Of a stretch of 64,000 nucleotides of DNA, positions 1 through 64,000 are shown piece after piece. The position numbers were made by a program, and so were the translations under genes. The DNA comes from Bacteroidota bacterium (GTDB taxonomy: Bacteria > Bacteroidota > Bacteroidia > Flavobacteriales > Flavobacteriaceae): positions 1 through 64,000 of the forward strand of contig JAQCDS010000001.1 of NCBI GenBank assembly GCA_027620655.1, given 5' to 3'. The notes below the pieces were generated by a model. The model was not told the origin of the DNA, made no database searches, and saw only the letters and a program-made list of their open reading frames with translations. The number at the start of each line of letters is the position of its first letter. The first letter of the stretch is position 1.

Positions 1-227
1 TCTTTGGCCATTGGCATTGTTTCCATCATCTAAATTGTCGCATTCTTCTAAAGTTTGAACAGCATTAGCAGTTGGAGTATCAAAAACAGTGAGATTAAAA
101 GACGTTGTATCGAAACAATTGGCATTGTTATTGTTTTCAATTCGGACAAAAATTTCTTCTGTAGTGTTTGTATTCTGATAGGGTAAATTGATAGCATTTG
201 CATTGTTTTCTGCATCGGCTAAGCTAG
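1..227 (-). repeat. Near-identical intragenic repeat, copy 1 (with 595-821)
   Basis: Positions 1-227 match 595-821 with only a few mismatches (for example near 93, 123 and 168-174). The offset of 594 bp is exactly 198 codons, so the frame is kept. It encodes the second half of one ~99-residue repeat unit and the start of the next. Copy 1 continues to, and probably past, the window edge. Confidence 0.9.
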
Positions 228-2475
228 AGTGAAAAGTGATGCTAAAATCCGCAGCATTTTGATTATTAAGAACTTGTGTTTGTGTATCTGCAAAATCAAA
301 AAACAGTACTCCATCATCATTATCATCACATTCAAATATATCTTCGGCATCATTTGCGGTGGGTGTTGCGCTAATATTTACTGTAAACACAGTCGTATCA
401 TAACATTCTGTTTTCAGGTTATTTTCAATTCGAGCAAAAATTTGATATGAAAATGGTGTTGTATTGTAGTAGGGTGAAGAAATGGGATTATCATTGTTAT
501 TGGCATCGTCTAGTGTTAAGTGGTACGAAACACTAAAAAGAGTGTTGTCTTGAGCACCTAAAATAGCGCCTTCAAAATTATTGAGGTTAATTTCTCTTTG
601 GCCATTGGCATTGTTTCCATCATCTAAATTGTCGCATTCTTCTAAAGTTTGAACAGCATTAGCAGTTGGAGTATCAAAAACAGTGAGGTTAAAAGACGTT
701 GTATCGAAACAATTGGAATTGTTATTGTTTTCAATTCGGACAAAAATTTCTTCTGTAGAGATTATATTCTGATAGGGTAAATTGATAGCATTTGCATTGT
801 TTTCTGCATCGGCTAAGCTAAGGTGATAGGAAATCGAATAAACAGCAGTATCCTGTCCATTTATGATATCATCTCCAGATTCTTGAAATGTAAAAGAAGA
901 AACACCATCATTATTATCATCACAAACAAAGAGATCATCAGTTGGGAATGCTGTTGGATTTTGACTAATAATTATATCTTCAGTAAAAGTAATGACTTCT
1001 GTTCCTGCGGTAATTTCTGCAGAAACTGTGTATGTACCAGGAGTTGAAAAAAAATAACTTGGGTTGTTTTCATTTGAAGTTCCTATTCCATCACCAAAAT
1101 CCCATACAATGCTATCAAAAACTTGGGTGCTATTTACACTAAAATTTACATCTTGACCAACACATGAATTTTCGAGCTGTATAGAAGCTAAGAAAAAAGA
1201 TTGTATAAAAGGCGGAAGACCAATATTAGAAAAAGTTCCTGGTGCTAGCTGAACTTGGTAGGGCACATAGTCAGCACCAATACCGTAAGTATTTGGATCA
1301 TTTATTACATCTAATGATTGTGGATCTTCTGAGTTTGCAACATATATTTTTCCATCAGGTCCAAGCTGTAATGCTCCAATAAAATTTAAACCACTATAGA
1401 CCATAAAATCTGTTGTTACTGGATCACTAGTATTTAAATCAAATTGTGTAACGGAGTTACTTCCAGAGACATATAATTTTGATGAGTCTGGCGAAAATTC
1501 AACACTGTAGGGTCCAAAATTTGGTAATAAATTTATGGGATTTGATAAAATTCCTGTGGTATTATCAAAATCATAAATCCAAACACTTCCTGTGTTATTC
1601 GAGAATCCACCTGGCTGATCACCATTTTGACGGTGACAAACTGCAATTCTTGAGCCATCTGGGGAGGCTTTCATATATCCGATTGCGTTTCTTCTGTAGC
1701 CTTCATAATTAATTAGAGGGATAATATTTGTAACTACAGGCGTTGTATTTACTCCAGTTGCATCAACTCTGAAAGCATAAAAGTTATCTATAAACTGTGT
1801 GAGCACCCAATAGGACTGTTTATCGCTATGTTCTACAGATGTTATTTTTTCAGAACATTTATAGCTTTCTTCATCTTGTTCGTTGGGGTTATAAGTAACA
1901 AGTTGTATATTTTTTTCCGCACTAACAACGTTGCCATTACCATTATTTAATGTTAAATCAACTAATGAATAGGCAAAACCGTTATTAAATCCATCGTCCG
2001 CATCTGGAACGCCTCCACCGCTATCATATTCATTTGTGGAACTACCATCAGCCTCTGCTGGTCCTTGATTTGGAAATGCAAATGCATTTTGATGGTGAGG
2101 TTCATCTACAGTAAAAATGTAATATTGATTTGGGTCACCTGGTTTTGGAACAATAAGCCCCGATGATGTACTCGAGGGATCGCCCATCAAACCTGTACCT
2201 GAGTTATAATCTGCATTGGACATGATGTTGTGGTTTTTATCCCATACATTTCTACCATCTGTATAAAACAATAAATTCCCGTTAAAATCAGAAATTGAAG
2301 AACAGCCTTCATTAGTATTAATTGTGCTAGAAGCGGCAGCAGTAGAAGTGACAGTTCCGGTGCTCACATCAAAAATAAGTCCAGCACCATTACCGAAGTA
2401 CCAATGGGAAGCTTCGGCCTGTGAGTATCCCAAAATACTTATAAACATGAGGCAGATAAGTATATTAAGTTTCAT
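1..2475 (-). CDS. Large secreted PKD/repeat protein, probably T9SS type B cargo (3' end outside window)
   Basis: The reading frame is open from ATG at 2475 to the window edge (825 codons seen), so the C-terminus is missing. Residues 1-19 form a signal peptide ending GYSQ. Residues 20 to about 410 read like a beta-propeller of surface proteins (SPDGSRIAV, FSPDSSKLYVSG, LGPDGKIYVAN). A PKD domain follows at about 430-500 (VWDFGDG, PGTYTVS). From about residue 515 come ~99-residue repeats, each opening with an acidic CDDNNDGV-like motif that resembles a calcium-binding loop. This layout is typical of flavobacterial proteins ending in a type B (CHU_C) sorting domain for the type IX secretion system, but that domain would lie off the window, so the T9SS call is inference. 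Probable role: cell-surface or secreted adhesin-like protein. Confidence 0.85.
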   Translation of the reverse strand, partial: MKLNILICLMFISILGYSQAEASHWYFGNGAGLIFDVSTGTVTSTAAASSTINTNEGCSSISDFNGNLLFYTDGRNVWDKNHNIMSNADYNSGTGLMGDPSSTSSGLIVPKPGDPNQYYIFTVDEPHHQNAFAFPNQGPAEADGSSTNEYDSGGGVPDADDGFNNGFAYSLVDLTLNNGNGNVVSAEKNIQLVTYNPNEQDEESYKCSEKITSVEHSDKQSYWVLTQFIDNFYAFRVDATGVNTTPVVTNIIPLINYEGYRRNAIGYMKASPDGSRIAVCHRQNGDQPGGFSNNTGSVWIYDFDNTTGILSNPINLLPNFGPYSVEFSPDSSKLYVSGSNSVTQFDLNTSDPVTTDFMVYSGLNFIGALQLGPDGKIYVANSEDPQSLDVINDPNTYGIGADYVPYQVQLAPGTFSNIGLPPFIQSFFLASIQLENSCVGQDVNFSVNSTQVFDSIVWDFGDGIGTSNENNPSYFFSTPGTYTVSAEITAGTEVITFTEDIIISQNPTAFPTDDLFVCDDNNDGVSSFTFQESGDDIINGQDTAVYSISYHLSLADAENNANAINLPYQNIISTEEIFVRIENNNNSNCFDTTSFNLTVFDTPTANAVQTLEECDNLDDGNNANGQREINLNNFEGAILGAQDNTLFSVSYHLTLDDANNNDNPISSPYYNTTPFSYQIFARIENNLKTECYDTTVFTVNISATPTANDAEDIFECDDNDDGVLFFDFADTQTQVLNNQNAADFSITFHSSLADAENNANAINLPYQNTNTTEEIFVRIENNNNANCFDTTSFNLTVFDTPTANAVQTLEECDNLDDGNNANGQR
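595..821 (-). repeat. Near-identical intragenic repeat, copy 2 (with 1-227)
   Basis: Second copy of the 227-bp repeat inside the PKD/repeat protein. The unit between the copies (about 230-590) has diverged far more, so two unit types alternate and the pair behaves as a 198-codon super-repeat. Confidence 0.9.
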
Positions 2476-2493
2476 TAATCTACAGTATAGTTT

Positions 2494-2501
2494 CAAAGAT
2501 A
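2494..2501 (-). promoter_or_regulatory. Probable -7 promoter element of the PKD/repeat protein
   Basis: On the minus strand this reads TATCTTTG, an exact match to the Bacteroidota -7 consensus TAnnTTTG, about 20 bp upstream of the ATG at 2475. No convincing -33 TTG lies at the expected distance. Confidence 0.4.
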
Positions 2502-2571
2502 GAAAAAACTCAAGATTTAAATCTCTAGTTAACAAAAATTTAAAGAAAATAATGTGCAGTAAAAGTAGAAG

Positions 2572-3399
2572 TTATAAATCTCTTTTCTTTAAAAGTAAAT
2601 AGGATAAATATATAAATATTAAAGTCCAAATTCCAACAATTAACATTGTTTCGAAATGTACAGCATAGTCGTAGTCTAAACTACTTTTGTCTGGAAATTT
2701 CGTTATTGCTATTCGTTGAAAGGGTTGTTTTATGAGATTAGACATTGAAGTTAAAGGGAAGAAACTCTGAATTTTTGAGGCGAGTTCCACATTAGATTTC
2801 CAAGCAATTAGCCCAAAAATAATCCATTCAAAAATAAATTCAACAAAAAGAAATGCCAAAGCAAAAGCCGATCGTTTTGCGAGTACACCAAGAAATAAAC
2901 AAAAGGAAAAGAAACCAACAAGCTTAAAGAAGTAAGCAGGTAAATATTCTATTTCTCTTATGATGATGCCAAATTCATTGTAGCTTGAATAAATAAGTCC
3001 AAGAATTAGAGAAATTCCAAATATAATGACTGTAGATACTAGAGAAAAAAACAAGATCGCATAAAACTTTGAAAGGATAAATTCTTTTTTACTTAAGCCA
3101 TCAATTAAGTTTTGTTTTAAAGTTTTATTACTGTACTCATTTCCAATCATTGACACTACAACAATTGCAAAAAAGAATTTGAATAGGGCTGAAAAATAGG
3201 TAGTGACATGCCAAACTAGAGGGAAGTTAAAAATTCCAAGTTCGCCAAGTTCAAGTGTAAAAAACCCAAAAAAATTGATTTTTATTGAAGATAAAACGAT
3301 GACACAAAGTGGTAAAATAAATGAAATGAATATCAATATTTTACTTGTTCGATTGAGTAATAACTTTTGTAGTTCTAATTGAAGAAGTTTTAAGTACAT
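2572..3399 (-). CDS. ABC-2 type transporter permease, no ATPase gene beside it
   Basis: A 275-residue integral membrane protein with about six hydrophobic segments and a soluble N-terminal stretch (MYLKLLQLELQKLLLNR) typical of ABC-2 permeases, for example those beside gliding or Cu/Na export genes. The frame extends up to 3450, but that would overlap the upstream peptidase gene. ATG at 3399 lies 4 bp after the peptidase stop, so I take that start and infer co-transcription. Motifs such as SNKTLKQNLIDGLSKKEF (family pattern: N-K-T followed by a basic loop) fit the ABC-2 family. No ATP-binding subunit is present on either side. The substrate is unknown. Confidence 0.75.
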   Translation of the reverse strand: MYLKLLQLELQKLLLNRTSKILIFISFILPLCVIVLSSIKINFFGFFTLELGELGIFNFPLVWHVTTYFSALFKFFFAIVVVSMIGNEYSNKTLKQNLIDGLSKKEFILSKFYAILFFSLVSTVIIFGISLILGLIYSSYNEFGIIIREIEYLPAYFFKLVGFFSFCLFLGVLAKRSAFALAFLFVEFIFEWIIFGLIAWKSNVELASKIQSFFPLTSMSNLIKQPFQRIAITKFPDKSSLDYDYAVHFETMLIVGIWTLIFIYLSYLLLKKRDL

Positions 3400-3403
3400 T
3401 TTT

Positions 3404-4735
3404 TTATCTAGAAATTTTATTTGGAAATACCACTTGACTTTCAAAACCATTTTCCCCTACAGCGGCGACTCCAAAAAAGTAATTATCTACAACTAATCCA
3501 TCTAATGTTAAAGAATTTTTTGAAACAATTTTACTGTAATCCCAAGTTGGTGACGTTGTATCCCGCCAATAGACCTTATAGTAGGCTGCGCCGGAAACAG
3601 CATTCCATTTGAGCTTAGCCGATGGTTCTACAATTCCACCAATGCTAACTTCGGTTGGAGCAGGAGGTGCCCAAGCTAAACTCGCTAAATTTATGGCGTT
3701 CACAGCAGTTAGTTTTTTAGCGTAATCAAAATTTACGTGCTCAAAAGTATCACCGTATTCTATGCCGTTTTCTGTTCTAATGTCTTGATGTTGTTGGGTG
3801 TAATTTTCATGAGTTTCCATGATTCGAATACCAGCGTATCCTGCATCACAAAAGGGTTTATGATGACCACCTCTTCCAAAACGATCTAATCTGTAAACCA
3901 TCATTGGATGCATCTCTGGCATATAGGTTTTAACCGTTTTGTAAATATAACGTGCAAGTTGTCTAGATATCCCGTCAACTTCGCCACCATAATAGCGTCT
4001 TGATTGCCGTTGTTTTTCTGTTTCAGTGGGTGGAACAGGTTCAGAAAATATTCTAAATGAACGGTTGTCAATTACGCCGTCCACACCCTTTATATTTCCA
4101 ATCATATCATTATTTAAAACGCCAATGATATCCCAGTTATTTTTCTTCGCAAAATTTGCTAATCCTTGCCCACCAAACAGTCCTTGTTCTTCACCTGAAA
4201 GACCTGCATAAATAATACTATTTTTAAATGAATACTGACTCAATACCCGTGCCGCTTCTAGTGTACCAGCAAGTCCAGAGGCATTATCATTGGCTCCTGG
4301 TGCATCTGAATTATAGTCGTTGGGATTACTAACTCTAGAGTCAATATCTCCACTCATAATGATGTAGCGATTTGGGTATAAGGTGCCTTTCTGAATTGCA
4401 ACTACATTTACAATTTCGACATCTTTTGTAATTCGTCCGTTTGTTCCTTTTCTTACAAGGTCACTCTGAAAGAAAACCTCCAGGCAATTATTACAATCGG
4501 AAGAAATTGTTTCGAACTCATTTTTTAGCCACCGTCTAGCAGCACCTATTCCCCGAGTTTTTGAAACGGTATCACTCAGTGTGTGGCGTGTACCAAAATT
4601 AACAAGCGTTCTAATATCAGATTTGATACGATGAGCACTAATTAAATCTATTATTTGATATAAATCTCTTTGATTTTGACTCCAAATTGATGAGGTTGTC
4701 AAAACAGAAATAAATAAAATAAGTTTAAATTTCAT
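3404..4735 (-). CDS. Secreted M28-family metallopeptidase with C-terminal fibronectin type III domain
   Basis: 443 residues. ATG at 4735 gives a clean signal peptide (MKFKLILFISVLTTSSIWSQ); the longer start at 4762 would lie almost on the transcription start. The M28 core shows DAPGANDNASG (metal-bridging Asp), GLSGEEQGLFGG (catalytic Glu pair), NNDMIGN (Asp ligand) and a distal His in METHENYTQQHQD. The first motif, usually SGHYDSR, reads SGDIDSR here, so the first His ligand is Asp. Residues about 355-440 form a FnIII-like domain (KLKWNAVSGAAYYKVYW). Role: extracytoplasmic aminopeptidase or carboxypeptidase; the substrate cannot be told. It is followed 4 bp later by the permease gene. Confidence 0.85.
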   Translation of the reverse strand: MKFKLILFISVLTTSSIWSQNQRDLYQIIDLISAHRIKSDIRTLVNFGTRHTLSDTVSKTRGIGAARRWLKNEFETISSDCNNCLEVFFQSDLVRKGTNGRITKDVEIVNVVAIQKGTLYPNRYIIMSGDIDSRVSNPNDYNSDAPGANDNASGLAGTLEAARVLSQYSFKNSIIYAGLSGEEQGLFGGQGLANFAKKNNWDIIGVLNNDMIGNIKGVDGVIDNRSFRIFSEPVPPTETEKQRQSRRYYGGEVDGISRQLARYIYKTVKTYMPEMHPMMVYRLDRFGRGGHHKPFCDAGYAGIRIMETHENYTQQHQDIRTENGIEYGDTFEHVNFDYAKKLTAVNAINLASLAWAPPAPTEVSIGGIVEPSAKLKWNAVSGAAYYKVYWRDTTSPTWDYSKIVSKNSLTLDGLVVDNYFFGVAAVGENGFESQVVFPNKISR

Positions 4736-4773
4736 AAGATTTATGATTTTAGGACTTAACAATGTAAGAGTTT

Positions 4774-4781
4774 CAAATATA
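4774..4781 (-). promoter_or_regulatory. Probable -7 element of the M28 peptidase gene
   Basis: Minus strand TATATTTG, a perfect TAnnTTTG, with an imperfect TCTG about 18 bp further upstream. It lies between the acyl-CoA dehydrogenase terminator and the peptidase ATG at 4735 and predicts a leader of about 30 nt. Confidence 0.5.
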
Positions 4782-4806
4782 AGTCTAATTTTTTTAAAAC
4801 AGAAAA

Positions 4807-4828
4807 CGCCTCCACGGGTGTGAAGGCG
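4807..4828 (-). terminator. Rho-independent terminator of the fatty-acid degradation operon
   Basis: An 8-bp stem (4807-4814 with 4821-4828, one G-U on the minus strand) with a 6-nt loop, followed on the minus strand by TTTTCTGTTTT. It lies about 30 bp past the stop of the acyl-CoA dehydrogenase gene. Confidence 0.75.
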
Positions 4829-4859
4829 CTTTCAACTAACCAACTTAACTACGTATGCA

Positions 4860-6656
4860 TTAGAAGCAATACGTATTCTCTTCATTCACTTTTGCTGCAA
4901 TACTATTTCTTAGTCCTGCAACATTAGGATAATTTGTATATTTTGTAAAACGCTTAAGCCCCATAAGCATCATGCGTTGTTCGTCGCCATCAGCAAATGA
5001 AATAATTCCACTTTTAGCACTTTTTGAAATAATTTCAACAGCATTATACAAATATAATTGACTCATTTCAATCTGATGTTTTTGAGATTCCTCTCCAAAA
5101 CGTTGAATGTTTTTTTCTGTTCTCAAAATTGCAGATTCTGCCATATATATTTCTATTAAAATATCGGCAGCATTAAGCATCAATTGTTGATGCTCTTCAA
5201 TTTTTGGTCCAAATTTCTGAATACCTGCTCCAGCAACCATTAAGAAAACTTTTTTCAAGTTTTTTATAATGGCTTTTTCTTGCGACAAAGGTGCGCTATA
5301 ATCAGGTGTGTCAAAAGATGGGATGCCCATAAGTTCTTCTTGAACTGCCATAGCTGGTCCGAGCAAATCAACATGTCCTTTCATCGCCTTTTTAATTAGC
5401 ATTCCAATACAAATCATTCTGTTGATTTCATTTGTTCCTTCATATATTCTTGCGATCCGAGCATCTCTCCAAGCAGCCTCCATTGGAGTGTCTTCTGAAA
5501 ATCCCATCCCTCCAAATATTTGAATGCCTTCATCAGCACAATTTTGAACATCCTCTGAAACGGCTACTTTTAGAATTGAGCATTCAATTGCGTATTCTTC
5601 TACACCTTTTAATTCCGCTTCTTGATGCGAATTACCTTTTTCTAGCCGAAGTGCAATACGGTCTTCAATATTTTTTGCTGCTCTATAACTCGCCGATTCG
5701 CCAACATAAGTGTTTGTAACCATTTCTGCTAGTTTATATTTTATGGCCCCAAACTCTGCAATTGGGGTTTTAAATTGTTGTCGCGCATTGGCATAAACAA
5801 TAGCATCGGTTGTAATTCTTCGTTGTGAATCCAAACAAGCAGCTGCCAATTTAATACGACCAACATTCAAGGCATTCATTGCAATTTTGAATCCATTTTG
5901 ACGTTCGGAAAGCATATTTTCAACAGGAACTTTAGTGTCATTAAAAAACACTTGTCTGGTTGAAGATGCTCTAATCCCTAATTTGTGTTCTTCTTCACCC
6001 ATAGTAATGCCATTGGAAGGGTCATTTTCAACAATAAACCCTGTAATATTTTTATCGTTTTCTATTCGAGCGAATACAATAAACACATTACAAAAACCAG
6101 CATTAGAAATCCACATTTTTTGACCTGTGATGCTATAGTATTTTCCGTCTTCAGAAAGAGCTGCAGTAGTTTTTCCGGAATTGGCATCACTTCCTGCGCT
6201 TGGTTCTGTTAGACAATAAGCGCCAAACCATTCACCGCTAGCTAATTTTGGAACATATTTTAATTTTTGTTCTTCAGTTCCATATAAAGTGATAGGCATA
6301 GTACCAATCCCAGTATGTGCACCAAAAGCAGTACTAAAAGACCCTGTTCCACTTGAAATGTATTCACAAACTAACATTGTTGATACAAATCCCATATCTA
6401 ATCCACCATAGGCTTCTGGAACAGCAACTCCTAAAAATCCTAGTTCACCTGCTTTACGCATCACTTCTTCGGTGAGGGCATAATCTTTGGCTTCAAAACG
6501 ATCACGATTGGCAATTACTTCACGTTCATTAAATTCTTTAACGGCTTCTTTCATCATGAGTTGCTCTTCTGAAAAATCCTCTGGGGTAAAAACCGCTTGA
6601 CAATCTGTATCTTTAACTAGATATTGTCCGCCTTTTAATAATTCTTTTACTTCCAT
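4860..6656 (-). CDS. Acyl-CoA dehydrogenase (fatty-acid beta-oxidation, first step)
   Basis: 598 residues, about 200 longer than SCAD/MCAD and like VLCAD-type enzymes with a C-terminal extension. It oxidises acyl-CoA to trans-2-enoyl-CoA using FAD. Visible motifs: CLTEPSAGSDANS and KMWISNAGF (family signature 1 and FAD contacts), IQIFGGMGFSEDTPME (signature 2 region) and RIYEGTNEINRM with the catalytic Glu. Residues from about 430 on form the extra helical domain. It is the last gene of the operon, 21 bp after the thiolase stop and followed by a terminator. Its electrons presumably pass to ETF, which is not in the window. Chain-length preference cannot be read from sequence. Confidence 0.93.
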   Translation of the reverse strand: MEVKELLKGGQYLVKDTDCQAVFTPEDFSEEQLMMKEAVKEFNEREVIANRDRFEAKDYALTEEVMRKAGELGFLGVAVPEAYGGLDMGFVSTMLVCEYISSGTGSFSTAFGAHTGIGTMPITLYGTEEQKLKYVPKLASGEWFGAYCLTEPSAGSDANSGKTTAALSEDGKYYSITGQKMWISNAGFCNVFIVFARIENDKNITGFIVENDPSNGITMGEEEHKLGIRASSTRQVFFNDTKVPVENMLSERQNGFKIAMNALNVGRIKLAAACLDSQRRITTDAIVYANARQQFKTPIAEFGAIKYKLAEMVTNTYVGESASYRAAKNIEDRIALRLEKGNSHQEAELKGVEEYAIECSILKVAVSEDVQNCADEGIQIFGGMGFSEDTPMEAAWRDARIARIYEGTNEINRMICIGMLIKKAMKGHVDLLGPAMAVQEELMGIPSFDTPDYSAPLSQEKAIIKNLKKVFLMVAGAGIQKFGPKIEEHQQLMLNAADILIEIYMAESAILRTEKNIQRFGEESQKHQIEMSQLYLYNAVEIISKSAKSGIISFADGDEQRMMLMGLKRFTKYTNYPNVAGLRNSIAAKVNEENTYCF

Positions 6657-6677
6657 ATTATAATAAATTTGAGTACA

Positions 6678-7868
6678 TTATTTTAAAAATTCAAAAATTC
6701 CACAAGCGCCTTGTCCTGTTCCAACACACATTGTGACTGCACCATATTTTGATGTCATTTCTCTTTTTCGCATTTCATCAAACAATTGCACAGAGAGTTT
6801 TGCCCCCGTACATCCCAAAGGATGACCAAGTGCAATAGCACCGCCGTTGACATTAATGAGTTCTGGATTTAATTCTAATGCTCTGATTACTGCTAAAGAT
6901 TGTGAAGCAAAAGCTTCATTCAATTCAATAAGTTCTAAATTTGATTGTTTCAATCCTGCTTGTTGTAATGCTTTTGGAATTGCTTTTACAGGTCCAATTC
7001 CCATTATTCTTGGTTCTACACCGGCAACGGCATAACTCACTAAGCGAGCAATAGGTTCTAAATTTAACTCTTTAACTAAATCCTCGCTCATAACCATAAC
7101 AAAAGCCGCTCCATCGCTCATTTGTGAAGAATTTCCAGCCGTAACACTACCACCTTGTGCAAATACGGCACGCAGCTTTGCAAGTGCTTCTAAACTTGTA
7201 CTTTTTCGTGGCCCTTCATCTTTGGTTACTGTATATTTTTTTGTCGCTCGTTTTCCATTTTTATCAACGTAAGTCTGCTCAACTTCAATAGGTACTATTT
7301 GATCTTGAAAACGATTTTCGGCTTGAGCTTTTAAGGCTTTCATATGCGAATTAAAAGCAAATTCATCTTGATCCTCTCTTGATACATTAAATTCATTCGC
7401 TACAGCTTCTGCTGTATTTCCCATTCCCCAGTAATAATCCTCATGTCCAGAATTTATGGTATCATAATTCAATTCTGGTTTGAAACCTGTCATCGGTACT
7501 GCACTCATGCTTTCTGCCCCTCCAGCAATAATACAATCGGCCATTCCTACTTGAATTTTTGCAGTTGCAAGTCCAATGGTTTCTAATCCTGAAGAACAAA
7601 ATCGATTTACAGTTACACCAGGAACATCCACACTATTGAGTCCAATAAGAGAAATAAAACGTGCCATGTTGAGTCCTTGAGATCCTTCGGGCATAGCATT
7701 TCCAACAATTACATCATCAATTCGAGATACATCCAAATTTGGAAGTTCTTTCATCATATGTTGAATGGTTTCTGCACCAAGTTCATCGGCTCTTTTAAAC
7801 CTAAACAACCCTTTTGGAGCTTTTCCTACGGCTGTTCTATATGCTTTTACTATGTATGCTTGTTTCAT
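6678..7868 (-). CDS. fadA: Acetyl-CoA C-acyltransferase (3-ketoacyl-CoA thiolase)
   Basis: 396 residues, full length for a degradative thiolase. It cleaves 3-ketoacyl-CoA with CoA to acetyl-CoA and a shortened acyl-CoA. The nucleophilic Cys is in VNRFCSSGLET (about residue 90), the catalytic His in NGGAIALGHPLGCTGAK and the second Cys in CVGTGQGACGIFE. No signal peptide, so cytosolic. It lies 38 bp after the four-helix-bundle gene and 21 bp before the acyl-CoA dehydrogenase. The HCDH/ECH fusion upstream supplies its substrate, so the three enzymes make a full beta-oxidation cycle. A biosynthetic acetyl-CoA acetyltransferase is less likely in this setting. Confidence 0.93.
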   Translation of the reverse strand: MKQAYIVKAYRTAVGKAPKGLFRFKRADELGAETIQHMMKELPNLDVSRIDDVIVGNAMPEGSQGLNMARFISLIGLNSVDVPGVTVNRFCSSGLETIGLATAKIQVGMADCIIAGGAESMSAVPMTGFKPELNYDTINSGHEDYYWGMGNTAEAVANEFNVSREDQDEFAFNSHMKALKAQAENRFQDQIVPIEVEQTYVDKNGKRATKKYTVTKDEGPRKSTSLEALAKLRAVFAQGGSVTAGNSSQMSDGAAFVMVMSEDLVKELNLEPIARLVSYAVAGVEPRIMGIGPVKAIPKALQQAGLKQSNLELIELNEAFASQSLAVIRALELNPELINVNGGAIALGHPLGCTGAKLSVQLFDEMRKREMTSKYGAVTMCVGTGQGACGIFEFLK

Positions 7869-7906
7869 TTTTTATTTTTATGTTTTGAGGGTTTGGTATT
7901 TAGATA

Positions 7907-8272
7907 TTAGTATTGAGATTTAAGAATTAGATTTTTTTGAAATGTGTAATTCATTTTTTGTATTTCGATGCAGGTTTCAATTAATGGGTTTACAATTTCT
8001 TTTGCTATTAAGTTTAATTCAATTGATAAAATAAGTTGTGTTTGAAGTTCATAAGTTGAGCCATTTGCAATACCTAGAAAGTGTTTAAATTCCTTCTGTG
8101 AATTTCTTCCAGCACCTTCAGCAATATTAGAAGCAATAGAAACAGCACTTCTTTTTAGTTGTGATTTTAATCCAAATTTTTCTTCATTAGGTAATTTATC
8201 AATAAGAAGATATACTGCTTTTGTCAACTCAATTGACTTCTTCCATATTTTTAAATCTTCTAGTTTATGCAT
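7907..8272 (-). CDS. Four-helix-bundle protein (23S rRNA intervening-sequence family)
   Basis: 121 residues, matching the small all-helical family first found in intervening sequences of 23S rRNA and widespread as single genes in Bacteroidota. Typical features: MHKLEDLKIWKKSIELTKAVY at the N-terminus, GLKSQLKRSAVSIASNIAEG and a KEFKHFLGIANGSTYELQTQL segment. The family has no settled biochemical role; a nucleic-acid or pentameric scaffold function has been suggested. It sits in the same orientation between the HCDH/ECH and thiolase genes, where it has no metabolic reason to be, and is flanked by short AT-rich repeats. I infer a later insertion into the operon. Confidence 0.9.
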   Translation of the reverse strand: MHKLEDLKIWKKSIELTKAVYLLIDKLPNEEKFGLKSQLKRSAVSIASNIAEGAGRNSQKEFKHFLGIANGSTYELQTQLILSIELNLIAKEIVNPLIETCIEIQKMNYTFQKNLILKSQY

Positions 8273-8290
8273 ATTAATATTTTAAATTCT

Positions 8291-8318
8291 CATATCTCAT
8301 ATTTCATATCTCATATTT
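8291..8318. repeat. Two tandem copies of a 14-bp AT-rich unit beside the four-helix-bundle gene
   Basis: The unit CATATCTCATATTT occurs twice, head to tail (8291-8304, 8305-8318), followed by a partial third copy. Low-complexity repeats of this kind often flank four-helix-bundle genes in Bacteroidota. It occupies the 51-bp gap to the HCDH/ECH gene. Confidence 0.8.
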
Positions 8319-8323
8319 CATTC

Positions 8324-10717
8324 CTAATTTCTTAGTGGTTTTCCTGTTTTTAACATGTGTTGTATGCGTTCTAAAGTTTTACGTTCTGTACATAAACTTA
8401 AGAAAGCTTCACGTTCAATATCCAACAAGTATTGTTCGCTAACCATTGTTGGTTCAGACAAATCGCCACCTGCCATAACGTAGGCCAATTTGTTAGCTAT
8501 TTTTTTGTCGTGCTCACTAATATATTTGCTGGCTTGCATGGCGTCTGTACCTACTAAAAACATTCCTAATGCTTGCTTTCCTAAAACTTTTACATCTTTT
8601 CGTCGAACAGGCATACTATAACCCTGATTTGCCAATAGTTTTGCATATGCTTTTGCAGTTGCAATTTGACGGTCTTTGTTTACAACCACAACATCTTTTC
8701 CTTTTTGTAAAATACCCAAGTCATAGGCTTCATATGCCGAAGTTGCCACTTTTGCCATACCTATTGTAAGGAAGTATTCTTGTAAAATATTGAGTTCAAC
8801 ATCATTTTTTCTAAAAGAATCCGATGCGCGCATTGCCATTTCTTTTGAACCACCTCCGCCAGGAATAACACCTACACCAAATTCGACTAGACCAATGTAA
8901 GTTTCTGCAGCTGCAACGACTTTATCGGCATGCATAGAAAGCTCACAACCGCCACCAAGTGTCATTCCATGTGGTGCAGCAATAGTAGGAATAGAGGAGT
9001 AGCGCATCCGCATCATAGTGTCTTGAAAGTACTTGATTGCCATATTCAATTCATCATATTCTTGCTCTACGGCCATCATAAAAATCATTCCAATATTTGC
9101 ACCCACAGAAAAATTTGCCCCTTGATTTCCAATAACTAAGCCTTCAAAATTTTGTTCTGCCAAATCCACAGCTTTGTTCAGCCCTGCCAAAACATCGCCA
9201 CCAATGGTGTTCATTTTAGATTGGAATTCACAGTTTAAGATACCATCACCAAGATCTTCAATAACTACACCTGAGTTTTTAAAGACTTCTTTAGATTTTC
9301 GAATATTATCCAAAATGATAAAGGCATCCTGTCCTGGGATTTTTTCTTGTGTTTTGTTTGGAATTGAATAAGCTAGAGTTGCTCCATTTTCAATGGTATA
9401 AAAAGATGAATTTCCAGATTCTAACATATCCAACACCCATTGCGAAGGTGAATGACCTTCGGATTCCATGATTTCAATTCCTTTTTGAACACCTATAGCG
9501 TCCCATATTTGAAAAGGTCCATGTTCCCATCCAAATCCGGCTTTCATTGCGTCGTCTATTTTATAGAGTTCATCTGAAATTTCAGGAATCCTATGGGATA
9601 CATAAGAAAACATTGCAGCAAAGTTTTTTCTATAAAAATCTGCGGCTTTATCTTTCCCACCTACTAAAACTTTGAAACGATCAATGACATTATCAATCGT
9701 TTTTGTAAGTTCTAATGTAGCAAATTTTGCACGTTTCTTTTCTCTATATTCTAGTGTATTGAGATCCAATACAGTAATTGTCTTCCCCTCTTTTTTATAA
9801 AAACCTTGTCCTGTTTTGCTCCCTAACCATTTGTTTTCCATCATTTTAGAGATGAAATCAGGGAGTTTAAAAAGTTCATGTGCTTCGTCATTTGGACAAT
9901 TTTCATAAATTCCATTGGCAACATGTACAAGAGTGTCTAACCCAACTACATCTACGGTTCTAAATGTTGCCGATTTTGGACGTCCAATAACAGGCCCTGT
10001 TAGTTTATCAACTTCCTCTACAGTAAGGCCAAGTTCTTTTACTTGGTGAAACAAACTTTGAATGCCAAAAATTCCAATGCGGTTTCCAATAAATGCAGGT
10101 GTGTCTTTTGCAATCACTGATGTTTTTCCTAAAAATTGTTCACCATATCCATCTAAAAACTCTAAAACAGCTTTGTCTGTTTTTGGCCCAGGTATGATTT
10201 CAAATAATTTTAAATAGCGTGCAGGATTAAAAAAATGTGTTCCACAAAAGTGTTTTTGAAAGTCTTCACTTCTACCTTCACACATAAATTTTATAGGAAT
10301 ACCAGATGTATTTGATGTGATTAGTGTACCTGGGGTACGGTGTTTTTCAAGCGTTTCAAACACTTGCTTTTTGATGTCTAGTCGTTCTACAACGACTTCC
10401 ATAATCCAGTCAACGTCTTTGACTTTTGCAATATCATCTTCAAGATTTCCAGTTGTGATACGCTGTGCAAATTTTTGACTATAGATAGGAGAGGGCTTCG
10501 ATTTTAGTGCAGTTTTCAGTGCATCATTTACCAAACGATTTCTTACGACTTTATCATCTAAAGTCAATCCTTGTTTTTTCTCTTGCTCATTTAGTTCATG
10601 CGGAACAATATCGAGCAAAAGTACCTCTACACCAATATTAGCAAAATGACATGCAATGCCGCTGCCCATAATCCCTGAACCAATGATGGCAATTTTATTG
10701 ATTTTTCTTTTTTTCAT
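8324..10717 (-). CDS. Bifunctional 3-hydroxyacyl-CoA dehydrogenase / enoyl-CoA hydratase
   Basis: 797 residues. The N-terminal half is an NAD-dependent HCDH: Rossmann motif IAIIGSGIMGSGIACHFA (residues 8-25), SNTSGIPI and GTHFFNPARYLKLFEIIPG with the catalytic His, then two C-terminal HCDH domains. The C-terminal part from about residue 500 is a crotonase fold with oxyanion-hole segments NQGANFSVGANIGM and GMTLGGGCELSMHADKVVA. The order is reversed relative to E. coli FadB (hydratase first). It hydrates trans-2-enoyl-CoA and oxidises the 3-hydroxyacyl-CoA. It begins 17 bp after the MarR gene, so it is under that promoter. Confidence 0.92.
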   Translation of the reverse strand: MKKRKINKIAIIGSGIMGSGIACHFANIGVEVLLLDIVPHELNEQEKKQGLTLDDKVVRNRLVNDALKTALKSKPSPIYSQKFAQRITTGNLEDDIAKVKDVDWIMEVVVERLDIKKQVFETLEKHRTPGTLITSNTSGIPIKFMCEGRSEDFQKHFCGTHFFNPARYLKLFEIIPGPKTDKAVLEFLDGYGEQFLGKTSVIAKDTPAFIGNRIGIFGIQSLFHQVKELGLTVEEVDKLTGPVIGRPKSATFRTVDVVGLDTLVHVANGIYENCPNDEAHELFKLPDFISKMMENKWLGSKTGQGFYKKEGKTITVLDLNTLEYREKKRAKFATLELTKTIDNVIDRFKVLVGGKDKAADFYRKNFAAMFSYVSHRIPEISDELYKIDDAMKAGFGWEHGPFQIWDAIGVQKGIEIMESEGHSPSQWVLDMLESGNSSFYTIENGATLAYSIPNKTQEKIPGQDAFIILDNIRKSKEVFKNSGVVIEDLGDGILNCEFQSKMNTIGGDVLAGLNKAVDLAEQNFEGLVIGNQGANFSVGANIGMIFMMAVEQEYDELNMAIKYFQDTMMRMRYSSIPTIAAPHGMTLGGGCELSMHADKVVAAAETYIGLVEFGVGVIPGGGGSKEMAMRASDSFRKNDVELNILQEYFLTIGMAKVATSAYEAYDLGILQKGKDVVVVNKDRQIATAKAYAKLLANQGYSMPVRRKDVKVLGKQALGMFLVGTDAMQASKYISEHDKKIANKLAYVMAGGDLSEPTMVSEQYLLDIEREAFLSLCTERKTLERIQHMLKTGKPLRN

Positions 10718-10734
10718 AAAAGGTATGTAGGTTG

Positions 10735-11166
10735 TTAAAATATTTTTTTATCGTTTATAAGATCCAAAATTACACCTGAAACTTCATAAAAATGATTTAA
10801 TTTCTCATTATCAATTTCATCTTTCACTTTGTCATTAAAAGTGAAAACTCGCTGTCTTGATTCCTCTCTTTTTTCTAATCCAAGCTCTGTTAAATGTATC
10901 AGTACACCGCGTCCATCTTCTGGATTAGGGCCTCGTTTTATTAGATTTCGTCCCTCTAGCACTTTTAAAATTCTAGACAAACTTGTAGCTTCCATTCCCA
11001 TTTTTGGTCCCAATGACGTTGATGGTGTCCCTTTTTTTGGATCAATACTCAATAATGTAAACGCTGTGGCCATTGTAGCTTCAAATTTTGATGCTTCTTC
11101 ATTGTACATTTTTTGAACCGCTAACCACGTTGTTCGCAATACATAATCTATTGTCTTTTCTTTCAT
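10735..11166 (-). CDS. MarR-family transcriptional regulator of the beta-oxidation operon
   Basis: 143 residues with a central winged helix-turn-helix: recognition helix region GMEATSLSRILKVLEGRNLI and wing GPNPEDGRGVLIHLT. Helices at both ends would form the dimer interface. First gene of the run MarR - HCDH/ECH - four-helix bundle - thiolase - acyl-CoA dehydrogenase. Two identical palindromes lie in its promoter (11201-11250). By analogy with acyl-CoA-responsive regulators (FadR/PsrA in role, MarR in fold), I infer that it represses its own operon and is released by acyl-CoA; the ligand is not shown by the sequence. Confidence 0.88.
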   Translation of the reverse strand: MKEKTIDYVLRTTWLAVQKMYNEEASKFEATMATAFTLLSIDPKKGTPSTSLGPKMGMEATSLSRILKVLEGRNLIKRGPNPEDGRGVLIHLTELGLEKREESRQRVFTFNDKVKDEIDNEKLNHFYEVSGVILDLINDKKIF

Positions 11167-11182
11167 AATTAATTGGTTGCTT

Positions 11183-11190
11183 CAAATATA
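11183..11190 (-). promoter_or_regulatory. -7 promoter element of the MarR/beta-oxidation operon
   Basis: Minus strand TATATTTG, a perfect TAnnTTTG, about 17 bp upstream of the MarR ATG. The nearer palindrome is centred about 21 bp upstream, over the -33 region, where a repressor would block RNA polymerase. No clear TTG at -33. Confidence 0.6.
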
Positions 11191-11200
11191 TAAAATTATA

Positions 11201-11250
11201 TTATGCGTGCATAGTAAATTTAAAAAAAAATTATGCGTGCATAGTAAATA
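11201..11250. promoter_or_regulatory. Paired operator: two identical palindromes 30 bp apart
   Basis: TATGCGTGCATA (TATGC-GT-GCATA, perfect 5-bp arms) occurs at 11202-11213 and 11232-11243. Both are within an identical 19-bp block (11201-11219 and 11231-11249). The 30-bp spacing is close to three helical turns, so two dimers would sit on one face of the DNA. Location between the acyl-CoA ligase stop and the MarR start, overlapping the promoter, makes the MarR protein the likely binder. Confidence 0.8.
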
Positions 11251-11297
11251 ATTTTAGTTTATAGAGAAGAAATAAATTATAAAATGAAAAACTTAGA

Positions 11298-13070
11298 TTA
11301 GTCTGAGTAGATTTTTTGAACTAAATCATCATAAATTTTAATGATAACGCTACGTTTCATTTTCATGGTAGGGGTTAAATGACCGCCCTCAATAGACCAA
11401 ACGTCTGGTGTGATTTCAAATTTTTTAATTTGTTCCCATTTCCCAAAACGGCTATTGCATTTGTCAATTTCAATTTGGATGCGCTCTCTTACCTCAGAAG
11501 ATGCTATGATTGAAGTTGGGTTTTTATCGATGTTATAGTTTTTTTTATCAATCCAATCGTTTACAAATTCAAAATTCAATTGAATAAGTGCGGCTGGCAT
11601 TTTTTGATTTTCACCAATGACCATTACTTGTTCAATAAAATTAGATTCTTTAAGTTCATTTTCAATAAGTGTAGGAATGATATATTTTCCACCTGAGGTT
11701 TTAAACATTTCTTTCTTTCGTCCAGTGATTTTTAAGAAGCCATCAGCGTCAATTTCGCCTTTATCTCCTGTATGAAAATATTCGCCTGTCATGACAGAAG
11801 CTGTGCGTTCAGGGTCTTTGTAATACCCTTTCATAACATTTGGACCTTTAATTAGAATTTCTCCATCATCTGCAATTTTCACTTCAACATTTGAAATCGG
11901 TTTTCCTACCGTTCCAATCTTAAATAAACTATTGGCATGCATACCCACACTAACTACAGGTGAAGTTTCAGTAAGACCATAGCCCTCCATGACCATCATC
12001 CCTGAAGCACAGAAAATTCTTGAGAGTCGTGGATGAAGTGCTGCACTTCCAGAAACCATGGTGTGGAGTTCTCCGCCAAGAGCTGCTTTCCATTTGCTGA
12101 ATATCAATTTTTGAGCAATTTTTAATTTGAATTCATACCAAAATCCATTTGCACCATAAGGTTCAAAACGTTCTCCTAAACGAATAGCCCAGAAAAACAA
12201 TGCTTTTTTAATTCCTGTGAGTTCTGTTCCTTTCGCATAGATTTTGTTGAAGACCTTTTCCAACAGTCGTGGTACTACACTCATCAAATTGGGTTTGATT
12301 TCTTGTGCATTTGCTCCGATAGTTTCTAAACTTTCTGCAAAATATACGCTAACACCCGCATGTTGATAAATGTAAATTAAAACACGTTCAAAAATATGAC
12401 AGAGTGGTAAGAAGCTCAATACTCTAGTTGTGCCTTCCATTAGTGGAAGTCTAGGAATACTTGCCAAAATATTTTGTACAATATTTTTGTGAGTAAGCAT
12501 CACTCCTTTGGGTTTTCCTGTTGTTCCAGATGTGTAAATAATGGTGGCCAAATCGGCTTCTGTTACTTCTGCTTTTCTTGCTTCAACTTCATCTTGTGTT
12601 GAAGTATCTTTTCCGAGTTCAAAAAGTTCAGTATAGTTTTTACAGCCTTTTATTTCATCAAAACTAAAAACATCTTTTAGTTTTGTTTTGGACTTAACTT
12701 TCATCACTTTTTCCAAAACTTCCTTATCAGAAACAAAACAATATGTGGCTTCACTATGATTCAATACATATTCGTAATCTTCAGAAGAAATTGTGGGATA
12801 AATAGGGATATTTTGAGCACCAACCTGTAAGACTCCAATATCTACAATACACCACTCCGTTCGATTTGTAGATGATATTACAGCAATTTTTTCGTCTTTT
12901 TTTACCCCTAGCTTTAGCAAAGCACGGCTCAGTGCGTTGGCTTTGTCTAAGTATTCTTTTGTTGATGTTTTTTCCCATTTCCCTTCTTTTTTACTAACGA
13001 GAGCAGCATCAAGATTGTGGGTTTCCAATTGATAATATGGGAAATCAAAAAGTCGACTAATGTTGGTCAT
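11298..13070 (-). CDS. Long-chain fatty-acid-CoA ligase (AMP-forming)
   Basis: 590 residues, the usual length for bacterial long-chain acyl-CoA synthetases. It activates fatty acids to acyl-CoA with ATP. The AMP-binding P-loop is TIIYTSGTTGKPKGVML (about residues 176-192); the adenylate motif EGYGLTETSPV and the hinge/ribose motif YFHTGDKGEIDADGFLKITGR follow, with the C-terminal catalytic Lys region near TPTMKMKR. It lies upstream of the MarR gene on the same strand, but the operator and promoter fall between them, so it is probably a separate unit with read-through possible. Supplies substrate for the downstream beta-oxidation enzymes. Confidence 0.92.
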   Translation of the reverse strand: MTNISRLFDFPYYQLETHNLDAALVSKKEGKWEKTSTKEYLDKANALSRALLKLGVKKDEKIAVISSTNRTEWCIVDIGVLQVGAQNIPIYPTISSEDYEYVLNHSEATYCFVSDKEVLEKVMKVKSKTKLKDVFSFDEIKGCKNYTELFELGKDTSTQDEVEARKAEVTEADLATIIYTSGTTGKPKGVMLTHKNIVQNILASIPRLPLMEGTTRVLSFLPLCHIFERVLIYIYQHAGVSVYFAESLETIGANAQEIKPNLMSVVPRLLEKVFNKIYAKGTELTGIKKALFFWAIRLGERFEPYGANGFWYEFKLKIAQKLIFSKWKAALGGELHTMVSGSAALHPRLSRIFCASGMMVMEGYGLTETSPVVSVGMHANSLFKIGTVGKPISNVEVKIADDGEILIKGPNVMKGYYKDPERTASVMTGEYFHTGDKGEIDADGFLKITGRKKEMFKTSGGKYIIPTLIENELKESNFIEQVMVIGENQKMPAALIQLNFEFVNDWIDKKNYNIDKNPTSIIASSEVRERIQIEIDKCNSRFGKWEQIKKFEITPDVWSIEGGHLTPTMKMKRSVIIKIYDDLVQKIYSD

Positions 13071-13179
13071 TTTTGTTTGTGTTTGATACCATGCAAAATA
13101 GTGAATTTTGAAAAATTAACAAATAAGAAATTTAATTTGTCATTTTTATAACACCAAAAACCATAAATTTTAGTGTTGA

Positions 13180-16100
13180 TTACAGGTTTTCAATCCACAA
13201 ACGTGCATTTACAAAAGCCTCCAGCCAAGGAGATACTTCATCATTTCTTCCGTCTGGATAGTGTGCCCAGTTCCAAGGAAATGTAGAGCGTTCAATATGT
13301 GGCATAGTTACCAAATGTCTTCCAGAATCGTCACAAAGCATTGCAGTATTATAATCTGAACCATTTGGATTGTGTGGGTAAGCTTCGTATCCGTAGGTGC
13401 CCACAATATTATATCTTGATGCTTCATATGGCAATGAGAATTTACCTTCACCATGCGAAATCCATACACCTAGAGTTGTACCTTCCAAAGTCGAAAGCAT
13501 GACAGAATTATTTTTCTGAATGGTAACAGAAGTGAATGCACTTTCGTGTTTTTTAGAATCATTGTAGGTCATTTTTCCATGTTGTTCGTGGTCTGGATTA
13601 ATCAAATCGAGTTCCATCCACAATTGACATCCATTACAAATACCAACAGAAAGTGTATCTTTTCTTTTGAAGAAGTTTCGAAGCGCATTTTTGGCTTTTT
13701 CGTTATATTTGAAAGCACCTGCCCAACCTTTGGCAGACCCCAAAACATCACTATTGCTAAAACCACCAACAGCACCAATAAATTGAATATCCTCTAAAGT
13801 TTCTCTTCCAGAAATTAAATCGGTCATATGAACATCTCGGACTTCAAAGCCAGCAAGGTGCATAGCATTGGCCATTTCACGCTCAGAATTACTTCCTTTT
13901 TCTCTAATAATGGCTGCTTTTGGACGGGATTTTGAAGCCTCAATTTTTGGTAATTTTCCAGTAAAACGAGATGGTAATATAAAGTTTAAAGGCTGTTTTT
14001 TATAATTTTCATATCGGGTTTTTGCCAGTCCATTAGCGGTTTGTTTTTCATCCAATAGATATGAGGTTTCATACCAAATATCTCTATAGGTGTCGATATT
14101 AAGATTAATGTATTGATCATTATTTTTTATCGAAAGAAGACCTTCAGAAATTACCGTTCCAATGCAATGTGCTTTTATTCCAGTATTTTTGAGAGTTGTC
14201 TCGATAGAACTGTCTGTAGATTGAAAAACAATACCTGAATTTTCTGCAAATAATAGTTTTGTGGTGTCAGCCTCACCAAGTGCAGTTAAGTCAATATGAG
14301 CACCTATATTATTGTCAGAAAAGCATAACTCTAAAAGTGTTGTAATTAGACCTCCAGAGGCCACGTCATGTCCTGCAACAATTTTATTATTTTTAATAAG
14401 TTTTTGTATGGTGTTAAAAACAGTTTTTACATAAGCCGCATTTTTGACTGATGGTGTTTCGTTGCCAATTTTATTTTGGGTTTGAGCAAAAGCACTTCCG
14501 CCTAATTTGAAATTATCTTGAGAAATATTGATGTAATATATTTGCCCTGCATTTCTTTTGAATAAAGGCTCAACAACTTTTGATATTCCATTACAGTGTC
14601 CTGCAGCAGAAATGATAACTGTTCCTGGAGATAAGACATCACCATCTGGGTATTTTTGTTTCATTGAAAGTGAATCCTTTCCTGTTGGAACATTGATGCC
14701 AAGGCCAATAGCAAATTCAGAAATCCCTTTTACGGCTTCGTATAAACGAGCATCTTCGCCAGGATTTTTGCATGGCCACATCCAATTTGCAGACAAAGAA
14801 ATACTTTTTAAATCTTCCTCTAGTGGTGCCCAAATTATGTTTGTTAGTGCTTCCGTAATAGCATTTCTACTTCCTGCAGTTGGGTCAATTAGAGCAGCAA
14901 TTGGTGCATGCCCAATACTTGTTGCAATACCGTGTTCGCTTTTATAATCCAATGCCATAACCCCAACATTGTTCAGTGGAAGCTGCAAAGGTCCAACACA
15001 TTGTTGTTTAGCAACTTTTCCTCCAACACAACGGTCTACTTTGTTGGTGAGCCAATCTTTACAAGCAACGGATTCTAGTTTGAGAACTTGACTTAAGTAT
15101 GTTGCAAAATGGTTTTGATCGTAGTTTAGTTTGGCATATGTTTTTGTGACGGTTTGGTCTTCCATAATGGTTTTTGGAGAGCTACCAAACATGTCCTCCA
15201 AATTGAAATCCATAGGTTTGTTACCATTTTTAGCAGATTCAAACACAAAACGGTGATCGTTGGTTACTGTTCCAACATTGTACATAGGTGAGCGTTCACG
15301 ATCAGCAATTTTTTTCAGGGTGTCCATATGTGCATTTGGCACTACAAGTCCCATACGTTCTTGAGATTCATTACCAATAAGTTCTTTGTCCGATAGGGTA
15401 GGATCGCCAATAGGAAGAGCATCTAAATTGATATGCCCTCCAGTATCTTCAACTAGTTCAGATAAGCAATTAAGATGTCCTCCAGCACCGTGATCGTGGA
15501 TGGAAACAATAAAATTTTCTGGGCTTTCAACGAGGGCTCTTACAGTATTTGCTGCTCGTTTTTGCATTTCTGGATTGGAACGTTGAACAGCATTGAGTTC
15601 TATTCCTGTAGAAAATGCACCAGTATCAGAAGAGGATACAGCAGCACCACCCATTCCAATGCGGTAATTTTCGCCTCCTAAAATAACAATATCATCACCC
15701 TCTTTTGGTGTGCTTTTTAGGGCCTGATTGGCTTTGCCATAACCGATACCACCAGCTTGCATAATAACTTTATCAAAACCCAATCTTTCAGCATCTTCTT
15801 GATGCTCAAAAGTTAGGACTGACCCACAAATTAGAGGTTGACCAAATTTATTTCCAAAATCTGAAGCGCCATTTGAAGCTTTGATGAGAATATCCATTGG
15901 TGTTTGATACAACCATTGACGTTCTTTAAATCCATTTTCCCATGGGCGATTGTCTAACAATCGCGAATAGGAGGTCATATACACCGCTGTTCCTGCTAAT
16001 GGCAAAGAGCCTTTTCCACCTGCAAGTCGGTCTCTGATTTCACCACCAGAACCAGTTGCTGCACCGTTAAAAGGCTCTACTGTTGTTGGGAAATTGTGTG

Positions 16101-16842
16101 TTTCGGCTTTTAAAGAAATCACAGATTCAAAATCTTCGGTCACATAAGTATCAGGCTTATCAGCACTTTTCGGTGCAAATTGTTCTACCACAGGCCCTTT
16201 AATAAAGGCTACATTGTCTTTGTAAGCTGAAACAATGCTGTTGGGATTTTGCTTAGAGGTTTCTTTAATTAGCTTAAATAAGGAAGTGGGTTGTTCTTCG
16301 CCATCAATTACAAAAGTTCCATTAAAAATTTTATGACGGCAATGTTCAGAATTCACTTGCGAAAATCCAAAAACTTCAGAATCAGTGAGAGGGCGACCTA
16401 TTTTTTCACTAACGGCATTGAGGTAATCAATTTCTTCGTCGCTAAGTGCAAGCCCTTCCTGGGTGTTGTAGGCAGCGATATCGGTAATATTTAAGATGGG
16501 CTCTGGAGTAATATTGATATCAAAGATTTGCTGATTGAGTTCTGTAAATTTTTCTGAAATCATTGGATCGAAACCTTGATGGTCTTTTGTTAAAGCATAA
16601 AATTCTTCGATACGAATGATGCCTGAAATCCCCATATTTTGAGTAATTTCTACAGCATTGGTACTCCAAGGAGTAATCATTGCAGCACGAGGCCCAACAA
16701 AAGGGGTTTTAATCGTTGACTTATTTATTTTGGATTGGTTACCAAAAAGCCATTGCAATTTTGAGAGGTCTTCGGGGGATAATTCGCCTTGGGTTTGTAC
16801 TGCAAAAACTTTGGTATTTGATTGGCCAAAGAAGTGAATCAT
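13180..16842 (-). CDS. purL: Phosphoribosylformylglycinamidine synthase, single-chain
   Basis: 1220 residues, the large fused form. It converts FGAR, glutamine and ATP to FGAM (purine synthesis step 4). ATG at 16842 (MIHFFGQSN) is the usual family start; the frame extends to 16866 without support. Order: N-terminal PurS-like domain, linker (QVNSEHCRHKIFNG), two AIRS-type halves (LKAETHNFPTTVEPFNGAAT; PTGKDSLSMKQKY) and a C-terminal glutaminase domain with nucleophile Cys in VGICNGCQLWMEL (about residue 1068) and His/Glu in MPHIERSTFPWNW. It is monocistronic, with the ligase gene downstream. All catalytic motifs look intact. Confidence 0.96.
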   Translation of the reverse strand: MIHFFGQSNTKVFAVQTQGELSPEDLSKLQWLFGNQSKINKSTIKTPFVGPRAAMITPWSTNAVEITQNMGISGIIRIEEFYALTKDHQGFDPMISEKFTELNQQIFDINITPEPILNITDIAAYNTQEGLALSDEEIDYLNAVSEKIGRPLTDSEVFGFSQVNSEHCRHKIFNGTFVIDGEEQPTSLFKLIKETSKQNPNSIVSAYKDNVAFIKGPVVEQFAPKSADKPDTYVTEDFESVISLKAETHNFPTTVEPFNGAATGSGGEIRDRLAGGKGSLPLAGTAVYMTSYSRLLDNRPWENGFKERQWLYQTPMDILIKASNGASDFGNKFGQPLICGSVLTFEHQEDAERLGFDKVIMQAGGIGYGKANQALKSTPKEGDDIVILGGENYRIGMGGAAVSSSDTGAFSTGIELNAVQRSNPEMQKRAANTVRALVESPENFIVSIHDHGAGGHLNCLSELVEDTGGHINLDALPIGDPTLSDKELIGNESQERMGLVVPNAHMDTLKKIADRERSPMYNVGTVTNDHRFVFESAKNGNKPMDFNLEDMFGSSPKTIMEDQTVTKTYAKLNYDQNHFATYLSQVLKLESVACKDWLTNKVDRCVGGKVAKQQCVGPLQLPLNNVGVMALDYKSEHGIATSIGHAPIAALIDPTAGSRNAITEALTNIIWAPLEEDLKSISLSANWMWPCKNPGEDARLYEAVKGISEFAIGLGINVPTGKDSLSMKQKYPDGDVLSPGTVIISAAGHCNGISKVVEPLFKRNAGQIYYINISQDNFKLGGSAFAQTQNKIGNETPSVKNAAYVKTVFNTIQKLIKNNKIVAGHDVASGGLITTLLELCFSDNNIGAHIDLTALGEADTTKLLFAENSGIVFQSTDSSIETTLKNTGIKAHCIGTVISEGLLSIKNNDQYINLNIDTYRDIWYETSYLLDEKQTANGLAKTRYENYKKQPLNFILPSRFTGKLPKIEASKSRPKAAIIREKGSNSEREMANAMHLAGFEVRDVHMTDLISGRETLEDIQFIGAVGGFSNSDVLGSAKGWAGAFKYNEKAKNALRNFFKRKDTLSVGICNGCQLWMELDLINPDHEQHGKMTYNDSKKHESAFTSVTIQKNNSVMLSTLEGTTLGVWISHGEGKFSLPYEASRYNIVGTYGYEAYPHNPNGSDYNTAMLCDDSGRHLVTMPHIERSTFPWNWAHYPDGRNDEVSPWLEAFVNARLWIENL

Positions 16843-16971
16843 GCGCTTAAATTTGATAATTATCAATTATTGCAAATTTAATTTTTTTGTGTGTAATTAT
16901 TGCTAATGTACGGCGCTATTTTTAAGAGTTATTCACGTGTTTTGAACATGTTTTTTTTCTCCTATTTAAAT

Positions 16972-18183
16972 TTAATTTTTTTCAAGTAGCGCCATGTAAA
17001 ATCCATCATAACCGCTTTGATGTGCTAGGATGCTTTTATCTTTTATCAATTTAAAACTTTGACCTGCTTCAGAAGTTAAAAAAGTTTCAATTTGTGCTTG
17101 ATTTTCAGAAGGCAACACCGAACATGTAGCATAGACCATTTTGCCACCAGGCTTCAACATTTTGGAATACTCTTGCAAAATGTGTTGTTGAGTTTGTCTA
17201 ATTTTATCTAAAAATTCGGGTTCTAATTTCCATTTTGAATCAGGGTTACGACGCAATACACCTAGTCCAGAACAAGGTGCATCAATAAGTAAACGATCTG
17301 CTTTTTCTTTTAATTTTTTAATGGGTTTTGTAGAGTCGATTATTCGCATATCGATGTTATGCGCTCCATTTCTTCTGGCCCGAATTTTAAGTTTTTTGAG
17401 TTTACTTTCGTATATGTCCATAGCTATAAGCGCCCCTTTATTTTCCATGAGTGCCGAAAGATGAAGGGTTTTTCCTCCCGCCCCAGCACATGCATCAACG
17501 ACTTTCATTCCAGGTTTTACATCGAGATAAGCTGCAACCAATTGAGACGAGGCATCTTGCACCTCAAACCAGCCCTTTTTAAAAGCTTCTGTCTTAAAAA
17601 CATTAGCGCGTTCTATAAGTTTCAAAGCAAAAGGATAGCCTTTGATTTCTTTCGTTTCAATATTTTCAGATTGCAATTTGAGTTGAAGCTCTTTTTTGTT
17701 GGTTTTTAGCGTATTGACTCGTAAAATAACCTCGGCTTGTTCATTTTGTTTGGCCAATTCTTTGGACCATTTGTTTTCGCCCAATTCTGCAACTCCTAAA
17801 GCATCCATCCAATCGGGAATGGATTCTTTGATTTTACGTGTTTTTAAGGCTTCATCAAAACGGCCTTTTATTTTTCGAGTTGGAGTGTCTTCAAAATATT
17901 TCCAATCAGGGAGTTTAATGCCTTTCAATGTCGCCCAAACTGCAAAAAGTCGCCATGCATCATCACGACTAAAAGGTTCTTTAACTTCCGCAATTTCGGC
18001 ATAAAGTCGTTTCCATCGCACAATGTCGTAGGTCGTTTCGGCTACAAAACCACGATCACGACTTCCCCAACGTTTATCACGCTTTAAAAGTGTTTGAATG
18101 ACTTTATCAGCATAAGCTCCATCATTAAAGACTTGTAAAACTCCGTCAATAACGGCAAAACAAAGATTTCTGTGTAAACGCAT
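16972..18183 (-). CDS. RsmB/NOP-family RNA (cytosine-C5) methyltransferase
   Basis: 403 residues. An N-terminal NusB-like helical part is followed by a SAM-dependent Rossmann domain: VDACAGAGGKTLHLSAL (SAM loop, about residue 233), DAPCSGLGVLRRNP (motif IV with Pro-Cys) and MVYATCSVLPSENQ (motif VI with the Thr-Cys pair). The two cysteines are the paired catalytic residues of m5C rRNA/tRNA methyltransferases. In E. coli the closest role is RsmB (16S C967), but paralogues exist, so the target position is inference. Divergent from the BNR-repeat lipoprotein, with 84 bp between start codons. Confidence 0.9.
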   Translation of the reverse strand: MRLHRNLCFAVIDGVLQVFNDGAYADKVIQTLLKRDKRWGSRDRGFVAETTYDIVRWKRLYAEIAEVKEPFSRDDAWRLFAVWATLKGIKLPDWKYFEDTPTRKIKGRFDEALKTRKIKESIPDWMDALGVAELGENKWSKELAKQNEQAEVILRVNTLKTNKKELQLKLQSENIETKEIKGYPFALKLIERANVFKTEAFKKGWFEVQDASSQLVAAYLDVKPGMKVVDACAGAGGKTLHLSALMENKGALIAMDIYESKLKKLKIRARRNGAHNIDMRIIDSTKPIKKLKEKADRLLIDAPCSGLGVLRRNPDSKWKLEPEFLDKIRQTQQHILQEYSKMLKPGGKMVYATCSVLPSENQAQIETFLTSEAGQSFKLIKDKSILAHQSGYDGFYMALLEKN

Positions 18184-18267
18184 AAAAATTGGTCTATTTC
18201 AAATGCAAAGTTACGCTTAATTAATGGTTTAGCACTGAGGAATTCTGTATATTAGATTTTAAACTCA

Positions 18268-19317
18268 ATGAATATTATCATGAAATTTAATTTACCTTTA
18301 AAAATCATGTTTTTTTTAACCTTTTTTGGTTGTAAAAAACCAATCTCAACACCTGTTTTTAATGCTGTTCAAATCACTCCCATTATTGAAGATTCAATGC
18401 TCAATATTAGAGCTATTGAATTGAATGATAAAGCATTGGTGGCGGTATCATCAATTGGTGACGTATATCATTTTGATTTAAAATCTAAATCATTAATAAA
18501 AAATCGTTTTACAAAAGACACCCTTAATGTACGTTCTATGGCATTAGTAGGCGAGACAGTATTTGCTTTAAGAATCGCAAGCCCTGCTTATTTATACAAA
18601 AATTCAAAATTAGTGTATTCTGAGTTGGATTCGAATGTTTTTTATGACAGTATGGATTTTTGGAATGCTCAAGAAGGTATCGCAATAGGTGATCCTACAG
18701 AAGATTGTTTGAGTATTTTATTGACTAGAGATGGTGGCGAAAATTGGTATAAAATTCCTTGTAAACAACTTCCAAAAGCAGTTAATGGCGAGGCAGCCTT
18801 TGCGGCGAGTGATACTAATATTTCAATTGTTGGAGATCACGTATGGATTGCAAGTGGAGGCGTGGCAAGTCGAGTGTTTTATTCACCAGATAAAGGTCAT
18901 TCATGGACGGTTTTTGAAACACCTATAGTTCAAGGTACCCCAACAACAGGTATGTATAGTATTGATTTTTATGATTCTAAAAATGGTTTTGCTGTTGGGG
19001 GTGACTATACCCAACCAAAATCTAATACCAACACTATTATAAAAACTTCTGATGGTGGGCAAACATGGTATGCGGTAGGCGATGAGAATAATCCAGGTTA
19101 TCGTAGTTGTGTGCAATATGTCCCTAATTCTGATGCTAAAGGTTTGATTGCTGTTGGTTTTGAGGGAATAGATTATAGCTCAGATACAGGTGCATCTTGG
19201 ACATCATTGAGTGATGAAGGTTTTTATACTTTAAGATTTTTAAATGACAGTATAGCTTATGCAGCAGGAAAAGGGCGTATAGTACAATTGGATTTTAAGA
19301 CAATAAAACGATATTAG
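18268..19317 (+). CDS. BNR/YCF48-like beta-propeller lipoprotein
   Basis: 349 residues from the first ATG; the internal ATG at 18280 (MKFNLPLKIM) gives a more compact lipoprotein signal, with lipobox Cys in LTFFGCKK. The mature part carries BNR/Asp-box style repeats (TRDGGENWYKI, SPDKGHSWTVFE, TSDGGQTWYAV, SSDTGASWTSL) expected to fold as a beta-propeller. Annotated in relatives as an oxidoreductase or photosystem-assembly-like protein, without real evidence of enzyme activity. Probably an outer-membrane-anchored periplasmic or surface protein. It converges with the exporter gene and overlaps it by 4 nt (19314-19317). Confidence 0.8.
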   Translation: MNIIMKFNLPLKIMFFLTFFGCKKPISTPVFNAVQITPIIEDSMLNIRAIELNDKALVAVSSIGDVYHFDLKSKSLIKNRFTKDTLNVRSMALVGETVFALRIASPAYLYKNSKLVYSELDSNVFYDSMDFWNAQEGIAIGDPTEDCLSILLTRDGGENWYKIPCKQLPKAVNGEAAFAASDTNISIVGDHVWIASGGVASRVFYSPDKGHSWTVFETPIVQGTPTTGMYSIDFYDSKNGFAVGGDYTQPKSNTNTIIKTSDGGQTWYAVGDENNPGYRSCVQYVPNSDAKGLIAVGFEGIDYSSDTGASWTSLSDEGFYTLRFLNDSIAYAAGKGRIVQLDFKTIKRY

Positions 19318-21143
19318 TCGAAAGATTGCATCATGACTAAGGAGTAGTAAACTCCTTTTTTATCTATAAGTTCTTGATGTTTACCTTGCTCAACCATTTT
19401 ACCTTGCTTCATTACGATGATATGATCTGCATTTTGAATGGTAGAAAGTCGGTGTGCAATAACCACAGAAGTTCTATTTTTCATCATATTTTCTAAAGCG
19501 TCCTGCACCAAACGTTCGCTTTCAGTATCAAGGGCAGAGGTAGCCTCATCTAAAATCATAATAGGAGCGTTTTTTAGAACGGCTCTTGCAATGCTTAAAC
19601 GTTGTTTTTGTCCACCAGAAAGACTGTTTCCAGCATCCCCAATATTGGTTTCAATGCCGTTTGGAAGCTCTTTTACAAATTCCCAAGCATTGGCAACTTT
19701 TAGGGCTTCTATAATCTCTTCGTCTGTGGCAGAATCTTTACCGATTTTTAGGTTATTTTTTATACTATTATTAAATAAAATAGAATCTTGAGTGACCAAA
19801 CCTATTTGTGAGCGCAAGGAGGTTTTGGTTGAATTTTTGATGTCATTTCCATCAATTGAAATCGTTCCTTCATTAACATCATAAAAACGTGTCAATAGAT
19901 TTGCAATAGTTGATTTTCCACTTCCTGATTGTCCCACCAAAGCCACACTTTGCCCTTTTTCAACAGTCATTGAGAAATCTTTTAAAACGTATTCATTTTC
20001 GTACTTGAATGAGACATTTTTGAGCTCTATTTTATCATTAAATCCAGATAATTTTATGGCATTATTATCCTCTGGCATTGTATCTTCATGATACAAAATT
20101 TCAAAAACTCTATCGGCAGCAGCAATACCATTTTTCACTCTATAGGATGCTTTACTAATGGCTTTTGCTGGAGTCAAAATCCCATAGGCTAAGGCCATAA
20201 AACCAATAAATGTGGTCCCTTCAATCACTTTTTCAATGAGTACAAGTTTACCACCATACCACAGCAATATTGCGATAGTAACAATTCCTAAAACCTCACT
20301 CAATGGTCCTGCTAAATTATTTTTTAATCCAATTTTATTGACAAGTTTTAAAATTCTATCAGCTGAATTAGTAAATCGTTTTTTGAAAGTATTTTCGGCA
20401 TTGTAACTTTTTACAATTTTTAGACCAGTAAGCGTTTCTTCAACAGTTGAAATAAGCTGTCCTGATTCTTGTTGTGCACGCAACGATTGTCTTTTGAGTC
20501 GTTTTCCAATACTTGAAATCAAAAATCCTGAAATTGGAATAAAAAGCAAGACAAAAATAGAAAGTTGCCAGCTTATACTAAACATTACAACAAGTGAAAA
20601 TATGATGGTCAATGGTTCTCTGACAATAAGTTCCAAAAGAATAAAAAACGAGTTTTGCATTTCATTGATATCCCCTAAAACACGAGCCATAATATCACCT
20701 TTTTTACGTTTAGAATAAAAGCTTATAGGAAGTTCAATAATATGTTTGTATATGTTCTTTCTTAAATCCGTTAAAACACCGTTTTTAAGATTCATAACAT
20801 GTTGCATGGAGAGATATCCAAATAAATTTTTTAGGAAAAAAGTAATGATTACCAGAGCAACAACTACCAAAAGTGCACTTTGTGGGTTGCCCTCGTCTAA
20901 AAGGGATGAAACTTTATAATTGAGTAAGTCGTTTCCATAATCTTTAAGCCCTCCAATTCCAGTCCAAACAGGTTCTTTGGCTATTTTTTTAGTTTTATCA
21001 AATAAGACATTAAGCATTGGAATAAGAGATACAAACGCCAAGGTGCTAAAAAGCGCATACAATAGGTTAAATACAATATTTAGGACTACATGTTTTTTGT
21101 AATTCTTTATGAAAGGCAATAATTGTAGTATGATTTTTTTCAT
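19314..21143 (-). CDS. ABC exporter, fused permease-ATPase (MsbA/MDR type)
   Basis: 609 residues: six transmembrane helices (about 15-310) and an ATP-binding domain with Walker A ALVGQSGSGKST, signature LSGGQKQRLSIARA, Walker B IMILDEATSALD and switch His in VVIAHRLSTIQN. One chain carries both domains, so it acts as a homodimer. MsbA-like lipid A or lipid-linked export is likely, but drug export cannot be excluded. The start is 1 bp after the stop of the phosphosugar mutase, and the gene runs with a glycosyltransferase and DUF4199 protein, suggesting an envelope-related unit. Confidence 0.92.
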   Translation of the reverse strand: MKKIILQLLPFIKNYKKHVVLNIVFNLLYALFSTLAFVSLIPMLNVLFDKTKKIAKEPVWTGIGGLKDYGNDLLNYKVSSLLDEGNPQSALLVVVALVIITFFLKNLFGYLSMQHVMNLKNGVLTDLRKNIYKHIIELPISFYSKRKKGDIMARVLGDINEMQNSFFILLELIVREPLTIIFSLVVMFSISWQLSIFVLLFIPISGFLISSIGKRLKRQSLRAQQESGQLISTVEETLTGLKIVKSYNAENTFKKRFTNSADRILKLVNKIGLKNNLAGPLSEVLGIVTIAILLWYGGKLVLIEKVIEGTTFIGFMALAYGILTPAKAISKASYRVKNGIAAADRVFEILYHEDTMPEDNNAIKLSGFNDKIELKNVSFKYENEYVLKDFSMTVEKGQSVALVGQSGSGKSTIANLLTRFYDVNEGTISIDGNDIKNSTKTSLRSQIGLVTQDSILFNNSIKNNLKIGKDSATDEEIIEALKVANAWEFVKELPNGIETNIGDAGNSLSGGQKQRLSIARAVLKNAPIMILDEATSALDTESERLVQDALENMMKNRTSVVIAHRLSTIQNADHIIVMKQGKMVEQGKHQELIDKKGVYYSLVMMQSFD

Positions 21144-21144
21144 T

Positions 21145-22884
21145 CTAAATGAGTTGCATTGAAGCTATAATTTTATCAATCTTTTGTTCTAAAACATGAT
21201 TTACTTCTTCGTAATTATTACTACTTAATAGTATTGTATTGACACTAATGTAGAATTTTATTTTGGGTTCAGTTCCACTTGGTCTCAATGCTATTTTACT
21301 ACCATCTTCTGTTGTAAATATAAGAACGTTTGCTTTTGGGATTGCAATTTCAGTTGAAGAATTATTTATCATATTCTTCGAAATTGATGACAAGTAGTCA
21401 TCTATGCGTACTACTTTTGAGTTGTTTATACTTTCATGTGGATTGTTTCGAGCTTGATCCATAATATTTTGAATTTCTTCGGCGCCTTTTTTTCCTTTTT
21501 TAGTCATAGAAATCAGACGTTCTTTATAAAACCCATGTGTACAGTATAGTTCAATAAGTTCTTTAAAAAATGAACTTCCGTTGGCCTTTGTTAGAGCTGC
21601 AATTTCACAAGCAAGTAGAGTAGAAGTTACCGCATCTTTATCACGAACAAAATCTCCGACCATAAACCCAAAACTTTCTTCACCCCCACCAACAAAATCC
21701 ATTGTGGGATACTCCTCAATCATTTTGGCGATCCATTTGAATCCTGTAAGTTCAATTTTGCATTCTACCCCAAAATGTTCTGTTAATTTTGGCAACATTG
21801 GAGTTGAAACAATAGTTGAACCTACAAATTGGTTACCATTAATTTTACCTTGGTTTTTCCATTGATCCAGTAAAAACTTGGTCATGATTACCATGGTTTG
21901 GTTACCATTCAAAAGTGTAAGTTGTCCTTTTGTATTTCGAACAGCAATTCCCAAGCGATCACAATCAGGGTCTGTGCCAATAACAATATCTGCATTCACC
22001 TTTTCGGCTAATTCTAAAGCCATTTCTAAGGCTTCGGGTTCTTCAGGATTAGGAGATTTTACAGTTGGAAAATCACCGTTTGGAGTTGCTTGTTCTTCAA
22101 CAATATGCACGTTGGTGTAGCCCGCTTTTTTCAATGTTTCTGGAACTGCTGTTATAGAGGTTCCATGCAGTGATGTAAAAACAACCGTTAAGTTTTCTCT
22201 GTTGGTGTTCTTATTTTTATCTAGCGTTCCATTTTTTACAGATGCATTTATAAATACATCGTCTATGTCTTTTCCAATGGAATGGATGAGGTCTTTTTTT
22301 GCAGAAAAATTAATTTCGGTATAATCTAAACCATTGATGATCGAAATAATGGCTTTGTCATGCGGTGGAACAAGTTGTCCACCATCTTCCCAGTATACTT
22401 TGTAGCCGTTGTATTCTGGTGGGTTGTGTGATGCGGTAAGTACAATTCCGCACTGGCAATTCAGATGTTTTACAGCAAATGACAACTCTGGAGTAGCGCG
22501 TAAATCTTCAAATAAAAACACTTCAATACCATTAGCTGAAAAGACATTAGCTACAATTTTCGCAAAGGTTTGACTGTTATGTCTGCAGTCATAAGCAATT
22601 GCAACTTTGAGGTTTTTATTGGGATAAATTTGTTTGAGATAGTTGGATAGCCCTTGAGTATTTCTCCCCAAGGTATACTTGTTTATACGGTTGGTACCAA
22701 CCCCCATAACGCCACGCATTCCGCCAGTTCCAAAATCAAGGTTTTTATAAAATCGATCTTCTAATTCTTCGGGGTTGTTTTCTAAGCTTTGAATTTCAGA
22801 ACGTGTATTCTCGTCAAATAAATCTGATGACCAGTGGTCAACTTTTTTTGCTATTTGAGGGCTTAGTTTTGTCATTTTATACAT
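21145..22884 (-). CDS. Phosphosugar mutase (phosphoglucomutase/phosphomannomutase family)
   Basis: 579 residues, long for the superfamily and typical of the PGM2-like class. The active phosphoserine loop is VLTASHNPPEYNGYKVYW, the Mg loop DPDCDRLG, the sugar loop GGGEESFG and the phosphate-binding loop RPSGTEPKIKFY; all are intact. It interconverts hexose 1- and 6-phosphates, feeding sugar-nucleotide or glycogen synthesis; glucose or mannose preference is not decidable here. ATG at 22884 lies 4 bp after the stop of the 55-residue gene; ATG at 22875 is an alternative. Same-strand unit with the GT2 gene and the exporter. Confidence 0.93.
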   Translation of the reverse strand: MYKMTKLSPQIAKKVDHWSSDLFDENTRSEIQSLENNPEELEDRFYKNLDFGTGGMRGVMGVGTNRINKYTLGRNTQGLSNYLKQIYPNKNLKVAIAYDCRHNSQTFAKIVANVFSANGIEVFLFEDLRATPELSFAVKHLNCQCGIVLTASHNPPEYNGYKVYWEDGGQLVPPHDKAIISIINGLDYTEINFSAKKDLIHSIGKDIDDVFINASVKNGTLDKNKNTNRENLTVVFTSLHGTSITAVPETLKKAGYTNVHIVEEQATPNGDFPTVKSPNPEEPEALEMALELAEKVNADIVIGTDPDCDRLGIAVRNTKGQLTLLNGNQTMVIMTKFLLDQWKNQGKINGNQFVGSTIVSTPMLPKLTEHFGVECKIELTGFKWIAKMIEEYPTMDFVGGGEESFGFMVGDFVRDKDAVTSTLLACEIAALTKANGSSFFKELIELYCTHGFYKERLISMTKKGKKGAEEIQNIMDQARNNPHESINNSKVVRIDDYLSSISKNMINNSSTEIAIPKANVLIFTTEDGSKIALRPSGTEPKIKFYISVNTILLSSNNYEEVNHVLEQKIDKIIASMQLI

Positions 22885-22888
22885 TTTT

Positions 22889-23056
22889 TTAAAGACAATG
22901 GTCGTTTAAGGGAATTTCACTACTATTTTTATAATCAGAAATCAAAACAATATTTTCAGCAGAAGATTGTAATTTAGAGCCATCCTTGTAGACAATTTGT
23001 ATTTTTCCACAATCCCAAGACACTTTTTTTATATTTTCTATAGGTAATTGTTTCAT
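22889..23056 (-). CDS. Small hypothetical protein, 55 residues
   Basis: An ATG (23056) to TAA (22889) frame of 55 codons fills the gap between the GT2 glycosyltransferase and the phosphosugar mutase on the same strand. It begins MKQLPIENIKKVSWDCGKIQ, then a short basic/hydrophobic alternation (IVYKDG, AENIVLISDY) that reads like a small beta-rich domain, and ends NDHCL. It has two Cys (16 and 54). No signal peptide or membrane helix. I do not recognise a family. Its ends abut the mutase start by 4 bp, which supports a translated gene in the same transcript. Confidence 0.5.
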   Translation of the reverse strand: MKQLPIENIKKVSWDCGKIQIVYKDGSKLQSSAENIVLISDYKNSSEIPLNDHCL

Positions 23057-23112
23057 CTGAGTTCGTTTTATTTTTTTGCAAATGTAAATATTTGCTTTCG
23101 TTTAAATTAATT

Positions 23113-24063
23113 TTAACGTGATTTCGTTGTAGCGCTAATATGATAGCGTTCTTTGTTGTTTCTAGATTGTAAAATAATTTCGCCCAAAAAACCAGCCACA
23201 AAAAACTGAGTTCCAATCACCATAGTAGTGAGTGCAATAAAAAATTCTGGGCGTTCGGAAATAAGACGACCGGTGGGGTTAAAATAGAGTTTGTCTAACC
23301 CCAAATAGAAGGCAAATCCAAAGCCAACAATAAACATTAATACGCCTAGCAGTCCAAAGAAGTGCATTGGGCGTTTTGCAAATCTGGAGATGAACCAAAT
23401 TGTGATTAAATCTAAAAATCCATTTATAAATCGTTCCATACCGAATTTTGTTTTTCCATACTTTCTTGCTTGATGCACCACGGGTTTTTCAATGATATTT
23501 TTAAATCCAGCATTGACCGCCAAAACAGGAATATAGCGGTGCATTTCTCCATAAACCTCGATGCTTTTTACTACCTCTTTTTTGTAGGATTTTAGCCCAC
23601 AATTGAAATCATGTAGTTTTAGACCTGATATTTTTCGAGCGGCCCAATTGAAAAGTTTTGAGGGTAAATTTTTTGTGAAATAAGCGTCATAACGCTTTTT
23701 TTTCCAACCCGAAACAATGTCGTGGTCGTTGTTTTTTATAAGGTGAAAAAGTTCTGGAATTTCATCGGGGCTATCTTGCAAATCGGCATCCATTGTAATA
23801 ATTACATCACCTTTTGCTTTTTCAAAACCGGCATGAAGGGCTTGAGATTTTCCAAAGTTTTTTGAAAACTTTATTCCCAAAACCGACGGGTTTTTTTCAC
23901 TTAAATTAGTGATGACTTCCCAAGACTGATCCGGGCTGCCATCATCAATAAAAATAAGTTCATAAGTCAACTGATTGGACTGCATGACTTGTGCAATCCA
24001 ATCATGGAGTTCTACCAATGAGTCTTGCTCATCCAAAAGGGGTATGACGACAGAAATATCCAT
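23113..24063 (-). CDS. Family 2 glycosyltransferase with C-terminal membrane helices (DPM1/ArnC-like)
   Basis: 316 residues. The N-terminal GT-A domain has VVIPLLDEQDSL, FIDDGSPDQSWEV and the DxD-type DADLQDSPDE; two hydrophobic helices at about 230-260 and 275-300 anchor it in the inner membrane. Such enzymes pass a sugar to a polyprenyl phosphate carrier. Probable substrate is a UDP- or GDP-sugar with undecaprenyl phosphate; this is inference. It follows DUF4199 by 33 bp and precedes the small protein, mutase and exporter, an arrangement that suggests cell-envelope glycan work. Confidence 0.9.
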   Translation of the reverse strand: MDISVVIPLLDEQDSLVELHDWIAQVMQSNQLTYELIFIDDGSPDQSWEVITNLSEKNPSVLGIKFSKNFGKSQALHAGFEKAKGDVIITMDADLQDSPDEIPELFHLIKNNDHDIVSGWKKKRYDAYFTKNLPSKLFNWAARKISGLKLHDFNCGLKSYKKEVVKSIEVYGEMHRYIPVLAVNAGFKNIIEKPVVHQARKYGKTKFGMERFINGFLDLITIWFISRFAKRPMHFFGLLGVLMFIVGFGFAFYLGLDKLYFNPTGRLISERPEFFIALTTMVIGTQFFVAGFLGEIILQSRNNKERYHISATTKSR

Positions 24064-24096
24064 TCGGTTGACTTACAAACCCCAAAAATAGCGAAA

Positions 24097-24627
24097 TTAA
24101 GCTTTGCTTGTATCTGTTTTCTTAACGATTAGTGCAATGATCAACCCAATAACCGCATAAAGCGCCAAGCTAAATACATAAGATTGCAGTTGAGATCCAA
24201 TCGAAAAGTTATCTTTTTTACTGGCTTCATCAAGTGCCGCTGCCATGGCCTCCTGTGGCATACCAAATCTTTCCATCATTTGTTTTGATTTTAAAAGAAT
24301 TTGCTCATTGAGGTGTGTAGCGGCTTCTGGATCGATAACGTTAAAAATAACAATACCAATCACAGTGCTAATCGCTGTTCCTAAAGTAATGGTGATAAAA
24401 TAATTGACAAAGGCCTCTTTAAAAGAAATAAACCCTCCATTGTTGTTTTTGGCACGTTTGGCTGCGACAATACCAAAAGCGATAACGACGGCAAGTAAGG
24501 CTACGCTAAACCACCATTCGACCATAAGGTCAAGGTTGACAGCATAAATAAGAACCACAATAGCGGCCAATGTGGCACCAAGGTAAAGCCCAAGATTGAT
24601 TGAATTTGATTTGTTGGTTGGTTCCAT
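24097..24627 (-). CDS. DUF4199 membrane protein
   Basis: 176 residues with four hydrophobic helices (about 12-30, 38-56, 75-100 and 145-168), a pattern of the DUF4199 family found almost only in Bacteroidota. The region between helices 3 and 4 is charged and helical (EQILLKSKQMMERFGMP). Function unknown. It is the first gene of the minus-strand run with the GT2 gene and in relatives often has that same neighbour, so a link to the glycosyltransferase is plausible but unproven. Divergent from L31. Confidence 0.85.
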   Translation of the reverse strand: MEPTNKSNSINLGLYLGATLAAIVVLIYAVNLDLMVEWWFSVALLAVVIAFGIVAAKRAKNNNGGFISFKEAFVNYFITITLGTAISTVIGIVIFNVIDPEAATHLNEQILLKSKQMMERFGMPQEAMAAALDEASKKDNFSIGSQLQSYVFSLALYAVIGLIIALIVKKTDTSKA

Positions 24628-24716
24628 AAGATATAATTTTTAAGATTTGTTTATTAGATGCAAGTTAGTGGAAAATGTTACATAATATAATGAAAAATAA
24701 AAAATAAAATAATCTG

Positions 24717-24746
24717 TTGTAGATTTATAAAAAATGCATAAATTTG
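24717..24746 (+). promoter_or_regulatory. Promoter of rpmE (L31)
   Basis: TTG at 24717-24719, 19-bp spacer, then TAAATTTG at 24739-24746, a full Bacteroidota promoter. It would start transcription near 24752, which rules out translation from the upstream in-frame ATG at 24734 and fixes the start at 24782. Confidence 0.75.
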
Positions 24747-24781
24747 CAACTCGAAAAAAAATCGAATTTAATACAAAAGAG

Positions 24782-25033
24782 ATGAAAAAAGATATACATC
24801 CAGAAAATTACAGATTAGTTGCGTTTAAAGACATGTCCAATGACGATGTTTTTTTAACTAAATCTACTGCCGATACCAACGAAACGTTAGAAGTTGATGG
24901 TGTAGAGTATCCACTAGTTAAAATGGAAATTTCTAGAACATCTCACCCGTACTACACTGGCAAATCTAAACTTGTAGATACTGCTGGACGTATTGATAAA
25001 TTTAAAACGAAATACGCTAAATTTAAAAAGTAA
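24782..25033 (+). CDS. rpmE: 50S ribosomal protein L31, type B (zinc-free)
   Basis: 83 residues beginning [11 protein letters not shown], the normal N-terminus. An ATG 48 bp upstream is in frame but sits inside the promoter. No Cys is present, so this is the zinc-independent (C-minus) form, classed as type B; it has the type B insert ([20 protein letters not shown]) and [21 protein letters not shown]. Monocistronic, with its own promoter and a strong terminator. Part of the large ribosomal subunit at the central protuberance. Confidence 0.96.
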
Positions 25034-25060
25034 TTTAGCCCACCAAAATATATAAAATAC

Positions 25061-25088
25061 GCCCTTCAAAATTTTGAAGGGCTTTTTT
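25061..25088 (+). terminator. Rho-independent terminator of rpmE
   Basis: Perfect 22-bp palindrome at 25061-25082 (GCCCTTCAAAA arm) followed by six T. It lies 28 bp after the L31 stop. Confidence 0.9.
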
Positions 25089-25113
25089 ATTACTTTTACA
25101 AAAAAGATTTTAA

Positions 25114-26289
25114 ATGAATTATATCCTCTTTGATGGCCCTTTTAGAAACGCCTTGTTGCCGTTTACGTATACAAGACCTGTTGCGGATATTCGTTTTGGT
25201 ATTTTGACGATTCGCGAAAAGTGGGAACGGTATTTAGGGGCTACCACAACAACCATAACAGAGGATTATTTGGTTTCTAAATTCCCAATGGTAGAATTGG
25301 AAGAGAATACGCTCATTAATGCATCTTATACGCCAAATGAGAACTTGGTAGAAATGATTCAAAATCTAAAGCCAAAGCAGGTGATTTATGATGGGGAAGT
25401 TGTTGTAGCATTTAGAGCTGCAGAAACACAAAGTGAAATTGATTTTGATGCTTTTGAACCACTAGTTTGTCCAGAATTGACTTTGTCTGTAAAAAATACA
25501 TGGTCTATATTTCAATTGAACGGCGCTGCCATAGAAGCTGATTTTCAACTGATTACAAAAAATAGAACATCACAACCCCTTCCAGAACAGGTTGTTGCTT
25601 TTAATGCTACACAAATTTTTATTGAAGAAGGTGCAGCGCTGCCACTCTGTGTTTTAAATGCCAAAAATGGCCCAATTTATATTGGAAAAGATGCAGAGAT
25701 TATGGAAGGCAGTATGGTTCGTGGACCTTTTGCACTATGCGAAAATTCTGTGCTTAAAATGGGAGCAAAAATTTATGGCCCTACCACCATTGGCCCAAAT
25801 TCAAAAGTTGGGGGTGAGGTCAATAATGCTGTATTTTTTGGCTTTAGCAATAAAGCTCATGATGGATTTTTGGGTAATTCTGTGATTGGTGAATGGTGTA
25901 ATTTGGGTGCAGACACAAACACTTCTAACCTTAAGAACAACTATGCAGAGGTACGTCTTTGGAATTATGAGTCCGAAAATTTTGCCAAAACAGGATTGCA
26001 ATTTTGTGGGCTTTTGATGGGCGATCACAGTAAATGTGGTATCAATACGATGTTTAATACTGGAACAGTAGTAGGGGTGAGTGCCAATGTTTTTGGAAGT
26101 GGATTTCCACGAAATTTTATACCAAGTTTTAGTTGGGGAGGCCATAGCGGTTTAAGTACTTATTTAACCAAAAAAGCCTTTGAAGTTGCACAAGTTGTAA
26201 TGAAAAGACGAGGGGTAGAATTTACAGATATCGACGCTGCAATTCTTACCGAAGTTTTTGAGCAAACCAAAGGGTATAGAACTGCCTAG
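25114..26289 (+). CDS. GlmU-like putative sugar nucleotidyltransferase/acetyltransferase
   Basis: 391 residues of the alternative GlmU family of Bacteroidota. The N-terminal half has MNYILFDGPFRNALLPFTYT and RPVADIRFGILTIREKW. The second half is a left-handed beta-helix with hexapeptide repeats (IYIGKDAEIMEGSMVRGP, KIYGPTTIGPNSKVGGEV) and an acetyltransferase-like tail. Family work predicts formation of UDP-GlcNAc or a related sugar nucleotide, but the N-terminal half lacks a plain GxGTRM pyrophosphorylase loop, so the nucleotidyl activity is uncertain. It follows rpmE and its terminator, and converges with the substrate-binding protein with a 4-nt stop overlap (26286-26289). Confidence 0.85.
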   Translation: MNYILFDGPFRNALLPFTYTRPVADIRFGILTIREKWERYLGATTTTITEDYLVSKFPMVELEENTLINASYTPNENLVEMIQNLKPKQVIYDGEVVVAFRAAETQSEIDFDAFEPLVCPELTLSVKNTWSIFQLNGAAIEADFQLITKNRTSQPLPEQVVAFNATQIFIEEGAALPLCVLNAKNGPIYIGKDAEIMEGSMVRGPFALCENSVLKMGAKIYGPTTIGPNSKVGGEVNNAVFFGFSNKAHDGFLGNSVIGEWCNLGADTNTSNLKNNYAEVRLWNYESENFAKTGLQFCGLLMGDHSKCGINTMFNTGTVVGVSANVFGSGFPRNFIPSFSWGGHSGLSTYLTKKAFEVAQVVMKRRGVEFTDIDAAILTEVFEQTKGYRTA

Positions 26290-27881
26290 TTTTTTTGTAC
26301 ATTTTTGAGCTCTAACAGGTTTGTTGGATTAATGCCCAATCCTTTAATATTTTTTTGTGTAAAACGCAAAACTTCATCATAAAACAACACCACAACAGGA
26401 GCTTCTTCTAGGACAATTTGATCCATTTTTTTATATAAATTGATACGTTTATCTACATTAGATTCCGACATGGCTTTGGTATAAATACTATCAAATGTTG
26501 CGTTTTTAAAATGAGTATAATTGGGTCCATTTGGTGTAAAATTTTCGCTGTAAAACAGCGATAAATAATTTTGTGCATCGGGGTAGTCGGCAACCCAACT
26601 GGCTCGGAAAACATCTAATTTTCCGTTGGCCTTTGCTGTTTTTAAAGAAGATGATGGCATCACTTCAATAGTAACGTTAATCCCAATATCCAGCAGTGCT
26701 CGTTGAATAAATTCACAAAAATTCAAATAATTTTCGTTGGTCGAAATGCTAATTGTGGGCGAGGTGTTTTTTGATAATTTTTTGTATTCTTCGACCAAAA
26801 TTTTTGCTTTTTTTGGATCATATTGATATCCCGAAAATTCATCATAACCAGGGAGACCTTTGGGAATAAATCCACCATTGGCAGCAATGCCAATTCCATT
26901 TCGAAGATAAAGCATCATTTTTTTTCTATCGAAGCCATAATTAATCGCTTGTCTTATCAATTTACTTTCCACTTCTGATGTTGTAGATTCCATAAAAAAA
27001 CCTAAATATTCTGTGTTTAGATAAGGACTTCGAAGCATTGAAAATTTGTTGTTGTATTTTGGACTTAATTGACCTGATGAAGTTAAAATATCATCTTTAT
27101 AAGACGCATCGAGTCCAGAAACAAAATCAAGATTTCCTTGAACAAACTGTAAATATTCACTTTGTTTATTGGGTAAAAAACTGATGGCAATAGCTTCTAA
27201 ATATGGAAGTTGTTCTCCATTTGTATCAACTTCAAAATAGTTTTTATGTTTTCTAAAAACGAGTTTGTTTTTTTCCCACCAACGTTTAAATTTAAAAGGC
27301 CCTGTTCCAATGGGGTTGGCTCTAAAATTTGTACCATAAAACGCCACGATTTCTTTTGGAACTACACTTAAATATTTCATAGTAAGCAATCCTAAAAATG
27401 CTGGAAAAGGATACTTTAGTTTAATCTGAAATGTATTAGAATTAATGGCTTTATAATCTTCCACTGCTTCTAAAACCCATCCTCCAGGAGAAGCTATTTT
27501 TGGATCTTTTAGCCGATTAAAACTATACACAAAATCTTCGGCTGTGACTGTTCTTGTTTGTTTTTCTCCAAATTCAAAATGGGGATGAAAAAATACATCA
27601 TCACGAAGTTTAAATGTATACAGAGTTCCATCCTCAGATATTGTCCAAGACGAAGCAATACAGGGTGTGATTTGCATCCTTTCATCCATTTGAACAAGTC
27701 CATTAAAAAGTTGATGAATAGCCCAAATATCGGCATTATCTTTTGCAAAAGCGGGGTCTAATCCACTGATATTTTTATGCTCATTATATCGAAAAACAGT
27801 GTTGTCTTTAATGAGATTATCAGAGTTACTACACCCTAAACCACTCATCAAAATGAAAAATGCTAAGCAATTTTTGAGCAT
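26286..27881 (-). CDS. Extracellular solute-binding lipoprotein, family 5 (peptide/nickel type)
   Basis: 531 residues from ATG at 27881 (MLKNCLAFFILMSGLGCSN), with lipobox Cys at position 17. The longer frame start at 27908 overlaps the -33 box of the opposite mtaB promoter, so I prefer the internal one. The mature part follows SBP_bac_5: RYNEHKNISGLDPAF, WTISEDGTLYTFKLRDDVFFH, NPIGTGPFKF and DYPDAQNYLSLFYS. It likely binds oligopeptides or another small ligand at the outer face. No permease or ATPase genes are next to it, so it may work with an unlinked transporter. Confidence 0.88.
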   Translation of the reverse strand: MLKNCLAFFILMSGLGCSNSDNLIKDNTVFRYNEHKNISGLDPAFAKDNADIWAIHQLFNGLVQMDERMQITPCIASSWTISEDGTLYTFKLRDDVFFHPHFEFGEKQTRTVTAEDFVYSFNRLKDPKIASPGGWVLEAVEDYKAINSNTFQIKLKYPFPAFLGLLTMKYLSVVPKEIVAFYGTNFRANPIGTGPFKFKRWWEKNKLVFRKHKNYFEVDTNGEQLPYLEAIAISFLPNKQSEYLQFVQGNLDFVSGLDASYKDDILTSSGQLSPKYNNKFSMLRSPYLNTEYLGFFMESTTSEVESKLIRQAINYGFDRKKMMLYLRNGIGIAANGGFIPKGLPGYDEFSGYQYDPKKAKILVEEYKKLSKNTSPTISISTNENYLNFCEFIQRALLDIGINVTIEVMPSSSLKTAKANGKLDVFRASWVADYPDAQNYLSLFYSENFTPNGPNYTHFKNATFDSIYTKAMSESNVDKRINLYKKMDQIVLEEAPVVVLFYDEVLRFTQKNIKGLGINPTNLLELKNVQKN

Positions 27882-27900
27882 AAAGAAATTAGAGGTGTAC

Positions 27901-27931
27901 TTTGTCATTCAGCTTGTTAGTTGTAAATTTG
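27901..27931 (+). promoter_or_regulatory. Promoter of mtaB
   Basis: TTTG at 27901-27904, 19-bp spacer, TAAATTTG at 27924-27931; both boxes match the Bacteroidota consensus. Predicted start near 27937, about 17 nt before the ATG at 27954. Confidence 0.75.
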
Positions 27932-27953
27932 TTCACTTTGTAAATGTACAAGA

Positions 27954-29288
27954 ATGAACGCCAAAAAAAAAGTCGCTTTTTATACCCTTGGTTGTAAATT
28001 GAATTTTTCTGAAACTTCAACTATTGCTCGATATTTTGAAAAAGAAAATTTTGATCGTGTTGATTTTTCTGAATTTGCGGATATTTATGTCATTAATACA
28101 TGCTCTGTAACTGAAAATGCCGATAAGCGTTTTAAAACTATCGTTAAGCAAGCACAAAAATCAAATCCTGAAGCATTTGTAATTGCAATTGGATGTTATG
28201 CTCAACTGCAGCCAAAACAACTTGCTGAAGTTGATGGTGTTGATTTGGTACTTGGTGCTACAGAAAAGTTTAAAATCACAGATTATCTTAATGATTTGAC
28301 CAAAAACGAAGTGGGAACGATTCATTCTTGTGAAATTGAAGATGCAGACTTTTATGTGGGGAGTTATTCTTTTGGTGATCGAACTCGCGCATTTTTAAAA
28401 GTTCAAGATGGTTGCGATTACAAATGCACCTATTGTACTATCCCTTTGGCTCGTGGAATTTCACGAAGTGATACACTTCAAAATGTATTAAAAAACGCGC
28501 GTGAGATTACTCAAAAAGGGATAAAAGAAATTGTACTTACAGGAGTAAATATTGGTGATTATGGAAAGGGTGAATTTGGCAATAAAAAACACGAACACAC
28601 CTTTTTTGAACTCGTTCAGGCATTGGATACTCTTGAAGGTTTGGAACGTGTGCGGATTTCTTCCATTGAACCAAATTTATTAAAAAATGAAACCATTGAT
28701 TTTGTGGCACAAAGTAAAAATTTTGTTCCTCATTTTCATGTACCGCTTCAAAGTGGTAGTAATCAACTCCTTAAGTTGATGCGTAGACGCTATATGAAAG
28801 AACTGTATCAGGATCGTGTGGCACATATTAAAGAAAAAATGCCTAATGCGTGTATAGGTGTTGATGTTATTGTAGGTTTTCCAGGTGAAACAGATGCTAT
28901 ATTTCTTGAAACTTATGAGTTTTTAAATGCTTTAGATGTTTCTTATTTACATGTATTTTCATACTCTGAACGCCCAACTACACTCGCTGCAACAATGAAT
29001 GGAAAAGTCCCAAAAAACGTTCGTAGTAAGCGTAGTAAGATGTTACGTGGGCTCTCAGCTAAAAAGCGTAGAGCATTTTATGAATCACAATTGGGAACTG
29101 TACAAAGCGTTTTGTTTGAAGGCGAAAATAAAGATGGGTATATTCATGGATTTACAAGAAACTATGTAAAAGTTAAAACACCATGGAATCCAGCATTAGT
29201 TAATACAACACAGGAAGTGAATTTAAAGGCAATCGACCAAGATGGTTTGGTGCGATTTGAGTTTGTTTCTGAAGTTGTAGAGTGCTAA
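27954..29288 (+). CDS. mtaB: tRNA t6A37 C2 methylthiotransferase MtaB
   Basis: 444 residues. Adds a methylthio group to N6-threonylcarbamoyladenosine 37 in tRNAs reading ANN codons. The N-terminal MTTase domain has its three [4Fe-4S] cysteines in FYTLGCKLN, NTCSVTENADKR and GCYAQ; the radical-SAM cluster is CDYKCTYCTIPLARG; a TRAM-like C-terminal domain (VLFEGENKDGYIHGFTRNY) should bind tRNA. The motif set and length fit MtaB rather than MiaB or RimO. It converges with the GNAT-like gene, with stop codons overlapping by 4 nt (29285-29288). Confidence 0.94.
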   Translation: MNAKKKVAFYTLGCKLNFSETSTIARYFEKENFDRVDFSEFADIYVINTCSVTENADKRFKTIVKQAQKSNPEAFVIAIGCYAQLQPKQLAEVDGVDLVLGATEKFKITDYLNDLTKNEVGTIHSCEIEDADFYVGSYSFGDRTRAFLKVQDGCDYKCTYCTIPLARGISRSDTLQNVLKNAREITQKGIKEIVLTGVNIGDYGKGEFGNKKHEHTFFELVQALDTLEGLERVRISSIEPNLLKNETIDFVAQSKNFVPHFHVPLQSGSNQLLKLMRRRYMKELYQDRVAHIKEKMPNACIGVDVIVGFPGETDAIFLETYEFLNALDVSYLHVFSYSERPTTLAATMNGKVPKNVRSKRSKMLRGLSAKKRRAFYESQLGTVQSVLFEGENKDGYIHGFTRNYVKVKTPWNPALVNTTQEVNLKAIDQDGLVRFEFVSEVVEC

Positions 29289-29581
29289 ATTCTTATTCCT
29301 ACAGGAAGCATTTTTTTGTAACGTCTATTTCTCTTAATAAACTTTGCAATAGGAGGACTTGTGGGTACAACACTAATATTTTTTTCACTGATATCTTCGA
29401 GTACAATTTTTAAAAATTCTTCAATAAACTCGTTAGATTCAAGAGATTCTGGAACATTTAGCTTGGTTAAGAAAATTTTTCTTTCTTGCTGTGCGTATTC
29501 AATGGTAGCCATTTCTGAGCCAACTTTAACTTGGTATTGGCGTAAAAAAGGATTGTCGATGAGATCTGTAGCCTTAAGCAT
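29285..29581 (-). CDS. Small GNAT-related N-acetyltransferase (YidJ-like)
   Basis: 98 residues. The tail FLKIVLEDISEKNISVVPTSPPIAKFIKRN matches the end of the small GNAT class (family pattern: V-P-x-C/S-P-F-V-x-x-Y/F-I-x-R-H/N-x-x-Y) and the middle VGSEMATIEYAQQERKIFLTKLNVPE matches its beta strands. The acetyl-CoA loop (usually RGxGxG/A) is not evident: the segment reads ESLESNEFIEEF, so activity may be lost or altered. A TAATTTTG-like -7 element lies at 29617-29624 on the minus strand. Function unknown. Confidence 0.65.
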   Translation of the reverse strand: MLKATDLIDNPFLRQYQVKVGSEMATIEYAQQERKIFLTKLNVPESLESNEFIEEFLKIVLEDISEKNISVVPTSPPIAKFIKRNRRYKKMLPVGIRI

Positions 29582-29748
29582 TTCTAAGAATTTTAGTTAT
29601 TTGGGATTATTTTTAACAAAATTACAAAAAAAACTGTTGTTGGGTTGAATTTTAACACTTTTTGGGTAATACAGCCATTTATTTTTTAGGTGATACGTTA
29701 TTATTTAATCAAATTTATTTAAATTGCTATGCCATAAACTCCTCACTT

Positions 29749-30675
29749 ATGAATATCTTAAAAAAACCACTTTTTATCGTTACTCTTATTGCAACAGTAG
29801 TAATTTTATCTCTTGCATTTTCAACAGATACTTCAAAAAAGAATCATACATTACCATCTATATTGGATTACAATGTATATGCTCTGCCCATACCAGAACG
29901 ACTTGATTTTTCACAAGAATCAGTACCGCTATATATGCCTGATATAAAAGAACGTATGGATCGTGAATTACTCGTTAATACCTATTGGCAATCCAATGGT
30001 TTACTATTGTTTAAACGTGCACATAAATTTTTTCCTATTATAGAGCCAATTTTAGAATCTTATGGAATTCCAGATGATTTTAAGTATTTGGCACTTATAG
30101 AAAGTGGTTTGCAACAGGTTACATCTCCAGCCGGTGCCAAAGGATTTTGGCAAATTATGAAATCAACTGGTAAAGAATATGGATTGGAAATCAATAGCAA
30201 TGTAGATGAGCGCTATAATATAAAATTGTCAACACAGATGGCCTGCAAATATTTGTTGAAAGCCAAAGAAAAATTTGGAACATGGACGCTAGCTGCAGCT
30301 TCATACAACGCAGGAATGAATTATATTTTTTCTGAACTAGAGCGTCAGTCAGTTTCAGATTATTATGATTTATTACTTGGCGAAGAAACTGGGCGTTATC
30401 TTTTTAGAATCGTTGCTTTAAAAGAAATCATGACCCACCCCAAAAAATATCGTTTTAATTTTGAAGACAAAGATTTATATACTTATGCGCCCACTTTTGA
30501 AATTGAAATTGATACTGCTGTATCAGATTTTGTAAAATTCAGTAAAGATTTCGGCATTAATTACAAACAACTAAAATTGCATAATCCTTGGCTTAGAGAA
30601 GAATTTTTAAACAATAAATCGAGAAAAAAATATACAATTGAGTTGCCAAACCCAAAATACTATAGCCAAAAATAA
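29749..30675 (+). CDS. Membrane-bound lytic transglycosylase (SLT domain, MltD-like)
   Basis: 308 residues from ATG at 29749 (MNILKKPLFIVTLIATVVIL), which opens directly with a signal or anchor helix; the frame runs up to 29662 without support. The SLT core is YLALIESGLQQVTSPAGAKG with the catalytic Glu, then FWQIMKSTGKEYGLEI, and AAASYNAGMN. It cuts peptidoglycan between MurNAc and GlcNAc with 1,6-anhydro products. The tail (FKQLKLHNPWLREEFLNN) resembles the linker of MltD but no LysM domain follows. It lies 15 bp from the convergent membrane protein. Confidence 0.88.
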   Translation: MNILKKPLFIVTLIATVVILSLAFSTDTSKKNHTLPSILDYNVYALPIPERLDFSQESVPLYMPDIKERMDRELLVNTYWQSNGLLLFKRAHKFFPIIEPILESYGIPDDFKYLALIESGLQQVTSPAGAKGFWQIMKSTGKEYGLEINSNVDERYNIKLSTQMACKYLLKAKEKFGTWTLAAASYNAGMNYIFSELERQSVSDYYDLLLGEETGRYLFRIVALKEIMTHPKKYRFNFEDKDLYTYAPTFEIEIDTAVSDFVKFSKDFGINYKQLKLHNPWLREEFLNNKSRKKYTIELPNPKYYSQK

Positions 30676-30690
30676 TTCAAGACTTATGGC

Positions 30691-31254
30691 CTAGCGTCTT
30701 CTCCCACCACGCATTTGTCCGTAGTGTTGATTTGGAATAGAAGCTTTCTTCATTTGCTGTTTCATCATTTTGATTTGTTCTGAAAGCATATCCCTTTTAT
30801 CGAGTGTTTGTGCTTCTTTAAGTAATCGCTGTGCTTCTTGTTTTCGACGTTTTGAAAAAGCAATTCCTGCTAAATTCAACTTTGCCATGGCCATATCATG
30901 ATCCATAGAAAGTCCTAGACTTACCGCATTTTTGAAGAACTTTTCCGCGGCGGTCATATTGGTTTGAGACACCATAATCCCTTTTAGAAAATTGTAGTAG
31001 CCTTGTTGCTTTTGGGTTAAAGCTGTTTTTGGATTTCTTATTTTACTCAACCATCGCTCTGTTCCTGCAAAATCTTGTTTTCTAAGTTTTAAAAACGCTA
31101 ATAAAATGAATTCATTTTTAAAATATAGAAATAAAAAAATTAGTCCAATAAAAATAAACATGATACCATTTCCAATGTAAGATTCGGTAAACTGATAAAT
31201 AGCATAGGCAATTGCTAGAACAAAAAGAACGATTTTAAAATTTTTATTGAACAT
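30691..31254 (-). CDS. Membrane-anchored TPR-like protein, Arg-rich tail
   Basis: 187 residues. Two N-terminal hydrophobic helices (about 8-22 and 27-45), then helical repeats with a TPR look (GYYNFLKGIMVSQTNMTAAEKFFKNAVSLGL, split here at LKG/IMV by loops; DMAMAKLNLAGIAFSKRRKQEAQRLL), and a basic end (YGQMRGGRRR). Matching proteins occur across Flavobacteriaceae but I know no function. Divergent from rpmH, convergent with the lytic transglycosylase. I place it in the cytoplasmic membrane with the helical repeats facing the cytosol; this topology is inference. Confidence 0.7.
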   Translation of the reverse strand: MFNKNFKIVLFVLAIAYAIYQFTESYIGNGIMFIFIGLIFLFLYFKNEFILLAFLKLRKQDFAGTERWLSKIRNPKTALTQKQQGYYNFLKGIMVSQTNMTAAEKFFKNAVSLGLSMDHDMAMAKLNLAGIAFSKRRKQEAQRLLKEAQTLDKRDMLSEQIKMMKQQMKKASIPNQHYGQMRGGRRR

Positions 31255-31317
31255 ATTTTTAGTTTAAACAGGAGCACAAATGTAATAAAAACAAAATAAA
31301 AATATTTTAAAATTTCG

Positions 31318-31348
31318 TTTGTCATAGTAAAAAGTCTTTGTATATTTG
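31318..31348 (+). promoter_or_regulatory. Promoter of rpmH (L34)
   Basis: TTTG at 31318-31321, 19-bp spacer and TATATTTG at 31341-31348: a textbook Bacteroidota promoter. Start near 31354 leaves a leader of about 69 nt before the rpmH ATG at 31423. Confidence 0.8.
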
Positions 31349-31422
31349 CACGGCGCTTTTTTGAAAGTTTAAAATTTTTAAAAAAAATAAAAACCAAAAA
31401 AGGTTTAACAAGTTAAGATAAC

Positions 31423-31557
31423 ATGAAAAGAACATTTCAACCATCTAAAAGAAAAAGAAAAAATAAGCACGGCTTTAGAGAAAGAATGGCTTCTGCTAAT
31501 GGTAGAAAAGTACTTTCTAGAAGAAGAGCCAAAGGAAGAAAAAAACTGAGTGTTTAA
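31423..31557 (+). CDS. rpmH: 50S ribosomal protein L34, shortened by a TAA
   Basis: 44 residues: [20 protein letters not shown] and so on to [11 protein letters not shown], then TAA at 31555. L34 binds the 23S rRNA core. Flavobacterial L34 is normally about 52 residues with a tail like SSExRHKK. Here the codons after the TAA, in the same frame, read SEIRHKK followed by a second TAA (31579-31581), so one sense codon appears to have become TAA. The E. coli protein ends at about the same point (LTVSK), so the shorter product should still work. It has its own promoter and a terminator downstream. Too short for many gene callers. Confidence 0.93.
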
Positions 31558-31605
31558 TCTGAAATACGTCATAAAAAATAATGATTAACAATTGTTAATA
31601 TATTT

Positions 31606-31636
31606 AAAGGTGTTACTGGTCGTAACGCCTTTTTTT
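31606..31636 (+). terminator. Rho-independent terminator of rpmH
   Basis: Stem 31609-31616 with 31622-31629 (one G-U), 5-nt loop TGGTC, flanked by AAA/TTT that extends the stem, and a T-run to 31636. It lies about 50 bp past the L34 stop. Confidence 0.85.
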
Positions 31637-31692
31637 GTATCCAAACGTTGTTTATTTTTGAACAAAATTAATACCTATTCAACTCTAATAAA

Positions 31693-34545
31693 ATGCCAAA
31701 ACGCAAAGATTTAAAATCCATACTTATTATCGGTTCAGGACCTATTATAATTGGTCAAGCATGTGAATTTGATTATTCTGGTTCTCAAGCACTTCGCTCT
31801 CTTAGAGAGGACGGAATTGAAACTATTCTTATCAACTCAAATCCTGCAACTATTATGACAGATCCCTCTATGGCCGATCATGTATATTTGTTGCCTCTCA
31901 ATACAAAATCAATAATTAAAGTCCTTAAAGAACATCCTCATATTGATGCTGTTTTGCCAACAATGGGAGGACAAACTGCTCTAAATCTTTGTATTGAAGC
32001 TGACGAAAAAGGCATTTGGGAAGATTTTGGTGTGGAAATTATTGGAGTTGATATAGATGCCATTAATATAACTGAAGATAGAGAGAAATTCCGCGAGCTT
32101 ATGCTCAAAATAGAGGTTCCTATGGCCCCACAAGCCACTGCAAACTCCTATTTAAAGGGTAAAGAAATTGCACAAGAATTTGGTTTTCCATTAGTAATTA
32201 GAGCTTCATTTACACTTGGTGGGGCAGGAGCATCAATAGTTTATAGAGAAGAAGATTTTGATGAATTATTGAAACGTGGATTAGAAATTTCACCAATTCA
32301 TGAGGTTATGATCGATAAGGCCATGATGGGTTGGAAAGAGTATGAATTGGAGCTTTTAAGAGATGAAAATGACAACGTTGTTATTATCTGTTCTATCGAA
32401 AATATGGATCCAATGGGCATTCACACTGGAGATTCAATAACTGTTGCTCCAGCCATGACCTTAAGCGATACCACGTACCAAAAAATGCGTGATATGGCAA
32501 TTCATATGATGCGTAGTATTGGCGATTTTGCAGGTGGTTGTAATGTACAATTTGCAGTAAGTCCAGATGAAAAAGAAGAAATCATTGCCATAGAAATTAA
32601 TCCAAGAGTTTCGCGCTCCTCTGCACTAGCCAGTAAAGCTACGGGTTATCCTATTGCAAAAATAGCAGCAAAACTTGCTATTGGTTATGCTCTGGATGAA
32701 CTCCAAAATCAAATTACAAAATCAACTTCGGCATTATTTGAGCCGACTCTAGATTATGTCATTGTAAAAATACCACGTTGGAATTTTGATAAATTTGAAG
32801 GTAGTGATCGCGAATTAGGCCTACAAATGAAAGCCGTAGGGGAAGTGATGGGTATTGGGCGGTCCTTCCAAGAAGCATTGCACAAAGCCACACAATCTCT
32901 TGAAATTAAGCGAAATGGTTTAGGTGCCGACGGAAAAAGCTACTCTGATTACGAGCAGATTATTAGTAAACTCAAACATGCAAGCTGGGATCGTGTATTC
33001 GTTATTTATGACGCCATTCAAATTGGTATTCCTCTATCTAGAATCCATGAAATTACCAAAATTGATATGTGGTTCTTAAAACAATATGAAGAACTGTATT
33101 TCCTTGAAAAAGAAATTTCAAATTATTCTATTGATACGATTACTGAAGAACTTTTACTAGAGGCAAAACAAAAAGGATATGGCGATCGACAAATTGCACA
33201 TATGCTCGATTGTTTTGAAAGTCAGGTTTATAAAAAACGTAAAGAATTCAATATCAATAGAGTATACAAACTAGTTGATACCTGTGCCGCAGAGTTTGAA
33301 GCTAAAACACCCTATTATTATTCAACTTTTGAAAGTCAAATGACTACAAAAGAGGGAGTAACAAAAACTGACAATGAAAGTATTGTTACAGACAAAAAGA
33401 AAATCATTGTTTTAGGATCTGGTCCAAATAGAATTGGACAAGGTATAGAGTTTGATTATTGTTGCGTACATGGGGTATTGGCCGCTGCAGAATGCGGTTA
33501 CGAAACAATTATGATTAATTGTAATCCAGAAACAGTATCAACAGATTTTGATACTGCTGATAAATTGTATTTTGAACCTGTTTTTTGGGAACATATTTAT
33601 GATATCATTCAACATGAAAAACCAGAAGGTGTCATTGTTCAATTAGGTGGACAAACAGCTCTTAAATTGGCAGAAAAGCTAGATCGATATGGAATCAAAG
33701 TCATTGGAACAAGCTACCAATCTTTAGATTTAGCCGAAGATCGTGGTTCATTTTCTAACTTATTAAAAGAAAATAATATTCCTTACCCTGAATTTGACAC
33801 TGCCGAAACTGCTGATGAAGCCCTAAAAGTAGCTGATAAGCTTGATTTTCCAATACTAGTAAGACCATCTTATGTTCTTGGAGGGCAAGGCATGAAAATT
33901 GTCATTAACAAGCAAGAGCTTGAAGATCATGTGATAGATTTACTTCGTAAAATTCCAAATAATAAATTGCTTTTAGATCATTATTTAGATGGCGCCATTG
34001 AAGCAGAAGCGGATGCGATTTGCGATGGAGAAAATGTATACATCATCGGAATTATGGAGCACATAGAACCTTGTGGAATCCATTCTGGTGATAGTAATGC
34101 AACACTTCCACCATTCAATTTAGGGGATTTGGTAATGCAACAAATTAAAGATCATACAAAGAAAATTGCACTTGCTCTAAATACTGTTGGTCTAATCAAT
34201 ATCCAGTTTGCTGTTAAAAATGATAAAGTATATATCATTGAAGCCAACCCAAGAGCATCTAGAACAGTACCTTTTATTGCAAAAGCATACGGAGAACCTT
34301 ATGTGAATTATGCTACTAAAGTGATGCTTGGCGATAAAAAAGTTACTGATTTTGATTTTAAACCACATTTAGATGGCTATGCCATTAAGCAACCAGTGTT
34401 TTCATTCAATAAGTTTCCAAATGTGAATAAACAATTGGGACCAGAAATGAAAAGTACTGGAGAAAGCATTTTATTTATAGACAGTCTAAAAGACGATGAG
34501 TTCTATGACTTGTATGCAAGACGCAAAATGTATTTGAGTAAATAA
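31693..34545 (+). CDS. carB: Carbamoyl-phosphate synthase large subunit
   Basis: 950 residues. Makes carbamoyl phosphate from bicarbonate, ammonia and 2 ATP for pyrimidine and arginine synthesis. Two ATP-grasp halves are seen: first with LIIGSGPIIIGQACEFDYSG and FTLGGAGASIV, second (from about residue 570) with VLGSGPNRIGQGIEFDYCC and YVLGGQGMKIV; catalytic loops EINPRVSRSSALASKATGYP and EANPRASRTVPFIAKAYGEP are intact. The chain ends just after the second half (YDLYARRKMYLSK), so the C-terminal MGS-like regulatory domain of the ~1070-residue enzymes is absent, as I recall for Bacteroidota CarB. A -7 candidate TATTTTTG is at 31653-31660. carA is not in the window. Confidence 0.95.
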   Translation: MPKRKDLKSILIIGSGPIIIGQACEFDYSGSQALRSLREDGIETILINSNPATIMTDPSMADHVYLLPLNTKSIIKVLKEHPHIDAVLPTMGGQTALNLCIEADEKGIWEDFGVEIIGVDIDAINITEDREKFRELMLKIEVPMAPQATANSYLKGKEIAQEFGFPLVIRASFTLGGAGASIVYREEDFDELLKRGLEISPIHEVMIDKAMMGWKEYELELLRDENDNVVIICSIENMDPMGIHTGDSITVAPAMTLSDTTYQKMRDMAIHMMRSIGDFAGGCNVQFAVSPDEKEEIIAIEINPRVSRSSALASKATGYPIAKIAAKLAIGYALDELQNQITKSTSALFEPTLDYVIVKIPRWNFDKFEGSDRELGLQMKAVGEVMGIGRSFQEALHKATQSLEIKRNGLGADGKSYSDYEQIISKLKHASWDRVFVIYDAIQIGIPLSRIHEITKIDMWFLKQYEELYFLEKEISNYSIDTITEELLLEAKQKGYGDRQIAHMLDCFESQVYKKRKEFNINRVYKLVDTCAAEFEAKTPYYYSTFESQMTTKEGVTKTDNESIVTDKKKIIVLGSGPNRIGQGIEFDYCCVHGVLAAAECGYETIMINCNPETVSTDFDTADKLYFEPVFWEHIYDIIQHEKPEGVIVQLGGQTALKLAEKLDRYGIKVIGTSYQSLDLAEDRGSFSNLLKENNIPYPEFDTAETADEALKVADKLDFPILVRPSYVLGGQGMKIVINKQELEDHVIDLLRKIPNNKLLLDHYLDGAIEAEADAICDGENVYIIGIMEHIEPCGIHSGDSNATLPPFNLGDLVMQQIKDHTKKIALALNTVGLINIQFAVKNDKVYIIEANPRASRTVPFIAKAYGEPYVNYATKVMLGDKKVTDFDFKPHLDGYAIKQPVFSFNKFPNVNKQLGPEMKSTGESILFIDSLKDDEFYDLYARRKMYLSK

Positions 34546-34698
34546 TCAAAAAAGAGGCGACGTTTTAGTCGCCTTTTTTATGAGTTGAAAATCTAAAGAA
34601 ATAGTCACTGTATCACTGACTTTATAACAAACAATTTTTGGAAAATCTATTGTAAAGTCATCTGCATTTACATCAAAAGTACCGTTGAATTTTATCAT
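34546..34698 (-). pseudogene. C-terminal fragment of a YceI-like gene
   Basis: Minus strand from ATG 34698 to TGA 34546 gives 50 residues starting MIKFNGTFDVNADDFTIDFP and continuing to TVTISLDFQLIKK. That matches the last ~40 residues of flavobacterial YceI-like (polyisoprenoid-binding lipocalin fold) proteins: a beta strand, a D-F/Y-x-I-x-x-P loop and a final strand. The frame stays open back to a TAG near 34738 but nothing of the N-terminal barrel or signal peptide is present. Its last residues run through the carB terminator hairpin. I read it as a remnant; a real 50-residue gene is possible but less likely. Confidence 0.45.
34555..34579 (+). terminator. Rho-independent terminator of carB
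   Basis: Perfect 7-bp stem AGGCGAC/GTCGCCT (34555-34561 and 34568-34574), 6-nt loop, T-run to 34579, with an A-run on the other side, so it may work in both directions. Confidence 0.85.
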
Positions 34699-34715
34699 AT
34701 TGTCCTCTTTTGTAA

Positions 34716-34931
34716 TATAAATTTCTAGGTAAAACTATTCTTGTGAAGGGTGTTGTCACCAAAATTAAATGGAGTTATTTAACACTAAATGACAAAATTT
34801 ACTGTAAATTTGAAAAAGAACTTCCCAAAAATGTATTGAACACCAACTTAAAAGTTAAAGGCCGATGTATCGGCTTTGATGAGTTATTAGAACAAGTAAA
34901 GTTAGATCAATGCAATATCGAAGTAAAATAA
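34716..34931 (+). pseudogene. C-terminal fragment of a tRNA_anti-like (OB-fold) gene
   Basis: The frame is open from 34716 (after TAA at 34713) to 34931 and reads YKFLGKTILVKGVVTKI, then LNDKIYCKFEKELPK and VKGRCIGFDELLEQVKLDQCNI. This matches the C-terminal OB-fold of tRNA_anti-like proteins of Bacteroidota, which normally begin with a membrane anchor and about 40 more residues. No ATG lies in front; GTG at 34743 would start within the fold. It overlaps the ankyrin gene by 22 nt. Most likely a 5'-truncated gene whose downstream neighbours survive. Confidence 0.6.
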
Positions 34932-35437
34932 TACTATCTCTTTTATTAATCACGCAAGTTTTGTGTGCTCAAGATTCAATTTTTGACCTTGCGCGCCATG
35001 GTACTGTAGAAGATTTTAAAGCACTTTCAAATGGTGATACTTCTATTTTAATACAAAAAGACGAAAGAGGGAGTACGCCACTTGTTTTGGCCTGCTACTA
35101 CAACAATATTGATGTTGTAAGGTATATTATACAAAATATAGATGACATCAATGGTACTACAAAAGACGGTTCGTCATTGATGGCCTCGGCCGTTAAAGGT
35201 TATAATGCAATTTCTAAACTATTAATAGCTGCTGGAGCAGATGTCAATCTACAAGATGCCAATCAAACTACAGCGTTGCATTATGCCGTCATGTTTAAGA
35301 ACTATGATTTAGTACTGATGCTCTTAGAAGCAGGTGCCAATCCTAACCACAAAAATAACGTTGGGCAATCGCCCATGGATTTTGCAGTTATGCAAAATGA
35401 TAATCGTATGAATATACTTTTTAAAATAAACCAATAG
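34910..35437 (+). CDS. Periplasmic ankyrin-repeat protein
   Basis: 175 residues with a signal peptide (MQYRSKIILSLLLITQVLCAQ) and about four ankyrin repeats (GSTPLVLACYYNNIDVVRYI, DGSSLMASAVKGYNAISKLL, QTTALHYAVMFKNYDLVLML, GQSPMDFAVMQNDNRM). Ankyrin repeats bind other proteins; in the periplasm such small proteins are known to accompany catalases or other redox enzymes. The start overlaps the truncated OB-fold gene by 22 nt, which implies translational coupling in the ancestral operon. The downstream DOMON gene starts 3 bp after its stop. It looks intact. Confidence 0.85.
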   Translation: MQYRSKIILSLLLITQVLCAQDSIFDLARHGTVEDFKALSNGDTSILIQKDERGSTPLVLACYYNNIDVVRYIIQNIDDINGTTKDGSSLMASAVKGYNAISKLLIAAGADVNLQDANQTTALHYAVMFKNYDLVLMLLEAGANPNHKNNVGQSPMDFAVMQNDNRMNILFKINQ

Positions 35438-35440
35438 CTT

Positions 35441-36187
35441 ATGCGAAAAATTACACTTCTATTCTTTGTTTTTACATTTTTTATTGCTCAGGCACAATAT
35501 ACCACTACTAGTGAAATTACACTTACACCTGGATTTACAGTTCAGTTTGAAGTAAATGGTACTACAAATTTAGTAACTATGACTATGACTCTACCTGAAA
35601 ATGATTGGTTAGCGATTGGTTTAGATGCATCAGGAATGGGTAGTTCAAACAAAGATGTCATTGTTTATGATAGTTCCGGTATTCAAGACCGGTATTTAAA
35701 TGGACATGTCACACCTCCACTGGACAGCACTCAAAATTGGGCAATATCATCAAATACTGTGTCTAATAGTGTAAGAACAGTCATAGCAACTAGAACTTTA
35801 AATACTGGGGATAATAAAGATTATGTGTTTACAACCTCAGAAGTTTCATTTCTTCCGATGATATGGGCAAAAGGTTCTGGAACTCTTGGTTCTCATGGTT
35901 CAAATAAAGGAGTAACATCTACTTCATTGGGAACACCTGATATTCTCATAGCTTCTGACTTTAAAGTCCATCCTAATCCAACAATTAATGAATTAAATTT
36001 TGAATTTCCACAAAATATTCAGTCTGCTAACGTTCAGGTCTACAATGTTTTAGGAAAACAAATTCTACAAAAAACCCTTAAAAAAACATACCCAAAACTT
36101 AATACAAGCTCATGGGCATCAGGAATGTATGTGGTGCAGATTGTAACTGATAATGTCGTTCAAACAAAGCGTGTTGTTAAGCAATAA
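35441..36187 (+). CDS. DOMON-domain protein with T9SS type A sorting domain
   Basis: 248 residues: signal peptide (MRKITLLFFVFTFFIAQAQ), a DOMON-like beta-sandwich (VTMTMTLPENDWLAIGLDAS, SSNKDVIVYDSSGIQDRYLNG, WAKGSGTLGSHGSNKG) and a C-terminal type IX sorting domain (FKVHPNPTINELNFEF, VYNVLGKQIL, SGMYVVQIVTDNVVQTKRVV). DOMON domains bind heme or sugar and often work in extracellular electron transfer; the axial Met/His ligands cannot be assigned with confidence here. Exported by T9SS to the surface. It is 3 bp after the ankyrin gene and followed at once by a DUF5777 fragment. Confidence 0.85.
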   Translation: MRKITLLFFVFTFFIAQAQYTTTSEITLTPGFTVQFEVNGTTNLVTMTMTLPENDWLAIGLDASGMGSSNKDVIVYDSSGIQDRYLNGHVTPPLDSTQNWAISSNTVSNSVRTVIATRTLNTGDNKDYVFTTSEVSFLPMIWAKGSGTLGSHGSNKGVTSTSLGTPDILIASDFKVHPNPTINELNFEFPQNIQSANVQVYNVLGKQILQKTLKKTYPKLNTSSWASGMYVVQIVTDNVVQTKRVVKQ

Positions 36188-36444
36188 GAAGAGATGAAAT
36201 ACGCTACAAATTGGGTAAGCGTTGGTCTTTTAATTTGGAATATGGTGCACATTCGAATCGTGCTAAAAACCCACTTTATAAAAATCCACTTTCTGTTGGA
36301 TTTGATTTTGAAACGGGAAGACATGTGTTTCAATTACACTTCAAAAATTCTCAGTTTATGAATGCTAACACTGCCTTGGGTAACAGTACCGGCGATTGGA
36401 CCGATGGTGATTTTCACTTTGGATTTATTAGCCGATCGTTCTAA
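36187..36444 (+). pseudogene. C-terminal fragment of a DUF5777 beta-barrel gene
   Basis: The frame open from 36181 reads RRDEIRYKLGKRWSFNLEYG, then NPLSVGFDFETGRHVFQLHF and STGDWTDGDFHFGFISRSF, which matches the last ~80 residues of the DUF5777 outer-membrane beta-barrel family (normally about 280-300 residues with a signal peptide). No ATG precedes it; the only start is TTG at 36211 inside conserved sequence. It begins exactly where the DOMON gene stops. A deletion that joined the DOMON end to the DUF5777 end explains it best. Confidence 0.7.
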
Positions 36445-36450
36445 TTAAAG

Positions 36451-36951
36451 TTATTTTACTTCTTGTAAATAGTGTTTTTGGATAAAATTAAATCCAATAA
36501 TCATTACTCCAGAATAGAAAAAATCACCTAATAAAGAATTTCTAAAAAAAGGCAAGGCTAGGGTATAACATTCTACTAAACCAGTCCAAGTCTTTGGATA
36601 GCCCAGCAACCAAACGCCAAAATTTGTAACAATAAAAAAGCTTAAACTTCCCAGAAATATAGTAAGAATACTAGGTTTTTTTCTTTGTGTACCAATCAGT
36701 GTTACTAGCATAAAACCAGCATAAACAAATAATGTAATGGAAGAAAAGCCGAGAAAAATATCTGAAATAAACATAATAATGAGAGGCAAAGCATAGGCCA
36801 AAATCCTGTTTAAAATATACAAACCACCAAAAAGTGCAATAGCAGTAACAGGGGTAAAGTTTGGAAGATGAGGAACTAGTCTAGTGAGTACAGCAGCCAA
36901 CATAATAATAGCAATTATCAAATTTTTTTTATTAATAATAGTTGACGCCAT
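36451..36951 (-). CDS. DUF6580 membrane protein (putative transporter component)
   Basis: 166 residues, five or six hydrophobic helices, opening with a conserved stretch of the family: LTRLVPHLPNFTPVTAIALF, then GGLYI and LGYPKTWTGLVECYTLALPF. The fold resembles S-components of energy-coupling factor transporters, and in relatives the family is near vitamin B12 or cofactor genes, so a vitamin-uptake role is possible but not shown here. It converges with the DUF5777 fragment (6 bp between stops) and lies 43 bp after the start of the S41 gene on the same strand. Confidence 0.8.
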   Translation of the reverse strand: MASTIINKKNLIIAIIMLAAVLTRLVPHLPNFTPVTAIALFGGLYILNRILAYALPLIIMFISDIFLGFSSITLFVYAGFMLVTLIGTQRKKPSILTIFLGSLSFFIVTNFGVWLLGYPKTWTGLVECYTLALPFFRNSLLGDFFYSGVMIIGFNFIQKHYLQEVK

Positions 36952-36994
36952 AAAAGTTATATGATTTATTATTTACAAAAATATAGTTTTTAGG

Positions 36995-38410
36995 CTAGTC
37001 TGCAATCATTAACGTGCTTTTTGAATCTAATGCATTCAAAATCGTGATTTCATCACTATTGTTGGATTCAAGATTTGAATACCTACCAGAAATTTGAATT
37101 TCGTTTAAAGCAGCTTCTAAAAGGGGTTCTGTGGGGTCACCCAAAATTCCATAATTTGCTGCTTTTTCTTTAAATTCAATATCAGGAACTAGGCCATAGG
37201 AGGGAACTACAATATTATCTTTATTTACAGTTATTGCAATAAGAGGTAATAAGGCATAGGTGTGTGTTGGATTTGCATTGGCTCTTCCAAAATTTGATGA
37301 GTCATAAATAATTTGTGAGGCTTGAGACTTTCCAACAGTAGTACTTCCTATTTGTACCACTGTAATATATGATTTTAAACTATTGATAATCATTTCACTA
37401 GCAGAGGCAGAAGCGCCTGAGGTCAATACATAAACTTTGTCCAAATTCAAACTATTAATAGCTGTACCGTTTGTTAGCTCATCAGTAAAAACATAGTCGT
37501 AATTATTGTTTTGCAAATCCTCATTGTATTTTAATGTTGCAAAAACTTGATTATTAAACCCGCCTGTTATCATACTCCCCAGTGCAGTTGCAGTTCTTAC
37601 ACTACCACCAGGGTTGTAGCGAAGATCTAAAATAAGATGATCAATATTTTCTGCTTTAAATGTTCCAAAAGCATTGTTCAATTCTGAATCAAATTCTCCA
37701 ACAAAACCATTATACATTAGATATCCAATTTTTTTGTTATTCAAGTTAAAAATTTCTGTTTTGTATACTGGATTTTCAGTGTATATAGATTTGATTAATG
37801 TAATAGCATCTGCCGTATCGCTAATGCTATCATCTGAAATATCATCGGTATTGTTATCATCATAATTTGCCAAATTTATGGTGTAAGTATCACTACTAAA
37901 TAGAGACCTATAATTGCTTATAGTCATTGTTGTGCCATTGACTTTATTGAAAACTTGTCCTCTTGTGAGGGAGGTTTGGCTTGCATTACTATTAGGTAGT
38001 ATAAGTCGAACAATACCAAAAACTTCTGTAGAACTTCCAGGGACAAGATAGAAATTGAATTCTGCACCACTTCTTTTGTTTATACCACTAAGTGATTGTT
38101 CTAATTCAAAATAATTATTGGTAATTATACTAAAACGATCAACATTTTCACGATCGTAGACCAAGCTTTCAAATAAGGTTTCTGGAGAAGAATATCCGTC
38201 TAAAAAACTGTTGTAATCGGAGTCTGTAATAAAGCGATCATCTGATAAGTCTGGAACATCAGCATTGTATAGATAAACGCTATTCATAGCTTTCCAAACA
38301 AAGTCTTTTATACTGCCTGAACCTGTTGCGTTGTCATCATTATCTTCAAAACAACCATATGAAAACCCAATTAATAATGTTAGTGCTATATATTTAACTT
38401 TTGTTTTCAT
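36995..38410 (-). CDS. S41-family peptidase lipoprotein (C-terminal processing protease type)
   Basis: 471 residues. Lipoprotein signal MKTKVKYIALTLLIGFSYGC, Cys at 20. A small N-terminal domain, a PDZ-like part (about 120-190, GIVRLILPNSNASQTSLTRG) and the S41 catalytic core: LDLRYNPGGSVRTA, nucleophile Ser in LTSGASASASEMI (about 333) and the general-base Lys in TTVGKSQ (about 360). The Ser-Lys dyad is present. Acts in the periplasm or at the inner face of the outer membrane on unknown substrates. Divergent from the ECF sigma operon across 156 bp, which may be shared regulatory DNA. Confidence 0.9.
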   Translation of the reverse strand: MKTKVKYIALTLLIGFSYGCFEDNDDNATGSGSIKDFVWKAMNSVYLYNADVPDLSDDRFITDSDYNSFLDGYSSPETLFESLVYDRENVDRFSIITNNYFELEQSLSGINKRSGAEFNFYLVPGSSTEVFGIVRLILPNSNASQTSLTRGQVFNKVNGTTMTISNYRSLFSSDTYTINLANYDDNNTDDISDDSISDTADAITLIKSIYTENPVYKTEIFNLNNKKIGYLMYNGFVGEFDSELNNAFGTFKAENIDHLILDLRYNPGGSVRTATALGSMITGGFNNQVFATLKYNEDLQNNNYDYVFTDELTNGTAINSLNLDKVYVLTSGASASASEMIINSLKSYITVVQIGSTTVGKSQASQIIYDSSNFGRANANPTHTYALLPLIAITVNKDNIVVPSYGLVPDIEFKEKAANYGILGDPTEPLLEAALNEIQISGRYSNLESNNSDEITILNALDSKSTLMIAD

Positions 38411-38501
38411 GCGTTTAGTATTTTTTGTTGTCGTTTGATATATTAATATTTTTATATTTAGACAAGCAAATTTTATACCACAATTTACACCAAAAAAAAA
38501 T

Positions 38502-38530
38502 AATAATTTTGTTCTTGTAACAAAATTATT
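38502..38530. promoter_or_regulatory. Perfect 12-bp inverted repeat in the sigma/S41 intergenic region
   Basis: AATAATTTTGTT (38502-38513), loop CTTGT, AACAAAATTATT (38519-38530). There is no GC core or T-run, so it is a poor terminator and fits an operator or a strongly AT-rich cruciform. A second inverted repeat (TTACAAT/ATTGTAA, 38531-38537 and 38547-38553) follows immediately. Together they fill the upstream region of the ECF sigma gene. Confidence 0.6.
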
Positions 38531-38566
38531 TTACAATCGTCTATAAATTGTAACAGGACCAAATTT

Positions 38567-39082
38567 ATGAATGAAAGAGAATACATAGCACTAATTGATC
38601 CTTTCAAAAATAAATTGTATCGTTTTGCAAAGCGGTTTTTGGTTTCTGTAGAGGAGGCAGAAGATGCCACACAGGACGTTCTTTTGAAATTATGGAATTT
38701 ACGTGAAAAATTGGGTTCATATAAAAATCCTGAAGCTTTTGCGATGACAATTACTCGAAATCATTGTTTAGATAAATTGAAATCCAAACACGCTCAGAAT
38801 TTAAAAATTGCCCATAATAACTATGAGGACCATAATCAAAAATTACTAAACAAGATAGAAGTAAGAGACAGTGTGAGTTTAGTTGAAAAATTCATAAAAA
38901 CTTTGCCTGTTCAGCAGCAGTTGGTCATTCAACTAAGAGATATAGAGCAATACGAATTTAAAGAAATTGCAGAGGTATTAGACATGAAAGAAATCGCTAT
39001 TCGAGTGGCACTTTCAAGAGCAAGAAAAACATTAAAAGAAAAATTAATTAAAGCACATAATTATGGAGTTACAGCCAATTGA
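38567..39082 (+). CDS. ECF-type RNA polymerase sigma factor
   Basis: 171 residues: region 2 (YRFAKRFLVSVEEAEDATQD, split as core-binding helices, and LKLWNLREKLGSYKNPEAFA) and region 4 (LPVQQQLVIQLRDIEQYEFK, IAEVLDMKEIAIRVALSRAR) with its helix-turn-helix. Directs RNA polymerase to a small regulon. The next gene overlaps by 20 nt and encodes a one-TM protein of the kind that acts as its anti-sigma factor, so translation is coupled. Own promoter probable in the palindrome-rich region. The divergent S41 protease may be part of its signalling or its regulon. Confidence 0.92.
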   Translation: MNEREYIALIDPFKNKLYRFAKRFLVSVEEAEDATQDVLLKLWNLREKLGSYKNPEAFAMTITRNHCLDKLKSKHAQNLKIAHNNYEDHNQKLLNKIEVRDSVSLVEKFIKTLPVQQQLVIQLRDIEQYEFKEIAEVLDMKEIAIRVALSRARKTLKEKLIKAHNYGVTAN

Positions 39083-39548
39083 AGAGCTTTTAAAAACATA
39101 TGATCGAGGTGAAACCTCAATCGTTGAAGAAGCAAAAATAGCTGCCTTTTTTGCCCAAAATGATGTTCCAGAACATCTGTTGCATTACAAGACGCTTTTT
39201 AGTTACTTTTCAAATGAACAGCATCAAGACTATAGACCAGATTTAAAATTAAATAAAAGAACACATTCTTTTAGAAATCTCTCTATAGCAGCTTCTGTAG
39301 TTGTTTTGCTTGGTCTCGCTCTAGGCTATAATTCAGATGCAACTGAACACTACTCAGAAGACGAAATATTTATTTATAATCAGACAAAGACAGCACTAGA
39401 GTTGTTATCAAATAATTTGAACAAAGGAACAACTCAATTCAAAAATTTAGAAGTTTTTTCTAATGCCCTACAAAAAGGAGAACAAAACATGACATATCTC
39501 AATACGTTTAATATAACTACCAATAAAATTTTTAAAATAAACAAGTAA
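39063..39548 (+). CDS. Single-pass membrane protein, probable anti-sigma factor
   Basis: 161 residues. Cytosolic N-terminal ~80 residues, one hydrophobic helix (about 85-103, SIAASVVVLLGLALGY) and a periplasmic C-terminal ~60 residues. The N-terminus (LLKTYDRGETSIVEEAKIAA) resembles flavobacterial proteins paired with ECF sigma factors, but no zinc-binding HxxxCxxC motif is present. Overlap of 20 nt with the sigma gene supports coupling. Role as anti-sigma factor is inferred from position and topology. Confidence 0.75.
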   Translation: MELQPIEELLKTYDRGETSIVEEAKIAAFFAQNDVPEHLLHYKTLFSYFSNEQHQDYRPDLKLNKRTHSFRNLSIAASVVVLLGLALGYNSDATEHYSEDEIFIYNQTKTALELLSNNLNKGTTQFKNLEVFSNALQKGEQNMTYLNTFNITTNKIFKINK

Positions 39549-39557
39549 ACTTATAAC

Positions 39558-40124
39558 ATGAAAAATCTAGGAATCATTTTATTATTAGCCATTGCACCAA
39601 TGGCATTCGCACAAAGTCTTTTTGAAAAATATGAAGACATGGACAACGTTAGTTCAGTAGTTGTCAATCAGAAAATGTTTGGCATGCTCGCCGAAATGAA
39701 AATTAAAACCAATGATCCAGAAGCAGATGCTTTTTTGGAGCAAGTCAAAACCTTGAAAAATCTAACGGTCTATACAACAGATGATTTAGAAGTTTCCAAA
39801 GCCATCATTTCTGATGTTGAAAGCTATGTCAAATCTTCTTCACTTGAAGAATTGATGCGTATTAAAGATGATGGAAAAAACATTAAGTTTTATGTGCAAT
39901 CTGGAAGTGACGAGAACCATGTTTCAGAGCTTTTAATGCTTGTCAATGGCTTGACAAAAGCAATGGAACAACGCGATATTAGCATCAATGGGCAACAACG
40001 TGTAATAGAAACAGTTTTACTTTCCCTAACAGGAGATATTGATTTACGTAAAGTTTCTGAACTTACAACTCAACTTAATGTTCCGGGTGGCGACCAACTC
40101 AAAAAAGCCTCAAAAAAAGAATAA
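39558..40124 (+). CDS. DUF4252 protein, exported
   Basis: 188 residues with signal peptide (MKNLGIILLLAIAPMAFAQ). DUF4252 (PF14060) is a small Bacteroidota family often found in pairs after an ECF sigma factor. Visible features: YEDMDNVSSVVVNQKMFGML and a mixed alpha/beta domain with no catalytic motif. Located 9 bp after the probable anti-sigma gene. Probably periplasmic; it may act as sensor or effector in envelope stress, but this is inference. Confidence 0.85.
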   Translation: MKNLGIILLLAIAPMAFAQSLFEKYEDMDNVSSVVVNQKMFGMLAEMKIKTNDPEADAFLEQVKTLKNLTVYTTDDLEVSKAIISDVESYVKSSSLEELMRIKDDGKNIKFYVQSGSDENHVSELLMLVNGLTKAMEQRDISINGQQRVIETVLLSLTGDIDLRKVSELTTQLNVPGGDQLKKASKKE

Positions 40125-40127
40125 TTT

Positions 40128-40670
40128 ATGAAGCAGTTTAATGCTATTTTGGCTTTTATGTTTTTACTTTTTGTTCTTATGAGTTGTGAAACAAAACCAT
40201 CTTTGCAAACTTACTTTGTAGATCATCAAGAAACTCCAAATTTTATTTCAATGGATGTTCCTATTTCTTTTTTGGGTGTTAATGATATTCAGGTTACCAA
40301 AGCACAAAAAGAGGCCATTGCTTCTATTGATAAACTCAATATGCTGGGTTATAGTTTAAAGAGTGGAAGTTTGGATGTATATAACGAAGAAGTCACTAAA
40401 ATAAAAGCACTTTTGAATGGTGAGAATTACAACGAATTGTTGCGTTTAGGGAATCCAAAAGAAGGTAAAATCAAAATAACCTATACGGGAAGCGATGATG
40501 CTATAGATGAGTTGGTTATTTTTGGTGAGTCTAAAGAATTTGGATTTGCAATAATTCGCGTTTTGGGAGATGATATGAATGTTTCCAAAATTATGGAACT
40601 TGGCCCTATTATCAACAAATTGGATACTAAAGAAATGAATGTTGATGGTTTTCTCGATTTTATGCTCTAA
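40128..40670 (+). CDS. DUF4252 lipoprotein
   Basis: 180 residues with lipoprotein signal MKQFNAILAFMFLLFVLMSC (Cys at 20). Second DUF4252 copy, 3 bp after the first, and clearly diverged from it (paralogue, not recent duplicate). Shared features: an N-terminal aligned strand-helix (FISMDVPISFLGVNDI) and the ending KEMNVDGFLDFML. Last gene of the sigma operon, followed by a strong bidirectional terminator. Function unknown; the first copy is soluble and this one lipid-anchored, so they could form a complex at the outer membrane. Confidence 0.85.
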   Translation: MKQFNAILAFMFLLFVLMSCETKPSLQTYFVDHQETPNFISMDVPISFLGVNDIQVTKAQKEAIASIDKLNMLGYSLKSGSLDVYNEEVTKIKALLNGENYNELLRLGNPKEGKIKITYTGSDDAIDELVIFGESKEFGFAIIRVLGDDMNVSKIMELGPIINKLDTKEMNVDGFLDFML

Positions 40671-40693
40671 ATCACAAAAAACCTAAAAAAAAT

Positions 40694-40720
40694 AAAACGC
40701 TCTGTATAACAGAGCGTTTT
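40694..40720. terminator. Bidirectional terminator between the sigma operon and purB
   Basis: Perfect 12-bp stem AAAACGCTCTGT/ACAGAGCGTTTT (40694-40705, 40709-40720), loop ATA, T-run on one side and A-run on the other. It ends 2 bp from the purB stop at 40722 and serves both convergent units. Confidence 0.92.
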
Positions 40721-40721
40721 T

Positions 40722-42065
40722 TTATATACCAGTATAATTTGAAGGCGTAATCTTCTTTAACTCCTCTTTGATATCTTTGCTAACCTCTAAAGTATCAATA
40801 AACTCCGCAATAGAATCCTTCGTAATTGCAGCGTTTGTCCGTGTTAATCCTTTTAAAGCCTCATAAGCGTTAGGATATCCTTCACGTCTTAGAATAGTTT
40901 GAACGGCTTCGGCAACAACGGCCCAATTTTGCTCTAAATCACTTGCAATTTTCTGCTCATTTAGTAGCAATTTATTTAAACCTTTTAATGTAGATTTAAA
41001 AGCAATTACAGTATGTGCAAAAGGAACGCCAACATTACGAAGCACCGTGCTATCGGTTAAATCACGCTGTAATCTAGAAGTTGGCAACTTAGTAGCAAGA
41101 TGCTCAAAAATAGCATTTGCAATCCCTAAATTACCTTCACTATTTTCAAAGTCTATAGGATTGACTTTGTGAGGCATTGCTGAACTTCCAACTTCACCCT
41201 GCTTAATTTTTTGTTTAAAATAATCCATTGAAATATAGGTCCAAAAGTCTCGATCCATATCAATAATTATCGTATTGATCCGCTTCATAGCATCAAATAA
41301 AGCAGCGGCATGGTCATAGTGCTCAATTTGAGTCGTTGGAAAAGAATGATGAAGACCTAAATTTGTATTCAAAAATAAAGTAGCAAATGCTTTCCAATCG
41401 ATATTTGGATATGCAACATGGTGTGCATTAAAATTCCCTGTTGCGCCACCAAATTTCGCTGCATGTGGTATGGTTATTAAATTTTTGAGTTGCTCTTCCA
41501 ATCGTACTTTAAAGACCTCAATTTCTTTTCCTAATCGAGTAGGAGAGGCCGGCTGGCCATGAGTACGTGCCAAAAGGGGTACAGATTTCCACTCCTCAAT
41601 ATAAGCTTTTAGTTTTTTAATAATATCCTGAAGTTCAGGAAGATATACATTTTCAATAGCATCTTTTATACTCAGTGGAATAGCACTATTATTAATGTCT
41701 TGTGAAGTGAGTCCAAAATGAATAAACTCTTTATATGCACTAAGATTTAAGTCGTCAAATTTTTGCTTTATAAAATATTCAACAGCTTTAACATCATGGT
41801 TGGTTACATTTTCAATTTCTTTTATCGCTTTTGCATCTTCAGAAGAAAAATTTTTGTAAATACTGCGTAGATTTTCAAATAAATTAGAATCAAAACCTGA
41901 AAGCTGTGGTACTGGAATTGTACACAAGGCAATAAAATATTCTATTTCAACTAAAACACGATACTTGATCAATGCTTCTTCGGAGAAATAATCTGCAAGT
42001 TCATTTGTTTTTGACCTGTAGCGTCCGTCGATTGGGGAAATAGCGTTTAATGGTGTTAACGACAT
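40722..42065 (-). CDS. purB: Adenylosuccinate lyase
   Basis: 447 residues from ATG at 42065 (MSLTPLNAISPIDGRYR), the usual N-terminus; the frame reaches 42098 without support. It acts twice in purine synthesis (SAICAR to AICAR, adenylosuccinate to AMP). Fumarase superfamily signature GSSAMPHKVNPIDFEN holds the catalytic Ser; TSQDINNSAIPLS and RTHGQPASPTRLGKE also match. Divergent from the glycosyltransferase gene. The bidirectional terminator is just past its stop. Full length and intact. Confidence 0.95.
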   Translation of the reverse strand: MSLTPLNAISPIDGRYRSKTNELADYFSEEALIKYRVLVEIEYFIALCTIPVPQLSGFDSNLFENLRSIYKNFSSEDAKAIKEIENVTNHDVKAVEYFIKQKFDDLNLSAYKEFIHFGLTSQDINNSAIPLSIKDAIENVYLPELQDIIKKLKAYIEEWKSVPLLARTHGQPASPTRLGKEIEVFKVRLEEQLKNLITIPHAAKFGGATGNFNAHHVAYPNIDWKAFATLFLNTNLGLHHSFPTTQIEHYDHAAALFDAMKRINTIIIDMDRDFWTYISMDYFKQKIKQGEVGSSAMPHKVNPIDFENSEGNLGIANAIFEHLATKLPTSRLQRDLTDSTVLRNVGVPFAHTVIAFKSTLKGLNKLLLNEQKIASDLEQNWAVVAEAVQTILRREGYPNAYEALKGLTRTNAAITKDSIAEFIDTLEVSKDIKEELKKITPSNYTGI

Positions 42066-42147
42066 AAAAGATGCATTTTGAAAATGCAAAGATATCACTT
42101 TTCGTTCTAAGATTTTAATTTGTTGAGCAGATGATAAGATTAATTCC

Positions 42148-42155
42148 TATTTTTG
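42148..42155 (+). promoter_or_regulatory. -7 element overlapping the glycosyltransferase TTG start
   Basis: TATTTTTG matches TAnnTTTG exactly. TTG at 42123-42125 could be -33 (22-bp spacer, slightly long). The box overlaps the first possible start codon (TTG 42153), so either this gene starts at TTG 42183 or its real promoter is elsewhere. Confidence 0.4.
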
Positions 42156-43430
42156 AGTATTAATAAAAATTCTAACCAAAATTTGAGATCAAAATCTCCT
42201 ATTGTTTTTTTTATTGGAACTGTGTTCCCAGAGCCAAAATCTACAGCGGCCGGTACTAGAATATTACAATTGATAAAATTTTTCCAAAATCAAGGCTTTG
42301 ATGTTGTTTTTGGATCTGCATCAAAATATTCTGCACAATCTTTTGATCTAAATTCTATTAGTGTAAGTGCTGTAAATCTTAAACTGAATGACATTAGTTT
42401 TGATGAATATATAAAAGATTTAAATCCACATTGTGTTGTATTTGATCGCTTTATGACAGAGGAACAATTTGGTTGGCGCGTCACCAATTGTTGCCCAAAA
42501 GCTATTCGGATTTTGGATACAGAAGACCTTCATTTTCTAAGGAAAGCTCGAAAGAATGCAAATTTGAATACGGCTAAATTTTCAAAAGATTTTCTAAAAA
42601 ATGACACCGCTAAAAGAGAATTGGCAAGTATTTATAGATGCGATTTATCTTTAATTATCTCCGAAGTTGAGTTTGATATTTTATCTAAGGAATTGAATAT
42701 AGACACTTCGATAATACTGTATTTACCCTTTCTTTTGGAATCCAATCAACTACCAAATCTACAAGAGTTGCCAAATTTTGAAAACCGCAAGGATTTTGTT
42801 TTTGTAGGTAGTTTTATTCATCCTCCGAACGCAGACACAGTTTCCTATTTAAAAATGAACATTTGGCCAAAACTAAGAAAAAAATGCCCTGATGCTTTTA
42901 TGAATATATATGGTTCTTATCCTAAAGCACAGCATTTAAATCTTACCAATAAAAAAGAAAACTTTCTTGTTCATGGTTTTGTTGATGATATAGACAAAGT
43001 ACTATCGTGTTCTAGGGTATTATTGGCGCCAATTAAATTTGGAGCGGGTCTTAAAGGAAAAGTTATAGATGCAATGCGCAACGGAACACCTTGTGTTTTA
43101 TCCGATATTGCAGCAGAAGGTGTCTTTGAAACCTCCGAATATGATAATCATGTTTCTAATGATGAAGATGCTTTTATTGAGAAAGCAATGGATCTATATA
43201 CAAATGAAGACCTATGGAAGTCTACACAAAATATTGGTTTTATGACTCTCAGAAATAGATTTATGTCCAAAAAGTATAATTCAATTTTAATTGAAAGAAT
43301 ACAGTCTTTAGAGAATAATTTGGAATCCCACAGAATGCAAAATTTCACAGGTATTTTACTACAACATCACACTATGCAAAGTTCAAAATACTTTTCGAAG
43401 TGGATTGAAGCAAAAAATAAAGGTCTTTAG
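42153..43430 (+). CDS. GT-B glycosyltransferase (family 4 like)
   Basis: 425 residues if started at TTG 42153; no in-frame ATG exists near the start. TTG 42183 (LRSKSPIVFFIG) gives 415 residues and lies after the predicted -7 box. GT-B features: N-terminal STAAGTRILQLIKFFQNQGF, DRFMTEEQFGWR, then DFVFVGSFIHPPNADTVSYL, FLVHGFVDDIDKVLSCSRVL, LLAPIKFGAGLKGKVIDAMR, ending EGVFETSEY. The last block is the nucleotide-sugar binding C-terminal domain. Donor and acceptor are unknown. It lies alone between purB and a small membrane protein and overlaps the latter by 4 nt. Confidence 0.82.
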   Translation: MSINKNSNQNLRSKSPIVFFIGTVFPEPKSTAAGTRILQLIKFFQNQGFDVVFGSASKYSAQSFDLNSISVSAVNLKLNDISFDEYIKDLNPHCVVFDRFMTEEQFGWRVTNCCPKAIRILDTEDLHFLRKARKNANLNTAKFSKDFLKNDTAKRELASIYRCDLSLIISEVEFDILSKELNIDTSIILYLPFLLESNQLPNLQELPNFENRKDFVFVGSFIHPPNADTVSYLKMNIWPKLRKKCPDAFMNIYGSYPKAQHLNLTNKKENFLVHGFVDDIDKVLSCSRVLLAPIKFGAGLKGKVIDAMRNGTPCVLSDIAAEGVFETSEYDNHVSNDEDAFIEKAMDLYTNEDLWKSTQNIGFMTLRNRFMSKKYNSILIERIQSLENNLESHRMQNFTGILLQHHTMQSSKYFSKWIEAKNKGL

Positions 43431-43825
43431 CTTGACATTTTCGTAGCCAACCAAGCCATTGGAATATAGGCAAGTCCAAGATCTAAAACTGTAAACCACA
43501 TAGGGCCAGGCACTTGTGTAACAATAGAAATCCCTCCATACAAAAATACAAGAGCTACCATGTAGGCTATTTTTGTTTGTTTTGAAATTTTAATTGCTAG
43601 AACTGCACCAGATAAAGTGCCAAGTGCGTGAGCTAAAAATGGAAATAGAAAATGAATTGGTTTGTATAGATGAATATTAGCTTTTATACTTTCAATATTT
43701 GAAACATCCACACCATCTGGTGGTGGAATAATAAAACTACTTAGAATAATAATACCAAAATTTACAATTCCTCCAACAAAAATTCCTGCAAGAACTGCTA
43801 AACCGCTTTTTAAAAATGGATGCAT
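43427..43825 (-). CDS. Small polytopic membrane protein of unknown function
   Basis: 132 residues with four hydrophobic helices (about 5-33, 58-76, 82-100 and 108-126). The second loop carries IIPPPDGVDVSNIESIKANI, a phrase I have seen in unnamed flavobacterial proteins of the same length. No catalytic motif. Converges with the glycosyltransferase gene (stop codons overlap at 43427-43430). Function unknown. Confidence 0.7.
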   Translation of the reverse strand: MHPFLKSGLAVLAGIFVGGIVNFGIIILSSFIIPPPDGVDVSNIESIKANIHLYKPIHFLFPFLAHALGTLSGAVLAIKISKQTKIAYMVALVFLYGGISIVTQVPGPMWFTVLDLGLAYIPMAWLATKMSS

Positions 43826-43856
43826 AGTTATAAATTATTTATCCAAATTTAAAAAA

Positions 43857-43898
43857 AAATGCACACGCACCATATTTTCATACAGATTGTGTGCATTT
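43857..43898 (-). terminator. Probable terminator of the GlsB/YeaQ gene
   Basis: Perfect 10-bp arms AAATGCACAC (43857-43866) and GTGTGCATTT (43889-43898) with a 22-nt loop; minus-strand T-run follows the stem (43851-43859 region). It lies 34 bp after the GlsB-like stop. The long loop lowers confidence. Confidence 0.55.
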
Positions 43899-43931
43899 GG
43901 GGCTAAGAAAGTCAAGCAGGGTTTTCTTGAC

Positions 43932-44183
43932 TTACACCCGTTTTTTTAAAATCAAATTAAGAAGAAATAATATAATAAGTGCACCAATTGCACCTTTTAG
44001 AATGGCACCGACCCAACCTGAACCGAGACTCACTCCAAGTTTTCCTAAAGACCAACCTCCAACAAAACTTCCAATAATACCAACAACGATATTTCCAAGC
44101 AATCCTAAGCTACTACCTTTAAAGATTGTACTGCCTAGCCATCCAGCTATTGCTCCTATTACGATTGTACTGATGATTTCCAT
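43932..44183 (-). CDS. GlsB/YeaQ/YmgE-family stress-response membrane protein
   Basis: 83 residues, almost all hydrophobic and Gly-rich, with three helices: TIVIGAIAGWLGSTIF, GLLGNIVVGIIGSFVGGW and AIGALIILFLLNLIL, the repeated G-x-x-x-G pattern of the transglycosylase-associated family (PF04226). Widespread in bacteria and induced in stress, but its molecular role is unknown. Own gene, flanked by non-coding DNA of 170 bp upstream (44184-44353, AT-rich, no clear motif) and a probable terminator downstream. Confidence 0.85.
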   Translation of the reverse strand: MEIISTIVIGAIAGWLGSTIFKGSSLGLLGNIVVGIIGSFVGGWSLGKLGVSLGSGWVGAILKGAIGALIILFLLNLILKKRV

Positions 44184-44353
44184 ATATTTTGATTTGAGTT
44201 AATATTATATTTTTAATATTGTCCTCAAAAAGAATAAAAAATAGAAACTAAATATATGAAGTTTCGGTTGTTGTTCATGATTGGGGACAAACATTAACAC
44301 CAAAAATGTATAAAAAAATGTTAAACTCCAAATTTTTTTTTAAAACTTTAAAA

Positions 44354-45121
44354 TTAACGTCCTTTACTAAGAATTTTATATTCTTCGTAGCATTCGCTTA
44401 TGGCATCAAGAATTTGAAGATCGTTCGCGGTTCTAATAAAATCATCAGAATAATTACATTCACTGATAAGTAGGTCTAAATCAACCTTGTCGACTTGTAG
44501 CAACGCAGTAAGCATTTCTCTATCGAATCGAGAAGAAAGAATAGTTCTAATTTCCTCTTGTTTTTTCATTTTTCGAAGTTTTTTCATTTCGCGTGGTTTT
44601 TTTCCAAAAATGTTATACAAGAAATCCGCAGGATTGAATATCGCACCTAAAACTTTGGTGACCATACTTGGCGAGCGTGTGCTAGATTCATATCCAGTAT
44701 TAAGTCCAGAAATGCTGTAGCGTACATTTTTTTGAATAGGAACTTGTTTGATGTCAACTTCTAAATAGCCTGTAAGTTTTAATTTATTGACAACAACTTC
44801 TTCTAAAGCTAGCGCCAGCTCTGTAAGTTCAATTGTGGTGGTATTTCCGAAATTAATCCAGTCGTTTGTTACTCTAACTTTAATGGATTTAAAGCCCAAA
44901 AAAGAAAGGTGTAAAGTGTCGTTTGCTTTTGCATTGATTTCAAATTTACCTTCAATATCGGTGGATGTTCCATAAACCTGATTGAGATTGACAATATTCA
45001 CATTTTCCATGGGGTCGTTATTAGCGGCATTAACTATTTTTCCTCTAACTACAGAGCTATTTTGACTGTAGCAAAAGAGAGAAAAAGTAAAAAATAGGAC
45101 AGTGAATAGGTGTTTTTTCAT
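44354..45121 (-). CDS. Exported protein with carboxypeptidase-D regulatory-like domain
   Basis: 255 residues. Signal peptide (MKKHLFTVLFFTFSLFCYSQ), then a CarboxypepD_reg-like beta-sandwich (VVRGKIVNAANNDPMENVNI, DIEGKFEINAKANDTLHLSF, EEVVVNKLKL), the domain found at the front of TonB-dependent receptors. No plug or barrel follows: the C-terminal 120 residues are charged and helical (KPREMKKLRKMKKQEEIRTI), with MLTALLQVDKVDLDLLISEC. Likely periplasmic or surface; function unknown. Not truncated as far as I can see, since this short form is common in relatives. Confidence 0.8.
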   Translation of the reverse strand: MKKHLFTVLFFTFSLFCYSQNSSVVRGKIVNAANNDPMENVNIVNLNQVYGTSTDIEGKFEINAKANDTLHLSFLGFKSIKVRVTNDWINFGNTTTIELTELALALEEVVVNKLKLTGYLEVDIKQVPIQKNVRYSISGLNTGYESSTRSPSMVTKVLGAIFNPADFLYNIFGKKPREMKKLRKMKKQEEIRTILSSRFDREMLTALLQVDKVDLDLLISECNYSDDFIRTANDLQILDAISECYEEYKILSKGR

Positions 45122-45205
45122 AGAAAATTTGATGAGTTAAAAATACTAAACTCCGTTTATATATCAAATTTCAACCCAAATTTTGTTTTAAAATTAACAA
45201 TTAAA

Positions 45206-47002
45206 CTATTTTCTTCTATTTCTCATGGGTCTCGAGGAGCCACCACCTTGTGATTTAAAGTCAGGCGATCTGCGCGGTGAACGACCAGTATTTTCATTTC
45301 TTTTTTCCTTTCTTCTGCCTCGTCTACTTTCCGATCTAAATTCGTCTTTTCTTCTAGAACGTTCCCCTTTTTGTTTTCCAAACCGTCGATTGCCTCTACG
45401 TTCTTTTTTCTCTGTAATTTCAACGTTGATATATCGTCCATTTTGCTTAAAGTCGGTAAAAAATTCCAAGACTTTTGGCATATGAACAGTTTCAGTATTG
45501 AAAAACGAAAAACTATCTTTGACATCAACTTTAAAAACATCATACTGTTTAAGTTCTAATGCATCCCTAAGGAAGTCTTTCATGCTCATCCAATCATAAC
45601 CATCTTTTTTACCAATATTGATAAAGAAACGTGCCGATTGATCGTCTTGTTTTCCTTCTAAAGAGGAATCATTTCCTTTTGGTGCGTTTAGATTTTTCGT
45701 GTCCTTGTAGTAATTAAAAAAGCGTGTAAATTCAACAGAAAAAAACTTTTTGATGAGTTCTTCTTTGCTTGTATCTTCTAGTAATAAATTAATTTCCTCA
45801 AGATATGGATCAATTTCATGATTGATTTCTGTATCATGAATTTTATGGGCTAATGCTTTCAATTGAACCTCACAAATTTCTATACCATCTGGTACATCTT
45901 TTTGTACAAATGATTTTTGAATAATTTTTTCAATGGCTTTAATTTTACGTTGCTCACTTTTGGTGATAATTACCATAGAAACACCAGATTTTCCAGCGCG
46001 TCCTGTACGACCACTTCGGTGGGTGTAGGTTTCTATTTCATCGGGCAGTTGATAATTGATAACATGTGTAATGTCATCAACGTCAATTCCACGGGCTGCA
46101 ACATCTGTTGCAACTAGCATTTGAATTTGTTTATTTCTAAAAGATTTCATTACCAAATCACGCTGATTTTGACTCAAATCACCATGTAAAGCCCCCGCAT
46201 TATAACCATCTTCAATAAGTTTTTCTGCAACTTTCTGGGTATCACGTTTTGTTCTACAAAAAATCACAGAAAAAATACTTGGATTGGCATCTGCCAATCG
46301 TTTTAGTGCCGCATAGCGATCTCTTGATCCTACTAAATAATATTCGTGAGAAACGTTTTTGCTTCCTGTATTTTTGTGTCCAACAGTTATTTCTATTGGG
46401 CTTAGCATGAATTTTTTTGCAATGATAGAAACCTCCTTTGGCATAGTTGCCGAAAACAACCATGTCGATTTTTCTTGAGGTGTATATGATAAAATAGCTT
46501 TAATATCTTCGAAAAAGCCCATATTAAGCATTTCATCAGCTTCATCTAAAACGGCATAGTCAATTTTTGAAATATCAACCAAACGTCTGCTAATCATATC
46601 TTTCATTCGGCCAGGAGTGGCTACAATAATTTGCGCTCCTCGTTTTAAGTTTTTAGCTTGTTCTGTAATGCTTGCTCCACCGTAGATTGCAGTAACGTTT
46701 AAACCTTTGCAATATTTCCCATATAATTTGAGCTCGTTTGTAATTTGTAAGCACAATTCGCGTGTTGGCGAGAGAATAAGCCCTTGTGTTGTTCGGCTAT
46801 TGATATCAATTTTTTGAAGCATTGGAAACCCAAATGCTGCTGTTTTTCCTGTTCCTGTTTGAGCAAGTGCTACAAGATCATTTTCTTCTAGAAGAAGTGT
46901 TGGAATTGCTTTTTGTTGAACTTCACTTGGTGTTTCAAAGCCAAGATCAATGATGGCTTGAAGCAAATGGTCTTCAAGTCCAAGTTGTTGGAATGTATTC
47001 AT
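45206..47002 (-). CDS. DEAD-box RNA helicase with basic C-terminal tail
   Basis: 598 residues. Helicase core: AQTGTGKT (47-54), PTRELCLQ, GGASITEQ, TPGRM, LDEADEML (about 152), FSATMP, then domain 2 with DVAARGIDVDDI and HRSGRTGRAGKSG. After about residue 480 comes a DbpA/CsdA-like RNA-binding domain (ARFFINIGKKDGYDWMSMKD), and the last ~70 residues are Arg/Lys/Gly-rich (RRGNRRFGKQKGERSRRKDE), a disordered RNA-binding tail. Close to DeaD/CsdA class; works in RNA unwinding, ribosome assembly or cold growth. Leader of about 95 nt with two hairpins. Confidence 0.93.
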   Translation of the reverse strand: MNTFQQLGLEDHLLQAIIDLGFETPSEVQQKAIPTLLLEENDLVALAQTGTGKTAAFGFPMLQKIDINSRTTQGLILSPTRELCLQITNELKLYGKYCKGLNVTAIYGGASITEQAKNLKRGAQIIVATPGRMKDMISRRLVDISKIDYAVLDEADEMLNMGFFEDIKAILSYTPQEKSTWLFSATMPKEVSIIAKKFMLSPIEITVGHKNTGSKNVSHEYYLVGSRDRYAALKRLADANPSIFSVIFCRTKRDTQKVAEKLIEDGYNAGALHGDLSQNQRDLVMKSFRNKQIQMLVATDVAARGIDVDDITHVINYQLPDEIETYTHRSGRTGRAGKSGVSMVIITKSEQRKIKAIEKIIQKSFVQKDVPDGIEICEVQLKALAHKIHDTEINHEIDPYLEEINLLLEDTSKEELIKKFFSVEFTRFFNYYKDTKNLNAPKGNDSSLEGKQDDQSARFFINIGKKDGYDWMSMKDFLRDALELKQYDVFKVDVKDSFSFFNTETVHMPKVLEFFTDFKQNGRYINVEITEKKERRGNRRFGKQKGERSRRKDEFRSESRRGRRKEKRNENTGRSPRRSPDFKSQGGGSSRPMRNRRK

Positions 47003-47025
47003 TCGTATGTGTATTCGATGTGCGT

Positions 47026-47096
47026 TAAGGTGTTACCTTAGAAGCGTATCGAACCAATTTATCATACTTCTTGTAACACATCCTCACCCTGAGGAT
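47026..47096 (-). promoter_or_regulatory. Structured 5' leader of the DEAD-box helicase gene
   Basis: Two perfect hairpins in the leader: ATCCTCA-loop CCC-TGAGGAT (47080-47096) close to the transcription start and TAAGGT-GTT-ACCTTA (47026-47040) just ahead of the ATG at 47002. Long structured leaders are usual for cold-induced DEAD-box helicase mRNAs; function here is inference. Confidence 0.5.
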
Positions 47097-47102
47097 TTGC
47101 GG

Positions 47103-47110
47103 CAAAGGTA
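47103..47110 (-). promoter_or_regulatory. -7 promoter element of the DEAD-box helicase gene
   Basis: Minus strand TACCTTTG matches TAnnTTTG. No clear TTG at -33. Predicts a leader of about 95 nt. Confidence 0.5.
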
Positions 47111-47125
47111 CGTTAATTTATTAAT

Positions 47126-47707
47126 TTAATGATTGTCTTTAAAAAATTGAATCAATTGAGCAACAGCTCGACCTCTGTGACCAATTTTATTTTTTTCTGA
47201 CATTGAGAGTTCAGCAAAGGTTTTTTGTTTCCCTAAAGGTTTGAATATAGGGTCATAGCCAAAACCTCCTGTTCCTGCTTTTTCTTTAGTAATTTCTCCT
47301 TTACAAATGCCTTTAAACAATAATAACTTGCTGTTGTAATTTAATGCAATAACAGTTTTAAATTGTGCTTGCCTGCTTGTTTTGTTTTTCAGAGCATAAA
47401 GCAATTTATTCATGTTGTCTTTAGAACTTTTTTGTGGACCAGCATATCTGGCAGAGTGTACTCCAGGCGCACCATCTAAGGCCTTTATTTCTAGTCCTGT
47501 ATCATCTGCAAAACAATCCAAATTGTATTTAGATTTGATATAATTTGCCTTTTGAATAGCATTGCCCTCGATTGTGTTTTGTGTTTCAGGAATATCTTCT
47601 GTACAACCAATTTCTCCCAGACTTATGAGTTTAATTCCCTTTGGTAATTGTGCTTGAACTTCTTCAAGTTTATTGGGGTTATTTGTTGCAAAAACTATTT
47701 CAATCAT
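47126..47707 (-). CDS. rdgB: XTP/dITP diphosphatase (RdgB/HAM1)
   Basis: 193 residues. Removes dITP, XTP and ITP to keep them out of DNA. Motifs: FATNNPNKLEEV (N-terminal substrate loop), FADDTGLEI (catalytic/metal Asp), GAPGVHSARYAG, and GTGGFGYDPIF. The final motif, usually ISHRGRA, is IGHRGRA here, so the Ser is Gly while His-Arg are kept. Located 5 bp after rlmH on the same strand. Confidence 0.94.
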   Translation of the reverse strand: MIEIVFATNNPNKLEEVQAQLPKGIKLISLGEIGCTEDIPETQNTIEGNAIQKANYIKSKYNLDCFADDTGLEIKALDGAPGVHSARYAGPQKSSKDNMNKLLYALKNKTSRQAQFKTVIALNYNSKLLLFKGICKGEITKEKAGTGGFGYDPIFKPLGKQKTFAELSMSEKNKIGHRGRAVAQLIQFFKDNH

Positions 47708-47712
47708 AACAT

Positions 47713-48186
47713 TTATTGGTGGTGATAAGGTTCGTTTTTTAAAATCGTGAATCCTCTATAAATTTGTTCTATTGCAAACAAACGTACCATTTGATGTGAG
47801 AAAGTCATTTTTGAAAGTGAAATTTTACCCTGTGATTTTTTGTATATTTTTTCTGAGAAACCATAAGGTCCACCAATAACAAAAACCAATTGTTTTATTC
47901 CAGAATTCATATGTTTTTGTAAGAATTTAGAAAATTCCATTGAGTCAAAAGAAGTTCCATTTTCGTCCAAAAGTACCATCCGATCTGTAGAAGAAATTTT
48001 ACTTAAAATTAAATCACCTTCCTTTTCCTTTTGAATTCCCTCCGAAAAGTTTTTGGTATTTTTTATATCAGGAATTATCTCTATTGAAAATTGAATATAA
48101 TGTTTCAGTCTTGCTTCATATGTTTTAATTAATTGAGCAAGTGCCGCATTGTCTGTTTTTCCAATGGTAAGCAGTTTAATTTTCAT
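47713..48186 (-). CDS. rlmH: 23S rRNA pseudouridine-1915 N3-methyltransferase
   Basis: 157 residues, the exact length of the SPOUT enzyme RlmH. Methylates pseudouridine 1915 in helix 69 of 23S rRNA. Shows MKIKLLTIGKT, DRMVLLDENGTSFDSMEFS, the SAM knot VFVIGGPYGFSE and SKMTFSHQMVRLFAIEQIYR at the C-terminal end. Followed by rdgB with 5 bp between. Divergent from nadC over 81 bp. Confidence 0.95.
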   Translation of the reverse strand: MKIKLLTIGKTDNAALAQLIKTYEARLKHYIQFSIEIIPDIKNTKNFSEGIQKEKEGDLILSKISSTDRMVLLDENGTSFDSMEFSKFLQKHMNSGIKQLVFVIGGPYGFSEKIYKKSQGKISLSKMTFSHQMVRLFAIEQIYRGFTILKNEPYHHQ

Positions 48187-48267
48187 AAGGCTAAGTTAAT
48201 CATAAATAATATGTTATTTTTTTATTTTAATGGCTCAAATTCTTAATTTAGCTATAAACAAAAGAAA

Positions 48268-49128
48268 ATGATTAGTCCTGAAGCTTTTCAAAACGAAATA
48301 AATATCATTATTGCTAATGCCATCCGCGAAGACGTTGGACATGGTGATCATAGCTCACTGGCTTGTATTCCAGAACATACTTTTGGTAAAGCACATTTAT
48401 TGGTAAAAGACAAAGGAATTTTGGCAGGCGTAGAATTTGCACGTCAAGTTTTTAAATATGTTGATCCAAAACTTCGGATGAATGTGCATATCACTGACGG
48501 AACTGCAGTCAAATTTGGGGATATTGCCTTTGAGGTTGTTGGTCCACAACAATCTATTTTAAAAGCAGAGCGTTTGGTTCTAAATGCAATGCAACGTATG
48601 AGTGCTATTGCAACAAAAACAAATTATTATGTAGACTTGTTGAAAGGAACGGGTGCTACAATTTTAGATACCAGAAAAACAACACCTGGTATTCGTGCTT
48701 TAGAAAAATGGGCCGTAACTATTGGAGGTGGTGCAAACCATCGTTTTGCACTCTATGATATGATCATGCTCAAAGACAATCATATTGATTTTGCCGGCGA
48801 TGTTACCACAGCACTGGATTTAACAATAGCATATATAAGAGCAAACCAACTCAATTTAAAAATCATTGTTGAAGCTAGAGATATGGACGAAATCAGGGCT
48901 ATTTTGGCACATGGTGGAGCAGATCGTATTTTGATTGATAATTTTAGTATTCAAGAAACTAAAGAAGCTGTCAAACTCATTGGCGATCAATGTCAAACTG
49001 AATCTTCTGGAGGCATAAATGAAGTGACTTTACGTCATTATGCCGAGTGTGGTGTCAATTTTATTTCTTCGGGTTCGCTTACACACTCTGTTCATAATAT
49101 GGACCTCAGTTTAAAGGCTGTAGAATGA
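48268..49128 (+). CDS. nadC: Nicotinate-nucleotide pyrophosphorylase (carboxylating)
   Basis: 286 residues. Converts quinolinate and PRPP to nicotinate mononucleotide (NAD synthesis). Motifs: REDVGHGDHSS near the N-terminus, LDTRKTTPGIRALEKWAV (substrate Arg/Lys), MLKDNHIDFAG, IIVEARDMDEI and SSGGINEVTLRHYAECGVNF (phosphate-binding loop). The stop overlaps the start of the YihY gene by 4 nt (ATGA), so the three genes nadC-yihY-priA form one operon. Confidence 0.95.
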   Translation: MISPEAFQNEINIIIANAIREDVGHGDHSSLACIPEHTFGKAHLLVKDKGILAGVEFARQVFKYVDPKLRMNVHITDGTAVKFGDIAFEVVGPQQSILKAERLVLNAMQRMSAIATKTNYYVDLLKGTGATILDTRKTTPGIRALEKWAVTIGGGANHRFALYDMIMLKDNHIDFAGDVTTALDLTIAYIRANQLNLKIIVEARDMDEIRAILAHGGADRILIDNFSIQETKEAVKLIGDQCQTESSGGINEVTLRHYAECGVNFISSGSLTHSVHNMDLSLKAVE

Positions 49129-50060
49129 GTAAGTCCATTGAACAAGAAATAGAAAAAATTCCTGTTTTACGTTGGATTCTTCGTATTTTGAAATCCATCA
49201 AGCTTCCTGGTTTTGAGGGGCTTTCACTATATGATCTTCTTGAAATGTATGTTTTAGGAATCATTCATGGCGCGCTTACCATTCGTGCTAGTGCAGTAGC
49301 ATTTAGTTTTTTTATGGCGATTTTCCCTTTTCTTTTGTTCATTATTATTTTGATTCCATACATCCCTTTTGAAGGGTTTCAATCAGATTTTCTTAATTTT
49401 ATGGACGCTTCTTTACCGCCAAACACTTCAGATTTTTTCAATCAAAATATTTTTGAAAATATCAACAAAAATAGAGGAGGTGGACAAATTTCATCGGTTT
49501 TTTTTATTTCAATGTTTTTGATGTCCAATGGGGTTAATGCTGTTTTTTCTGGCTTTGAAAATTCATATCATCAGCAACTCAATAGGAGTTTTATCAACCA
49601 ATATCTTTATGCTTTTGGTGTTTCAATCATTTTGGTCATCATTTTGATTATTACCATTATTGGTATTGGGTTTTCTGAAATTTATTTGATTCACCCCTTG
49701 TACGATTCCTTAAATATTGAAGACGCCTCAACAGAACTATTTTGGCTAGATGCTTCCAAGTTTTTGTTTTTCTTAATTATGATTTACTTGATCATTGCAG
49801 TGCTTTATTTTTTTGGAACCAAAGAAGGCAAACAGTCACGATTTTTTTCTGTAGGGGCATTATTTACAACCCTTTTGGTGCTTCTAAATTCGTATTTATT
49901 TGGCTATTACATCGAAAATTTCTCAAATTATAATCAGTTATATGGTTCCATTGGAGCATTATTGATTTTGTTATTTTATTTATGGTTAAATGCCATCATA
50001 TTGTTGCTCGGTTATGAGCTTAACGCATCTTTGCAACGACTTAAACAAAAATGCAGCTGA
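49125..50060 (+). CDS. YihY/BrkB-family inner-membrane protein
   Basis: 311 residues with six hydrophobic helices (about 58-85, 125-145, 168-195, 213-233, 245-265 and 280-300). Family phrases: GALTIRASAVAFSFFMAIFP, FPFLLFIIILIPYIPF and YGSIGALLILLFYLWLNAII. Often named virulence factor BrkB or RNase BN by old error; it is an inner-membrane protein, possibly a transporter or lipid-related, with no shown activity here. Translationally coupled at both ends: 4-nt overlap with nadC and 10-nt overlap with priA. Confidence 0.9.
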   Translation: MSKSIEQEIEKIPVLRWILRILKSIKLPGFEGLSLYDLLEMYVLGIIHGALTIRASAVAFSFFMAIFPFLLFIIILIPYIPFEGFQSDFLNFMDASLPPNTSDFFNQNIFENINKNRGGGQISSVFFISMFLMSNGVNAVFSGFENSYHQQLNRSFINQYLYAFGVSIILVIILIITIIGIGFSEIYLIHPLYDSLNIEDASTELFWLDASKFLFFLIMIYLIIAVLYFFGTKEGKQSRFFSVGALFTTLLVLLNSYLFGYYIENFSNYNQLYGSIGALLILLFYLWLNAIILLLGYELNASLQRLKQKCS

Positions 50061-52519
50061 TCAACCATTCCTATTTTATTGATGTCATATTACCGCTTCC
50101 TTTGGAGCGTAATTTTTCGTATGCTGTTACTGAAGCAGAATTTGATTTTATAAAACCTGGTATGCGTGTTGCCGTTCCATTTGGAAAACGTAAAATATAT
50201 ACTGCTTTGGTGCTAAAACTTCATAACACTGCACCAACCGCATATGAGGTAAAATCGATTGATAGCATCATCGACGATTCCCCCATTATACATGAAATCC
50301 AACTACGCCATTGGTCTTGGATTTCTCAATACTATATGTGTGCCATAGGAGATGTTTTATCAGCGGCTTTGCCAAATGCATTGTTACTTCAGAGTGAGTC
50401 TATCATTGCTTTACATCCAGAAGTTTCATTCGATGAAAGCAATCTAACAGATGATCAATTTATTGTCATTGAGGCCCTTCAACAAGAACCTCGATTAACT
50501 GTAGATGAAGTACATTCAATATTGAATAAGAAGAATATATTTAAAGTTCTAAAACCCCTTTTAGAGGCTCATCTGATCACTACAAGTCAAGAGCTTGTTC
50601 AGAAGTATAAACCAAAACTGCTACGTTGTGTGGCTCTTCATCCCAATTATGCAAAACAGCATAATTTGGAGGCTCTTTTGAAGCAACTTCAACGTTCTAA
50701 AAAGCAAAAGCAAATTGTTCTTGCTTATTTTTCCTTATCAAAAGATTCAGAAAAAGTTGAAGTATCAGAAATCAAAAAAGCTAGTGGTGGTTCATCTGCT
50801 CAAATAAAAACATTGATTGACAAAGGTATTTTTGAAGCACATTTTATTGAAGTAGACCGATTGAAATTTAATGAATTGGCTCACAAAAAAACAATAGTAC
50901 TTAGTGATAGTCAAAATGAAGCACTATCAAATATAAAAACTGAACTCCTCGAAAAGGATGTATGTCTTTTTCATGGGGTAACCTCTTCAGGAAAAACTGA
51001 GATTTATGTAAAATTGATTGAAGAAGCACTTGAAAATCATCAACAAGCCCTTTTTTTGGTACCAGAAATTGCACTAACTTCCCAATTGGTTTTAAGGCTA
51101 AAGCATTATTTTGGCGATAAAATAGAGGTGTATCACTCGCGTTTTAACCCAAACGAGCGGGTGGAAATTTGGAATCGGGTATTGCAAAATTCTGAGCGTT
51201 CGAGGGTTGTAATTGGTGCGCGTTCATCAATATTTTTACCTTTTTCAAATCTTGGATTAATTATTGTCGATGAGGAACATGAGCCCTCGTACAAACAATT
51301 TGATCCTGCACCACGTTATCATGCTAGGGATACTGCTATTGTTTTGGCAGGTCTACACAAAGCAAAAACAATTTTGGGATCTGCAACACCAAGTATTGAA
51401 AGTTATTTTAATGCCAATAGACAGCAAAAGTACGGTTATGTTTCTTTGACAAAACGTTACAACGATGTTATTCTTCCAGACATAGAATTGGTGGATTTAA
51501 AAGATAAATACAAAAGAAAGCGCATGACTGGTCATTTTAGCGATCGTCTTATTTCTGAAATAAAAGATGCTTTGGACAATAACCATCAAATTATTTTATT
51601 TCAAAACAGGCGAGGGTATGCGCCAATTCTTTCTTGTAATACATGTGGTCATAGCCCAGAGTGCCCAAATTGTGACGTTAGTTTAACATATCATCAGTAT
51701 TCTAACCAATTGCGCTGTCATTATTGCAGCTATAGCATTATTTCTCAAAAACAATGTGGTGCATGTGGTGGCGTAGATTTAGACACTAAAGGGTTTGGGA
51801 CAGAACAAATTCAAGAAGAAACTATGGCTCTTTTTCCAGACGCAAAAGTGGCTCGTATGGATTTGGATACCACGCGTGGTAAGTACAGCTATGAGGAGAT
51901 CATCCATAAGTTTGAACAAAAGGAAATAGATATTTTAGTTGGTACTCAAATGCTTACAAAAGGACTAGATTTTAGATATATTAAATTAGTAGGAGTACTC
52001 AATGCCGATCAGCTAATAAACTTCCCAGATTTTAGAGCACATGAACGTTGTTTTCAGCTGTTACAGCAAGTTTCAGGCAGGGCAGGACGTACAAAAATAA
52101 GAGGTAAAGTGATTATTCAATCCTATAATCCTCATCACAATATTTTACAACAAGTCTCAATAAACGATTATGTCAAAATGTATGAAGAACAAACCTATCA
52201 ACGAAGAATATACAAATACCCACCCTATTACAGAATTATAAAAATTACATTAAAGCACAAAGACTATAATAGAATAAATGAAGGTGCATCTTGGTTAGCT
52301 AAAGCATTGTCTCAAGTTTTTGGCTCTAATGTTTTAGGGCCAGAATTTCCACCAGTTTCAAGAATAAGAAATCAATATCACAAAAATATTTTAATTAAAA
52401 TACCCGATGAGCAATCTTTGCAAAAAACAAAAGCATTAATTCATCGTATAAAAAACAGTTTTTTAAGTACAAAACTTTTTCGTCCAATTCGACTGGTAAT
52501 TAATGTCGATAATTATTGA
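50051..52519 (+). CDS. priA: Primosomal replication-restart helicase PriA
   Basis: 822 residues, longer than E. coli PriA (732). Restarts stalled forks by loading the replisome. N-terminal 3'-DNA binding domain (VILPLPLERNFSYAV), Walker A FHGVTSSGKTEIYV, DEEH box IIVDEEHEPSYKQ, ATPSIESYF, the Zn-binding insert with eight Cys (CNTCGHSPECPNCD and CHYCSYSI, CGACGG), then helicase motifs V/VI (GTQMLTKGLDF, QQVSGRAGR). All key residues are present. Begins inside the YihY gene (10-nt overlap) and converges with the LytTR gene, 4 bp between stops. Confidence 0.96.
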   Translation: MQLINHSYFIDVILPLPLERNFSYAVTEAEFDFIKPGMRVAVPFGKRKIYTALVLKLHNTAPTAYEVKSIDSIIDDSPIIHEIQLRHWSWISQYYMCAIGDVLSAALPNALLLQSESIIALHPEVSFDESNLTDDQFIVIEALQQEPRLTVDEVHSILNKKNIFKVLKPLLEAHLITTSQELVQKYKPKLLRCVALHPNYAKQHNLEALLKQLQRSKKQKQIVLAYFSLSKDSEKVEVSEIKKASGGSSAQIKTLIDKGIFEAHFIEVDRLKFNELAHKKTIVLSDSQNEALSNIKTELLEKDVCLFHGVTSSGKTEIYVKLIEEALENHQQALFLVPEIALTSQLVLRLKHYFGDKIEVYHSRFNPNERVEIWNRVLQNSERSRVVIGARSSIFLPFSNLGLIIVDEEHEPSYKQFDPAPRYHARDTAIVLAGLHKAKTILGSATPSIESYFNANRQQKYGYVSLTKRYNDVILPDIELVDLKDKYKRKRMTGHFSDRLISEIKDALDNNHQIILFQNRRGYAPILSCNTCGHSPECPNCDVSLTYHQYSNQLRCHYCSYSIISQKQCGACGGVDLDTKGFGTEQIQEETMALFPDAKVARMDLDTTRGKYSYEEIIHKFEQKEIDILVGTQMLTKGLDFRYIKLVGVLNADQLINFPDFRAHERCFQLLQQVSGRAGRTKIRGKVIIQSYNPHHNILQQVSINDYVKMYEEQTYQRRIYKYPPYYRIIKITLKHKDYNRINEGASWLAKALSQVFGSNVLGPEFPPVSRIRNQYHKNILIKIPDEQSLQKTKALIHRIKNSFLSTKLFRPIRLVINVDNY

Positions 52520-52523
52520 ACTA

Positions 52524-53231
52524 TTATGTAATCTCTAGAGCCTGACTAAGTGCAGTCTTCTTGTTTCGACTAAGTGGAATTTGTGAGTTTTCAATTTCTA
52601 CAAACCTACTGCTATAACGTTCCACTTTTTTAAGATTTATGATGTAGGATTTATGGATTCTCAAGAATTTGTTTGAAGGTAATTCATTTTCAAAAGCTTT
52701 CATTGTAGATAAAACAACAAAACTACCATTACCAGTGAAGAGTCTTACATAGTCTCCAAGAGCTTCAATCCATTTTATGTCTTTGGTATAAACTTTTCGT
52801 TTTTTAAGATTGCTCTTGATAAAAATATGTTGTGTGTCTGAGTCTATATTTGGGCTTTTTGGATTTATTAACTTCAAAACTTTATCAACAGCACTATGAA
52901 ATAAAGAATCATTTAGTGGTTTTGCTAAAAAATCTACAACATTATATCTGTAGGACTTAAACGCATGTTCGGTATTTTTGGTAGTGATAATAACTTTTGG
53001 CATTTTTTTGCCATTGGTTCTGATTAAATCCAAAAACTCAAAACCATTTAAATTTGGAGTATCAACTTCAAGAAAAATTAAATCTGTATTATTATCCTCT
53101 AGATATTTTAGGGCATCTGCACATGAACTAAATTCATTTGTAAAACGCAATGCTTCGTTACTGTTAATTTTGGAAATTGTATTAATTCTTTGAAGTGTGT
53201 GTGGGTCTATAACAATACAATTAATTTTCAT
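52524..53231 (-). CDS. LytTR response regulator with Glu at the phosphoacceptor position
   Basis: 235 residues: receiver domain (about 1-125) and LytTR DNA-binding domain (about 130-235, IKWIEALGDYVRLFTGNGSF, FLRIHKSYIINLKKVERYSS). In the receiver the usual FLDIxMP box reads FLEVDTP, so the phosphoacceptor Asp aligns with Glu55; the N-terminal acidic pair is reduced (IVIDPHT), while the Thr-Thr (IITTKN) and Lys (LAKPLN) are kept. It may therefore be a pseudo-receiver that is active without phosphorylation. No sensor kinase gene is adjacent. It has its own promoter (53265-53295). Confidence 0.9.
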   Translation of the reverse strand: MKINCIVIDPHTLQRINTISKINSNEALRFTNEFSSCADALKYLEDNNTDLIFLEVDTPNLNGFEFLDLIRTNGKKMPKVIITTKNTEHAFKSYRYNVVDFLAKPLNDSLFHSAVDKVLKLINPKSPNIDSDTQHIFIKSNLKKRKVYTKDIKWIEALGDYVRLFTGNGSFVVLSTMKAFENELPSNKFLRIHKSYIINLKKVERYSSRFVEIENSQIPLSRNKKTALSQALEIT

Positions 53232-53264
53232 AGTAAATTGGTTTAGGTTTGGTTAATTTAAAAG

Positions 53265-53295
53265 CAAATCTAATTATAAATTCGATAAAATCCAA
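53265..53295 (-). promoter_or_regulatory. Promoter of the LytTR regulator
   Basis: On the minus strand TTG (53293-53295 as CAA), 20-bp spacer, TAGATTTG (53265-53272). Leader of about 28 nt before the ATG at 53231. Confidence 0.65.
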
Positions 53296-53346
53296 TAATC
53301 ATCGTTAAATGGAATATATAAAAATTAAAAAAGGTGCGAGGTATTG

Positions 53347-53377
53347 TTGTTTAAACCATATAAAATAGTTAATTTTG
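53347..53377 (+). promoter_or_regulatory. Promoter of the rpsF-rpsR-rplI operon
   Basis: TTG at 53347-53349, 20-bp spacer and TAATTTTG at 53370-53377. Start near 53383, giving a short leader of about 17 nt, so no room for a structured S6:S18-type autoregulatory leader. Confidence 0.7.
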
Positions 53378-53399
53378 CATCCATTTTAAAATTATATAT

Positions 53400-53738
53400 A
53401 TGAATCATTATGAAACTGTTTTCATCTTAAATCCCGTTTTATCTGAAGATCAGGTAAAGGAAACAGTAAAGAAATACGAAGATTTTCTTGTTTCTAAAGG
53501 AGCTAAGATGGTATCAAAAGAAGATTGGGGGCTAAAAAAGTTGGCTTATCCAATCCAAAACAAAAAAAGTGGATTTTACCACTTATTTGAATTTACTGCT
53601 CCTGGTGAAGCTATAAGCTCACTTGAAGTTGAGTTTAGACGTGACGAGCGATTTATGCGCTACCTCACTGTAAAACTTGATAAACATGCCATTTCATGGG
53701 CAGAACGAAGAAGAGTTAAACTAAAAGAAAAAGCGTAA
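53400..53738 (+). CDS. rpsF: 30S ribosomal protein S6
   Basis: 112 residues with the family pattern [40 protein letters not shown] and [21 protein letters not shown]6 binds S18 on the 16S rRNA platform. First gene of the rpsF-rpsR-rplI operon, 2 bp before rpsR. Short leader; intact. Confidence 0.97.
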
Positions 53739-53740
53739 TT

Positions 53741-54034
53741 ATGTCAATAGAACAACAAGCAAAAGGCAAAAAGGGTGGTGAAATTAGATATTTGACTCCT
53801 CTCAACATAGATACAAACAAAACTAAGAAGTATTGTCGTTTCAAGAAATCTGGAATTAAATATATCGATTATAAAGATCCCGATTTTTTATTGAAATTCG
53901 TCAATGAACAAGGTAAACTTTTACCAAGACGACTTACAGGAACATCTTTAAAATACCAACGTAAAGTTGCAACTGCAGTAAAAAGAGCTAGACACTTAGC
54001 TTTGATGCCATATGTTGCAGATTTATTAAAATAA
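53741..54034 (+). CDS. rpsR: 30S ribosomal protein S18
   Basis: 97 residues. Signature: [40 protein letters not shown] and [16 protein letters not shown]. Partner of S6 in the small subunit. It has one Cys near the N-terminal KKYCRF, as usual in the family. Between rpsF (2 bp) and rplI (13 bp). Confidence 0.97.
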
Positions 54035-54047
54035 AATTATCATAACT

Positions 54048-54500
54048 ATGGAACTAATATTAAAACAAGACGTAGAAGGATTAGGTTTTAAAGATGATGT
54101 TGTAACAGTTAAAAATGGTTATGGTAGAAATTTTTTAATTCCTGGTGGTAAGGCAATTCTTGCAACTACATCTGCAAAAAAAGTACTTGCTGAAAACTTA
54201 AAGCAACGTGCTTTTAAAGAAAAGAAAATCATTGAAGATGCACAAAAAGTTGCAGAGGCGATTAAAGCTCTAGAGATTAAAATTGCTGCAAAAGTAGGTT
54301 CTGGAGATAAATTGTTTGGCTCTGTGAACAATATCAATGTTTCTGAAGCTCTAGAAAGTGCTGGACATGCTGTAGATAAGAAATTTATTTCTGTAACAGG
54401 AGGAAACGTAAAACGTTTAGGAAAATATACAGCGTCAGTACGTTTACACAGAGATGTACATGTAGAACTTCCTTTTGAAATTATCCCTGAAAAGGCATAA
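54048..54500 (+). CDS. rplI: 50S ribosomal protein L9
   Basis: 150 residues: N-terminal RNA-binding domain MELILKQDVEGLGFKDDVVT with GYGRNFLIPGGKAILA, a connecting helix (LKQRAFKEKKIIEDAQKVAE) and a C-terminal domain KVGSGDKLFGSVNNINVSEA to VELPFEIIPEKA. Holds the L1 stalk base. Last gene of the operon, 25 bp before a strong terminator. Confidence 0.97.
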   Translation: MELILKQDVEGLGFKDDVVTVKNGYGRNFLIPGGKAILATTSAKKVLAENLKQRAFKEKKIIEDAQKVAEAIKALEIKIAAKVGSGDKLFGSVNNINVSEALESAGHAVDKKFISVTGGNVKRLGKYTASVRLHRDVHVELPFEIIPEKA

Positions 54501-54525
54501 TTAAGTATTATAATATATAAAATTA

Positions 54526-54553
54526 CCCACGTTTTTGGACGTGGGTTTTTTAT
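54526..54553 (+). terminator. Rho-independent terminator of rpsF-rpsR-rplI
   Basis: Perfect 8-bp stem ACCCACGT/ACGTGGGT (54526-54533, 54540-54547), loop TTTTGG, T-run after it. It ends 111 bp before the next gene. Confidence 0.92.
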
Positions 54554-54663
54554 TTTATAATGTTGATAATCAGTTAATAAAACTTACTTTTTTTATTATA
54601 ATTTTGATAAATCGCTAATTTTTTTGTTTTAAATTTACTTAATAATCTTAAACAAAAATTGCA

Positions 54664-57600
54664 ATGAAAAAATTATTAACTACCCTTTTCTTTTCCTTGA
54701 TGGGAGTTTTAGCTTTTGCACAAGTTACTACATCAAGCATAAAAGGGGTTATTTATGATGATACCAACGCTGGTCTTCCAGGAGCTAATGTTGTAGTTAC
54801 CCATACTCCAACTGGAACTGTATATGGTACTGCAACTGATATCGATGGCCGATTTAATCTTGTCAACTTAAGAGTTGGTGGCCCTTACACCGTTACGATT
54901 AGTTATGTAGGCTACAAAGATCAAAACTTTTCGGATGTTTTTCTCACATTAGGAAAAGCAGAAAATTTAAATCTTTCCCTAGCACCAGACTCAGAACAAT
55001 TAGACGCTGTTGTTATTACAGCTGGTTCTTCAGGAGTTTTTGGAAGTGATAGGACTGGCGCAGAAACAAATGTAGGAAGACGAGAACTAAGGCGTTTACC
55101 AACAATTTCTCGATCTGCTTCAGATTTCACTCGTTTGGAACCCACAGCCAGTAATGGATCCTTTGGGGGAAGAAACGATCAGTACAACAACTTTTCACTA
55201 GATGGTGCTATTTTTAACAATCCATTTGGTTTGGATGCAGCAACTCCTGGAGGACAAACTGATGCACAGCCAATATCTCTTGATGCAATAGATCAAATTC
55301 AAGTATCTACTGCACCATACGATGTAACACAAGCTGGATTTACAGGAGCAACAGTTAACGCAGTCACAAAAAGTGGTACAAATGAATTTAAAGGGACAGT
55401 CTATAATTTTTATAGAGATGAATCCATGACAGGGTCAAAAGTAAAAGGTGAAGAGATATTTGTTCCGAGCCTAAAACAAACTCAAAGAGGGTTAAGTATT
55501 GGAGGACCCATTATAAAAAACAAATTATTCTTTTTTGCAAACTACGAGGAGGATCAACGACAAGATTTAGGTCAATCATGGTTACCAAATAGAGGTACTG
55601 GTGCAATAAATGAATCAAGAGTTTTAGAATCCGATTTAATTGCAGTGCAAACTGCTCTTGCAGGGCTTGGGTATGATACTGGCGCTTATGAAGGGTTTAT
55701 TCATGAATCTGAATCAACAAAAGGGATAATTAAGTTAGATTGGAATATTAATGAAAACAATCAATTGGCATTGATTTACAATTGGTTAAACGCATCTAAA
55801 GAAAAACCAGCTCACCCAACAGCTTTAGGTTTTAGAGGACCAAACGCTTCAGTTCTTCAGTTTGAAAATTCCGGTTATCAAATTAATAACAATTTAAATT
55901 CTTTTCAGTTGGAGCTGAACTCTAGAATTTCTGATAAATTATCAAATAAACTTCAAGCTGGTTATACACACTTCGACGATTTTAGAAATCCAATGTCTAC
56001 TCCAGCACCTGCTATAACGATACAAGATGGTGCCGGTTCAAACTACATCATTGCTGGTCACGAGCCTTTTTCTATTAATAACCAATTAGATCAAAAGGTT
56101 TTTCAATTTTCAAATAATTTAACATATTCTAACGGAAGTCATACTTACACCATTGGTTTTGCATATGAAAAATTTGAATTTGATAATTCTTTTAATTTAG
56201 GGGTGTATGGTTATGGAAATGCAAATGGATATGTTGGTGCATTTGGTGCATTCGGATCTGTTTCAGATTTTCTTGCAGCTACTACAAATGGATTAATCTC
56301 GGAAGCTTTAGCAAATGCTCAAGCTGTTCAAAATGCAAACAACTGGGCAATGGCAGAGACTAACGTTGGACAGTTATCTTTCTATGTGCAGGATGAGTGG
56401 GATGTTAATGATAATTTTAAACTTACTTACGGACTACGATTTGATAAACCCTTGTTTTTTGATTCACAAGATAAAGCCCAAGATGTCATCAATGGAACTG
56501 GGGATTATGCACCCAACACACCATATGTTAATCCAAACAATGGAATGGTTCAGTTATTGGACAACACGAAAATGCCTTCGGGAGATTGGTTAGTTTCTCC
56601 TCGTGTAGGATTCAACTATGACATTAGTGGTGATAACACCCTTCAATTAAGAGGTGGTACAGGTCTATTTACAGGGCGTTTTCCTTTCGTTTGGTTAGGT
56701 AATCAAATTGGAAACCCAAATTGGTGGTTCCATCAAATGGTTGATCCAGATTATAAATTTCCACAAGTATGGCGCACAAACATTGGAGTCGATCACAAAT
56801 ATGACAATGGTTTGATTGTTACAGCCGATTTGTCCTACACAAAGGATATTAATGGTGCACATGTACAGAATTGGGGACTTTTGACTCCATCTGGAAACTT
56901 ATCGGGAGTTGATAACAGACCAATTTATACAGCAGCAGACCACGTTTTGGTTAATGGTGATGGATTAGGATTTGGCGCTCAAGGAAATGCTTATGTTTTT
57001 TCAAACTCAAATAAAGGCCGTATTTGGAACGCCACCTTGAAAGCAGAAAAGACATTTGATAATGGACTTTATGCCATGATGGCTTATAACTATTTAGACT
57101 CAAAAGATGTCAATTCAATTGAAGCAGAAATTACTGGTGATGCTTTTGCTTTTAACCCAGTAGTTGGTGATGCTAATGCAGAAACCCTTTCGTATTCTAA
57201 GTATGGTGATACACATCGTTTTATTGGAGTAGCAAGCAAACGTTGGTACTATGGGCAAAACGACAAATGGTCTACAACAATCAGTACGTTTTTCGAATAT
57301 GCAAGAGGAGGTCGTTTTAGCTACACCTATGCAGGAGATATCAATGGCGATGGTCAGTCTGGCAACGATTTATTATATGTGCCAACAAGTGCAGAAATAA
57401 ATCAAATGAACTTTGCATCACCTGCTGAAGCAGCAGCGTATGACGCATATATTTCTCAAGATGATTATTTAAGTGGACGTAGAGGCCAATATGCAGAGCG
57501 ATATGGAGCATTAGCGCCTTGGCGAGGTAGATGGGATGTGAAATTCTTACAAGATTACAGAATAAATGTTGCTGGAAAAACAAATACAATTCAGCTAAGT

Positions 57601-57807
57601 GTAGATATTTTGAATTTTAATAATCTTTTAAATTCTAACTGGGGACTAGTACAACAGCCAAACAGTATTCAACCTGTGGGTGTTTCTGTTGACGCCAATG
57701 GTAACCCTACCTACACTTTTAATTCCAATTTACAAGAAACTTTTGGATATGATTCCAGTCTAGCTTCTAGATGGCAAATGCAAGTTGGATTACGTTACAT
57801 TTTCTAA
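54664..57807 (+). CDS. Oar-like TonB-dependent outer-membrane receptor
   Basis: 1047 residues. Signal peptide (MKKLLTTLFFSLMGVLAFAQ), CarboxypepD-like domain (IKGVIYDDTNAGLPGANVVV, ATDIDGRFNLVNLRVGGPYT), plug (DAVVITAGSSGV, NFSLDGAIFNNPFG, NAVTKSGTNEFKGTVYNFYR), then a beta-barrel to the aromatic C-terminus MQVGLRYIF. The plug pattern with VTKSGTNEF matches the Oar group rather than SusC. Imports unknown substrates, probably peptides or polymers, with TonB. A TAATTTTG -7 candidate is at 54599-54606. Monocistronic with a terminator at its end; no lipoprotein partner gene beside it. Confidence 0.92.
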   Translation: MKKLLTTLFFSLMGVLAFAQVTTSSIKGVIYDDTNAGLPGANVVVTHTPTGTVYGTATDIDGRFNLVNLRVGGPYTVTISYVGYKDQNFSDVFLTLGKAENLNLSLAPDSEQLDAVVITAGSSGVFGSDRTGAETNVGRRELRRLPTISRSASDFTRLEPTASNGSFGGRNDQYNNFSLDGAIFNNPFGLDAATPGGQTDAQPISLDAIDQIQVSTAPYDVTQAGFTGATVNAVTKSGTNEFKGTVYNFYRDESMTGSKVKGEEIFVPSLKQTQRGLSIGGPIIKNKLFFFANYEEDQRQDLGQSWLPNRGTGAINESRVLESDLIAVQTALAGLGYDTGAYEGFIHESESTKGIIKLDWNINENNQLALIYNWLNASKEKPAHPTALGFRGPNASVLQFENSGYQINNNLNSFQLELNSRISDKLSNKLQAGYTHFDDFRNPMSTPAPAITIQDGAGSNYIIAGHEPFSINNQLDQKVFQFSNNLTYSNGSHTYTIGFAYEKFEFDNSFNLGVYGYGNANGYVGAFGAFGSVSDFLAATTNGLISEALANAQAVQNANNWAMAETNVGQLSFYVQDEWDVNDNFKLTYGLRFDKPLFFDSQDKAQDVINGTGDYAPNTPYVNPNNGMVQLLDNTKMPSGDWLVSPRVGFNYDISGDNTLQLRGGTGLFTGRFPFVWLGNQIGNPNWWFHQMVDPDYKFPQVWRTNIGVDHKYDNGLIVTADLSYTKDINGAHVQNWGLLTPSGNLSGVDNRPIYTAADHVLVNGDGLGFGAQGNAYVFSNSNKGRIWNATLKAEKTFDNGLYAMMAYNYLDSKDVNSIEAEITGDAFAFNPVVGDANAETLSYSKYGDTHRFIGVASKRWYYGQNDKWSTTISTFFEYARGGRFSYTYAGDINGDGQSGNDLLYVPTSAEINQMNFASPAEAAAYDAYISQDDYLSGRRGQYAERYGALAPWRGRWDVKFLQDYRINVAGKTNTIQLSVDILNFNNLLNSNWGLVQQPNSIQPVGVSVDANGNPTYTFNSNLQETFGYDSSLASRWQMQVGLRYIF

Positions 57808-57837
57808 TCGAAATTATAAAGTAATTTTAATAAATTT

Positions 57838-57864
57838 GCGCCCTACATTAGGGCGCATTTTTTT
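57838..57864 (+). terminator. Rho-independent terminator of the Oar-like receptor gene
   Basis: Stem GCGCCCT/AGGGCGC (57838-57844, 57850-57856), loop ACATT, then a seven-T run (57858-57864). It ends 11 bp before the DUF6495 ATG. Confidence 0.9.
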
Positions 57865-57875
57865 ATATAAATTTG

Positions 57876-58346
57876 ATGAAATACAGACGATTAACCAAAG
57901 AACAATTTGAAGAATTACACCAAGAATTCATCAATTTTTTGGCCACACAATCTATAACTGGAGAAGAGTGGACAAAAATAAAGACAGAACAACCAAAAGT
58001 GGCCGAAGAGGAAATGGATATTTTTAGTGATTTGGTCTGGGAAGGTGTTTTGGGAAAAGTAGAATTTTTGGAAAATATTGCACCTCAACAAATGTATTTG
58101 TTTAAAATCAAAGAAAAAACAATTGCATTAATAGGTTTAAAAATAAATTCATCATCTGTTGATTTAACAACAAGAGAAGGATTCTCTTGGTTAAGAGAAA
58201 ACCTAATGTCTGATGAAGTCGAGTTATTTGATGCAGAAAAAGAAGTTGTAGGCGAGAAAAATCTCAATATTTTTGAATTGATTGAAAAAGGGGCAAGCAT
58301 CACCAAAGGAGAATTGTTTAAGTATTTTGACCAACTCATTGGATAG
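57876..58346 (+). CDS. DUF6495 family protein
   Basis: 156 residues from ATG 57876 (a TTG directly in front is part of a TAAATTTG box). It begins MKYRRLTKEQFEELHQEFIN, then SITGEEWTKIKTEQPKVAEE and EMDIFSDLVWEGVLGKVEFL: a conserved, acidic all-alpha/beta protein of Bacteroidota with no known function. It has no signal peptide or transmembrane helix, so it is cytosolic. The gene sits before hisS with a 39-bp gap and probably shares its transcript. Confidence 0.8.
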   Translation: MKYRRLTKEQFEELHQEFINFLATQSITGEEWTKIKTEQPKVAEEEMDIFSDLVWEGVLGKVEFLENIAPQQMYLFKIKEKTIALIGLKINSSSVDLTTREGFSWLRENLMSDEVELFDAEKEVVGEKNLNIFELIEKGASITKGELFKYFDQLIG

Positions 58347-58385
58347 CATCACAAAAAATAAGATATTTGTTTGGAATAAGAACTA

Positions 58386-59759
58386 ATGGCAACAAAACCT
58401 AGAATAGCAAAGGGGACTAGAGATTTTAATTCGCAGCAAATTGCCAATCGCGAATATATCTTTAGCACCATAAAGTCAAATTTCAAGGCCTTTGGTTTTG
58501 AGCCTATCGAAACGCCTAGTTTTGAGTTGTCTGAAACACTTTTGGGTAAATATGGTGAAGAAGGGGATCGTCTTATTTTTAAAATATTGAACTCTGGTGA
58601 TAAGGTCAAAAAAGCAGATTTAAGCGCCCTTGAACAAGGTAATTTATCTCGTTTTTCCAATTCACTCTCAGAAAAAGCCCTGCGGTATGATTTAACTGTA
58701 CCATTTGCTCGTTATGTTGTTCAATATCAAAACGATATTACATTTCCATTCAAACGCTATCAAATACAACCTGTTTGGCGTGCCGATCGTCCTCAAAAAG
58801 GGCGTTTTCAAGAATTTTATCAATGTGATGCCGATGTTGTTGGATCAAATTCCTTGTGGCAGGAAGTTGAATTTATTCAGCTCTATGATGCTATTTTTTC
58901 TGATTTAAAACTGGAAGGCGTTACTATCAATATTAATAATAGAAAAATTTTATCTGCTATAGCAAAACGAATTGGAGCTCAAGACAAATTAATTGATTTT
59001 ACGGTTGCACTCGATAAACTCGATAAAATTGGTCCAGAAAAGGTCAAAGAGGAGATGTTGCAAAAAGGAATATCTTCTGAAGGCATAAAAATCCTAGAGC
59101 CTTTATTTAGTTTGAGTGGTGATTTTGACACTCAGTTAAAGTCTCTAAAGCTTTTGTTGGGAACTTCGGAAGTGGGGAGTACTGGAATTAATGAATTGGA
59201 ATTTATTTCAAATGCAATCAATGATTTAGGACTTAAGACAGCAACTCTAAAACTAAATTTGACTTTAGCTCGAGGATTGAATTATTATACGGGTGCTATT
59301 TTTGAAGTTTCTGCTCCAGAAAGTGTAGCCATGGGCTCTATTGGTGGAGGAGGTCGCTATGATGACCTTACCAATATTTTTGGATTAAAAGGCACGAGTG
59401 GTGTTGGGATTAGTTTTGGACTCGATAGAATCGCACTCGTAATGGAGGTACTTGATCTTTTTCCAAAAAATAATCAACAATCAACAACAGTACTTTTTAC
59501 AAATTTTGGTACAAATGAAAGTCTTTATTGCTATAAAGCCATTCAAACTTTAAGAGCCAATGGAATTTCAGCCGAACTTTACCCTGACGCTACAAAATTA
59601 AAAAAGCAAATTACCTATGCCAACAAGCGTAACATTCCATATATAGTTTTGGTAGGCGAGGAGGAGTTGACCAACAATAACTTTACTTTAAAAAACATGA
59701 CTACTGGTACTCAAGAAACAGTTGATTTACCAACATTACAGTCTAGAATTATTGTATAA
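58386..59759 (+). CDS. hisS: Histidyl-tRNA synthetase
   Basis: 457 residues, class II. Motif 2 FKRYQIQPVWRADRPQKGRF, histidine motifs LARGLNYYTGAIFEV and GGGGRYDDLTNIFG, and motif 3 SFGLDRIALVMEVL. The C-terminal anticodon domain ends at about 457 (VLFTNFGTNESLYCYKAIQT, AELYPDATKLKKQI). Charges tRNA-His. Follows DUF6495; the terminator just past its stop is shaped for the opposite tRNA gene. Confidence 0.96.
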   Translation: MATKPRIAKGTRDFNSQQIANREYIFSTIKSNFKAFGFEPIETPSFELSETLLGKYGEEGDRLIFKILNSGDKVKKADLSALEQGNLSRFSNSLSEKALRYDLTVPFARYVVQYQNDITFPFKRYQIQPVWRADRPQKGRFQEFYQCDADVVGSNSLWQEVEFIQLYDAIFSDLKLEGVTININNRKILSAIAKRIGAQDKLIDFTVALDKLDKIGPEKVKEEMLQKGISSEGIKILEPLFSLSGDFDTQLKSLKLLLGTSEVGSTGINELEFISNAINDLGLKTATLKLNLTLARGLNYYTGAIFEVSAPESVAMGSIGGGGRYDDLTNIFGLKGTSGVGISFGLDRIALVMEVLDLFPKNNQQSTTVLFTNFGTNESLYCYKAIQTLRANGISAELYPDATKLKKQITYANKRNIPYIVLVGEEELTNNNFTLKNMTTGTQETVDLPTLQSRIIV

Positions 59760-59761
59760 AA

Positions 59762-59784
59762 AAACCCTTGAGAGTCAAGGGTTT
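59762..59784 (-). terminator. Terminator of the tRNA-Met gene (also at the end of hisS)
   Basis: Perfect 10-bp stem AAACCCTTGA/TCAAGGGTTT (59762-59771, 59775-59784), loop GAG. On the minus strand it is followed by a T-run (59757-59764), fitting the tRNA-Met transcript; on the plus strand the tail is weak. Confidence 0.8.
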
Positions 59785-59788
59785 AAAG

Positions 59789-59862
59789 TAGCGTGGGGGA
59801 GATTTGAACTCCCGACCTCCGGGTTATGAATCCGACGCTCTAACCAACTGAGCTACCACGCC
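59789..59862 (-). tRNA. tRNA-Met (CAT anticodon), elongator type
   Basis: 74 nt, cloverleaf visible on the minus strand: acceptor GGCGTGG with 3' CCACGCT plus discriminator A (G1-U72 pair), D arm GCTC/GAGC, anticodon loop TTCATAA (anticodon CAT) and T arm with TTCAAAT. The CCA end is not encoded, as is common in Bacteroidota. The sequence has the pattern of elongator tRNA-Met, not initiator (no three G-C pairs at the anticodon stem) and not tRNA-Ile2; lysidine-type Ile is less likely but cannot be fully excluded. Confidence 0.93.
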
Positions 59863-59876
59863 ATAATTTGTGGCTG

Positions 59877-59908
59877 CAAATATAGAAACAAATTGGTTGC
59901 CTTTCAAA
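59877..59908 (-). promoter_or_regulatory. Promoter of the tRNA-Met gene
   Basis: On the minus strand TTTG (CAAA at 59905-59908), 20-bp spacer, TATATTTG (59877-59884). It lies 15 bp upstream of the tRNA 5' end. Confidence 0.75.
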
Positions 59909-59990
59909 TAAATTGCTTTGTAAAAAATATTTTTTTTCTTTTTAAAGTAACAAATTAATGTATATATTGGAAAACTAATTTACAACAACC

Positions 59991-60377
59991 ATGAGTACCA
60001 AAGTAAAATTCGAAATAGAATTTCCCATACAAGCTTCACCACAATTATTATATAATTATATTTCTACACCCTCAGGGCTATCCGAATGGTTTGCAGATAA
60101 TGTTAATTCAAGAGGGGAGTTGTTTACTTTTATTTGGGATGACTCTGAAGAAAAAGCAAAATTAATAACTAAAAAAAGCACTGAACGCATTAAGTTTAAG
60201 TGGTTAGATGCTGACGATGAAAATAGTTATTTTGAACTTCGAATTCAAGTGGATGGAATTACAAAAGATGTATCCTTGATTGTTACCGATTTTTCAGATG
60301 ACGATGAAGTAGATGAAGCCAAAATGTTGTGGGAAAATCAAATCTCTAGTCTAAAACAAGTTTTAGGTTCGCGCTAG
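59991..60377 (+). CDS. START-like (AHSA1/SRPBCC) domain protein
   Basis: 128 residues of the SRPBCC helix-grip fold: EFPIQASPQLLYNYISTPSG, LSEWFADNVNSRGELFTFIW, FKWLDADDENSYFELRIQVD and an acidic tail leading to WENQISSLKQVLGSR. Cytosolic. Acts as a lipid- or ligand-binding or AHSA1-like co-chaperone domain; the role in flavobacteria is unknown. It precedes the class IV aminotransferase gene by 53 bp and in relatives is often with that gene and YqgE. Confidence 0.85.
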   Translation: MSTKVKFEIEFPIQASPQLLYNYISTPSGLSEWFADNVNSRGELFTFIWDDSEEKAKLITKKSTERIKFKWLDADDENSYFELRIQVDGITKDVSLIVTDFSDDDEVDEAKMLWENQISSLKQVLGSR

Positions 60378-60430
60378 AAACGTTCATCTTATTTTGACGT
60401 ATATTTGCTTCAAAATTTTCTAGATTCTCT

Positions 60431-61276
60431 ATGATTAATATCAACGGAACAATTTTTGAAGATTCAAAGGCAAAACTTTCTATATTCAATAGGGGTTATG
60501 CATATGGTGATGCAGTTTTTGAAACCCTAAAAATCAATAACAACAAACCCTTATTTTGGGAATCACATTATTTTCGTTTGATGGCTTCTATGCGTATTCT
60601 TCGTATGGAAATCCCCATGAATTTTACTCCCGAATTTTTGGAAGATCAAATTATGAGTTTAGTAAATTCATTATCATCCAACGCAGTTTCCTTCAGAGCA
60701 AAACTTACAGTTTTTCGAGATAGTAAAGGCTTTTATACCCCAGATACCAATGCAGTTTCATTTACAATTTCTGTTTCTGAATTGGACTCAGATATTTATA
60801 AAATTCATGATTATTCTTATGAAATAGAATTATTCAAAGACTACTTTATTGCACCAAATTTGCTTTCAACATTAAAAACAAATAATAAAATTGTGAATGT
60901 TGTTGGTAGTATTTATGCTAAAGAAAATAATTACAATAATTGCTTACTACTTAACACCAACAAAAATGTGATTGAAGCACTTAACGGCAATGTTTTTTTA
61001 GTAAATGGAACTACCATTAAAACGGTTCCGTTGACGGATGGCTGTTTAAAAGGAATTGTTAGAGAAAAATTGATAGAAATTATTTCAAAATCATCAGAAT
61101 ATCAACTCGATGAATCATCAATTTCTCCATTTGAACTTCAAAAAGCGGACGAAATTTTTATCACTAATGTCATTCAGGGCATTGTACCAGTGACAAAATA
61201 CCGCAAAAAAACATACCCTTCCGAAGTTTCAAAAGCACTTTTAGGAATGTTAAATACAAAATTGAGGTTGGGTTAA
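60431..61276 (+). CDS. Class IV aminotransferase (BCAT/ADC-lyase fold)
   Basis: 281 residues. PLP fold-type IV: SIFNRGYAYGDAVFETLKIN near the N-terminus, catalytic Lys in LLSTLKTNNKIVNVVG (about 150), NVIEALNGNVFLVNG with the conserved Glu and cofactor phosphate contacts, and TVPLTDGCLKGIVRE. Either a branched-chain aminotransferase, D-amino acid aminotransferase or 4-amino-4-deoxychorismate lyase; relatives are usually not assigned, and pabC function (folate) is possible. Converges with YqgE, stops overlapping at 61273-61276. Confidence 0.85.
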   Translation: MININGTIFEDSKAKLSIFNRGYAYGDAVFETLKINNNKPLFWESHYFRLMASMRILRMEIPMNFTPEFLEDQIMSLVNSLSSNAVSFRAKLTVFRDSKGFYTPDTNAVSFTISVSELDSDIYKIHDYSYEIELFKDYFIAPNLLSTLKTNNKIVNVVGSIYAKENNYNNCLLLNTNKNVIEALNGNVFLVNGTTIKTVPLTDGCLKGIVREKLIEIISKSSEYQLDESSISPFELQKADEIFITNVIQGIVPVTKYRKKTYPSEVSKALLGMLNTKLRLG

Positions 61277-61824
61277 TTGTACGATGGATGCTCTGGTGCG
61301 TTTGACCAAATACTATATTCTCCTCCAAGCGCTAACATCTTATCTTTCCAAAAAGAGGTGTCTACAGCACGAATAATATCACTTTGATGGGTGTTTTCTG
61401 AAAGAATCCATGTATTTGAATCTAACTCGGAATTTAATTGATTGGCATCCCAACCCGAGTAACCAAGAAAAAATTGAATATCATTTTCATCTATTTTCTG
61501 TTCAGCAATTAAATCAGAAATATGTTTAAAATCTCCACTCCAAAAAAGGCCTTGAGAAATTTCAATACTTCCAGGAATAAGTTTAGGAACTTTGTGTATA
61601 AAATATAAATTATCCTGTTGGACAGGACCACCATTATACACTTTGAAATTAGAATTAATTTCGGGAATCAGATCTCCAAGATTATAATCTAAAGGTTTGT
61701 TTAGGATAAAACCAATGGATCCTTCTGTGCTGTGATCAGCAAGTAAAATAATAGATCTATTGAAAGAAACATCTCCAATAATAGAGGGTTCAGCAATTAA
61801 TATTTTACCTTTTTGTAGACTCAA
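61273..61824 (-). CDS. YqgE/AlgH family protein
   Basis: 183 residues: KGKILIAEPSIIGDVSFNRS, ILLADHSTEGSIGFILNKPL, the N-terminal half of DUF179, then GGPVQQDNLYFIH and FFLGYSGWDANQLNSELDSN. Widespread bacterial family of unknown biochemical function; the name AlgH comes from alginate regulation in Pseudomonas and does not prove a role. Cytosolic. Stop codon overlaps that of the aminotransferase gene by 4 nt. Confidence 0.92.
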   Translation of the reverse strand: MSLQKGKILIAEPSIIGDVSFNRSIILLADHSTEGSIGFILNKPLDYNLGDLIPEINSNFKVYNGGPVQQDNLYFIHKVPKLIPGSIEISQGLFWSGDFKHISDLIAEQKIDENDIQFFLGYSGWDANQLNSELDSNTWILSENTHQSDIIRAVDTSFWKDKMLALGGEYSIWSNAPEHPSYN

Positions 61825-61912
61825 AATTCAAATTATTTCAATCTAAATGTAAACAAATAATTTTAGTTTTCTTAAAATACATATTCTTTTTTTTGACTTT
61901 TACTAAAAAAAA

Positions 61913-61929
61913 AGCAGCCTTAAGCTGCT
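61913..61929. terminator. Rho-independent terminator downstream of the split T9SS gene
   Basis: Stem AGCAGC/GCTGCT (61913-61918, 61924-61929) with loop CTTAA, extended by A and T runs on both sides, so it can work in both directions. It lies 27 bp past the stop of the minus-strand T9SS gene. Confidence 0.8.
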
Positions 61930-61955
61930 TTTTTTAGATGATGTTTTATGGGTGG

Positions 61956-62885
61956 TTACTTCTTTAAAAACTTAAAATATTGCCCAGAATTTAGGGCCAA
62001 AATATATAATCCAGAATTTAAATTTTGAATTTGAACAGACTCACCTCTTGAAATTGTTCCAGTTTGTACCATCATGCCCAACGCGTTTAAAATTCTACAG
62101 GATGTTTGTTTTTTGAGATTCTGGATTTGAAAATCAGTTAGAACAGGATTTGGAGTGATGAATATTTCTGCATCAAATTCTACAGAATTTGTGTTTAAAG
62201 TCCCCACACCTGAATTACTATCCTGATTTCGATTCCACTCACTTGCTGTAAAAATTTCATTTGGAGCATCTACATTACGCTGGTCATAGTAGTTGTGTTG
62301 CAATGTACCTTCCCAAACATCAAACACGGTCCAAGTACCATTTAGATTATAGAGCAGTTCAATTTTTGTATTTTAAGAATTATTAAAATCAGCATGTAAA
62401 TTAGCCCACCAACAACGTGCAAAGTGTTTGTTTGTTATTGAGCCACCAAGAATATCATGCATTATCGCATAGCCATAGCCGCCGGTACCGTTCATGATGT
62501 CATAGCCTTCTGAACTAAATCCATCTACTGCATAAATTTGTGTTCCAGCATAAAGTAAATCAGAAGAGCTAGGTCTATTTGAATAATCAGGAGGTGTACT
62601 CGATACATAATTCATTGGAACACTAGGACTAGTATTTTGACGAAAATAGCGTTCATGTGAGCTTCCATTTGCATCCGTATAACGAATTTTGTAATTATTT
62701 CTATCAATGTCGTTTTTTACTTCTAAAGCCACAAAAGCAACATCGTAAGTATTATTGCCTGATGCATAATCTTGTATATTGAAGATCGTCTTGATGTATA
62801 TATCGTCTTGTGGAGTAACATCAGGATTTTGTGAGAATACAAAAATGAAAAGATTGAAAAATAGAAGTGTTAGCTTTATTTTCAT
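61956..62885 (-). pseudogene. T9SS type A sorting-domain protein, split by an in-frame TAA
   Basis: Two frames in the same phase: 62885-62373 (signal peptide MKIKLTLLFFNLFIFVFSQ, then a beta-rich domain with YKIRYTDANGSSHERYF, and ending LHADFNNS) and, after TAA at 62373-62375, NTKIELLYNLNGTWTVFDVW leading to the C-terminal sorting domain (IFITPNPVLTDFQIQNLKKQ, NLNSGLYILALNSGQYFKFL). No frameshift: one TAA interrupts a reading frame of 310 codons. A start at 62327 would give only the sorting half without signal peptide. Read as a pseudogene by one nonsense mutation; function of the intact protein unknown. Confidence 0.75.
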
Positions 62886-62934
62886 TTATGGATATTTTAA
62901 ATTTTTATGAATGATTTGAGGTTAAAGAATGGTA

Positions 62935-62942
62935 CAAAAATA
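62935..62942 (-). promoter_or_regulatory. -7 candidate of the split T9SS gene
   Basis: Minus strand TATTTTTG fits TAnnTTTG, 50 bp upstream of the ATG at 62885; no -33 TTG at normal spacing. Low confidence. Confidence 0.3.
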
Positions 62943-63025
62943 TGTAATATATTTCAATTTTAAAAGAAAATCAATGTTTAATTCAATTGATAATCAGTAT
63001 ATTAATGAATTTTATGTTTGATGGC

Positions 63026-63985
63026 TTAAATCATTTTAGCATCCTTTTCAAAAGAGAATCCATTAAGAAAAGATTTTACATCCATTTGTTTTTTACCAGG
63101 GAATTTAAAGTCAATGACATTAATATAACCGTCATTAATGCATACGTTAATTGAAGATTTTTCAACGATTAGGGTGCCTACAGGCTTTTTGTGGTTTGAT
63201 TTTTCAAATTGGACTTTATAGATTTTGACATTATAGGTTTTTGTTCCATTGTCTAATTCTGCCCATGCCCCTGGATATGGATTCAATCCACGAACAAGAT
63301 TTTGAATATCTTCACCACTTTTTTGCCAATCAATTTTGCAATTTTCTTTATTAAGTTTATGCGCTGTTTTTAATTCAATGGATTGAGGCTGTTGTATTGT
63401 TTTTATAGTATTGTTACAAATAGCATCAACAGTTTTCAGCGTTAATAATTTACCTTCATTTATAAGTTTATCATGAAGTACACCTGCAGTATCATTGTCT
63501 AAAATAGGAACACTTTTTTGGAAAATTATAGCGCCTGTATCAATTTTTTCATCAATAAAAAATGTACTAACACCTGTTTCTTTTTCGCCATTAATAATAG
63601 CCCAATTGATGGGTGCTGCGCCTCTGTATTGTGGCAACAAGGATGCATGAAGATTAAAAGTGCCAAATTTTGGCAATTGCCAAACCGCTTGTGGTAACAT
63701 CCTAAACGCTACAACTACTTGCAAATCAGGGTCTAAAGCTTCTAATGTTGCAATAAAATCGGGATGTTTTAAGTTATCTGGTTGAAGAACATTCAGTTGA
63801 TGATTTTGGGCATATACTTTTACTGCAGATTGTTTTACTTTTTGGCCACGTCCTGCAGGGCGATCTGGTGCTGTAATCACCCCAACCACATTGTAATTTT
63901 GTTGTACTAATCCATCAAGAATATGAACTGCAAACTCTGGAGTTCCCATAAAGATAATACGTAATTGTTCTTTTGCTATGGACAT
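63026..63985 (-). CDS. fmt: Methionyl-tRNA formyltransferase
   Basis: 319 residues. Formylates the initiator Met-tRNA with 10-formyl-THF. Motifs: RIIFMGTPEFAVHILDG, APDRPAGRGQKVKQS, NLHASLLPQYRGAAPINWA (catalytic Asn/His core), GVSTFFIDEKIDTGAI with the catalytic Asp, and a C-terminal OB-like domain (NPYPGAWAELDNGTKTYNVK). Full length, starting at ATG 63985, 15 bp from the window edge, so its upstream promoter or neighbour is not seen. Confidence 0.95.
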   Translation of the reverse strand: MSIAKEQLRIIFMGTPEFAVHILDGLVQQNYNVVGVITAPDRPAGRGQKVKQSAVKVYAQNHQLNVLQPDNLKHPDFIATLEALDPDLQVVVAFRMLPQAVWQLPKFGTFNLHASLLPQYRGAAPINWAIINGEKETGVSTFFIDEKIDTGAIIFQKSVPILDNDTAGVLHDKLINEGKLLTLKTVDAICNNTIKTIQQPQSIELKTAHKLNKENCKIDWQKSGEDIQNLVRGLNPYPGAWAELDNGTKTYNVKIYKVQFEKSNHKKPVGTLIVEKSSINVCINDGYINVIDFKFPGKKQMDVKSFLNGFSFEKDAKMI

Positions 63986-64000
63986 TTAATTTGAAATTTA

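Follow-up and report, generated by a model that had tools for sequence, protein, structure and literature searches.

Porin-cytochrome trans-outer-membrane conduits, such as Mtr, are encoded by adjoining genes for a barrel, a cytochrome and a surface redox protein, and the cytochrome carries many heme motifs. The locus described here, when intact, likewise has barrel, cytochrome and surface redox genes side by side, although it is known from gene content alone and has instead a DUF5777 barrel, a cytochrome with one heme motif, YceI and OB-fold partners, and a surface protein with a T9SS tail. It also recalls the interchange of plastocyanin and cytochrome c6, in that a copper carrier is found in the place of relatives' heme carrier. 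The present system is not photosynthetic as far as seen, and its heme and copper carriers have part of the lipoprotein leader in common but different domains. With gene decay in small genomes it shares a 1.9-Mb genome, recent deletions across a dispensable locus, and stumps at both ends beside housekeeping neighbours; here, however, a single genus shows the unbroken form, two stages of its decay in sister genomes and the separable part that survives. Cytochrome DOMON proteins of the CDH type (heme b, Met/His ligands) are similar in their PF03351 match with one invariant Met and one invariant His, but the protein studied here has no dehydrogenase domain by Pfam and bears a T9SS sorting tail instead. 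Met65 and His163 coordinate heme in a fungal CDH, according to PMC11112829.

We consider it likely that the sequence at 34546-36444 represents a six-gene, carB-adjacent locus of redox type that has recently been broken. The window, the whole analysed stretch of 64,000 nucleotides, lies inside a 553-kb contig of a genome that is 99.76% complete. This genome is coded G000, and congeners and other relatives are coded G plus a number. The features of the locus and its neighbours are as follows.

31693..34545, plus strand: carB, intact left neighbour
34555..34574, minus strand: terminator-like hairpin in the interval between carB and the YceI stump
34546..34722, minus strand: YceI C-terminal stump, homology to about 34722, 1-nt deletion at its end
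34715..34727, no strand: junction 1 (YceI/OB), a shared stretch of about 8 nt, read from the sequences
34716..34931, plus strand: OB-fold (tRNA_anti-like) C-terminal stump, still open
34910..35437, plus strand: ankyrin-repeat protein (ank), intact, signal peptide judged by eye
35441..36187, plus strand: intact gene for a DOMON protein ending in a T9SS sorting tail
36194..36201, plus strand: junction 2 within DUF5777, start codon joined out of frame to about codon 202
36194..36361, plus strand: 55-aa frame-shifted ORF created by junction 2, no function inferred
36199..36444, plus strand: DUF5777 beta-barrel C-terminal stump, in frame at 36211-36444 (77 aa)
36451..36951, minus strand: DUF6580 gene, intact right neighbour

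A sequence-only reading had placed five elements between carB and the DUF6580 gene. Open reading frames, Pfam matches and alignment with congeners bear out all five, but a sixth gene, for a cytochrome c, had been overlooked. This gene encodes 121 aa with one CxxCH in congeners, where it lies between YceI and OB, and it is wholly absent from the window; the G149 cytochrome as a query had no match at E 0.001 in G000 or G046. The G149 and G123 cytochromes score below the Pfam cut-offs, at about 20-22 bits, for example 20.3 against 27 for PF13442.

The YceI stump alone covers profile positions 116-149 and scores 15.9 bits, below the Pfam cut-off of 23.7 and short of the full-length domain of about 150 profile positions; the full congeneric gene scores 48.5 bits. 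It shares 79% identity with G149 YceI over residues 137-178, and its 50-aa ORF overruns the normal stop because of the 1-nt deletion at the gene end. The genome has a separate YceI gene on contig C16 (87.7 bits). The OB stump (62 aa) has no Pfam match by itself, PF12869 included, and shares 84% identity with G154 OB over residues 84-145, the C-terminal half of that protein; full-length G149 OB matches PF12869 (tRNA_anti-like) at 33.3 bits against a cut-off of 23.5. Both identities are secure because full-length congeneric genes occupy the same place. The OB stump overlaps the start of ank by 22 nt, and the same overlap occurs in G149, G154 and G155. The DUF5777 stump spans profile positions 165/170-247 of 247 and passes the Pfam cut-off of 23.1 with 81.2 bits. 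The complete 247-position domain is lacking in G000 and present in 9 of the 11 genomes of the genus. No second match to OB or DUF5777 was found elsewhere in G000. The ankyrin protein contains tandem repeats (Ank_2, E 7.1e-23, 81.4 bits against 27.3). The DOMON protein matches PF03351 (48.4 bits, gathering score 32.7), Por_Secre_tail and the T9SS type A sorting domain TIGR04183 (53.5 bits against 23), and is predicted T9SS cargo. The DUF6580 gene scores 173.2 bits by Pfam, and no Rfam family reached its gathering score within 34400-36600.

The DOMON protein was searched against 11 genomes of the genus, and matches were counted at E 1e-15 or better. It matched in four of these (G000, G149, G154 and G155). 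The last three have the complete order carB (forward), YceI and cytochrome (both reverse), OB, ank, DOMON and DUF5777 (all forward) and DUF6580 (reverse). G157 has the four core genes without ank and DOMON; G150, G152 and G156 have OB, YceI and DUF5777 together with a cupredoxin, also without ank and DOMON; G151 and G153 have a locus cut by contig ends. The earlier statement that these families stand side by side in relatives was thus correct, with complete loci in 3 of the 11 genus members and further ones in other genera. The arrangement is not a single operon of five genes as had been proposed; it consists instead of a four-gene core and an ank-DOMON pair that can stand apart from it, and in intact congeners the genes are transcribed divergently from both strands.

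Other genera were surveyed through the 15 best-scoring genomes besides G000 from a sample of 149. The DOMON stretch contains carB in 15/15 and has ank directly upstream of DOMON in 14/15. All four core genes lie within the stretch in 8/15, and DOMON is away from the core in the other seven, six of them with ank. DUF5777 occurs elsewhere in the genome in four of these seven (G029, G038, G083 and G085, where the pair stands beside carB), and no DUF5777 match was found in the remaining three, G088, G114 and G147, which are 87, 99 and 73% complete; G114 is without ank. DUF5777 itself was matched in 71 of the 149 sampled family genomes, including the two stumps of G000 and G046. From 102 DUF5777 places, 40 were fetched, mostly from the better-scoring half, and genes were called by our own profiles. 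OB, cytochrome, YceI and DUF5777 occur together in 38 of the 40; of the exceptions, L145 stops at a contig end and L146 is without OB and cytochrome by these profiles. A one-CxxCH cytochrome is found by its profile in 39 of the 40 stretches, including all 38 core loci. OB, cytochrome c, YceI and DUF5777 therefore form a conserved core, and ank and DOMON a separable cassette.

Two deletions, of about 1.0 kb and 0.6 kb, explain the locus in the window. At junction 1, YceI at about codon 127 is fused to OB at about codon 76 across the short shared stretch, with YceI homology until about 34722 and OB homology from 34716. Relative to G154, about 1.0 kb is lost, comprising most of YceI, the whole cytochrome gene, the spacer from which the divergent transcripts run, and OB up to about its midpoint. 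At junction 2, about seven bases of DUF5777 (ATG AAA T) survive at 36194, followed directly by sequence from about codon 202 onward in a different frame, an internal loss of about 0.6 kb. The earlier idea that deletions removed parts of exactly these genes holds; the three gene ends, however, do not meet in a single join, since there are two separate junctions. In light of the survey across genera, the deletions struck all four core genes and spared ank and DOMON, the unit that is separable elsewhere. That the DUF5777 truncations are recent is well supported.

The nearest of the 11 genomes to the window's is G046, with carB 98%, the sigma factor 94% and DUF6580 85% identical, and lower values in other congeners. 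Its locus is also eroded: approximately the last 66 YceI codons are joined to the last 76 DUF5777 codons, leaving about 3.1 kb less than in G149, and DOMON has no match at all in this genome. The DUF5777 stumps of G000 and G046 differ by dN 0.079 and dS 1.37, so most of their divergence accumulated under constraint. Lineage-unique changes in each stump were then compared with those in four flanking genes (carB, DUF6580, an S41 peptidase and the sigma factor) by Fisher tests. With G155 as the outgroup, the G000 DUF5777 stump has 8 amino-acid to 6 synonymous changes against 56:190 in the flanking genes (p = 0.008), and the G046 stump 2:8 against 46:193 (p = 1.0). Other outgroups gave p values for G000 of 0.009 (G123), 0.021 (G154), 0.051 (G149) and 0.37 (G157, carB unavailable for the flanking set), and for G046 of 0.59 to 1.0. 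The YceI stumps, with very few sites, look relaxed in both genomes (G000 6:4, p = 0.015; G046 4:1, p = 0.007), and their ratios do not separate shared from independent loss.

The likeliest history is that the two genomes suffered their losses independently, and later in G046. Independence is well supported, because the G000 DUF5777 stump has an excess of amino-acid changes and that of G046 has none, and because the junctions differ. G046 appears to have lost all six genes on its own, with YceI and DUF5777 left as stumps. The same short forms in relatives had been named as evidence that would speak against erosion. Only G046 has such forms, and they are not fatal to the erosion reading because junctions and rates point to separate recent loss.

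Within DUF5777, the right-hand deletion ends of G000 and G046 are separated by only about a dozen bases. This near-coincidence is unexplained for independent events and counts against independence. A single deletion shared by the two genomes, which it had suggested, was set aside in view of the differing junctions and the unrelaxed G046 DUF5777 stump.

The survival of ank and DOMON in frame had been taken as a sign of possible use. Both may still be in use in G000; the lack of significant acceleration argues for this, and the chance of staying stop-free neutrally and the lack of DOMON in G046 argue against it. Relative-rate tests on 22 triples, 11 for each gene, found neither gene significantly faster in the window, and the nearest to acceleration was DOMON against G162 with G036 (31:17, p = 0.059). 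The DOMON of congeners was faster than the window's in three triples, because the domain in the window is a G123-like allele, G123 belonging to another genus. Neutral simulation of substitutions alone at the stump's rate produced no stop in the 423 codons in 10-14% of runs, and the intact frames are therefore weak evidence of use. Changes at near-invariant positions number 3 of 25 in ank, a count equalled or exceeded by 3 of 29 other sequences. In DOMON they number 3 of 30, which none of 28 others reaches; the changed residues are mostly conservative. The corresponding invariant-site counts for YceI (0/5) and OB (0/7) have too little power. A sigma-70 promoter scan gave 13 sites, close to the number expected by chance (mean 9.9, sd 3.3). 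The Bacteroidetes-type promoter pattern has two 9/10 matches upstream of ank, at 34709 and 34778, against 0.30 expected by single-base shuffling. The site at 34778 may be protein-driven, since G149, G154, G155 and G157 also have it within their OB genes.

Two readings of the surviving pair have to be weighed. It is quite possible, if short of probable, that the whole remainder is dying, and that ank and DOMON are simply unhit so far and would follow as in G046, their intactness reflecting how recent the deletions are. The missing DOMON match in G046, the neutral stop-free chance, the near-invariant changes in both genes and the loss of the intergenic region presumed to hold the promoter all agree with this. 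The rate tests, in which no triple showed significant acceleration, and the mostly conservative character of the changes do not, and neither do the seven other-genus loci in which DOMON stands apart from the core, three of them in genomes without a DUF5777 match. We also hold it plausible, without calling it probable, that ank and DOMON have been kept because they function without the core, for example with DOMON as a surface heme- or ligand-binder and ank as its periplasmic partner. Both deletions stop at the edges of the pair, which in other genomes forms a natural unit (14/15), the rates are not significantly raised, and G147 and G088 have the pair without a DUF5777 match. Those two genomes are, however, among the incomplete ones, and the promoter for the pair is putative. 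In G029, G038, G083 and G085 the pair beside carB is accompanied by DUF5777 elsewhere in the genome, which leaves its independence putative.

It is very improbable that the short forms are normal, working C-terminal mini-proteins. The OB and DUF5777 stumps are stop-free open reading frames, G046 also has YceI and DUF5777 stumps, and the two DUF5777 stumps begin at nearly the same place. Against this, the stumps are by eye without the full genes' N-terminal export signals, because they begin inside the mature proteins. The amino-acid change ratio of the G000 DUF5777 stump is raised, with p below 0.05 for three of five outgroups; the YceI stop is shifted, the breakpoints of G000 and G046 differ, and nine congeners keep DUF5777 at full length. 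Least credible of all is that the deletions are misjoins of the assembly, given the long contig and nearly complete genome, a cytochrome found nowhere else in the assembly, stumps that bear changes of their own, and a second genome eroded at the same place.

Under the preferred reading of a recently broken six-gene locus, the intact core comprises an OB-fold protein with an N-terminal hydrophobic stretch, a small lipoprotein-like cytochrome c, YceI and the DUF5777 barrel, and the cassette comprises the ankyrin protein and the T9SS-tailed DOMON protein. The core, with YceI and the cytochrome as carriers, most likely exchanges electrons in one direction or the other with a surface redox protein near the DUF5777 barrel, and DOMON (heme b, Met66/His152) would be one such partner. 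Two short deletions have removed or cut all four core genes in G000 while sparing the cassette, and G046 has no cassette either. The predicted cell locations of the proteins were judged by eye; electron flow through the system, and the direction it would take, are proposed from gene content.

The earlier suggestion of surface redox work is strengthened by the lost cytochrome c, the cupredoxin replacements and the invariant DOMON residues. A heme c protein encoded with a barrel, as in porin-cytochrome systems, is found for the module elsewhere, and the gene is missing in the window. DOMON Met66 and His152 are invariant in 25/25 sequences of one alignment and in 31/31 with further intact copies. 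A search of solved structures by sequence found no match for the DOMON domain; it matched the T9SS tail and gave two further weak hits (E 0.76 and 0.89). Since no solved DOMON structure matched, we infer the equivalence of Met66 and His152 to the CDH ligands. The DOMON protein may bind heme b through these residues. A single-sequence structure model of DOMON was too poor for use (mean pLDDT 39.4).

The cupredoxin that replaces the cytochrome in G150, G152 and G156 matches PF00127 at 32.9-34.4 bits against 21.2. Its leader after the lipid cysteine agrees with that of the G149 cytochrome at 7/10 residues in G150 and 5/10 in G152. Among 167 other lipoprotein-like leaders used as a control, eight reached 4, one 6 and one 10, this last having the same letters as the G156 copy. 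Between OB and DUF5777, which is DOMON's place in this genus, a T9SS-tailed cupredoxin is found in 10 of the 38 core loci. Such swapping of heme and copper domains is expected of electron carriers. In 6 of the 38 a different T9SS-tailed protein, one that lacks any evident redox centre, occupies the slot, and these cases speak against a purely redox role. The remaining 22 have no T9SS tail above our own cut-off, although one of them (L142) does carry a tail by Pfam; nine of the 22 have YceI in the gap.

The erosion itself is ordinary recent gene decay. The locus matters because the erosion points to a conserved module for which no description was found: DUF5777 was nowhere named in the literature searched, and the module seems undescribed there, though it may go by other names. 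Tentatively, and with somewhat less than even confidence, we propose that the family, probably Flavobacteriaceae, has an undescribed surface redox system. It would have a fixed core reaching from the periplasm to the outer membrane and interchangeable T9SS surface carriers (DOMON with ank, cupredoxin and others), with carrier domains recombining between species behind more constant export signals. The core would have been repeatedly lost in this genus, here leaving an orphan surface carrier. The natural copper-for-heme replacements and the natural knock-outs in G000 and G046 make the module's role testable across close relatives.

Sliding windows of DNA identity point to a mosaic history. The last approximately 200 codons of carB are 95-97% identical to G149, against 79-93% in most earlier windows, and this 3' end is read as a recombination tract. 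Identity to G154 is 87-92% in the OB stump and 85-97% over the opening third of ank, and ank codons about 91-145 are 92-97% identical to G149, so that ank is G154-like at its 5' end and G149-like at its 3' end. The DOMON domain (codons about 31-130) shares 69-81% identity with G123 but just 36-68% with congeners, and the T9SS tail of the same protein is nearer to congeners. G149 and G154 themselves are 97.6% identical at the S41 gene, 66% at OB and 65% at ank. G123 and G170, compared in 150-base windows over 6.3 kb, are 96.6-100% identical outside DOMON, falling to 68-83% in the three windows that lie within its domain; G170 has 8% contamination and a split carB. These mosaic identities show that alleles are often exchanged at this locus, and such exchange may have produced the deletions or helped them to spread. 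DOMON was also considered as the most variable gene of the locus, and this was rejected. When complete seven-gene loci of the G123 genus were compared in 36 pairs, it was the least identical gene in only 11, a count that leaves out G173 (split DOMON) and does not include G167 (weak match). Mean identity across the 36 pairs is 66.3 for OB and 72.7 for DOMON.

Cupredoxin lipoproteins occupy the position of the congeners' cytochrome c lipoprotein in three relatives from the genus of the window (G150, G152 and G156), one of which also encodes an adjoining cupredoxin:

L075:5263-5622 (G150), cupredoxin lipoprotein
L077:6169-6534 (G152), cupredoxin lipoprotein
L077:5583-6167 (G152), T9SS-tailed cupredoxin adjoining the lipoprotein
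L079:6224-6583 (G156), cupredoxin lipoprotein

This appears to be a replacement of heme by copper within a single genus. The leader of these lipoproteins partly resembles that of the congeners' cytochrome c lipoprotein.

The DOMON genes of G123 (L035:7470-8216) and G170 (L099:7503-8261) differ by what appears to be a surface-domain swap with sharp borders. Identity between the two is 96.6-100% across 6.3 kb outside DOMON and drops to 68-83% within the domain, a comparison on which the 8% contamination of the G170 genome bears. carB is broken by frame shifts in G173, where DOMON is also split, and in G170:

L106:2147-7795 (G173), broken carB and split DOMON
L099:2552-5307 (G170), broken carB

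Sequencing indels seem likelier than decay for all three splits.

Beside the eroded locus, the final ~200 codons of carB (window 33940-34545) probably form a recombination tract extending toward it; their DNA identity to the congener G149 is 95-97%, above that of most of carB. Roughly a dozen bases separate the right-hand deletion ends in DUF5777 at window 36201 and at ~5620 of L074 (G046), in two lineages that seem independent in other respects.

One protein between OB and DUF5777 is short:

L134:5209-5562, 117-aa protein

By eye, a signal peptide and a T9SS tail make up nearly all of it.
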